DNA from: a virus
Virus record (IMG/VR): IMGVR_UViG_3300029908_001993
Span: 1 to 27,460 of that record
Direction: 5' to 3' (one strand)
DNA: 27,460 bases
Below, in pieces: positions 1 to 27,460 of this stretch (positions within the stretch are counted from its first letter, which is position 1; each line of letters opens with the position of its first letter). The position numbers and the translations under genes were made by a program. The notes under the pieces were generated by a model that made no database searches, was not told the DNA's origin, and was given only the letters and a program-made list of their open reading frames with translations.

Positions 1-249
1 ATGAAATTTTTATCTAGACTCTTTAGAAGCAAAGAATACAATAAGAAAAATACAAGAGCGGATAGTGTTAAGAATAATTCTAACACTACAAATTATGTGA
101 ATTTAAATAATTTTTCAAGTGCAACTAACTATTTAATTTGGGTAGATCTTAAAAAATTCAAAGTAAATATTTTTGATGGAAGCACAAATAAATGGAATTT
201 AGTTCATAGTTATTTATGTACCATAGGAAATGCTTGTCCTACAGAATGA
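1..249 (+). pseudogene. L,D-transpeptidase (YkuD-type) N-terminal fragment, cut by prophage insertion
   Basis: The visible 82 codons carry the start of a YkuD domain: residues 43-81 read as YLIWVDLKKFKVNIF and then CTIGNACPTE, the usual first strands of L,D-transpeptidases, which crosslink peptidoglycan outside the membrane. Family members normally go on for another 80 or more residues to a catalytic His/Cys motif; here homology stops after CPT and a stop codon follows at 247-249. The break lies 33 bases from the integrase gene, so I infer the phage integrated inside this host gene. The window starts exactly at an ATG, so an upstream start cannot be excluded. The rest of the gene should lie beyond the right prophage end. 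Confidence 0.75.
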
Positions 250-281
250 CAAAAAAGTGGAATATGATGGAATGAAGGAAC
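235..281. other. Probable attL (left prophage attachment site)
   Basis: Host homology (transpeptidase codons for CPT) ends at about base 243, and the serine integrase gene ends at 282 on the other strand. Large serine recombinases normally lie next to their att site, so the crossover should fall between these points. The short stretch also holds TGGAATATGATGGAAT (258-273), a motif that recurs at 2199-2235 and 3571-3579. The exact core dinucleotide cannot be set without attR or an empty site. Confidence 0.55.
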
Positions 282-1907
282 TTATTTTTTTTTAAGTTCC
301 TCATTTATGTCTCCGATGCCTATCAATTCTATTTTTGCATCATATGTATCACCATTCCAAATAATTCTTTGAACTAAAGATTGGATAAGAAATCTTCTTT
401 GAAGGATATTATTGGTCATTTCAATATTTCTATTAAAATACTCCAGAGAATCTATTACTACTTTTATATTTTGTATTCCATTATCAATACTCTTTTCAGT
501 GCTTTCTACATTATTATAAGAAGACTGTAATATTTTAATTTCATCTTTTAAATTTTTCAAGTCTTCCATAAACATATCAGCAATTTCATCATCATTAGTT
601 TTAGCTATTCTTTTTCTGAGATTATCCATTTCAATGTTTTTTTCTTTTATTTCATTTGCAAGTTTTTCTTTTTGCGTATTTTCATAATTTCCAGCAATCT
701 CTTTTGGAGAGATAGTTTTTTTTAAGGCATCAGTTAATATTTCTTTATTATACCATTTGATTTGATCTACAATAATTTTATCTAGCCTATCTACACGAAT
801 ATTTTTAGATATACACTTATCAGTATACTTATTCACTTTATTAGAACATATATAATAATAATGTTTATTATTAGTTTGTCTTACTAACATATTAGCACCA
901 CACACAGAACATTTTAAAAGTCCAGATAAAATAGCATTATTACTTTCGCCAGTTCCAACTCTAATAAATTGTTTAGTTTTATTCTTTTCTACTAGTTCTT
1001 GTACTTTCAACCAATCTTCACTTTTTATTATTCCTTTATGTTTTGCAATTGCTGCAACCCATTCAGTTACGTCTCTATCTGTTTTTGCCTGCTTGGTTTT
1101 ATTATATGTCAAATAACCATTTCCATTAGCGGTGCCAAATACATTAATGCCTTTTTCTTTTAAATATTCATGTGTTTTTAAACTACTTTCTACATATATG
1201 GGATTTCTTAAAATTCTAGCAATTTGAGATGAACTTGCAACACCATCATTTTTACCCTTTATTCCGCTATAAGATAATTTTTTGACTACTACCCTTATTG
1301 ATTGCTCCTCAAGATAAGTTTTATAAATGAGATTAACTATTTCTAGTTCTGCCTCATTAGGTGTCAATTTCATAAGAGTTCTTTCCTTAAAGTCTTCATC
1401 AATGTAAGTTATTTTTTCTGAATTAAATCCGGTTGGTATTTGTCCTCCAAGCCATCTACCAGTTTTGGCAAGTTGAAGCATATTATCTCTTACACGTTCT
1501 GCAATAGTTTCCCTTTCTAATTGTGCAAAAACAGAACTTATATAAACCATGGCTCTTCCCATTGGCGTACTAGTATCAAACTTTTCATTGATACTTACAA
1601 AGTCAATATTGTTACTTTGCAAGGTATCTAATGTAGTAGAGAAATCAGCTACATTTCTAGATATACGGTCTAATCTGTAGCATATTAAAGTGCTGAATTT
1701 CTTAGCTGCTGCATTTTTTAAAAGTTGCTGGAATTGCGGTCTATTAGTATTACCCCCACTAAAGCCTTCATCCTCATATACTGTATATTCAATTTTTTCA
1801 TCTATATAATTTCTACTACAGTATTCTTTGCACAATTCTATTTGATTTTCTATAGAGTCACCCTTACCAGTAAATATTGATTTCCTGCTATATATAGCTA
1901 CTTTCAT
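282..1907 (-). CDS. int: Large serine recombinase (phage integrase)
   Basis: 541-residue site-specific recombinase that would integrate and excise the prophage through a Ser-DNA intermediate. The N-terminal resolvase domain begins AIYSRKS with the likely nucleophile Ser10, and it contains the CYRLDRISRN and QLERETIAERV segments typical of the family. A recombinase domain follows (about 155-265), then a zinc beta-ribbon with CSVCG near residue 332 and two further Cys (YICSNK, DKCISK), then a long coiled coil (about 395-470) of the kind that controls directionality. Length and order are normal for large serine integrases. Its ATG shares one base with the stop of the upstream XRE gene (TAATG), so the two are probably cotranscribed. 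It sits at the prophage end beside the broken host gene. Confidence 0.95.
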   Translation of the reverse strand: MKVAIYSRKSIFTGKGDSIENQIELCKEYCSRNYIDEKIEYTVYEDEGFSGGNTNRPQFQQLLKNAAAKKFSTLICYRLDRISRNVADFSTTLDTLQSNNIDFVSINEKFDTSTPMGRAMVYISSVFAQLERETIAERVRDNMLQLAKTGRWLGGQIPTGFNSEKITYIDEDFKERTLMKLTPNEAELEIVNLIYKTYLEEQSIRVVVKKLSYSGIKGKNDGVASSSQIARILRNPIYVESSLKTHEYLKEKGINVFGTANGNGYLTYNKTKQAKTDRDVTEWVAAIAKHKGIIKSEDWLKVQELVEKNKTKQFIRVGTGESNNAILSGLLKCSVCGANMLVRQTNNKHYYYICSNKVNKYTDKCISKNIRVDRLDKIIVDQIKWYNKEILTDALKKTISPKEIAGNYENTQKEKLANEIKEKNIEMDNLRKRIAKTNDDEIADMFMEDLKNLKDEIKILQSSYNNVESTEKSIDNGIQNIKVVIDSLEYFNRNIEMTNNILQRRFLIQSLVQRIIWNGDTYDAKIELIGIGDINEELKKK

Positions 1908-2155
1908 TATAAATTCAACTCACATTCATTTTTATTTCTATCTTTAGATTCTATCATACAAAATAATAGTAGACGAGGGCAAATTTCAAGCGCATCAGCA
2001 AATCTATAGAGCATACGAACAGTAGGAGATTCAATACCATTTTCTACTTTAGATATATATCCTTGAGTAAGTCCTAATTTTATTGCCAGATCTTTTTGTG
2101 ATATTTTTTTGATTTCTCTATAGTATTTTAAATTTATTTTTGGATTCTTTATCAT
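1907..2155 (-). CDS. Small XRE-family regulator upstream of integrase
   Basis: 82-residue protein made of one helix-turn-helix: ISQKDLAIKLGLTQGYISKVENG is a clear XRE HTH, with a short Cys-containing tail. The start is set at 2155 because AAGGAG lies 7 bases upstream; a longer reading from 2182 has no ribosome site. It overlaps the integrase start by one base, suggesting an operon in which it controls integrase expression or lysogeny. Upstream, the 9-mer TGGAATATA occurs twice (2199-2207 and 2227-2235) and may be its operator. The target is inferred, not shown. Confidence 0.85.
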   Translation of the reverse strand: MIKNPKINLKYYREIKKISQKDLAIKLGLTQGYISKVENGIESPTVRMLYRFADALEICPRLLLFCMIESKDRNKNECELNL

Positions 2156-2198
2156 TTGTTCGCTCCTTGAAGAAGCTACCAATTAAAATATACACCAT

Positions 2199-2235
2199 TG
2201 GAATATATCTTTTAACAGTGTTTTGATGGAATATA
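2199..2235. promoter_or_regulatory. Direct repeats upstream of the integrase-operon regulator
   Basis: Two exact copies of TGGAATATA at 2199-2207 and 2227-2235, 28 bases apart, lie just upstream of the small XRE gene. They are candidate operator half-sites. The related GATGGAAT also occurs at 266-273 and 3571-3578. Confidence 0.4.
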
Positions 2236-2249
2236 AACCATATGTAGGT

Positions 2250-2279
2250 AAAATAAAAAGACACTTATATAAAGTGTCT
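2250..2279 (-). terminator. Intrinsic terminator after the coiled-coil gene
   Basis: AGACACTT (2259-2266) pairs perfectly with AAGTGTCT (2272-2279) across a 5-base loop. On the minus strand the stem is followed by TTTTTATTTT, which fits termination of the gene at 2298-2567. Confidence 0.8.
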
Positions 2280-2297
2280 CAAAGAGAATTATTTAAA

Positions 2298-2567
2298 TTA
2301 ATGTTGTTCATCAGAATCAAATTTATTGAAGTTTTGAAGAAAATTATATGCTTTCTCACCTTTTACAGTAGCTAATTTAATGGATTTAACATCTCCAGAT
2401 ACTTGAGCTAATTGGTAAGTAAAATTATCTTGTTCAGCTTTTACGACATCAACTTTATGTTCTAGCGCCTTAAGGACTTGAGTATTTTCTTTAATTTGAG
2501 ATTGCATTAAGTCTATGCTGTTTTGCATTTGTTCTAACATTTTTAATATTTTATCTTCATTATTCAT
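2298..2567 (-). CDS. Small coiled-coil protein, function unknown
   Basis: 89 residues, almost entirely heptad-like helix (MLEQMQNSIDLMQSQI, VLKALEHKVDVVKAEQ), with no Cys, signal or membrane segment. The start at 2567 is chosen because AAAGGAG lies 8 bases upstream. It stands alone between its own terminator and the hicAB terminator. Proteins of this type are frequent in Clostridium and its prophages but have no established role; an oligomerising partner or regulator is possible. Confidence 0.65.
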   Translation of the reverse strand: MNNEDKILKMLEQMQNSIDLMQSQIKENTQVLKALEHKVDVVKAEQDNFTYQLAQVSGDVKSIKLATVKGEKAYNFLQNFNKFDSDEQH

Positions 2568-2674
2568 CTTAACAGCTCCTTTAGGTAATCGTATTAACAT
2601 TATACATTAATTAAGTTGAATTATAAAGAAAGAATAATTGTTAGATTATTTAAATGCATTTAAAAATAATAAAT

Positions 2675-2707
2675 AAAAAAGGTGTTCGCCATAAACACCC
2701 TTTTTTT
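2675..2707. terminator. Terminator downstream of hicB (possibly bidirectional)
   Basis: GGTGTT (2681-2686) pairs with AACACC (2694-2699), flanked by A6 on the left and T7 on the right, so it could terminate from either side. It follows the hicB stop. Confidence 0.8.
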
Positions 2708-2711
2708 ATAT

Positions 2712-3125
2712 TTAGTTATGATTCTTTAATCCAAGTTGTTCTTTAAGTGCACTTTGTAAAACTTGAGAAAAGTTGATTTTATTTTGTTCAGCTATTTTGT
2801 TAAGCCATTGAGGAATAGTTAAAGTTTTCTTTATAGATTGATTTTCTATTGCTGTTCTATATAATGGCATATGAACTTCTATAAGCAGTGGTATTTGATT
2901 TTTTAACAAGTTGATATTATTAATAGGAGTATCCTTTGGAATTTTGTCATTATCTTCTTCCATGCCATATAGGTGAAGAGCTAAAGCTTCTTTTGCCATC
3001 CTTATTGCTTCATCAGTAGTATCTGCACATGATAAACATCCTGGTAAATCAGGGAATTCTATTGATATTCCATCTTCCTCATAAGTAAAAATAGCTGGAA
3101 ATACATAAGTATCCTTTTCTTTCAT
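2712..3125 (-). CDS. hicB: HicB-like antitoxin
   Basis: 137 residues. The N-terminal half is the HicB fold (FTYEEDGISIEFPDLPGCLS, then TTDEAIRMAKEALALHLYGM), the partial RNase-H-like domain that covers HicA. The C-terminal TLTIPQWLNKIAEQNKINF region looks like a ribbon-helix-helix DNA-binding domain, so it should both neutralise HicA and repress the operon. It is the second gene after hicA, with AAAGGAG before the start. The HicB/HicA pair is a type II toxin-antitoxin system that may stabilise the prophage or act against other phages. Confidence 0.9.
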   Translation of the reverse strand: MKEKDTYVFPAIFTYEEDGISIEFPDLPGCLSCADTTDEAIRMAKEALALHLYGMEEDNDKIPKDTPINNINLLKNQIPLLIEVHMPLYRTAIENQSIKKTLTIPQWLNKIAEQNKINFSQVLQSALKEQLGLKNHN

Positions 3126-3164
3126 AGTACTACTTACTCCTTTATAAAAAGTGTTAAGGAGGGA

Positions 3165-3188
3165 AGGGATTAATTTAAAATAATCCCT
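3165..3188 (-). other. Inverted repeat at the hicA-hicB boundary
   Basis: AGGGATTA (3165-3172) pairs perfectly with TAATCCCT (3181-3188) over an 8-base loop, spanning the hicA stop codon ahead of the hicB ribosome site. In the hicAB message it may act as a weak attenuator or a stability element that sets the toxin/antitoxin ratio; this is inference. Confidence 0.4.
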
Positions 3189-3367
3189 GCTTGTTTAAAA
3201 ATACTTTTAACAGTTTTGATTGGTAAATCCTTATTAGGGTGTGGTATTGTAACTTTTTCCTTTTTAATAGGATGTTTGTATTGATGATGGTCACCAATAC
3301 AAGCTACTTCATACCAACCATCAGCATTGAGTATTTTTATAATTTCCCTTGAAGAATAGGCCTTCAT
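3170..3367 (-). CDS. hicA: HicA-like mRNA interferase toxin
   Basis: 65 residues of the double-stranded RNA-binding-like HicA fold: YSSREIIKILNADGWYEV, then GDHHQYKHP with the catalytic His, then KVTIPHPNKDLPIKTVKSIFKQAG. The family cleaves mRNA and is blocked by HicB. The start is placed at 3367 because AGGAGGG sits 6 bases upstream; a TTG two codons earlier is less likely. It precedes hicB in one operon with a strong promoter (3390-3418). Confidence 0.92.
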   Translation of the reverse strand: MKAYSSREIIKILNADGWYEVACIGDHHQYKHPIKKEKVTIPHPNKDLPIKTVKSIFKQAGIILN

Positions 3368-3389
3368 TAGCAACCCTCCTTACAAAATA

Positions 3390-3418
3390 ATTATAACACG
3401 TATTTTAACACGTGTAAA
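3390..3418 (-). promoter_or_regulatory. hicAB promoter with operator repeats in the spacer
   Basis: On the minus strand TTTACA (3418-3413) is followed after exactly 17 bases by TATAAT (3395-3390), a near-consensus sigma-A promoter. The region contains two copies of ACGTGTTA 12 bases apart, plus the palindrome ACACGTGT (3408-3415) overlapping the -35. These are good candidates for the HicB operator. Confidence 0.8.
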
Positions 3419-3562
3419 TAGTTGTATTGATTTTTTTACAAAATAATGACAATTATAAAAGGATTAATTAATTAGTTGAATTATTCTTGATTTTATATAA
3501 ATGTGAATTAATTAGTAATAATTCGTCGATAAATAAAAACAAAACTTGTCCATATGTCGAAA

Positions 3563-3601
3563 TATTCCCGGATGGAATACCCCTTTTGGGTTTATAATAG
3601 T
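3563..3601 (+). promoter_or_regulatory. Palindrome and isolated -10 element upstream of the interrupted ORF
   Basis: TATTCC (3563-3568) and GGAATA (3574-3579) form an inverted repeat with a 5-base spacer, just upstream of GGTTTATAATAGT (3589-3601). This carries a perfect TATAAT but has no recognisable -35, so an activator binding the palindrome is possible. The same 13-mer recurs at 20226-20238. The rest of 3430-3660 is AT-rich with no gene that I can support. Confidence 0.4.
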
Positions 3602-3661
3602 TGCATGAAAAGAAACAATGCATAAGTATAGTAAATTATATGAAGTTTTCATAGCTATAAT

Positions 3662-3704
3662 AAGAACATATGTTCTTGCATTGGTATAGAAAAAGTTGTA
3701 AAAT
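3662..3704 (+). promoter_or_regulatory. LexA-type SOS box overlapping a promoter
   Basis: AAGAACATATGTTCTT (3662-3677) is a perfect 16-base palindrome with the core GAAC-N4-GTTC, matching the Gram-positive LexA/DinR box. A -35 TTGCAT (3676-3681) overlaps its right end, and TAAAAT (3699-3704) follows after 17 bases. This would place the small ORF starting at 3735 under DNA-damage control. LexA binding is inferred from the motif. Confidence 0.65.
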
Positions 3705-3734
3705 TATACTATAAGTATTAAGGGGTTGGAGCTT

Positions 3735-4028
3735 GTGAAAAATGAAAATAAAACTTTTAAAGAAATGTTATTGGATGAATTAAGGCACAATCAAAAAAAT
3801 AACAAGTCCATTTGCCAGCCTATTTTCCATCATGCTGCGTCGGCAAATTGACCTAATAGGCGCGCTATGAGGGCAATTCGTCTCCTTGCCTGATGAAAAA
3901 TATTCATGGCAACTTTGGACTTGTTATTTATTTTCATGTGCCTAAAAAACAAAGATATAACTATTAGAGAATTAGATATACAACAAATAGTTTCAACAAT
4001 GATAAAAGAGATAGATGTTAAATCCTAA
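3735..4028 (+). pseudogene. 43-codon SOS-controlled ORF split by a MITE-like insertion
   Basis: A GTG start at 3735 (AAGGGG upstream) opens a frame reading VKNENKTFKEMLLDEL, which then runs into an inserted element and stops at TGA 3849-3851. After the element, and after removal of one TAA target duplicate, the frame resumes as KNKDITIRELDIQQIVSTMI and ends at TAA 4026-4028. The deduced original product is 43 residues, highly charged and helical, of unknown family. It lies behind a LexA-type box and converges on the phage repressor gene, the position expected of an SOS-induced antirepressor or similar small inducer. That role is inference. In the present state only a 38-residue product with an unrelated tail could be made. 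Confidence 0.6.
3784..3942. mobile_element. 159-bp MITE-like element with 27-bp terminal inverted repeats
   Basis: The ends GGCACA...AACAAGTCCA (3784-3810) and its complement (3916-3942) match at 23 of 27 positions. The element is flanked by TAA on both sides (3781-3783 and 3943-3945), a 3-bp target duplication. The interior is less AT-rich than its surroundings and folds on itself: TTTGCC/GGCAAA, GCCTATT/AATAGGC and TTGCCA/TGGCAA pairs. It has no room for a transposase, so it must move, or have moved, with one supplied elsewhere. It interrupts the 43-codon ORF in frame. Confidence 0.8.
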
Positions 4029-4039
4029 GCATCTATCTC

Positions 4040-4414
4040 TTAATCATTTTTTAAAGCAATTGTGACAGCTATTATTTTCTTTATTAATTGTGCTTTTTCT
4101 TCTTTCGGCAATGAATCTAAGTTTATATTCTTATCTTTATATCCGTTAATCAGTTGATTAACAAATAATTCATTTGTATTAATTGCTGAATGAGTCTCTA
4201 CTTTTTTGTTAGAATCTTCATCATTAAGAAGATAATCTGTAGTGACATTTAAAATTTTAGCTAATCTAGATATTATTTCACCCTTTGGTTCTCTCTTACC
4301 GTTTTCATATCTAGAGAGAGCAGCTTCTGTAATACAAGCTAATTCTGCGAGTTCTTTTTGTTTTAGATTTCTTTCTTCTCTTAATATTAGTAATTTCTCA
4401 CCAATAGTTTTCAT
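4040..4414 (-). CDS. cI-like phage repressor (XRE family, no peptidase domain)
   Basis: 124 residues. The N-terminal XRE domain (about 5-65) has the HTH QKELAELACITEAALSRYENG and the usual TTDYLL end. The C-terminal half is a short helical region, probably for oligomerisation. It lacks the LexA/CI S24 self-cleavage domain, so RecA-stimulated autoproteolysis is not available and induction would need another route, such as an antirepressor. AAGGTA lies 5 bases before the ATG. It is divergent from the Cro-like gene across an operator region, the classic immunity layout. Confidence 0.85.
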   Translation of the reverse strand: MKTIGEKLLILREERNLKQKELAELACITEAALSRYENGKREPKGEIISRLAKILNVTTDYLLNDEDSNKKVETHSAINTNELFVNQLINGYKDKNINLDSLPKEEKAQLIKKIIAVTIALKND

Positions 4415-4433
4415 GCTATTACCTTCATTACTT

Positions 4434-4548
4434 ACTTACCATTATTATAAATCAAATATTATAAAGTTAAAAAAACTTACCAAAGTTATAAAAAAACTAT
4501 CGACACTTACCGAGTGGTAAGTTATTAGTAAATTACCGAATGGCAAGT
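4434..4548. promoter_or_regulatory. Immunity operator region with divergent promoters
   Basis: ACTTACC-GAGT-GGTAAGT (4505-4522) is a perfect palindrome. 4531-4548 is a second copy with 15 of 18 matches, and half-sites ACTTACC occur at 4434-4440 and 4475-4481. Rightward promoter: TCGACA (4500-4505), a 17-base spacer filled by the first operator, then TATTAG (4523-4528). Leftward: TATAAT on the minus strand in the 4445-4455 area upstream of the repressor. Repressor and Cro-like protein are expected to compete for these sites. Confidence 0.8.
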
Positions 4549-4794
4549 GAGGTGATTACAACGAAAGCTAATTTACTTAAAAGTAAGCGTGTCTTAAAAG
4601 GATTAACACAAAAAAAAGTCGCTGAAATGGTAGGTGTATCAGAAAAAACTTATAACCATAAAGAAACTGGTAAGATTGAGTGTAAAATAGATGAAATACT
4701 AATTATAAGTTCGGTTCTTGATCTTACAATGGAAGATATAAATGAAATTTTTTTTGATGGTAACTTACCATTTGTACAAGTGAAAACTGGATAA
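4540..4794 (+). CDS. Cro-like XRE regulator
   Basis: 84 residues. The HTH is LTQKKVAEMVGVSEKTYNHKETG, followed by VLDLTMEDINEIFF, typical of small Cro-like phage regulators that open the lytic path. The start is unusual. The in-frame ATG at 4540 lies inside the second operator and within a few bases of the expected transcript start, with no ribosome site. A good site (GAGGTGAT, 4549-4556) is followed at 4561 by ACG AAA GCT where an ATG would be expected. Either a nearly leaderless ATG or a rare ACG start must be used; the second would remove seven residues. Confidence 0.82.
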   Translation: MASEVITTKANLLKSKRVLKGLTQKKVAEMVGVSEKTYNHKETGKIECKIDEILIISSVLDLTMEDINEIFFDGNLPFVQVKTG

Positions 4795-4854
4795 TATATT
4801 AATTCAAGTTTGTCCAGTAACTAAAATTTAAAACTATGAAAGGAGAGGAAATGA

Positions 4855-5250
4855 ATGAAGAAATTAGATGAATTAAAAAAATATAAAAAAACAGATTTGA
4901 AATTGTTTAGAGATCAACTAGAAAAAGAAAAGGAACATCTAAAGGAACTATACCAATTTAGTAATGGGGTTGAACACTCTGGAACTATGGATTGTAAAAA
5001 AGAAATAAAAAGGCTAGAAACTATAGTTGAGTATTTAGAAACTGCTCAAGAAGTACCAGTTCAAGAGCAGTATATAAAAGAACTAATAAAAATTGAATTA
5101 AAACCATTCAAAAAATTTCAAATTTCAATTAATGTACTTTTATTAATCTTAATAATAATATTATCAGCTTTACTAATAAAACGAGAAATTATTTTAAATA
5201 ATCTTCAAACTCAATTAGATACACTTAAACAATTACTTTTCAGATTCTAA
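4855..5250 (+). CDS. Coiled-coil protein with C-terminal membrane anchor, unknown
   Basis: 131 residues: charged helical N-terminal half (LKKYKKTDLKLFRDQLEKEK, ETIVEYLETAQ), one membrane segment (about 90-110, ISINVLLLILIIILSALLI), then a short helix. AAAGGAGAGG precedes the ATG. Its last 18 bases overlap the end of the convergent gene at 5233-5880, which has a similar plan of coiled coil, C-terminal membrane segment and short helix. I do not recognise the family. Roles such as superinfection exclusion are possible but unproven. Confidence 0.65.
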   Translation: MKKLDELKKYKKTDLKLFRDQLEKEKEHLKELYQFSNGVEHSGTMDCKKEIKRLETIVEYLETAQEVPVQEQYIKELIKIELKPFKKFQISINVLLLILIIILSALLIKREIILNNLQTQLDTLKQLLFRF

Positions 5251-5880
5251 TTGTATTACTTGTTCTAAGTGCAAATTAATTTCTTTTAGGAGCTTAAGGT
5301 ATTCCACATCATTAGTCGGTTTTAAGTAATTTAAAATTGCGAAAATTATACAAATAATTGCAGAGATTGTACAAATCCACTTATGAAAATCAAACGTAGT
5401 ATCGTTGTTCAAGAATGAATCTTTTAGATTGTCTACATTTTCATTACAAATTGCCAAATTTAAAGTTTCTTGTGGAGAATCATCAATTTTTGTATCTTCA
5501 GATGAATCAATTTCTTTTTGAATTTCAGTAGATAATGAATCAAGTATGTTATTAAGAGAACGTGAAGTTAAAAAATCAGGATTTATTGTTTCAAAATAAT
5601 CAAGTTTTTCAGCTATCAAATTATAATTTTTGCAAACATCAATAAGCATAGGATCTTTAATAATAGAATCAGCAAATGAATTTATAATCTTTTGAGTTTT
5701 TGCTGCTGATTCCAATATTGGATTAAGGATTTCTTCGGTTCTTAATATTGCTTTAGTAAATGTGTCTAGCACAACTTGATTTTGCAGGATTCGTTCAACT
5801 TGCTTTTGGGTTTCTAAAAATGGTTTGAGAGTTTCGTATAATTGATTACTTTGTTGAAGCATTCGATTTAAATTATCCAT
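5233..5880 (-). CDS. Helical membrane-anchored protein, convergent accessory gene
   Basis: 215 residues, with long amphipathic helices in the first two thirds (NRMLQQSNQLYETLKPFLET, KTQKIINSFADSIIKDP), an acidic linker, one membrane segment near 168-187 (WICTISAIICIIFAILNYL) and a short helical tail. AAAGGGGGT lies 7 bases before the ATG. It is the only minus-strand gene within the rightward early region, which marks it as an independently transcribed accessory (moron-like) gene that might be expressed from the lysogen. Family not recognised; exclusion or defence is a guess from position only. Confidence 0.65.
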   Translation of the reverse strand: MDNLNRMLQQSNQLYETLKPFLETQKQVERILQNQVVLDTFTKAILRTEEILNPILESAAKTQKIINSFADSIIKDPMLIDVCKNYNLIAEKLDYFETINPDFLTSRSLNNILDSLSTEIQKEIDSSEDTKIDDSPQETLNLAICNENVDNLKDSFLNNDTTFDFHKWICTISAIICIIFAILNYLKPTNDVEYLKLLKEINLHLEQVIQLESEK

Positions 5881-6009
5881 AAATTACACCCCCTTTCAAC
5901 AATATTTTACCATATGTTGAGAGAAAAAGAAAAAGGAGGTAGATAGAATCAAGTAACCAATTAACAACAAATGAATAAAATAATATGAATTTCTTACGAG
6001 GTGATTGAT

Positions 6010-6168
6010 ATGGGAAGAACTGAAAGACCAATAACTGTAACTATAGTAGGAAAAATAACAGAGGCACATCAAAGAGCATGCGCAGAAAGATTAGCAATGA
6101 TATGCGAAATGCAATATGGAATAGAAGGGTGTAAGCAAATCTTGGCAGGTTTAGAGAAGAAAAATTAA
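6010..6168 (+). CDS. Small conserved-type phage protein, unknown
   Basis: 52 residues starting MGRTERPITVTIVGKI, preceded by GAGGTGAT at good spacing. It contains two Cys in CAERLAMICEMQYG and one in GCKQILAG. It has no membrane segment. It is the first of a run of short rightward genes. No function recognised; a small DNA- or protein-binding helper is possible. Confidence 0.65.
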   Translation: MGRTERPITVTIVGKITEAHQRACAERLAMICEMQYGIEGCKQILAGLEKKN

Positions 6169-6200
6169 ATACTTATGATAGCAGGGCAGAAATGCCTTTT

Positions 6201-6216
6201 ATAAAAAGCTTTTTAT
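6201..6216. repeat. 16-base perfect palindrome between small early genes
   Basis: ATAAAAAGCTTTTTAT is fully symmetric. It follows a small GGCA-GAAA-TGCC hairpin (about 6186-6196) with TTTT after it, so the two may form a weak terminator or processing site between 6168 and 6290. Confidence 0.35.
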
Positions 6217-6289
6217 CAGCAAAAGTAAATACTTCCTCAATTTATTATATTCAGAAAATTCAATATTAGTACTAAGGGGGATAGAAAAA

Positions 6290-6499
6290 ATGCAAGTATT
6301 TATGATTAATTTTAAGGCAAATCAAACTAAAGATAAAATTATGAATAAATTAGATGCAGCTATTAAAGAAACTAAAGCAGAAATGGAAACAAGTATAGCA
6401 AATAACGAAAATCCTACTTTAGATAAAACAGTTAGATTAAGCCAAAAACTTGATCCATTAATAGCACATAAAGAAAGAATGTTGCTTTATGGTTGCTAG
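6290..6499 (+). CDS. Spo0E-like small protein (possible aspartyl-phosphate phosphatase)
   Basis: 69 residues, two predicted helices. The second ends in VRLSQKLDPLIAHKERML, matching the SQxLDxLI signature of Spo0E-family phosphatases, which remove phosphate from Spo0A and hold back sporulation. The family is normally 50-85 residues long, as here. The start has AAGGGGG upstream; a second in-frame Met lies at residue 5. The next gene overlaps its end by 11 bases, and an AbrB-like regulator follows, which fits a role in the host sporulation/transition-state switch. The call rests on the short signature and size; catalytic activity is inferred. Confidence 0.6.
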   Translation: MQVFMINFKANQTKDKIMNKLDAAIKETKAEMETSIANNENPTLDKTVRLSQKLDPLIAHKERMLLYGC

Positions 6500-6635
6500 A
6501 TGTAAATGTGGGTTGAATTGGAACATTAGTATTAAAACAGATTTAAGCAAACCTTATGTATGCCCACATTGTGAATCAAAAGCGAGGGGCATTCAATACA
6601 AGCCAACTAAACTTGAAAGGGGAATGAGGATATGA
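6489..6635 (+). CDS. Small zinc-ribbon protein, 48 residues
   Basis: Begins MVARCKCGLNW and has a second pair in YVCPHCESKARG, giving CxC and CxxC knuckles about 20 residues apart, enough for one zinc site. It overlaps the Spo0E-like gene by 11 bases, and its TGA overlaps the ATG of the AbrB-like gene (ATGA, 6632-6635), so all three are translationally coupled. Its own ribosome site is poor, which fits coupling. Function unknown; nucleic-acid binding is plausible. Confidence 0.65.
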   Translation: MVARCKCGLNWNISIKTDLSKPYVCPHCESKARGIQYKPTKLERGMRI

Positions 6636-6934
6636 AAGCAACAGGAGTAACAAGACCAATTGATCCATTAGGAAGAGTAGTAATACCAAAAGAATTAAGA
6701 AAGCAACTTAACTGGAATGAGGAAGATAGAGTTGAATTTTTCATAGAGAATGATTCAGTAATCATTAGGAAATATGCTCCAGTAATCATTAGAGAATATG
6801 CTCCAGGATGTCATTGTTGTGGAGAAGTAAAAGGCTTAACTAAAGTTTTAGATTTTAATATATGTCCTAAGTGTTTGAAGGAATTTAAGAAGGCATCAGA
6901 GTTAATAAATGGATCAAGAAAGGTTGGGGATTGA
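6632..6934 (+). CDS. AbrB-family transition-state regulator with C-terminal zinc ribbon
   Basis: 100 residues. Residues 1-45 (MKATGVTRPIDPLGRVVIPK, ELRKQLNW) are a clear AbrB/SpoVT swapped-hairpin DNA-binding domain. The C-terminal half differs from host AbrB: it has CHCCGEV and CPKCLKEF, a probable zinc site. A 24-base tandem duplication (6758-6781, 6782-6805) repeats VIIRKYAP as VIIREYAP between the domains. Overlap with the preceding gene (ATGA) and the Spo0E-like gene two upstream suggest a unit that alters host stationary-phase or sporulation control, or phage early transcription. Confidence 0.88.
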   Translation: MKATGVTRPIDPLGRVVIPKELRKQLNWNEEDRVEFFIENDSVIIRKYAPVIIREYAPGCHCCGEVKGLTKVLDFNICPKCLKEFKKASELINGSRKVGD

Positions 6935-6936
6935 TT

Positions 6937-7071
6937 ATGAAAGTAGGTCAAACACTTAAAAGGAATGGTGAAATATATAAGATATATAAAATTACAGACT
7001 TTAAAATATTTGCAGAGGACGAGTTTGGTGTAAATATAATTTGTTTACCAAACTTACAAATAATTAAATAG
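6937..7071 (+). CDS. Small unknown protein, 44 residues
   Basis: Reads MKVGQTLKRNGEIYKIYKI and ends NIICLPNLQIIK; beta-rich, with no recognisable motif. GGTTGGGG precedes the ATG, and the gene starts 3 bases after the AbrB-like stop, so it belongs to the same operon. Confidence 0.55.
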   Translation: MKVGQTLKRNGEIYKIYKITDFKIFAEDEFGVNIICLPNLQIIK

Positions 7072-7089
7072 AAGGGAGAGCCAAAGGAA

Positions 7090-7206
7090 ATGAAAGAAAA
7101 TTTAGAAAAAGCTACTAAGGAACCGACCAAAGTATCCGAAGTAGCCATGCGTAAAAATTCACCTTCATTATACCATATGGATGGAGGAATGCAAGTTGCA
7201 AACTAA
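7090..7206 (+). CDS. Very small ORF, 38 residues
   Basis: Starts MKENLEKATKEPTKVSEV, with AAAGG just ahead, and overlaps the start of the next gene. Charged and without motifs. Accepted because of its operon position and ribosome site, but coding is uncertain. Confidence 0.4.
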   Translation: MKENLEKATKEPTKVSEVAMRKNSPSLYHMDGGMQVAN

Positions 7207-7465
7207 ATTAATAGTTAGAGAGTTATGCAGAGATATTTTAAATCTTAGTATGACTATGAGCGAAGAAACTGAAATAGATGTATATGTTAAATATTTTCCA
7301 CATGTAAATGAGTTTGATGTGGAGGTTTTTCCAGAAGGTTTTAATAATAATCATGAAGATGTTATTGCTTATGAAATAGATCTTACTGGAAGCAATGCAG
7401 AAGAGAAACTTAGAGAAATAAAAGAGAATCTTCAAAGTATATGGAGATGCGAAAATGCAAGTTAA
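7196..7465 (+). CDS. Small acidic protein, unknown
   Basis: 89 residues from a TTG start at 7196, chosen because GGAGG lies 8 bases upstream; an ATG at 7181 in the same frame lacks a ribosome site. The sequence (ELCRDILNLSMTMSEETEID, VYVKYFPHVNEFDVEVFPEG) suggests a compact alpha/beta domain followed by an acidic helix. It is directly upstream of the recombination genes and probably belongs to the same operon. No family recognised. Confidence 0.65.
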   Translation: MQTKLIVRELCRDILNLSMTMSEETEIDVYVKYFPHVNEFDVEVFPEGFNNNHEDVIAYEIDLTGSNAEEKLREIKENLQSIWRCENAS

Positions 7466-7507
7466 GTGTGATGCAAATATTATTTTAATAAATAGGAGGG
7501 AATGTTA

Positions 7508-9478
7508 ATGAAAATTAAACTGCAATCATTAGAAATCAAACACTTTAAAGGGATTGATAATAAATTAATCAATTTTGGAGATATTACACAAATTCAAGGA
7601 GAAAATGGAACAGGAAAGTCAACTATATTTGATGCTTTCTGTTGGCTGATGTTCGGCAAGGATAGCCATGACAGAAAAGTATTTGAGATACAAACATTAG
7701 ATTCTAACAATAATATAATTCACCGCTTAGAACACAGCGTTACTGGAGTGTTAGAAATAGACGGAATCCAAAAAACTTTTAAAAGAACTTTAAAAGAAAA
7801 ATGGCAAAAGAAAAGAGGTTCAGCAGAGCAGGAATTAAACGGATGTTCAACAGATTATGAAATAGATGATATTCCGGTAAAACAAAAGGAATACTTAGAA
7901 AAAATAAGTGAAATATTAGAGGAAAATAGCTTTAAGCTCCTAACTAATCCTTTATATTTTCCAAGCTTAGAATGGAAGAAGCAAAGAGAAATACTCTTGA
8001 ATATTATAGGCGATATAAGTGAGGAAAATGTAATTAATTATAATTCTAAACTCAAACCATTACGAGAAATTCTCAACGAAAGTAATATTGATGATTTCAA
8101 TAAAAGAATTGCATCTAGTATCAAAAAATTAAAGGATAAAGTAAAAGATATTCCAGCTAGAATTGATGAAAATAATAATAGTATCTGCAATGAAGATTTT
8201 TCGGAGTTAGAAACAGAAAAAAATAAATTACGTAAGGATATAAATGTAATTGATGAACAAATAGCAGATTCAGGCAAAGCTAATGAGGGTAAATTAAAGC
8301 TTCAAGAATCATTATTTGAGTTAAAAGGTAAACTAGGTACTTTAAGAAATGATGTTCTTAAAAATGCTAATAAGCCACTTGAAGAAGTTCAAGAGAAAAT
8401 AAATAAGGTTAAGTCAGAAATACAAGAAATTAATTTCAAAATAAGAACAACAGAAAATAAAAGAGATAGATTTTGCGATTCTAATTTAGACCAAGAGAAG
8501 GAATTAGAAAAATTAAATAATCAAAGACTAAATATGCTTTCTGAATTTCACAAAGTAGAAGATGAAGTATTTAATTTTGATGAAAAAGAAACAGTTTGTA
8601 ATTGTTGCGGTAGAGCCTACGACATGGAGAAAATTGAAGAAATAAAAGAAGCTTCTAGAGTAAAATTTGAAGAAAATAAAAAGCATAATCTTGCAGCAAT
8701 TAAACAAGGCGGCTTGACTTTAAAAGCAAATATTGAAAAGGCTGAATCGTTACTTACTAAAGACAAAAAAGAAGTCGAAAAGCTAAGAAATGAAGTTATA
8801 GAACTAAAAGGCAAAAAGTTTGTTTTAGATCAAAACTTAGAAGAATTAGAATACCAAAAACAAAAAATAGATTGTGTAGAACCAACTATTGAAGGAGAAA
8901 AAGAATTAGCATCTCAAATAGACTCTATACAAACCGAAATAAGCAACTTTAAATTAAATGATAATAGTTTACTACTATCTGAAAAGAAAGCCTTACAAGA
9001 ACAATTAAGTAATATAGATAAGCTTTTAGGTAAGCAACAAACAAATGCAGATTTAAAAATCAGAATATCAGAATTAAATCAAGAAGAAAAAACCTTAAAT
9101 ATTCAAATTGCAACACTTGAGGGTCAACAGTTCTTAGGTGAGGAATTTATAAGGACTAAAGTAGAACTATTAGAAAGCACTATAAATGAAAAATTTAAAG
9201 GCGAGGTACAATTTAAGCTATTCCGAAACCTTATAAACGGTGGACTTGAAGAATGTTGTGAAGCATTAATTCAAGGAGTTCCGTTTGCAGATGCTAATAC
9301 TGCTTCAAGAATGAATGCTGGTATTTCTATACTAAATATATTATGCGAGCACTATGGAGTTGATGTTCCAGTATTTATAGATAATTCTGAAAGTATAAAT
9401 CAAATAAATCATACAAATAGTCAATTAATAAAGCTAGTAGTTAGTTTAGATAAAAATTTGAAAGTAGAGGTAGCTTAA
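7508..9478 (+). CDS. SMC/Rad50-like AAA ATPase with zinc hook (recombination)
   Basis: 656 residues. Walker A is GENGTGKST near residues 31-39. Two long coiled-coil arms flank a hook CNCCGRAYD (Cys364 and Cys367), as in Rad50/SbcC. Near the C-terminus VPVFIDNSES (about 620) stands where Walker B would be, and NTASRMNAG replaces the usual LSGG signature, both features of phage ATPases of this type. The start at 7508 has AGGAGGG 7 bases upstream; the ATG at 7502 is too close. It ends 2 bases before recT, and an MBL-fold hydrolase follows. It probably loads or drives a nuclease that makes single strands for RecT. Confidence 0.88.
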   Translation: MKIKLQSLEIKHFKGIDNKLINFGDITQIQGENGTGKSTIFDAFCWLMFGKDSHDRKVFEIQTLDSNNNIIHRLEHSVTGVLEIDGIQKTFKRTLKEKWQKKRGSAEQELNGCSTDYEIDDIPVKQKEYLEKISEILEENSFKLLTNPLYFPSLEWKKQREILLNIIGDISEENVINYNSKLKPLREILNESNIDDFNKRIASSIKKLKDKVKDIPARIDENNNSICNEDFSELETEKNKLRKDINVIDEQIADSGKANEGKLKLQESLFELKGKLGTLRNDVLKNANKPLEEVQEKINKVKSEIQEINFKIRTTENKRDRFCDSNLDQEKELEKLNNQRLNMLSEFHKVEDEVFNFDEKETVCNCCGRAYDMEKIEEIKEASRVKFEENKKHNLAAIKQGGLTLKANIEKAESLLTKDKKEVEKLRNEVIELKGKKFVLDQNLEELEYQKQKIDCVEPTIEGEKELASQIDSIQTEISNFKLNDNSLLLSEKKALQEQLSNIDKLLGKQQTNADLKIRISELNQEEKTLNIQIATLEGQQFLGEEFIRTKVELLESTINEKFKGEVQFKLFRNLINGGLEECCEALIQGVPFADANTASRMNAGISILNILCEHYGVDVPVFIDNSESINQINHTNSQLIKLVVSLDKNLKVEVA

Positions 9479-9480
9479 TA

Positions 9481-10359
9481 ATGAGTGATAATCATGCAAT
9501 AGCAATTCAAGAAAAGAATGTTACAGATAAGGTTTTAAGTAGAATTAAAGAATTAGAAGGTACAGGAGATATAACAATGCCATCTAATTATAGTTATTCA
9601 AATGCTCTAAAAAGTGCTTATCTAATTTTAAGTGAAACAGTAGACAGGGAAAAGAAACCAGTATTGCAAAGTTGTAGTCAAGCAAGCATTATAAATACTT
9701 TGTTAGATATGACGATTCAAGGATTAAGTCCAGCTAAAAAGCAATGTTACTTCATAGCTTTTGGAGGAAAACTTCAACTTATGAAATCTTACTTAGGGAA
9801 TATAGCAGCAACTAAGAGATTAAAAGGTGTAAAGAATGTATTTTCAAATGTTATTTACGAAGGTGATGAATTTTCATATGAATTGGATCTAGAGACTGGA
9901 CTTAGAAAAATAACTAAGCATGAACAAAAGTTTGAAAATATAGACACCAATAAAATCAAAGGTGCTTATGCAGTTGTAGTTATGGAAGATGGTCTAAATT
10001 ATGTTGAAGTGATGAATATTAATCAAATTAGAAATTCATGGAATCAAGGCGCAGCTAAAGGACAAAGTGGAGCTCATAGAAATTTTGCTGATGAAATGGC
10101 AAAGAAAACAGTAATAAATAGGGCTTGCAAGAATTTTGTATGTACATCAGATGATAGTGATTTATTAATTGAATCTATGAACCGTACAAATGAATATAGT
10201 CCAGAGGATATTATTGAATCTACTCATGATGAAGTTAAAGAAGAAATAAAGAATAATGCAAACCAAGAAATTATTGATATTCCAGGAGAAGAAGTTAAAG
10301 AAAATAACGATGGAAATCCTACAGTAAAACAAACTGTTTTAGGAGATGAACCATTCTAA
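9481..10359 (+). CDS. recT: RecT-family single-strand annealing recombinase
   Basis: 292 residues. Recognisable RecT core: LQSCSQASIINTLLDMTIQG, LSPAKKQCYFIAFGGKLQL and the segment IAATKRLKGV, with an acidic, probably disordered tail ending GDEPF. RecT proteins coat single strands and anneal them during phage recombination. No RecE or lambda-type exonuclease is next to it; its neighbours are the zinc-hook ATPase (2 bases upstream) and an MBL-fold protein whose ATG shares one base with this stop (TAATG). Confidence 0.93.
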   Translation: MSDNHAIAIQEKNVTDKVLSRIKELEGTGDITMPSNYSYSNALKSAYLILSETVDREKKPVLQSCSQASIINTLLDMTIQGLSPAKKQCYFIAFGGKLQLMKSYLGNIAATKRLKGVKNVFSNVIYEGDEFSYELDLETGLRKITKHEQKFENIDTNKIKGAYAVVVMEDGLNYVEVMNINQIRNSWNQGAAKGQSGAHRNFADEMAKKTVINRACKNFVCTSDDSDLLIESMNRTNEYSPEDIIESTHDEVKEEIKNNANQEIIDIPGEEVKENNDGNPTVKQTVLGDEPF

Positions 10360-11066
10360 TGATTAGGGTAATTGCTACAGGATCAACAGGAAATTCATAT
10401 ATTATTCAAGCTGGAGAAGAAATTCTCTTGCTTGAACTAGGAATAAACTTCAAGGATATCAAGAAAGCCCTTAATTATGACTTAAGCAAAGTTGTAGGAG
10501 CATTAGTAACTCATGAACATAAAGACCACTCAAAAGGAGTAAATGATGCTATGAAAAGTGGAATTGATGTTTATATGAGTTCTGGAACAATGAATGGTAT
10601 AGATTTAAATTTTAATTATAGTCATAGGATGCCTTATTTATTAGAACATAATACTATGGCTAAAATAGGAAACTTTACAATAATTTCATTTAATACTCAA
10701 CATGATGTAAATGAACCTTTAGGGTTTCTAATATATCATCATGAGATAGGAAAAATTCTATTTGCAACAGATACCTATTATTTAAAATCTAAGTTTCAGA
10801 ATGTAGATCACATTTTAATAGAGTGTAACTATTCAGAAGATGTTCTACCAACATTACCACCTTGGAGAGCTAGAGTAATTAAATCTCATATGAGTTTAGA
10901 AGTTCTAAAACAAACTCTTAAGACTTGGGATTTAGAAGGAACTAAAGATATAACACTTATTCATATATCGCATGACAATGGTAATCCAGACAGATTTCAA
11001 AAAGAAATAGAAGAAATGACAGGTATAAAAACTTATGCAGCAGTACCAGGATTAGAAATAAAATAA
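10359..11066 (+). CDS. MBL-fold metallo-hydrolase, candidate nuclease of the RecT module
   Basis: 235 residues with the metal ligands of the metallo-beta-lactamase fold: THEHKDH (His52, His54, Asp56, His57), His116 in NTQHDV, Asp139 in FATDT and a C-terminal IHISHDNGN. It resembles the YycJ/WalJ type, some of which are DNA exonucleases. It overlaps recT by one base and is coexpressed with the Rad50-like ATPase, so I infer that it provides the 5'-end resection that RecE gives elsewhere. The nuclease role is not shown by sequence alone. Confidence 0.85.
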   Translation: MIRVIATGSTGNSYIIQAGEEILLLELGINFKDIKKALNYDLSKVVGALVTHEHKDHSKGVNDAMKSGIDVYMSSGTMNGIDLNFNYSHRMPYLLEHNTMAKIGNFTIISFNTQHDVNEPLGFLIYHHEIGKILFATDTYYLKSKFQNVDHILIECNYSEDVLPTLPPWRARVIKSHMSLEVLKQTLKTWDLEGTKDITLIHISHDNGNPDRFQKEIEEMTGIKTYAAVPGLEIK

Positions 11067-11084
11067 GCCCCTATCACTAGGGGC
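11067..11084 (+). other. Perfect stem-loop directly after the MBL gene
   Basis: GCCCCTA (11067-11073) pairs with TAGGGGC (11078-11084) over the loop TCAC, starting at the base after the stop codon. No T-tract follows, so it is more likely an mRNA stability or processing hairpin than a terminator. Confidence 0.5.
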
Positions 11085-11169
11085 GGGAAAAAGAATGGAA
11101 CAAATCAAATTACAATTCATTTTATTATATGCAGAATTAAAAAAATTATTCAAAAGAGGAAGTGATACT

Positions 11170-11955
11170 ATGGCAGATAAAAAATATTACTGGTTGAAAT
11201 TGCAAAATAATTTTTTTGAGAAAGATGAAATTAAGGTAATCGAATCTAGACCTAATGGAGAAAAACATATCAATTTCTATTTGAAATTACTTCTTAAAAG
11301 TATTTCAACAGAAGGAAAATTATTATTTAGAGATGTGATTCCATATACACCAGAAATGTTAGCATCCATAACTAATACTGATGTAGATACAGTTAAAGTT
11401 GCGATAGATTTATTTTTAAAATTAGGATTGATGGAACGATTGGATGATGGAGCTTTATTCATGAGCGAAACTCAAAATATGATTGGTTCAGAGACTCAAT
11501 GGGCAGCAAAAAAAAGAGAATATAGAAAGAACTTGGACAATAATTCTAAAGACAATGTCCTTGATATGTCCGAGACAAAAAAGACATTGTCCGATAAGAG
11601 AACAGAGACAGAGTTAGAGACAGATATAGATACAGATATAGAACAACAACATATAGAAATAGAAAAAATTCTAAAAAATAATTTTGAAAATCAAGATATA
11701 GAAGCTATAAGAAAATATTGTATTGAAAATAATGTTGTTGTTGATGTTGTTGCTGAAAAGATTGAAATAATAAATCATATGAAAAAAATAAGAAATAAAG
11801 TAGGAGCATTACTAACAGCTATAAAAGATGATTGGAAACCATCAAAATCAGAAAGTAATTACGTTTCAGTTTCAGGCTTTAATAACTTTGAAGCAAGGGA
11901 GTACGACTATGATTCCTTAGAAAAAAAGCTATTAGGCTGGGATGATGAAAATTAA
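11170..11955 (+). CDS. Phage replisome organizer (DnaD-like)
   Basis: 261 residues from ATG 11170 (AGAGGAAGTGAT upstream). An in-frame start at 11095 would add 25 residues of low similarity and is less likely. The N-terminal ~120 residues (YYWLKLQNNFFEKDEIKVIE, then AIDLFLKLGLMERLDDGALF) form the winged-helix domain of phage replisome organizers, which bind the phage origin. A repetitive acidic linker (TETELETDIDTDIE) leads to a C-terminal helical part ending REYDYDSLEKKLLGWDDE, the tail common in DnaD-type loaders. It should recruit the host helicase. It follows the recombination genes and precedes ssb. Confidence 0.87.
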   Translation: MADKKYYWLKLQNNFFEKDEIKVIESRPNGEKHINFYLKLLLKSISTEGKLLFRDVIPYTPEMLASITNTDVDTVKVAIDLFLKLGLMERLDDGALFMSETQNMIGSETQWAAKKREYRKNLDNNSKDNVLDMSETKKTLSDKRTETELETDIDTDIEQQHIEIEKILKNNFENQDIEAIRKYCIENNVVVDVVAEKIEIINHMKKIRNKVGALLTAIKDDWKPSKSESNYVSVSGFNNFEAREYDYDSLEKKLLGWDDEN

Positions 11956-11976
11956 ATTCTAAAGGGGGATTTAAAA

Positions 11977-12147
11977 ATGGGGAGGAATATCAAGCTAGAA
12001 ATAGCAAAAGAAGCAGCAGAAATTAAACTTAATGATACAACAGGAACATTAACTATTAAAGCAGCACTAAAACAGGCTCAAAGAAATTTAAATAAAATAT
12101 GTGGACTACAACAAATAATCAATGAGTTAAGGGGTGAGGATAATTGA
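11977..12147 (+). CDS. Small helical protein, 56 residues
   Basis: Starts MGRNIKLEIAKEAAEIKL, with AAAGGGGG before it, and ends in a helix NLNKICGLQQIINELRGE. The TGA overlaps the TTG start of the MazG-like gene (12144-12147), so the two are coupled. No known function. Confidence 0.6.
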   Translation: MGRNIKLEIAKEAAEIKLNDTTGTLTIKAALKQAQRNLNKICGLQQIINELRGEDN

Positions 12148-12455
12148 AACTGAAATTCATGCAGCTAGGAAAGAACTTAGAAACTAAAGAGGACAATACA
12201 GAAGATGCGTGGGACGAAGTAAAATTCAAGCTAGAAGAAGAATACAAGGAACTTATTGAAGCTATTGAAGAAAAGAATTTTTTACATGTAACGGAGGAAG
12301 TTTTTGATTTATGCCAGGTATGCATCAGAGTATTTGTACTGCTCAAAAAAGAAAATTTAAATCTAGAGCAACTCAACATGAGACATAACAGAAAATTAGT
12401 TAAGCGTGGCTGGCAGCATGTAAATATAATCAGAATCTTTTGGGATAAGTCATGA
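12144..12455 (+). CDS. MazG-like nucleotide pyrophosphohydrolase
   Basis: 103 residues from a TTG start with AGGGGTGAGG upstream. The helical motif KLEEEYKELIEAIEEKNF followed by TEEVFDLCQV gives the EExxE...ExxD metal-binding pattern of the all-alpha MazG/dUTPase-like fold, which hydrolyses NTPs or dNTPs to monophosphates and has been linked to lowering ppGpp during infection. It overlaps both neighbours by 4 bases. The substrate cannot be read from sequence. Confidence 0.75.
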   Translation: MKLKFMQLGKNLETKEDNTEDAWDEVKFKLEEEYKELIEAIEEKNFLHVTEEVFDLCQVCIRVFVLLKKENLNLEQLNMRHNRKLVKRGWQHVNIIRIFWDKS

Positions 12456-12868
12456 GTACCAAGGACGAGTGTTGCGAAGTATGTGGAAGACAAGCACAAG
12501 AATGTCACCACATGATATCTAAGGAAAGGTGTAAGCCTTTAGAAAACTGCATTCAGAATCATGTATATCTATGTTCAGAACATCATAGAGGAACGTTTGG
12601 AGTACATGGGAAATGTGGACATGCATTAGATCAAAAATATAAGTTACAGTTCCAAAACTACTTAGAAATATATTTCTTAAAAGAATTTTTAACAAGAGAA
12701 GAAATAAAAGAAGTTTTAGGAATAGCAGATAAACCATTAAATAGACTTTTGAGTGGATTAAGACAACACAACTGTAAATATAACAGAGATGAATTAATAA
12801 TTGAATGTATTGGTGGCAAAAGAATAACCGAGAGCATATCAGATAAGCCACTAGAGAAGAGAATATAA
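12452..12868 (+). CDS. HNH-like zinc protein
   Basis: 138 residues. CEVCG, then ECHHMISKERC, and later CSEHHRGTFGVHGKCGH give the paired Cys/His layout of an HNH-type zinc fold, here without a clear catalytic Asn. The C-terminal half (LTREEIKEVLGIADKPLNRL) looks like a helical DNA-binding part. Proteins like this are usual in Clostridium and Bacillus prophages near ssb. The ATG overlaps the preceding stop (ATGA). Nicking or recombination help is possible; activity is unproven. Confidence 0.65.
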   Translation: MSTKDECCEVCGRQAQECHHMISKERCKPLENCIQNHVYLCSEHHRGTFGVHGKCGHALDQKYKLQFQNYLEIYFLKEFLTREEIKEVLGIADKPLNRLLSGLRQHNCKYNRDELIIECIGGKRITESISDKPLEKRI

Positions 12869-12953
12869 AATTAAGGTGCAATTTATCTAGTTAAGATAAC
12901 AAAGGCTTAAATAGGCGGTAGATTAATAGAAAAAGAGAAAGAAGGATTAGACA

Positions 12954-13397
12954 ATGAATAAATGGATAGGAATTGGACGATTAACAAAGGACAGTGAACT
13001 TAGATTTACAGCTGGAAAAGGTACTGCAAATCTTACATTTACATTAGCAGTAGATAATTATAATTCAAGTACAAAAGAAAAAGGAGCAGATTATATTCCA
13101 ATAGTTGTGTGGGGTAAACAAGCTGAGAGTTTATCAAGCTATTTAATAAAAGGGACTCAAGCTGCAGTTAGTGGAAAGATTCAAACAAGATCATATGATG
13201 CCAAAGATGGAACTAAGAGATATGTTACTGAAATAGTTGCAGATGCTTTTGGAGGTATTAAGTTACTAGGGAGTAAAGGAAAAGGACAGGACACAGATGG
13301 TAGTAATAATTTTGGAAATATGAATCAAGATACTTTTGGTGGTGGAAATTTTGAAGAAGATATAACACCTGTAAACGATGGGGATATGCCATTTTAA
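12954..13397 (+). CDS. ssb: Single-stranded DNA-binding protein
   Basis: 147 residues. The OB-fold (1-105) has the usual SSB landmarks: GRLTKDSELRFTAGKGTANL, FTLAVDNY, IPIVVWGKQAE and AAVSGKIQTRSY. A Gly/Asn-rich linker leads to the acidic tip DGDMPF that recruits partner enzymes. It is probably the phage SSB for replication, working with RecT and the replisome organizer upstream. AGGAGG at the end serves the next gene. Confidence 0.95.
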   Translation: MNKWIGIGRLTKDSELRFTAGKGTANLTFTLAVDNYNSSTKEKGADYIPIVVWGKQAESLSSYLIKGTQAAVSGKIQTRSYDAKDGTKRYVTEIVADAFGGIKLLGSKGKGQDTDGSNNFGNMNQDTFGGGNFEEDITPVNDGDMPF

Positions 13398-13406
13398 GGA
13401 GGAAAC

Positions 13407-13589
13407 ATGAAAGGGAACAAAAATATAAAAGAATCATTAATAGAAGAACTAAGTAAGCAGGACAATGAAAAAACAACAATTCAAATAAGGTTGTTTGATG
13501 ATAAAACTGGAAGTGTTACTTACAAACATCTAACAAGAAAAGAACTCTATACAATATTAGAGGCGTTGGGAGATATAGAATGGTTGTAA
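13407..13589 (+). CDS. Small unknown protein, 60 residues
   Basis: Starts MKGNKNIKESLIEELSKQDN, with AGGAGG just upstream, and ends in TRKELYTILEALGDIEWL. Mixed helix and strand, no motif. Nine bases after ssb, so the same transcript. Confidence 0.6.
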   Translation: MKGNKNIKESLIEELSKQDNEKTTIQIRLFDDKTGSVTYKHLTRKELYTILEALGDIEWL

Positions 13590-13641
13590 TGCAGAATATG
13601 TAGATATTGTGCAACAAAATAAAAAATAAGAAGGTGATCTA

Positions 13642-13905
13642 TTGATTAAGAAATTACCTAATTGCAGGGGAGACTCAAGTAATACAAAAACATTCTATAT
13701 TACTATTGAGTATGAAACCATTAGAAAAAATATTAAAAGAGAGACCATAGAAACAGCCGGAGAAGATGAAGTATCTGCTGGTGCAAATTTTCTGCTATGG
13801 CAAGTTATAAATCATGATATACAGAAAAAGGGAATAAAGAGAAAGAAAGTGAAACTTATAGAGATAAAAGAAAATAAAAATAAAATTCAATCAAACCCTC
13901 TGTAG
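13642..13905 (+). CDS. Small basic protein, unknown
   Basis: 87 residues from a TTG start with AGAAGGTGAT upstream. Lys-rich (IQKKGIKRKKVKLIEIKENK), with a strand-rich centre FYITIEYETIRKNI. A 6-bp hairpin CCTCTG-TAGG-CAGAGG (13897-13912) covers its stop. No family recognised. Confidence 0.6.
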   Translation: MIKKLPNCRGDSSNTKTFYITIEYETIRKNIKRETIETAGEDEVSAGANFLLWQVINHDIQKKGIKRKKVKLIEIKENKNKIQSNPL

Positions 13906-13977
13906 GCAGAGGTTGCACAGATTTATATTGATTAGCTGTTAATGTAAATCAAAAAAAGCTAAGAGGTAAAGCGTAAA

Positions 13978-14058
13978 ATGCCCTCATGTCATTGTTATGA
14001 TAATAAATTTACAGGTGAGGACTTAGTAGATTTTAATCCCCATTTCCTTATGAATTAA
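13978..14058 (+). CDS. Possible 26-residue ORF
   Basis: MPSCHCYDNKFTGEDLVDF, with AAGAGGT about 9 bases upstream. It is the only readable frame in the 170-base gap before the PP-loop gene. Size makes it uncertain. Confidence 0.3.
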   Translation: MPSCHCYDNKFTGEDLVDFNPHFLMN

Positions 14059-14085
14059 AGCAATTTAATTTGTAAGGTGATTGAA

Positions 14086-15141
14086 TTGAATGTATTAGAG
14101 GAACATGAAAAAGGGAGTATCCCCAACAATAAAGAGATATTTGAATCTTTCTTAGTTGGTAATAAAAAGATAAATGATTATGAAAAAATAATTTGTTCAG
14201 TTTCAGGCGGAAGTGATAGTGATTTAATGATAGATCTATTTACCAAACTTGATGAAAATAAGAAAGTAACATTTGTGTTTTTTAATACTGGACTTGAATA
14301 TGAAGCGACTAAGGAACATTTGAAATATTTAAAATATAAATATGACATAAAAATTGAAATTATAAATGCCATAAAGCCTATTCCAATAACTTGTAGAGAT
14401 GATGGTTTTCCTTTTGTATCAAAACAAGTTAGTGAATGGATAGAAAGGCTACAGAGACATAATTTCAAGTGGGAAGATAAAAGTTTTGAAGAATTATATA
14501 AAGAATATCCAAAATGCAAAGCTACCTTAAGATGGTGGTGTAATGAATGGGGAGAAGGTAGTAAATTCAATATAAGCTATAACAAAGGATTAAAGGAATT
14601 TATGATAACAAATCCCCCTAAAATCAAGATATCGCCTAAGTGTTGCAAATATGCCAAAAAGGATCCAGTACATGATTTTATAAAACAAGAAGCAAAGAAG
14701 AAAAATTACTTTGATTTGAATTGTTATGGAGTTAGAAAGGCAGAAGGAGGTTCTAGATCTACTGCTTATGCAAATTGTTTTACTAATAATGAATCCAATG
14801 AGGATATAGACGAGTATAGACCGATATTTTGGTATAAAGAACAAACTAAAAGAGTATATGAAGCGCATTTCAACATAATTCATAGCAAATGCTATACAGA
14901 GTATGGATTAAAAAGAACTGGTTGTGCTGGATGCCCTTATAATCAAGATTTTGAAGAAGAATTAAAAGTAATAGAAAAGCATGAGCCTAAGTTATTTAAG
15001 GCGGTAAGCAATATTTTTAAAGATTCTTATGAATATACAAGGGCATATAGGACATTTGTTAAGGATAATTTCAAGAAAGAAAATAAAGAGATCAAAGGGA
15101 TTGAAGGTCAAATGAGTATTGATGATTATATAGCAGTTTAA
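14086..15141 (+). CDS. PP-loop protein of the PAPS-reductase family with Cys cluster
   Basis: 351 residues. SVSGGSDSDLMIDLF near residue 41 is a PP-loop (SGGxDS), which adenylates a substrate. Cys motifs follow: KCCKYAKKDP in the middle and RTGCAGCPYN near the end, suggesting an Fe-S cluster as in DndC or tRNA-thiolation enzymes. The catalytic CysH tail of true PAPS reductases is absent. The start is likely TTG 14086 (AAGGTGA upstream); the GTG at 14077 overlaps that ribosome site. Phage versions are widespread and unassigned; modification of DNA or tRNA with sulfur is a reasonable guess. A small zinc ribbon gene follows. Confidence 0.82.
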   Translation: MNVLEEHEKGSIPNNKEIFESFLVGNKKINDYEKIICSVSGGSDSDLMIDLFTKLDENKKVTFVFFNTGLEYEATKEHLKYLKYKYDIKIEIINAIKPIPITCRDDGFPFVSKQVSEWIERLQRHNFKWEDKSFEELYKEYPKCKATLRWWCNEWGEGSKFNISYNKGLKEFMITNPPKIKISPKCCKYAKKDPVHDFIKQEAKKKNYFDLNCYGVRKAEGGSRSTAYANCFTNNESNEDIDEYRPIFWYKEQTKRVYEAHFNIIHSKCYTEYGLKRTGCAGCPYNQDFEEELKVIEKHEPKLFKAVSNIFKDSYEYTRAYRTFVKDNFKKENKEIKGIEGQMSIDDYIAV

Positions 15142-15155
15142 AGAGGTGAGATATT

Positions 15156-15287
15156 ATGAAGTGTGAAAAATGTGGCAGAGATATGACATTAGTGCTAGTA
15201 GAAAAAGGTGACCATGCTGAAACTAAAATATGGAGATGTACAAATTTAAGGTGTCTTTATATGTGCCGAGAAGTGACAATGAAGTAA
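15156..15287 (+). CDS. Small zinc-ribbon protein, 43 residues
   Basis: MKCEKCGRDMTLVLVEKG, then WRCTNLRCLYMC: CxxC at the N-terminus and further Cys near the C-terminus, enough for one zinc site. AGAGGTGAG lies upstream and the gene begins 14 bases after the PP-loop gene, so they may act together. Function unknown. Confidence 0.65.
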   Translation: MKCEKCGRDMTLVLVEKGDHAETKIWRCTNLRCLYMCREVTMK

Positions 15288-15329
15288 TGCACAATACTAA
15301 TAAAGCAGTTTGTAGAAAGGGTGAAGTAA

Positions 15330-15536
15330 GTGTTTACTGGAAGAGTGAATTTAGTGCAAAGAAATAAAACAATTCATGTAGGTTTTAGAATGAATGGTTA
15401 CATGGTTAGTGGCTGTAATACTACATGGGATATGAGAAATAAAGTAACCGAAGGAGATGCATCTGAGGTTACATGTAAAAGATGTAAGAAGTTATTGGAA
15501 AGAGCAGATGAAAACGGACATGTTATTTTAAAGTAA
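15330..15536 (+). CDS. Small Cys-containing protein, unknown
   Basis: 68 residues from a GTG start (AAAGGGTGA upstream). Beta-rich first half (FTGRVNLVQRNKTIHVGFRM), then GCNTTW and VTCKRCKKLLERAD, which looks like a half zinc site. No known role. Confidence 0.6.
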   Translation: MFTGRVNLVQRNKTIHVGFRMNGYMVSGCNTTWDMRNKVTEGDASEVTCKRCKKLLERADENGHVILK

Positions 15537-15551
15537 AAGAGGTGTAGAGAT

Positions 15552-16370
15552 ATGAATAAAGATAAAATGAAAGAGGCTTTAGGTGCTATGTTAAGCAGTT
15601 TTACAGCAAAATCAGATGAAGAGGCTATAAAATTAACAGCAAATGCTTTAGCTAATTTAGAAGAAAGTGAATATAAAATAGATGGACCAGAAGATTTCGA
15701 CTGCTTTATTATGCATAAAGTTCATAATGGGTTAAAAGCAATAACTAGAACAATGCATGAAGCTCCAAATGAAGAAATAAAGGATAAAAGTAAAGCAGAT
15801 TTTATATTTATCAATTACGGTTTCTTAGAACGTAATATAAGAGAACTTTGTACATTAAGAGAAGGTCCAACATGCTGTGCAGATAAATCCAGATATATTT
15901 TAAAGATGTATTTACAATATTCACTACATGGGACTATACCTAATTTCAATCCCGAAATAGAGAATTATCGGACTCCTAATTTTGGAGACAATGAAATGTG
16001 GATTAATCTTTGTGATGGACTTTATAGATTATATTATGGTCAAACAAAAGAATATTTTATGGCATACAACTCATTAATTCAATGTGAAATAAGAAAATTT
16101 AAACATATTCTTCATAGATGGTTTATTGAATATACAAATGGTGAAATTATAGAATTTACTACAAGTTGGGATGAACGCACCAAAAACCCTTTAAAAACAG
16201 AAAAAGAAGGAGATTATTATATCATCAATAAGAAATATACAGGTTCAATCGAAACAAAACCTTATAATGCAGCAGATGAAGAATTTAAATTCTTATACAG
16301 AGATTGCGTTAAGGTTCATAAAGATAAAATAGCACGTATCTATTATGAAAATGAAGAAAGAATGTGTTAA
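15552..16370 (+). CDS. Unknown phage protein, 272 residues
   Basis: The largest unassigned gene of the accessory stretch. An N-terminal helix (EALGAMLSSFTAKSDEEAIK) leads to a mixed domain with FIFINYGFLERNIRELCTLR and GPTCCADKSRYIL, and a C-terminal strand-rich part (WFIEYTNGEIIEFTTSWDER). No membrane segment, no catalytic motif that I recognise. Ribosome site AGAGGTG upstream. Its end overlaps the reading frame of the next gene only by an unlikely early start. Confidence 0.7.
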   Translation: MNKDKMKEALGAMLSSFTAKSDEEAIKLTANALANLEESEYKIDGPEDFDCFIMHKVHNGLKAITRTMHEAPNEEIKDKSKADFIFINYGFLERNIRELCTLREGPTCCADKSRYILKMYLQYSLHGTIPNFNPEIENYRTPNFGDNEMWINLCDGLYRLYYGQTKEYFMAYNSLIQCEIRKFKHILHRWFIEYTNGEIIEFTTSWDERTKNPLKTEKEGDYYIINKKYTGSIETKPYNAADEEFKFLYRDCVKVHKDKIARIYYENEERMC

Positions 16371-16405
16371 TAATACTACGCAATACTACTAGAGAAGGTG
16401 GGAGT

Positions 16406-16591
16406 ATGACAAAAATAAAAATAGTCTTTAAAGATAAAAGCAAAATAACTTATACAATCAATAAAGCTTGGGTTGATTGGAAGAAATATTGGGATAGACA
16501 TAAAAATCAAAAAAATTTAATCGAAAGTGCTATATTGCAACAATATCCCAAAAAGGACTTTGAACCAGTTGATTTATTAAAAGATTATTGA
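16406..16591 (+). CDS. Small unknown protein, 61 residues
   Basis: Begins MTKIKIVFKDKSKITYTI. The start was chosen for GAAGGTGGGAG directly upstream rather than an earlier in-frame codon inside the previous gene. Trp- and Lys-rich centre (WVDWKKYWDRHK). No family recognised. Confidence 0.6.
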   Translation: MTKIKIVFKDKSKITYTINKAWVDWKKYWDRHKNQKNLIESAILQQYPKKDFEPVDLLKDY

Positions 16592-16637
16592 TGCAATACA
16601 GAATGTGTAAATTTTGTGTAGAAAGGGTGATGTAAAA

Positions 16638-16940
16638 ATGTTTAAATATCATTTTGAAAAAAGCCAAGAAAGATATAAAAGAGTTAGTATAGAAGAAGCG
16701 TTCCAAGCACTTCACAATGGGAAAATCATTAGAAATAGAAAAAGAAATTGTTTCTTTGAATATTTCCAACTAATTAAATACAAAAGAAATACTTATAATG
16801 ACGAGACATATCCAAGAATACAAAGGTGGTACGGATATAACGAAGAAGCAAAAATGGGAATACAAGTATTTGATTTTAGTACAGGTTTCTTTAATGCAAA
16901 TCATATACTTGGAGTTAAGTGGTATGTAAAGATTGATTAA
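16638..16940 (+). CDS. Unknown phage protein, 100 residues
   Basis: Start MFKYHFEKSQERYKRV with AAAGGGTGAT upstream. SIEEAFQALHNGKIIRN and later WYGYNEEAKMG and ILGVKWYVKID recall the small proteins of the DUF2829 type, with Trp near the end, but I am not certain. No membrane segment. Confidence 0.6.
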   Translation: MFKYHFEKSQERYKRVSIEEAFQALHNGKIIRNRKRNCFFEYFQLIKYKRNTYNDETYPRIQRWYGYNEEAKMGIQVFDFSTGFFNANHILGVKWYVKID

Positions 16941-16987
16941 ATTAATTACTACACAATACTATTTTTAGACGAAGGAAGTGATGGTTA

Positions 16988-17425
16988 TTGATAGTTTCTA
17001 TATCTGGAGGCAGACATCCAAGAATAATTAAATCTAATGTTTATTATTTACCTGGTGATGTTAAAGGAATTATTTATCCATATGATATTCGACAAATCAG
17101 GAAATTATGGGGAGATATTAAAGAAATCATGAAAATAGTATCTATTTCCATGCAGCCTGCAATAAGTAATATTATTGCTCAATATAGGGAAATGGCCATG
17201 AAATTTGATGAACAAATTCAAAGAGAAAAGATAATAGGATTAGCAAAATTAGATACACCAGCAGATAGGACAATACAAGAATTTATTGATTCTATGAAAA
17301 AAGAATTCAGAGAATTTAAATGTGATAATGATCCATTGCCTAGACCCACAAAGATTATAAAGGCTGCCAAAGTAAATAAACATGTAAACAAAATAATATA
17401 TCATCATATCAGAAGTAATTGTTAA
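16988..17425 (+). CDS. Unknown phage protein, 145 residues
   Basis: TTG start with AAGGAAGTGAT upstream; the ATG at 16981 is in another frame that stops quickly. Basic and mostly helical: IRKLWGDIKEIMKIVSISMQ, then IQEFIDSMKKEFREFKCDND. No recognised domain. Confidence 0.55.
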   Translation: MIVSISGGRHPRIIKSNVYYLPGDVKGIIYPYDIRQIRKLWGDIKEIMKIVSISMQPAISNIIAQYREMAMKFDEQIQREKIIGLAKLDTPADRTIQEFIDSMKKEFREFKCDNDPLPRPTKIIKAAKVNKHVNKIIYHHIRSNC

Positions 17426-17455
17426 TAATTGAATTTAGTGAAAGAAGTGAGAATT

Positions 17456-17698
17456 ATGTATTTGTTATCTACAGATAAGGTTCATGCAACATTGGAAATA
17501 ATGCCATTCAAAGGACAGTTAAGTCCTAATGATACTGAAAAAATTGAAGAAGGAAAAACAATTCAGTTTAACAGATATCATGTTTCAGCGAAAAGAAAAG
17601 ATTTGGAGCAACTAGCAAATAAGATTAAGGACCAATGGATTAGAGAAACATATGAGCAAATTAGAAAATATGAAAATCTAAAGGTTAAAATTAGGTGA
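17456..17698 (+). CDS. Small unknown protein, 80 residues
   Basis: MYLLSTDKVHATLEIMPFKG, with AGAAGTGAG upstream; a TTG nine codons earlier is possible. Helical, charged C-terminal half. The next ORF begins 4 bases after its stop. Confidence 0.55.
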   Translation: MYLLSTDKVHATLEIMPFKGQLSPNDTEKIEEGKTIQFNRYHVSAKRKDLEQLANKIKDQWIRETYEQIRKYENLKVKIR

Positions 17699-17702
17699 AA
17701 TT

Positions 17703-17828
17703 ATGATAATAGTAAGATTCAATATTGGGTCCAAGCCTCATGAAATAGAATTCAAAAATTATGAAGAGTTAGGAAAATGGATAGTAAAAAATTATAAATT
17801 TAAAATAATGGATGTTGAAGAAGATTAA
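17703..17828 (+). CDS. Small unknown protein, 41 residues
   Basis: MIIVRFNIGSKPHEIEFKNY and a short helix to the end; AGGTGA overlaps the previous stop at the right distance. Probably translated by coupling. Confidence 0.5.
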   Translation: MIIVRFNIGSKPHEIEFKNYEELGKWIVKNYKFKIMDVEED

Positions 17829-17835
17829 TTAAATA

Positions 17836-17879
17836 GAGAATAGGGGTTAAAAACATTATTGTTGTAAATCTCTATTCTC
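17836..17879. other. Inverted repeat upstream of the antirepressor
   Basis: GAGAATAG (17836-17843) and CTATTCTC (17872-17879) are perfect complements 28 bases apart, in the gap ahead of the AntA-type gene. It could be an operator or an RNA stem controlling that gene. Confidence 0.4.
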
Positions 17880-17917
17880 ATATGACAATCATTTACTAAT
17901 AGAAGGAGGACAAACGG

Positions 17918-18634
17918 ATGGATGAATTAATAACATTAAAAACAACTGAAACTGGTAAAAAGACAGTAAGTGCAAAAGAATTGTATTTAGGATTGGGATT
18001 AAATAAAACTAACTGGTCAAGATGGTATCCAACTAATATTGAAAAAAATGAATTTTTCTTCTTAAATATTGATTGGGCAGGGGTTCGTCATAATGACGAG
18101 GGTACAGAAACAATGGATTTTGAAATTTCTTTAGAATTCGCAAAACATATTGCAATGATGGCAAGGACAGAGAAGTCACATCAATATAGAAATTACTTTT
18201 TAGTATGTGAGGAAAAAATAAAAGAGCAAAATGTTATCTTACCTAAAAAATCGCCAATGGAATTATTAGAACTTGAATTTGCAGCACTAAAGGAACAAAA
18301 GCAAGAAATAAAAGTTGTTAAAGAAGAAGTTAAGGATCTAAAAGAAAATATGCCACTGTTCAATATAGACTGTGAAGAACTTCAAAATGCAGTCAAAAGA
18401 GTAGGAGTTAGAGTATTAGGTGGAAAAGGATCATCAGCTTATAGAGATAAATCAATTAGAACTAAAGTGTATTCAGATATTCAACATCAAATTAAAAGAC
18501 AATTTGGATTAAATAGTTACAAAGCTATTAAAAGAAGCCAACTTGATATAGCGATAGAAATTATAGGAAGATATGAAGTGCCTTTTGTATTAAAAGATGA
18601 AATTAATTTAGCTAATAGTCAAATGGCTATGTAG
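17918..18634 (+). CDS. Phage antirepressor (AntA-type N-terminus, ORF6C-type C-terminus)
   Basis: 238 residues. The first ~95 (KTVSAKELYLGLGLNKTNWS, then EFAKHIAMMARTEKSHQYRN) are the AntA/AntB antirepressor domain. A coiled-coil linker (about 110-150) joins a C-terminal ORF6C-like part (LQNAVKRVGVRVLGGKGSSA, FGLNSYKAIKRSQLDIAIEI). AGAAGGAGG is upstream. Such proteins bind and inactivate repressors or act as early regulators. With a repressor that lacks a cleavage domain, this is a candidate inducer. Confidence 0.88.
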   Translation: MDELITLKTTETGKKTVSAKELYLGLGLNKTNWSRWYPTNIEKNEFFFLNIDWAGVRHNDEGTETMDFEISLEFAKHIAMMARTEKSHQYRNYFLVCEEKIKEQNVILPKKSPMELLELEFAALKEQKQEIKVVKEEVKDLKENMPLFNIDCEELQNAVKRVGVRVLGGKGSSAYRDKSIRTKVYSDIQHQIKRQFGLNSYKAIKRSQLDIAIEIIGRYEVPFVLKDEINLANSQMAM

Positions 18635-18644
18635 GAGGAACAAG

Positions 18645-19037
18645 ATGGTAATAGTAGAAGGAACAATAAAAGGCAAGGCTCGTCCGAGAGTATTTGGTAA
18701 ACATGCAGTAACACCAGAAGACACTGTTAATTATGAAAATTGGGTAAAGATTTGTTTTCAGCAACAAGATGGAAAACATATTGATGGACCTGTTAGAGCA
18801 ACAATTAATATTTACTATAAAGTGCCTAAAAGTTATACAAAGAAAAGATTAAAAGCAATAAGAGAAGGTATAGATTATCCTTGCAAAAAACCTGATGCAG
18901 ATAATGTAGCAAAGATAATTTTAGATTCACTAAATAAAATTGCCTATGATGATGATAGCCAAGTAGTAGAGCTTGTAGTTAATAAATTATGGACGGAAGA
19001 ACTGGAAAGAGTTGAATTTGAATTAACAGAAGTATAA
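18645..19037 (+). CDS. rusA: RusA-family Holliday junction resolvase
   Basis: 130 residues. GTIKGKARPRVFG starts the fold, and CKKPDADNVAKIILDSLN with YDDDSQV carries the conserved Asp residues (KPDxDN and DDD) that bind metal and cut four-way junctions. Probably resolves branched DNA before packaging. Starts 10 bases after the antirepressor, with AGGAGG ahead. Confidence 0.92.
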   Translation: MVIVEGTIKGKARPRVFGKHAVTPEDTVNYENWVKICFQQQDGKHIDGPVRATINIYYKVPKSYTKKRLKAIREGIDYPCKKPDADNVAKIILDSLNKIAYDDDSQVVELVVNKLWTEELERVEFELTEV

Positions 19038-19056
19038 TTATTCAAAAATAAACAGA

Positions 19057-19105
19057 GTTACAAGCATGTGTCCAAACTATAATGCAATGTGTACAGGCTT
19101 GTGAC
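19057..19105 (+). other. Intercistronic stem-loop after rusA
   Basis: GTTACAAGC (19057-19065) pairs with GCTTGTGAC (19097-19105), with one G-U pair, over a 31-base loop; no T-tract follows. It ends just before the ribosome site of the next gene. Confidence 0.4.
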
Positions 19106-19123
19106 TTCAAAAGGAGGAAACTC

Positions 19124-19438
19124 ATGAATGAATTAGATAGCAAGTTTATAACAACTGATGATTGGAATAATTTTAGCAGTCTTATGAATGATATGGATGT
19201 CTTAAATGATAATCAATATTCAATAGCCTACACAATCCAAAGAAGGGCACTATCACAATATGATAGATGGTCAACAATACTTTATCAAATTAGAAGCAAT
19301 GAATCTAAAGGAATACCAAAGAATCCAGCTCTTAAGGACAGAGTGGGGCAAATATTAAAGATGATAGATAACGTTTATGTGAGTTCTAGAATGGTTTGGG
19401 GTAAGGCTAAGGATGATATTACAGGAGGGAAGTATTAA
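19124..19438 (+). CDS. Unknown phage protein, 104 residues
   Basis: MNELDSKFITTDDWNNFSSL. The start at 19124 has AAAGGAGG 6 bases upstream; the longer frame from 19082 is rejected because it runs through a stem-loop. Helical, with SIAYTIQRRALSQYDRW. No family recognised. It forms a tight row with the next two genes. Confidence 0.6.
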   Translation: MNELDSKFITTDDWNNFSSLMNDMDVLNDNQYSIAYTIQRRALSQYDRWSTILYQIRSNESKGIPKNPALKDRVGQILKMIDNVYVSSRMVWGKAKDDITGGKY

Positions 19439-19440
19439 TT

Positions 19441-19758
19441 ATGCAAGTTGAACAAATGGAACTCATGAAAGTTATTAAATTCCCTAAAAATAAGATAGAA
19501 GAAAAAGAAGATAGAGAAAGAAAGGATAAATTAGAACAAGCTTATAAAATGTTAGATTATTTAATAGGTTGTGGAGCTGATTTTAATATAATAGTTGATA
19601 TTGAAAAAGGTAATGAATTATTTGAAATAACTGAAAAGCAAATAAAAGAATATAAATATCTAATGTTAACTACGAATTACGAGAAATCTAAAAAGATAAG
19701 ATTTGCAGAAGGAGTAAATAAAGTTGCATTTTATCAAATAAAAGGAGATGAATTTTAA
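19441..19758 (+). CDS. Unknown phage protein, 105 residues
   Basis: MQVEQMELMKVIKFPKNKIE and a charged helical stretch (EEKEDRERKDKLEQAYKMLD). GGAGGGAAG lies before the ATG. The stop overlaps the next ATG (TAATG), so it is coupled to the late regulator gene. Confidence 0.6.
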   Translation: MQVEQMELMKVIKFPKNKIEEKEDRERKDKLEQAYKMLDYLIGCGADFNIIVDIEKGNELFEITEKQIKEYKYLMLTTNYEKSKKIRFAEGVNKVAFYQIKGDEF

Positions 19759-20186
19759 TGCAAGAAGATAAAACAATTGCTATAAAAGAAATCAAAGAAC
19801 GTATTGATAGAAATATAAAATCCTTATGTGATTTAGACGATAAATATTTAAAGGCTTATAGTCCACAGGATTGCCCAACAGGTACGAGCTATAATGATTA
19901 TGATTCTATTCATGGAAGTAAAAGTGAATATAGAATAGAGCAATACTGGAAAGAAAAACAAAAGTTATTAGCATTAATAGAATTAGACAAGCAATTAATA
20001 ATATCTATTGGATTACAGGTTGAGGATAAAGAATATTTAAACTTGCTAAATAACAACAATCAAAAAGTCAAATATTTAAGGCAGGTTAAAGGATATACTC
20101 AAGCTAAAACAAGTGAAATTCTTGGAATCAGTGAAAGACAGGTGATAAGAATAGAAAATAAACTTAAAAAATGTCAAACGTCATGA
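19758..20186 (+). CDS. ArpU/RinA-like late transcription regulator
   Basis: 142 residues. A helical N-terminus (IKEIKERIDRNIKSLCDLDD) precedes a C-terminal sigma-region-4-like HTH (YTQAKTSEILGISERQVIRI). Its place, last gene before the terminase block, matches the ArpU/RinA/DUF1492 type of phage late activators. Three TGTCATG-type repeats at the 3' end and a promoter with TATAAT at 20230 follow immediately, so it may activate the late region from there. Overlaps the previous gene by one base. Confidence 0.65.
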   Translation: MQEDKTIAIKEIKERIDRNIKSLCDLDDKYLKAYSPQDCPTGTSYNDYDSIHGSKSEYRIEQYWKEKQKLLALIELDKQLIISIGLQVEDKEYLNLLNNNNQKVKYLRQVKGYTQAKTSEILGISERQVIRIENKLKKCQTS

Positions 20187-20238
20187 ACAATGTCATGTTT
20201 ATGTCATGGTAACTTGCTTTTCAGAGGTTTATAATAGT
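20172..20238 (+). promoter_or_regulatory. Repeat cluster and probable late promoter
   Basis: GTCATG occurs at 20180-20185, 20192-20197 and 20203-20208, spaced 12 and 11 bases (one helical turn), with a partial copy at 20172. TATAAT (20230-20235) follows inside GGTTTATAATAGT, with no good -35, as expected for an activator-dependent promoter. The repeats overlap the end of the regulator gene. Confidence 0.5.
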
Positions 20239-20315
20239 ATTTGTAAAGAATTCAACAAGGCCTCCAACCAAGTTGAACAAAGAACTCTCATAAATTCTCA
20301 ATACCCTTTTATACT

Positions 20316-20352
20316 AAAAGACACTTATAGAAATATAGGTGTCTTTTGTTGT
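20316..20352 (+). terminator. Strong terminator or attenuator
   Basis: AAAAGACACTTATA (20316-20329) pairs with TATAGGTGTCTTTT (20334-20347), one G-T pair, over a GAAA tetraloop, and is followed by GTTGT. It lies about 75 bases after the presumed late promoter, so it may act as an attenuator that needs antitermination, or end the upstream operon. No gene that I can support lies between 20187 and 20396. Confidence 0.8.
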
Positions 20353-20396
20353 ATAATGAATATAGAACACATATTCGTTAAAAGGGGAGAGTTAAA

Positions 20397-20567
20397 ATGA
20401 AATGCATTATTAAATATAAAGATCAAGAGAATGAATGTTTTTGTAATAAATTAAAAGAATGTAGCAAATGCAATAATAAAAATAATAGAGAATCAGAAGA
20501 AAAATGCGAGGTATCACCTAACGGATATTGTACTTGTAGAACTTGTGGACATTCAGTAAGAGCTTAA
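20397..20567 (+). CDS. Cys-rich small protein, 56 residues
   Basis: Nine Cys in 56 residues: ECFCNKLKECSKCNN and later NGYCTCRTCGHSVRA. AAAGGGGAGAG lies just upstream. It probably binds zinc. It directly precedes the large noncoding region and may share its transcript. Function unknown. Confidence 0.6.
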   Translation: MKCIIKYKDQENECFCNKLKECSKCNNKNNRESEEKCEVSPNGYCTCRTCGHSVRA

Positions 20568-21119
20568 TTTTATGGGATAAAAACAATAAAGTTCTTAAAT
20601 TTAACTGTAAAGTTGAAGTCTTAAGTTTATACTTGAGAGATATGTAGACGATATGGGGTATTTTTATTATGCTTATAGACCAGTAGAAACAAAAAAATAT
20701 ATATGAAGGTGAGGTGGTTCCCTCCACGGCACGAGTATATAGCATCTACTGGTTTATTTTATAAAGAACTTATCAAGCCTCCTAATAGTGCTCAAATAGA
20801 TAAGACATATTCCTAAGTAGACTAGGAAAATCAACCAGACACAGTTGAAGGAAAAGTAATGCCCAATAAAGGTTACGTCTATAATAATTCCTAACAGATC
20901 ATTAGGGGTTACCGTTTAACAATAGGGTTGCAAGATATAAAGGCGGATATCTGCTGAAAAGTAAACCCGCTAAAGTGAGAGGCTGAACTGATTATGTCGA
21001 TAGGTTCGGGGGAGTAGAAGAAGACAAAGAGATATTTACAGTTGTTGCACTCTACAAAGCAACAACTTACCAAAATAATAGAAATCAAGACATCTAATTA
21101 ATTTTAGGTGTCTTTTTTA
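20568..21119 (+). ncRNA. Candidate large structured RNA (about 500-550 nt)
   Basis: This stretch has no supportable ORF on either strand, is less AT-rich than its surroundings (most clearly 20850-21030) and shows many local helices: 20675-20687/20745-20757 (13 pairs), 20769-20774/20799-20804, 20810-20815/20823-20828, 20831-20835/20844-20848, 20890-20894/20902-20906, 20925-20929/20964-20968 enclosing 20933-20938/20947-20952, 20983-20988/21004-21009 and 21040-21048/21059-21067. A perfect terminator closes it. Size and prophage setting resemble the large phage-associated RNAs ROOL and GOLLD, but I cannot assign it to either by eye. The 5' end is not defined. Confidence 0.65.
21087..21119 (+). 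terminator. Terminator at the end of the noncoding region
   Basis: AAGACATCTAA (21087-21097) pairs with TTAGGTGTCTT (21104-21114), one G-T pair, over TTAATT, followed by five T. A textbook intrinsic terminator marking the 3' end of the candidate RNA, before the BRO gene. Confidence 0.9.
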
Positions 21120-21150
21120 TACCCAAAAATAAAAGAGGAGTTGTTGTAGT

Positions 21151-21828
21151 ATGTTAAAAATCTTACAAGAAAGAAATGTAAGGATGATCTGGTCAAAAGA
21201 TGGTAATGAAATTTGGTTTAATGCTAATGACATAGGAGAAGAACTAGGAATAGTCCAAGTTAGTTCTACATTAAGGAATATAGATAAAGAATATAAGAAA
21301 AAATTTAATGAATCTACTATGCAAGCTATGCAAGGTAGAAATTTCAAAGATAAGTTAGCTAATTTTGGAGAAATATTCATTACCGAGGAAGCTGTATACA
21401 ACTTATCGTTTAGAAGCAATAAAGCAGAAGCTAAATTATTTACTAAATGGGTATCTAAGGTATTAAAGCAAATAAGAATTAATGGTTATTATATAGCTAC
21501 TGATAAAGATAATGAGTGGTTAGGAGTAAGAACAGACAGTAAAACTACTAGGAGAGAGTTCACAGATGAGATTCAAGAGTTTGCGCATTATGCAACAGAG
21601 CAGGGAAGCCATAAGCCCCAAATGTATTATATACACTTCACTAAATTAGTAAATGAAAAACTTGGAATACCAAAAGATACTAAGAGAGAAGATTTAAACC
21701 AAAATACATTAATGGATATCATGGCATTAGAAAGAGTTATGTCTATGAGATTACCTAAGCTAATAACTAAAGAAATGCCATATAAAGATGTTTATAAAGA
21801 AATAAAGAAGCTAATAGCTATTATATAG
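21151..21828 (+). CDS. BRO-N domain antirepressor
   Basis: 225 residues. BRO-N domain at 10-115 (DGNEIWFNANDIGEELGI, ITEEAVYNLSFRSNKAEAK, FTKWVSKVLKQIRINGYY). The C-terminal part (YIHFTKLVNEKLGIPKDTKR) is a helical domain seen in other phage antirepressors. GAGGAG lies 10 bases upstream. It is the second antirepressor-type gene in the prophage and follows the noncoding RNA terminator directly. Confidence 0.87.
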   Translation: MLKILQERNVRMIWSKDGNEIWFNANDIGEELGIVQVSSTLRNIDKEYKKKFNESTMQAMQGRNFKDKLANFGEIFITEEAVYNLSFRSNKAEAKLFTKWVSKVLKQIRINGYYIATDKDNEWLGVRTDSKTTRREFTDEIQEFAHYATEQGSHKPQMYYIHFTKLVNEKLGIPKDTKREDLNQNTLMDIMALERVMSMRLPKLITKEMPYKDVYKEIKKLIAII

Positions 21829-21898
21829 TTTTATTTGTAATATTTAGAAGGGATTTACCTACTTTTGTATAATTACTTATATAAGGGGGGAAAATATA

Positions 21899-22582
21899 AT
21901 GGATAATTATCTAAAAATAGCTGCCACAATAGTCACTGTAGCAGGTGTAATAATTGCATATTTTAATGTAGAGCAAGATAAATATGAAGAACTAAAAAAA
22001 GAGTACTTTACCAATGTATTAGAGATTTTTTTTGCTGAGTATGTTAAAAACAATAATATTGATGTAGTTAATAATTTTAATCAAGACTTTACTAATAGAC
22101 CGAAATTTATACCTAGCTATATATACTATTTAATTAGAGAGAATGAGAATGAAAAACTCAAAAAAGTACTGATTATTGATTATATTGAAAGCTATCCATC
22201 GCTGTCGAATAACATAAGTAATACTTTAGATAAATTTATTAGGAGATTTGCTTTTCTAGAATCTATTGTATATATTATTGTAATGTTAATGTGTATACTT
22301 ATGTCATTACAAGGGATATTGGGATGCATAGATTACCTAAAATCGTATTATTTAGATGGTATAAGTGGTACAATGACTTCATTTGGTGTTGAAATGTCGC
22401 CTATTATCTTTTATTCACTATACATAGTATTAGCTATAATTTTTATAGGGATATTAAAATTTACTTTAGATAATGTTATAAACAGTATAGATGAGTATTC
22501 TCTAAAAAGGAAAACAATTCAATCAATAGTAAATAAGAAAGTAAAAAAATATAACAAGAAATATACAAAATATTATATATAA
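21899..22582 (+). CDS. Membrane protein, unknown, candidate exclusion or moron gene
   Basis: 227 residues with an N-terminal hydrophobic segment (about 6-22, IAATIVTVAGVIIAYF), a charged middle and two membrane segments (about 121-141 and 170-190), then a Lys/Tyr-rich tail. AGGGGGG precedes the ATG and it has its own terminator, so it looks like an independent unit between the antirepressor and the packaging genes. The family is not recognised. Membrane proteins in this position are often superinfection-exclusion factors, but nothing here proves it. Confidence 0.65.
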   Translation: MDNYLKIAATIVTVAGVIIAYFNVEQDKYEELKKEYFTNVLEIFFAEYVKNNNIDVVNNFNQDFTNRPKFIPSYIYYLIRENENEKLKKVLIIDYIESYPSLSNNISNTLDKFIRRFAFLESIVYIIVMLMCILMSLQGILGCIDYLKSYYLDGISGTMTSFGVEMSPIIFYSLYIVLAIIFIGILKFTLDNVINSIDEYSLKRKTIQSIVNKKVKKYNKKYTKYYI

Positions 22583-22598
22583 ATTTCAATTTATATAA

Positions 22599-22627
22599 AA
22601 GGGCTCTAGAAACAGGGTTCTTTTTTT
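22599..22627 (+). terminator. Terminator after the membrane protein
   Basis: AAGGGCTCT (22599-22607) pairs with AGGGTTCTT (22614-22622), including three G-T pairs, over a 6-base loop and followed by T5. Confidence 0.75.
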
Positions 22628-22656
22628 ATGCAATAAGACAGAAAGGAGATTTAGTC

Positions 22657-22839
22657 ATGGGACAAAGAAAGAAAATTAAATTAAATATAAAATTCAGCCA
22701 AGGGAAAGTAGTATGTGCTAAGTCTCCAATTGAATGTATGAGCTGCGAAGATATAAGTAAATGTGAAACAATAGATACATATTATTATCCTTTCGAGGGT
22801 GTAAAGGAATGTTTTAAGAATAGTGAGAGGAGTAGATAA
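22657..22839 (+). CDS. Small Cys-containing protein, 60 residues
   Basis: MGQRKKIKLNIKFSQGKVVC, then IECMSCEDISKCE and VKECFKN: five Cys, a probable zinc site. AAAGGAG is upstream. It lies in the small-gene run ahead of the terminase. Function unknown. Confidence 0.6.
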   Translation: MGQRKKIKLNIKFSQGKVVCAKSPIECMSCEDISKCETIDTYYYPFEGVKECFKNSERSR

Positions 22840-22841
22840 CA

Positions 22842-22979
22842 ATGATTAGCTTATCAATAATATCTACAGAAATAATATTGTGTTATCTACTCTATAAGAG
22901 AATAAAAGCAGTACAACTCAATAACCATAAGGAAATAAGAAAGAGCATGAGAAGTTTTACAAAGAAGAAAAGAAAGTAA
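22842..22979 (+). CDS. Small membrane peptide, 45 residues
   Basis: MISLSIISTEIILCYLLYKR is one hydrophobic segment, followed by a strongly basic tail ending KKKRK. GAGAGGAG is upstream and it starts 2 bases after the previous stop. It could be a small membrane effector; unknown. Confidence 0.55.
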   Translation: MISLSIISTEIILCYLLYKRIKAVQLNNHKEIRKSMRSFTKKKRK

Positions 22980-23005
22980 CGATATATAGAAAAGGTGAAG
23001 AAGAT

Positions 23006-23176
23006 ATGGAAAAAATGTTGAGTGATGAACGGATTAAATTTTATCTTAAAAGATTACAAGGAAAAGATAAAAAAGCTAAATTGAAAGCCAAGTCAATATT
23101 TTTAAAAGATATGAAGAGATATGGTCAAGCAAGGATGAATAAATGTAAAAGAATGATTAATGAACTATTTAAGTAA
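23006..23176 (+). CDS. Small basic helical protein, 56 residues
   Basis: MEKMLSDERIKFYLKRLQGK, then KKAKLKAKSIFLKDMKRYGQ; Lys/Arg-rich and helical. AGGTGAAG precedes the ATG. Probably a phage DNA- or RNA-binding helper; no family recognised. Confidence 0.55.
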   Translation: MEKMLSDERIKFYLKRLQGKDKKAKLKAKSIFLKDMKRYGQARMNKCKRMINELFK

Positions 23177-23230
23177 TACATAATACTTTTTAACATTAGA
23201 AGAACATACCGGAGGTGGTGACAATGAGGG

Positions 23231-24133
23231 ATGGCTAGGCAAAGAAGTCCTGCGAGGGACGAAGCGAAGAAATTATATTTAGATTCAAATGGAACAATGA
23301 AATTAGTTGATATAGCAGCTAAGTTAAATTTAAAAGATTCTCAGATTAGGAAGTGGAAATCACAGGATGAATGGGAACGAGAATTAAAAGGAGCGTTACC
23401 AAAAACCAATAGTAACGTTACTAATCAAAAAGTAACTAAAAAGAAGGGTACTAAGGAGCTTATTGCAGATGAAGTTAAAGAGGTATTAGAGAATACTGAA
23501 TTAACTGATAAGCAAAGGCTTTTTTGCGTTATCTATGCTAAGCGTATGAATGCAACAAAAGCATATCAACAAGCATATCATTGCTCTTATGAAACTGCTA
23601 TGGTTGCAGGTCCAAGATTGTTAGGAAATGTTAGGATAAAAGAACAGGTTGATTCATTAACTCAGTTGCAGTTCAATAAGGAAGCTCTTAAAAGAAGTGT
23701 TATTCAAAAATATATTGATATAGCATTTGCTGATATTACTGATTATGTACAATTTGGACAAGATTATTACGTAGTTAAAGATAAAGAAGGTAATCCAAAG
23801 CTAGATGATGAAGGCAATATTGTTACTAAACCTTATAACTATGTAAGGCTTGGAGAAAGTAATCAAGTAGATGGAACTCTTATTAGTGAAATATCAGAAG
23901 GAAAAGATGGAGTTAAGATTAAATTAGCTGATAAGATGAAGGCTTTAGATTTTCTCACAAAACATTGCAATCTATTATCGGATGAAGAGAAGATTAAGCT
24001 TGATATTGAAAACAAGAAACTTCAAAATGCAAAACTAGTAGCTGAAATAGAAAAAGTTAAATCTGAAAACTTAGATGAAGATATAGAATACATTATTGAG
24101 GATGATGCAGATGAAGAAGAGAATAAAACTTAA
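23231..24133 (+). CDS. terS: Terminase small subunit
   Basis: 300 residues. The N-terminus (ARDEAKKLYLDSNGTMKLVD, IAAKLNLKDSQIRKWKSQDE) is the HTH of PBSX-type small terminases. The middle (LTDKQRLFCVIYAKRMNATK, AYQQAY) is the Terminase_2 domain, and an acidic coiled tail follows. It binds the packaging site. The ATG at 23231 overlaps an out-of-frame MRDG reading frame beginning at 23224, which has the better spacing to GGAGGTGGTG, so reinitiation may control its level. It overlaps the large-subunit start. Confidence 0.92.
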   Translation: MARQRSPARDEAKKLYLDSNGTMKLVDIAAKLNLKDSQIRKWKSQDEWERELKGALPKTNSNVTNQKVTKKKGTKELIADEVKEVLENTELTDKQRLFCVIYAKRMNATKAYQQAYHCSYETAMVAGPRLLGNVRIKEQVDSLTQLQFNKEALKRSVIQKYIDIAFADITDYVQFGQDYYVVKDKEGNPKLDDEGNIVTKPYNYVRLGESNQVDGTLISEISEGKDGVKIKLADKMKALDFLTKHCNLLSDEEKIKLDIENKKLQNAKLVAEIEKVKSENLDEDIEYIIEDDADEEENKT

Positions 24134-25487
24134 AAGACCATTTGTAAATCCTAAATATAGATTCATGTTTGAGCCAAGCTATATTCCTTATAAGTACAGT
24201 ATTCTATATGGTGGCACTGGTTCATCAAAGTCATTTAGTCTAATCACTCTATTTGTTGAAATGTGCATTAAGCATTCTACATTTGACATACTTGTAGTTC
24301 GTAAATATGCAACTACATTAAAAGATACGGTTGAAATGCCTGTTACTGATATGATAAGCAAAAGATTCTTAAATAAGCTTAGTGGTAACGGACTGGTTGA
24401 AGGAAGAGACTACACATATAATAGAACTCTTAAACATATAAAGTTTGCTAGTGGCTCTATAATACGTTTCAAAGGGTATGATAATCCTGAAAAGCTTAAA
24501 GGTATTGATAATGTAAATGTACTTTGGATGGAAGAAGCTACAGACTTTACGCAATCTGATCTTGAAGATATTCAAGATAGATTAAGAGCTACACCTCCAA
24601 GTAATCATCCATGGGGCAAAGAATTAAAAATTTTCCTAAGTTTTAATCCTATTTTCAAAACTCATTGGATAAGGACTTACTTCTTTGAAGAATCAATTGA
24701 TATGTCTGATGAAGTTCATAGAGATATTGTTGCTGATCCTGTAACAACATTTGCATTAAAGACTACATGGAGAGATAACCTTTATTACAATGGACAATAT
24801 AAGGATGGAAAACTTAGAGATAAAATGAAAGTTAAAAATCCTCGTAAATATGGTGTACAGTGTAATGGTAATTGGGGTGTACTTGGAGAATTAATCTATG
24901 AAAATTATAAGGTTATTGAATGCAATAAAGACTTAAAGTTCTATGATGATGTTAGTTGTGGTTTAGACTTTGGATTTGAACATAACACAGCATTTCATGA
25001 TATAGGAATTAAGGATGGTGATATTTATGTTATTAGAGAATTATACAAGCCTAAACTAATTGCAAGTGACATAGGCAGTAATCTTAAACGAATGTATCCA
25101 GATAGTTATACCAGTCTTAGAATATATGCTGATAACTCAAGGCCTGAATCAATTGAAGATATGAGACGAGCAGGTTTTCATGGTATAAGAGCATGTACGA
25201 AAGGCCCTAATAGTGTGCTTGAAGGAATTGAGTGGTTACAGGATAGAAATATATACATTGATGAAAGTTGTATAGGTGCTATAAACGAGATAGAGAGTTA
25301 TCAATGGGAAAAGGATAAGAAAACAGGCGAGAGACTTCCTAAACCTATTAAGGTTAATGATGATGCTATGGACTCTATAAGATATGGTACTGAAAGGTTT
25401 AAGAAAAATTCTGAAGTAATAGCTGAAGTAGAAACTACTTCATATGAAGATATAATGGATGCAAGTTATGATGGATATTTTGATTGA
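24111..25487 (+). CDS. terL: Terminase large subunit (PBSX type)
   Basis: 458 residues. Walker A GGTGSSKS (34-41) and Walker B VLWMEEATDF (from about 137) form the packaging motor. The nuclease half has CGLDFGFEHN (Asp286), IYADNSRPESIEDMRRAGF and VNDDAMDSIRYG (about 417). It cuts and pumps phage DNA into the head through the portal. The start was set at 24111 because GAGG lies 9 bases upstream; Met codons at 24102 and 24105 are alternatives. It overlaps the small-subunit gene by 23 bases. Confidence 0.95.
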   Translation: MKKRIKLKRPFVNPKYRFMFEPSYIPYKYSILYGGTGSSKSFSLITLFVEMCIKHSTFDILVVRKYATTLKDTVEMPVTDMISKRFLNKLSGNGLVEGRDYTYNRTLKHIKFASGSIIRFKGYDNPEKLKGIDNVNVLWMEEATDFTQSDLEDIQDRLRATPPSNHPWGKELKIFLSFNPIFKTHWIRTYFFEESIDMSDEVHRDIVADPVTTFALKTTWRDNLYYNGQYKDGKLRDKMKVKNPRKYGVQCNGNWGVLGELIYENYKVIECNKDLKFYDDVSCGLDFGFEHNTAFHDIGIKDGDIYVIRELYKPKLIASDIGSNLKRMYPDSYTSLRIYADNSRPESIEDMRRAGFHGIRACTKGPNSVLEGIEWLQDRNIYIDESCIGAINEIESYQWEKDKKTGERLPKPIKVNDDAMDSIRYGTERFKKNSEVIAEVETTSYEDIMDASYDGYFD

Positions 25488-25501
25488 GAGGAGGTGAAAC
25501 T

Positions 25502-27460
25502 TTGGGATGGGTTAAAAATAGCATAGGTAAAATTACTAGTGTGTTTATGCATCAACTTCCTGATGCTGGAGGTACAAGCAAAGGTGCTACAGATGAAGCA
25601 CTTACGATTAAAACGTCACCTACTATTTGGGAGTATGAAATGTTCCGCTTGGAGTGGGATAGACGTACAGTATTAAGAGAAATAGATTTAATGCTTAAGT
25701 CTGATACAAGGATAAAGAGGGCGAATAAGGTGTTTGCTAGTACTGCAGTTAGAAAAGGCATAACGGTTACGGTTACATCAGAGGTTAGTAGCGAAATAGC
25801 AGAAAAAGCTCAGGATGTTATTAATGAATTAATGCGTGACTGTCAAATTAACGCTAAGATAGGAAGCTGGGCAAGGATACTTCCAAAGGAGGGCGATTTA
25901 TTCTTAAACCCTGTTATAGATTTAAAGCAAAGGAAGATAGTTAATATAAAACGACTTCCAGCTGTTACAATGCAACGTAATGATGATATGACAGGTAATT
26001 TTGAAGATGTAAATAAAGCTTTTCAGCAAATAGACCCTATAAGTCTAGACGTTTTGATGGAATTTCCACTATGGGCAATAAACCATATACGCTGGAATCA
26101 TGAAGAAGGAGATCGTTATGGTGAAAGCCAGTATTTAGCTTGTCGTGGTTACTGGAAGAAGCTTAACATGTCAGAAGAAGACTTAGTAGTTAGAAGACGT
26201 ACAAGAGCAGTTCCAAGAAGGTTGCACAGCATAGGTACTAAAGATAACCCAGGAGATTGGTCAGAGGTTGAAAAGTATAAAAAGAAAAATGGATTAGACA
26301 ATGCTAAGAAAGCTCAAGTTACAACGGATTATTACGGTAATGGATTAACTGATATCAAAGACCTAAATGCTGATGCACAGCTAGATCATATTAAAGATAT
26401 AGAACATTTACAAGAAGTATACATGATAGGTACAAGCGTACCACTTCATATTTTAGGTTTTGGTCAAAATGTTAATCGTGATATTGTAGAAGACCAAAAA
26501 AAACAATTTGAAGAAGACACACAAGAATTGCGTAGTCTACTTGAATATGGTGATTCTTCACCTTATAGTGGATTACGTTTTATTTTCGACTTTGCATTAG
26601 CTTTAGCTGGAATAAACCCTATGATGGTGGATTACAACATTAGGTGGTTTGAAAATGATAATGATACTGCTGATAATAGAGTTGATAGGGTAATAAAATT
26701 AAGGTCTTCACAGCCTGACCCTTTAATAAGTAAGAAATTGGCTTTAACAATAGTATCTAAGGATTTAGGTCTAGAAAATGAATCTTCAATAGAAGCTGAA
26801 TTAAAAGCAATAAAAGAAGAAATGCAGGAAGATAGACAAGAGCAACAAACTGAGGCTGGTGCTTTAAATCCAGAAAAGCCTTCAACTAATCCAATAGATA
26901 GAAGCACAGCAGCAAGCTCTGGTAAGCCTGTAACAGATGAAGTAGTTGCAGATAGTAAAAAAAAAGAAGATTTTTTCCCGTTGCATGGAAAACAGATGGC
27001 TAGAATAGAAAAACTATTCATAAAGGATGTAGTTAACATCCATAAAAAGTCTTATAAGAAAATAAAACCTAAACTAAGTAAATTTATAAGCAAAATTGAA
27101 ACCTTAAGAACTGTATATAATGATGTTAAGAATGAAGATGAACCTACACCTAAGCTTGTAGAACAAACCATGGAAATGATTAGTGCTGCAATTGAAAATG
27201 ATAAAAGAGAATATCAAGATATTCTTTTAACTTATTATAAGAAAACTTCAACAAGTGCTAGGGAGAATGTAGCAAATGAGTCAGATAATATTAATATAAC
27301 TACAGACTTTATAAACCCAGAGGTACAGAAGTACTTCTTAAGAGAAGCAGGAGAAAGAATAGACGGAATATATGAGACTACTATGCAGGAATTACGCAGT
27401 CAATTGTATACCGCTTATACAAATAAGGAAAATGTATCACAGTGGGAAAAGAGAATAGAA
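25502..27460 (+). CDS. Portal protein fused to a MuF-like domain (partial, runs off the window)
   Basis: One open frame of 653 codons from a TTG (GAGGAGGTGA upstream) to the end of the window. The first ~440 residues are a portal of the SPP1-gp6/phage_prot_Gp6 kind (WEYEMFRLEWDRRTVLREID, PKEGDLFLNPVIDLKQRK, GTSVPLHILGFGQNVNRDIV). A low-complexity linker (about 445-490) follows, and from about 603 FINPEVQKYFLREAGERIDG, IYETTMQELR resembles the start of MuF-type minor head proteins. These are usually separate genes. A run of nine A (26957-26965) lies in the linker; slipping by one base in either direction would end translation within about 15 codons, giving a normal-length portal. Confidence 0.85.
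   Translation, partial: MGWVKNSIGKITSVFMHQLPDAGGTSKGATDEALTIKTSPTIWEYEMFRLEWDRRTVLREIDLMLKSDTRIKRANKVFASTAVRKGITVTVTSEVSSEIAEKAQDVINELMRDCQINAKIGSWARILPKEGDLFLNPVIDLKQRKIVNIKRLPAVTMQRNDDMTGNFEDVNKAFQQIDPISLDVLMEFPLWAINHIRWNHEEGDRYGESQYLACRGYWKKLNMSEEDLVVRRRTRAVPRRLHSIGTKDNPGDWSEVEKYKKKNGLDNAKKAQVTTDYYGNGLTDIKDLNADAQLDHIKDIEHLQEVYMIGTSVPLHILGFGQNVNRDIVEDQKKQFEEDTQELRSLLEYGDSSPYSGLRFIFDFALALAGINPMMVDYNIRWFENDNDTADNRVDRVIKLRSSQPDPLISKKLALTIVSKDLGLENESSIEAELKAIKEEMQEDRQEQQTEAGALNPEKPSTNPIDRSTAASSGKPVTDEVVADSKKKEDFFPLHGKQMARIEKLFIKDVVNIHKKSYKKIKPKLSKFISKIETLRTVYNDVKNEDEPTPKLVEQTMEMISAAIENDKREYQDILLTYYKKTSTSARENVANESDNINITTDFINPEVQKYFLREAGERIDGIYETTMQELRSQLYTAYTNKENVSQWEKRIE

What the first reader, a model, noticed from the sequence alone, without database searches (positions are those of the whole stretch)
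3662..4414. Mobile element has broken a LexA-controlled ORF facing a repressor that cannot self-cleave
A perfect GAAC-N4-GTTC palindrome overlaps the -35 of a promoter for a 43-codon ORF that converges on the phage repressor gene. The repressor (124 residues) has no S24 peptidase domain, so SOS induction would need a partner. Small LexA-controlled antirepressors of this kind are known in Salmonella Gifsy-type prophages. Here the ORF is split in frame by the element with a stop inside, so the prophage may be locked and poorly inducible by DNA damage.
Basis: partly seen in the sequence, partly recalled or inferred. Interest (0 to 1): 0.75.

Follow-up and report, generated by a model that had tools for sequence, protein, structure and literature searches.

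The report
Broken DNA-damage switch beside phage repressor
In a clostridial prophage, a common small mobile element has interrupted a tiny gene that probably tells the dormant virus to wake up when the host's DNA is damaged, and intact look-alikes of that switch, overlooked so far, sit beside the repressor in other phages of Gram-positive bacteria.

Summary
GAACATATGTTC (3664-3675) is the window's only GAACN4GTTC. It precedes a Shine-Dalgarno and a GTG (3735) ORF cut by a 159-bp palindromic element (3784-3942, TAA duplication) that belongs to a family with up to 199 end-matches per clostridial genome. Both halves are in one frame (17+26 codons); three stops lie inside. The 124-residue repressor is helix-turn-helix only.

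No sequence homologue of the broken protein was found. Positional analogues were. In 51 loci chosen by repressor similarity alone, three carry a LexA box, a 45-90-codon ORF and the convergent repressor: L004, Parageobacillus phage JGon-2020a, Clostridioides phage phiCD418/phiC2 (unannotated there). Scrambled boxes: 0 of 51 for each of 11 patterns. Two further cases, L127 and L239, came from box searches. In all six both genes end in one bidirectional terminator. Repressor C-terminus and small ORF change together between window and L004.

Best reading: a LexA-controlled mini-antirepressor module, inactivated here. Antirepressor activity and the "locked prophage" are inferred, not shown; the small proteins share no significant similarity, and other induction routes remain.

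The parts
3664..3675 (.). LexA-type operator GAACATATGTTC (core of a 16-bp palindrome, 3662-3677)
   Evidence: form matches clostridial LexA boxes in PMC4234289
3676..3704 (+). candidate promoter TTGCAT-17-TAAAAT abutting the box (alternative TTGGTA-18-TATACT, 3681-3710)
   Evidence: sequence; scan (not above chance)
3735..3783 (+). 5' part of the small ORF (GTG start; 16 full codons before the element)
3735..3851 (+). truncated reading frame as it now stands (38 codons, ends at a TGA inside the element)
3781..3783 (.). target-site duplication, left copy (TAA)
3784..3942 (.). 159-bp palindromic miniature inverted-repeat element, ends GGCACA/TGTGCC
3943..3945 (.). target-site duplication, right copy (TAA)
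3948..4028 (+). 3' part of the small ORF (26 codons and stop)
   Evidence: ORF 3906-4028, same frame as 3735
4006..4041 (.). bidirectional intrinsic terminator shared by small ORF and repressor gene
4040..4414 (-). phage repressor, 124 aa, XRE/HTH_3, no S24 peptidase domain
4540..4794 (+). Cro-like HTH protein, divergent from the repressor

Best explanation
The window holds the immunity region of a temperate phage of a Clostridium-like host. Its repressor has no self-cleavage domain. Opposite it, and ending in the same terminator, lies a small gene behind a LexA operator. Normally LexA cleavage after DNA damage would switch this gene on, and its short product would bind the repressor, most likely through the repressor's variable C-terminal part, and free the operators. 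The same arrangement with unrelated small proteins occurs in at least five other loci. Here a 159-bp MITE-like element has landed after codon 16 and stops translation, so this copy of the SOS trigger is probably dead and the prophage less inducible by DNA damage. Shown by sequence: element, duplication, box, ORF halves, terminator, recurrence of the layout. Inferred: LexA binding, expression, antirepressor action, loss of inducibility.
For: Box-blind census: 3 of 51 loci chosen by repressor similarity have box, small ORF and convergent repressor end (L004, L220, L308); 0 of 51 for each of 11 distinct scrambled boxes. Further cases: L127 and L239, found by box patterns. Shared bidirectional terminators in all six. 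GAACATATGTTY-leader patterns exceed the reversed control in Clostridiaceae (17 v 1; 22 v 7; order-level sample 24 v 1). Window and L004 repressors are 84% identical over residues 1-67 but differ in C-terminus and in small ORF; L224 retains the L004-type C-terminus with the L004-type small ORF. In the L004 record (18.7 kb) the box at the small ORF is the only GAACN4GTTY. Element mobility: TWA duplication in 26 of 28 copies, shifted controls 1, 0, 0 of 28. Precedent for the mechanism: Gifsy (PMC3121763, passages).
Against: No intact homologue of this protein: nothing in 50,697 phage records; in 206 Clostridiaceae genomes only the element, repressor/HTH stretches and short chance matches, with few candidates per genome scored. 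Small proteins do not resemble each other beyond shuffles (p 0.08-0.95). Most repressor-similar loci (48 of 51) lack the layout. Of 46 box-leader loci in genomes, 1 faces an XRE gene, which chance could give. phiC2 has three GAACN4GTTY sites (6045, 36681, and 37204 at this ORF) against two for the reversed control, so single boxes are not rare there. Flanks open as far occur at 1 of 18 other copies of the element. The same broken allele sits in a second backbone. No expression or binding data.
Confidence: 0.6

Rival explanations
1. The LexA-controlled promoter acts by antisense RNA or collision with the convergent repressor transcript, and the small ORF is incidental (lambda's OOP RNA is a recalled precedent for a LexA-controlled antisense RNA).
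For: Convergent orientation in all six loci; small proteins share no sequence.
Against: A strong terminator stands between the genes in the small-ORF direction in all six loci, so the transcript should stop at the repressor's last codons; each ORF has a Shine-Dalgarno and ends in or at the terminator. The element would not obviously abolish such an RNA.
Confidence: 0.13
2. The small SOS gene is real but does something else (for example cell-division block, or modulation of RecA or LexA), and induction goes by another route.
For: Box-leader genes in clostridia are of many kinds; no Pfam match for the small proteins tested.
Against: In the cases found box-blind it always lies beside the repressor (which looked only there); small ORF and repressor C-terminus change together between window and L004.
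Confidence: 0.15
3. The window's box and ORF are chance or relics, and the element simply inserted in an intergenic stretch between the HicAB and repressor genes.
For: Other copies of the element lie mostly between genes, and 1 of 18 has flanks open as far; 11 of 100 shuffles of the window contain a perfect box; no homologue found.
Against: Perfect box, Shine-Dalgarno and start at a spacing like that of L004 and L239, frame ending in the shared terminator, same layout in relatives.
Confidence: 0.12

Closest known systems
Gifsy prophage antirepressors GfoA/GfhA/GftA (Salmonella; PMC3121763, passages read)
   Same: Uncleaved repressor, LexA-controlled small protein, induction coupled to SOS
   Different: [quoted passage not shown] here the gene faces the repressor and shares its terminator. 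Gram-positive box and hosts; homology to GfoA itself not tested; here the gene is broken
Tum of phage 186 and AntC of N15 (cited in PMC3121763 and PMC10432266, passages)
   Same: LexA-regulated antirepressor genes
   Different: Tum is 146 aa and partly DinI-like; enterobacterial phages
smORF modules of linear plasmid-like phages (PMC10432266, passages)
   Same: Small protein inactivates a repressor without proteolysis
   Different: Those are switched by a phage transcription factor, independent of SOS
ImmA/IrrE metalloprotease antirepressors (ICEBs1 type, recalled)
   Same: Partner needed for a repressor that cannot cut itself
   Different: A protease beside the repressor, as annotated in L216 and L218; not found next to the repressor here
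Bacterial MITEs
   Same: Short, non-coding, inverted repeats, target duplication, high copy
   Different: No autonomous partner identified here; TWA duplication resembles IS5/PIF-Harbinger types (recalled, not tested)

Membership tests
LexA-controlled small antirepressor of a peptidase-less repressor (Gifsy type) | Gene under direct LexA control | tested here: inconclusive
   Perfect operator sequence at a suitable distance; binding not testable
LexA-controlled small antirepressor of a peptidase-less repressor (Gifsy type) | Partner repressor lacks a self-cleaving peptidase domain | tested here: met
   HTH families only, Pfam and PHROGs
LexA-controlled small antirepressor of a peptidase-less repressor (Gifsy type) | Small protein binds the repressor and releases it from DNA | not testable with these tools
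   No binding data; the gene is interrupted
LexA-controlled small antirepressor of a peptidase-less repressor (Gifsy type) | Gene lies outside the immunity region | tested here: not met
   It converges directly on the repressor gene; so it may work like, but is not filed as, a Gifsy antirepressor
LexA-controlled small antirepressor of a peptidase-less repressor (Gifsy type) | Sequence homology to GfoA/GftA | not tested
   GfoA was not fetched; small proteins tested have no Pfam match
MITE | Short inverted-repeat element without transposase gene | tested here: met
   159 bp, 73% self-complementary, folds at -62.6 kcal/mol against -33.5 for shuffles
MITE | Target-site duplication | tested here: met
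   TWA in 26 of 28 copies, shifted controls 1, 0, 0
MITE | Many dispersed copies in host genomes | tested here: met
   58 of 206 Clostridiaceae genomes match; end-pattern counts 66, 130, 138, 199, 1 and 34 in six chosen ones, control 0
MITE | Moved by the transposase of an autonomous relative | not tested
   No autonomous partner sought
ImmA/IrrE-dependent repressor | Metalloprotease gene beside the repressor | tested here: not met
   No such match among the ten neighbouring frames scanned; not every window ORF was scanned

The most novel reading that the evidence does not exclude
Phages of Gram-positive bacteria carry an unrecognised, fast-changing class of LexA-controlled mini-antirepressors (about 36-90 residues) that face the repressor gene, share its terminator and are exchanged together with the repressor's C-terminal domain. 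It includes an unannotated gene in phiC2 of Clostridioides difficile, and this window is a natural knock-out of one member by a MITE.
Probability: 0.45. Interest if true: 0.72.

Novelty: new variant of a known kind. Interest (0 to 1): 0.55.

Why it matters
Many phages of Firmicutes have repressors that cannot cut themselves, and how they sense DNA damage is often unknown. A recurring, mostly unannotated small gene behind a LexA box would answer this and is directly testable in cultured phages (JGon-2020a, phiC2). The window adds a natural loss-of-trigger allele, which bears on how prophages become domesticated.

Tried and rejected
Homology of the small proteins: by eye the window pieces seemed to line up with L239 and L127; shuffles did not support it, and the claim was dropped. 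The 90% match of window 3740-3953 in G068 (L037) looked like an intact relative of the 5' part; the flank there is an unrelated gene end, only the element matches. Rfam hits to the element (MIR821, far below the gathering score) were dismissed as hairpin matches. Searches for relatives of the L004 small protein, the L239 small protein and the L127 repressor in viral contigs gave only the source record or nothing. One search (box fused to a promoter, 21 viral stretches) gave no new case. The nine other places similar to the L239 repressor had no box-small-ORF layout. The literature searches showed no described LexA-controlled small antirepressor facing the repressor in clostridial phages; the library holds open-licence PMC papers only. 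Rows set aside: L020 (no stop in frame) and L314 (short downstream) before the count of 51; L028 and L033, which stay in the 51, are near-copies of L027 and L031. In one search eight of the 22 matches are one coding motif repeated in eight genomes, not operators, and two of the 22 are the same place. L225 is a decayed remnant and not counted. L003, L005 and L025 are one contig, nearly identical to the window over 1-6638, and not counted as independent; L095 and L026 are the L004 record, L302 the L127 record. The first attempts to read target duplications by pattern misread the register and were replaced by the alignment columns.

Full report
WHAT IS THERE. The window is a 27,460-bp IMG/VR virus record with a serine integrase, HicAB, a repressor/Cro pair, AntA/ORF6C and Bro-N proteins, RusA and terminase genes. 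GAACATATGTTC at 3664-3675 is its only GAACN4GTTC (0.12 expected). A GTG start at 3735 follows AAGGGG, 59 bp behind the box. The frame runs into a palindromic element and meets three stops in it; behind the element the same frame is open to 4028. The convergent repressor (4040-4414, 124 aa) matches HTH families only. The two genes end in one hairpin, 4006-4041, with T tails in both directions.

THE ELEMENT. It is 159 bp, ends in GGCACA/TGTGCC, and the stretch folds at -62.6 kcal/mol (shuffles -33.5, z -8.7). Relatives occur in 58 of 206 Clostridiaceae genomes. A 28-base end pattern with up to 3 mismatches occurs 66, 130, 138, 199, 1 and 34 times in six chosen genomes, reversed control 0. In 28 aligned copies (the window's included) the flanking triplets are equal TWA in 26; shifted controls give 1, 0 and 0. 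Fifteen of 40 predicted pairs show changes on both sides that keep the pair. In viral contigs a 20-base probe finds only one contig, which is nearly identical to the window over 1-6638. So a host-genome MITE-like element inserted here.

THE LAYOUT RECURS. L004, found by repressor similarity, has the box (GAACATATGTTT, L004 6572-6583 complement), a 48-codon ORF and the repressor, convergent. Among viral loci with a box, leader and start (80 held of at least 120 stretches) L127 has a 36-codon ORF facing a 140-aa HTH repressor. Among 17 such places in 194 Clostridiaceae genomes L239 has a 54-codon ORF overlapping a 137-aa repressor by 4 nt. Box-blind, I then examined repressor-similar loci in named phages: phiCD418, whose stretch is identical in phiC2, has GAACGTATGTTT, a TTG-start ORF of 45 codons and a terminator, facing the repressor; no gene is annotated there. 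Parageobacillus phage JGon-2020a has GAACAAATGTTT and a 90-codon ORF ending 4 nt from the repressor's end. A uniform test on 51 repressor-similar loci gives 3 (L004, L220, L308); 12 scrambled boxes (11 distinct) give 0 of 51 each. The test was written after L220 and L308 had been seen, so its spacing limits were not blind. In all six loci the small ORF and repressor genes meet at one hairpin. Pfam finds HTH and no peptidase in the L004, L127 and L239 repressors and nothing in their small ORFs; the L220 and L308 repressors (about 130 aa) were not scanned.

CO-CHANGE. Window and L004 repressors share 84% over residues 1-67 but differ after it, and their small ORFs differ. In L224 only the C-terminal part of an L004-like repressor remains, and beside it an L004-like small ORF, both apparently decaying. 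Relatives with the same HTH but a third C-terminus (L006, L007, L027, L028) have no box there. This fits an interaction between small protein and repressor C-terminus; it rests on two types only.

IS THE BOX A LEXA SITE? Published C. difficile operators are GAACN4GTTT/C at lexA, recA and uvrB (PMC4234289, passages). The leader pattern exceeds its reversed control: 17 v 1, 22 v 7 (eight of the 22 are a coding motif), 24 v 1 (overlapping sample). Among the genes behind it I recognise, by reading and recall, LexA, UvrB, a DinB-like polymerase and a LysM protein like YneA. Only 1 of the 46 loci faces an XRE gene, so the layout is not common among host SOS genes.

MECHANISM. Uncleaved repressors inactivated by LexA-controlled small antirepressors are established in Gifsy phages (PMC3121763, passages). 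I infer the same principle here. In the window the small gene is cut after codon 16; the downstream half has an in-frame ATG at 3906 inside the element's hairpin but no good Shine-Dalgarno by eye, so restart is unlikely. Loss of SOS induction is a prediction. It may be incomplete: the phage encodes two larger antirepressor-like proteins, co-resident phages could supply an antirepressor in trans (shown for Gifsy, PMC3121763), and the allele exists in a second backbone, contig L003, which joins window 1-6638 to diverged terminase-side sequence (a chimeric assembly is not excluded).

AGAINST. No intact homologue of the window's protein was found: none in 50,697 phage records, none in 206 genomes at DNA level with few candidates scored per genome, and the repressor C-terminus has no convincing relative in 200 genomes. 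The small proteins are not significantly similar to one another. phiC2 also carries a distant gene annotated metallo-protease and two more GAACN4GTTY sites, against two for the reversed control. Most repressor relatives (48 of 51) lack the layout; some have an annotated metalloprotease instead.

CLASS. It would work like the LexA-antirepressor systems of Gram-negative phages, but it is not filed as a Gifsy antirepressor, because the gene's place differs and homology was not tested. I call it a new variant of a known kind. The literature searches and passages of PMC10432266, PMC11172241 and PMC4009436 showed no description of this arrangement; the library is limited to open-licence papers.

Noticed in passing
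window 3784-3942 and 27 relatives (alignment A3): Individual copies of the element change both arms together (15 of 40 pairs with double changes), including the terminal six bases, so the hairpin itself seems maintained or corrected copy by copy.
   Followed up: partly
Clostridioides phage phiC2 NC_009231 about 37,180-37,440 (L308 2870-3130): Unannotated small ORF with a TTG start behind a LexA-type box, facing phiC2p50, which PMC4009436 reports as a homologue of phiCD119 RepR (35% identity).
   Followed up: partly
L268 12453 onwards: LexA-type box directly upstream of a Peptidase_M78 (ImmA/IrrE-like) gene: a possible SOS-driven protease antirepressor. L241 has a box between a Peptidase_M78 gene and a divergent gene.
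   Followed up: no
L240, L299 and L266: LexA-type boxes directly upstream of genes that read as tyrosine recombinases (L240, L299) and a serine recombinase (L266) (families by reading, not by a call).
   Followed up: no
L226-L232, L301: LexA-type boxes, mostly in pairs, upstream of a conserved gene of about 80 codons in eight clostridial genomes, function unknown.
   Followed up: no
L003/L005 (IMGVR_UViG_3300031261_000998): Contig that is 99.96% identical to window 1-6638, broken ORF included, then jumps to diverged matches of window 20.6-24 kb; a different or deleted phage backbone, or a chimeric assembly.
   Followed up: partly
window 2712-3373: HicA/HicB toxin-antitoxin pair just upstream of the broken ORF.
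   Followed up: no
L309 (Brevibacillus phage Abouo) about 3722: Perfect GAACTTTAGTTC near the start of gp48, in an operon facing the repressor-like gp50; a possible variant of the layout.
   Followed up: no

Follow-up and report, generated by a model that had tools for sequence, protein, structure and literature searches.

What kind of RNA, if any, does a temperate phage keep in the 552 bases that separate a small cysteine-rich ORF from a BRO gene (positions 20568-21119)? The original prediction had seen in this stretch one large structured RNA, possibly a relative of ROOL or GOLLD, probably under late phage control. The DNA analysed here (the window) comprises all 27,460 bases of an IMG/VR virus record. 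This record is a fragment (27.5 kb) of the phage genome, and a second record of the same virus (G016) adds about 5 kb. It encodes AntA, RusA, a late-regulator-like protein, BRO and the small and large terminase subunits (Pfam and PHROG matches and the ORF list), together with a serine recombinase-like ORF and repressor-like HTH ORFs identified by reading, and is therefore regarded as a temperate siphovirus-like genome. The host is taken to be Clostridium or a close relative, because the large terminase shares 81% identity with its counterpart in a Clostridium rectalis prophage. The gene-free stretch lies downstream of the late regulator and ahead of the terminase genes, and the 566-base stretch is identical in two further records (L031 and L041). 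The locus contains the following features:

19758-20186, plus strand: late-regulator-like protein with a sigma-70 region 4 / HTH-like C terminus (Pfam Sigma70_r4 at E 2e-4, just under the cut-off; PHROG transcriptional regulator)
20285-20313, plus strand: conserved promoter-like box CTCTCATAAATTCTCAATACCCTTTTATA, aligned in L121, L120, L126, L160 and L123
20307-20356, plus strand: terminator-like hairpin, an inverted repeat with arms 20307-20329 and 20334-20356, present in L121
20397-20567, plus strand: 56-aa Cys-rich ORF adjoining the RNA (88% identical in L121, 61% in L123; also in L130)
20599-20662, plus strand: module A, a DUF3800-VIII-like RNA with a broken basal stem (full-length cmscan match of 37.1 bits at E 3.5e-5, under the Rfam gathering score of 40.2 bits and so short of the membership threshold of RF03075)
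20675-20757, plus strand: module B, a hairpin absent from Rfam (13-bp outer stem, 20675-20687 with 20745-20757; z -4.61)
20769-20805, plus strand: module C, a motif of the abiF antitoxin RNA type with no abiF gene to accompany it (full-length cmscan match of 29.3 bits at E 0.0033, under the gathering score of 37 bits and so short of the membership threshold of RF03085)
20806-21037, plus strand: stretch between C and I with no Rfam match and no stability excess
21038-21074, plus strand: module I, absent from Rfam (stem, GCACnCTA..AAAG loop, stem, TACCAA)
21087-21119, plus strand: intrinsic terminator (11 pairs, then a T run; z -7.5)
21151-21828, plus strand: BRO / antirepressor gene downstream of the RNA (Bro-N at E 1e-16; PHROG anti-repressor)

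No plausible plus-strand ORF is present between 20567 and 21151, the only minus-strand ORFs that overlap the interval are two unsupported ones (75 and 59 aa), and in relatives the interval is interrupted or replaced, all of which bears out the claim that the stretch is gene-free. When folded, the 552 bases are more stable than 100 of 100 shuffles (z -3.48), with the excess confined to module B (z -4.6), module I (z -4.4) and the terminator (21087-21114). The latter had been correctly predicted as the end of the stretch, and is the sole terminator-like site detected in 20100-21250 (0.5 expected). Nine helices had been proposed as well; the 13-bp stem among them is real, although several others are unsupported, because the middle part (20806-21040) has the same stability as shuffled sequence (z -0.6 to +0.3).

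Structured RNA in a prophage-like virus, with compensatory changes among its homologues, was thus a sound reading of the locus, although its kinship and its unity were not. Rfam cmscan of the 566 bases gave no match to ROOL or GOLLD at E up to 10, and OLE and HEARO were likewise rejected as identities for want of an Rfam match. Like ROOL and GOLLD, the locus is a phage-borne structured RNA (and viral abiF copies are also often near tRNA genes), but it is modular and matches neither of them in sequence or structure. The whole stretch has no DNA homologue among INPHARED phages or PLSDB plasmids, although its individual modules do occur in other phages and prophages, where they are separate from one another. 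A single large ornate RNA akin to ROOL or GOLLD, whether divergent or novel, would suit the size, the prophage setting and the overall stability, but with its modules separate elsewhere, no Rfam match and no long-range covariation unit seen, it is hardly credible. A cluster of small RNA modules is, on the other hand, well supported, and sequence comparison identifies A, B, C and I as homologues of RNAs that occur independently elsewhere. Two of them, A and C, correspond to defence-associated Rfam motifs on the same strand and at full model length.

Module A matches a copy in the prophage contig L121 at 97% identity over 66 bp; the L121 copy scores 63.4 bits, above the RF03075 threshold, and the sequence upstream is 88.6% identical in the two over 324 bases. 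The homology of module A to DUF3800-VIII RNA can be regarded as certain on this identity, with the window holding a degenerate copy. Relative to L121, a clean deletion of about 140 bases (junction at about 20604/20605) removed a promoter-like box and the 5' strand (AATACC) of the basal stem of module A, so that, unlike RF03075 members, the window copy has no intact basal stem. Module A may be dead, because this lower stem is broken. Across 20 aligned copies of this RNA, compensatory changes are found in 15 of 22 pairs, a level that none of 500 shuffles reaches. An association of this RNA with DUF3800 genes is unsupported in Clostridiaceae, since these genes are missing from 8 of the 10 genomes that carry the RNA; they are also absent from the window, and a role of module A against DUF3800 is accordingly unsupported. 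DUF3800-VIII RNAs of Clostridiaceae (L120-L138) mostly stand alone in intergenic regions, several of them within prophages.

The same deletion bears on how the locus would be transcribed. The promoter proposed upstream has a counterpart in the conserved promoter-like box CTCTCATAAATTCTCAATACCCTTTTATA, which in five prophages is found directly 5' of a hairpin or of a DUF3800-VIII RNA, usually immediately before the RNA, and the RNA of the window lies downstream of both this box and the late regulator. In the window, a hairpin and the Cys-rich ORF stand between the box and the RNA, which is therefore probably transcribed from that ORF's promoter or reached by read-through. Full-length copies of A end in a long stem followed by a T run, as terminators do, and transcription should therefore run on where this stem is lost. 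Because the deletion would have taken A's own promoter box and disabled its terminator stem, the modules are presumably transcribed with or after the Cys-rich ORF, and transcription would read through to the terminator at 21087. The terminator placed further upstream, at 20316-20347, does exist as a hairpin (20307-20356, kept in L121), although it is not among the terminator-like sites detected in 20100-21250; attenuation at this hairpin is possible. A sigma-70-like -10 element (TATAAT, 20352-20357) follows the hairpin, in a promoter-like site (20328-20357) whose score of 10/12 is not above chance. The repeat cluster that had been described here amounts to three short GTCATG copies near 20180-20210, found by reading, while no direct repeat of 9 or more bases is present in 20060-20440. 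The Cys-rich ORF has no Pfam or PHROG match, and its homologues (L121, L123 and L130) each lie beside a DUF3800-VIII RNA.

Module B is present in at least 10 other phages and prophages, and a model of it (R3) has matches in 9 of 208 Clostridiaceae genomes. In L120, L126 and L162 the module comes after A; in L216-L218, L220, L228 and L234 it stands without A. A T-rich tail comes after its outer stem, and each of two overlapping alignments shows three compensated pairs in this stem; this covariation support is modest, in part because the stem sequence itself had been used to find the viral copies. The site looks like a cargo hotspot, because module B adjoins the 3' end of the late-regulator gene in L220, where it comes directly after it, lies directly 5' of the small terminase gene in L216 (and also in L250), and is followed by various cargo ORFs elsewhere, these gene identities being assigned by reading. 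The cargo ORF right after module B resembles DUF4062 by eye in L228, and appears TIR-like by eye in L234, yet has no Pfam match there.

Module I shows compensatory change in 7 of its 8 pairs, and a model built without the window returned the module I of the window as the top match in 305 kb (27.9 bits, E 1.4e-4; next match 18.6). It is common to four phages (L024, L064, L074 and L077), whose module I loci are non-coding over some 1-2 kb, contain one to three copies of the module each as well as further hairpins, and adjoin the large terminase wherever that gene is on the sequence. The loci of L024 and L077 include abiF motifs, those of L074 and L077 tRNA genes. Divergent copies of module I were found in L161 and directly after module B in L248, L249 and L162, which suggests that C and the stretch 20806-21037 were inserted between B and I. 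That stretch has no homologue above chance in 208 Clostridiaceae genomes, except for the last few bases beside module I: at E up to 1, BLAST of 20806-21090 "matched" 200 of the 208, nearly all by short chance matches, and the only match retained, in G034, is to the part adjoining module I. The R1 model of module I gave nothing in the 208 host genomes at E 1e-3 with strict filters, and a second module I scan yielded no new true copies. Scanning for TAGCCnATAAATA...ACCA, a hairpin of a related type, gave matches mostly due to chance and was set aside. Long non-coding loci downstream of the large terminase (L077:9960-11600, L076:4640-6240 and L074:9840-11830) carry many hairpins of 7-8 bp with a GCCnATAAA loop followed by ACCA, several of which resemble a second form of module I, while others hold tRNA-like halves.

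Module C contains the conserved core and the paired stems of the AbiF antitoxin RNA. Its core is an exact match to CAAGCCTCNNAANNNTGCTCAAAT, for which the chance expectation in the window is 1e-7, and the cmscan alignment and the fold show that the inner 3-bp helix is present and that all pairs of the 6-bp P1 are kept with largely different bases. The core has the GCTCAAAT form with an AAAGAA flank, as in host AbiF antitoxins of Clostridiaceae (L099, L100 and others). It is called abiF-type here, and not a curated member, because its score is under the gathering threshold. With the abiF RNA (RF03085), the type III antitoxin of AbiF represented by RCd22 of C. difficile (PMC12373285), it shares the core CAAGCCUC...UGCUCAAAU, the 6-bp closing stem and the inner helix; it differs in its sub-threshold score, in its place amid unrelated RNA modules, in being a single motif where RCd22 has two, and in the lack of a toxin gene. 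No Abi_2 gene is found in either record of this virus (G000 and G016), so that the arrangement of a type III system, with the toxin beside the RNA, is lacking in them; as the record is a fragment, such a gene could lie in the unseen part of the phage.

Toxin-less copies of this RNA proved to be the rule in viruses. The exact core CAAGCCTCNNAANNNTGCTCAAAT was scanned over IMG/VR, a search that misses divergent copies, and gave 59 loci, including the two copies of the window's own virus. Whole records were then searched for Abi_2, which is present anywhere in only 1 of the 49 other viral records with the exact core; the search of all collected loci added one further Abi_2 locus (L058). By contrast, abiF RNA is found in 18 of 208 Clostridiaceae genomes, with an Abi_2 (PF07751) gene beside it in 11 of the 18 (one of these genes being a fragment) and no adjacent toxin gene in the other 7. 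The Fisher p value for this difference in toxin linkage (about 5e-7) is optimistic, because near-identical viral records are among the sample, although the asymmetry is still large. The Clostridiaceae motifs without an adjacent Abi_2 gene include L102, L104 and L112-L115, which are possibly prophage-borne.

The toxin-less viral copies are not decaying. On average, 47 distinct copies keep 5.06 of the 6 pairs of P1, which the scan pattern had asked for at one base only, against a mean of 3.81 and a maximum of 4.19 in 2000 shuffles. Two further covarying pairs, unconstrained by the pattern, are kept in 48 of 50 copies (as TT/AA, TC/GA or CC/GG, and as CT/AG in the window). Many of the copies are near tRNA genes, 21 within 500 bp and 12 within 50 bp. 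Toxin-less abiF-type RNAs inside phage tRNA clusters, often 12-50 bases from a tRNA, are seen in L005, L009-L011, L016, L034, L047, L051, L055 and others, and L038 (590-711) has three abiF motifs in a row within an array of over 20 tRNA genes. At L004:7825-8219, and in L032 and L042, an ARAGORN call of a permuted tmRNA overlaps the abiF core at one end, either as two overlapping RNAs or as a false call.

AbiF has been proposed as the ancestor of Cas13. This HEPN RNase is bound and neutralised by its RNA antitoxin, which can act in trans and for which the stem is required (PMC12373285). Phage PhiTE defeats ToxIN abortive infection by RNA mimicry, with an antitoxin-like pseudo-ToxI RNA (PMC3475682). 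Since the AbiF antitoxin works in trans and this precedent exists, the simplest account of module C would be the same trick directed against AbiF. Both are phage-borne antitoxin-like RNAs without a toxin for which mimicry is proposed, although the target in PhiTE is ToxN, the window has no tandem repeats, and module C is a mimic by prediction. An abiF RNA in a phage is not new as such, because an abiF sRNA, of unknown role but possibly functional, has already been predicted in the genome of cyanophage S-CREM1 (PMC9964418; PMC12197685); there it is a single predicted sRNA, whereas here it belongs to a combined cluster, set within a survey in which toxin-less viral copies are the rule. A DNA region of lactococcal phage sk1 is reported, as cited in PMC12737573, to protect phage 712 from AbiF; as far as this citation goes, sk1 gives no support to mimicry, because its genome has no abiF motif.

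There is thus somewhat better than an even chance that the locus is a set of separate small RNA modules at an accessory-cargo site of a temperate Clostridium phage, in which the abiF module is a trans-acting antitoxin mimic against AbiF. The module, freed from the transcript or active inside it, would bind AbiF toxin encoded by the host or by a competing mobile element and neutralise it in trans, so that growth arrest by AbiF would then fail to abort phage production. A, B and I may work likewise on other RNA-binding defence proteins. A stronger version, possible though tentative, would make the whole a polyvalent antidote transcript with decoys for several RNA-inhibited toxins (AbiF by C, others by A, B and I) shuffled in a cargo hotspot, which, if true, would be an RNA counterpart of anti-defence islands.

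The modules could instead be relics, that is, remnants of toxin-antitoxin loci that lost their toxins and now persist as neutral sequence in a recombination-prone spot. The deletion that broke the basal stem of A, the score of C under its gathering value and the 230-nt middle stretch without homologues or excess stability would all fit such decay; it is made unlikely by the toxin-less viral abiF copies, which retain P1 and two more pairs by compensatory change in many distinct sequences and recur near tRNA genes in unrelated phages, and by the compensated pairs of module I (7 of 8). Plain regulation is another reading, in which A, B and I serve as terminators or as signals for processing, or are recombination patches separating exchangeable cargo genes, have no protein target, and are accompanied by C through chance. 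It would draw on the terminator-like end of full-length A copies, the T-rich tail of B and the position of B directly before the small terminase gene and various cargo ORFs. Loops such as GCACnCTA..AAAG and TACCAA would not be conserved in plain terminators, however, the modules occur in varied combinations (B then I in L248, L249 and L162; A then B in L120 and L126), and the abiF core is left unaccounted for, so that this reading is unlikely too. A split system, finally, in which the RNA shields the lysogen from AbiF of a co-resident prophage or plasmid (as an anti-addiction device) or is the partner of an abiF gene located in phage sequence still missing from the records, would be compatible with the AbiF loci that prophages carry (PMC12373285) and with the incomplete virus record; since both records of this virus lack Abi_2, it is improbable.

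If antitoxin mimicry by module C is the right explanation and phages widely carry an RNA antidote to AbiF without the toxin, this would represent a general RNA-based counter-defence against an abortive-infection family, an idea directly testable with an RNA of 37 nt. The uncatalogued hairpin families B and I would be leads to RNA-binding defence proteins, and the loss of a terminator stem would be a mechanism that fuses small RNAs into longer transcripts. As far as the literature consulted shows, it is new that copies in viral records are as a rule toxin-less, that their pairing is conserved and that they are associated with tRNA clusters; the composite locus is new as well, and so are the hairpin families B and I.

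Two further observations concern the surroundings of such sites. In a relative, a structured and apparently gene-free region with a terminator (L072:4830-5180) lies upstream of the small terminase gene and has no recognised module in common with the window. Cys-containing proteins of about 60 aa (KIKLNIKF...CAKSP...C) are encoded downstream of the RNA site in the window (22657-22839), L121, L162 and L218.
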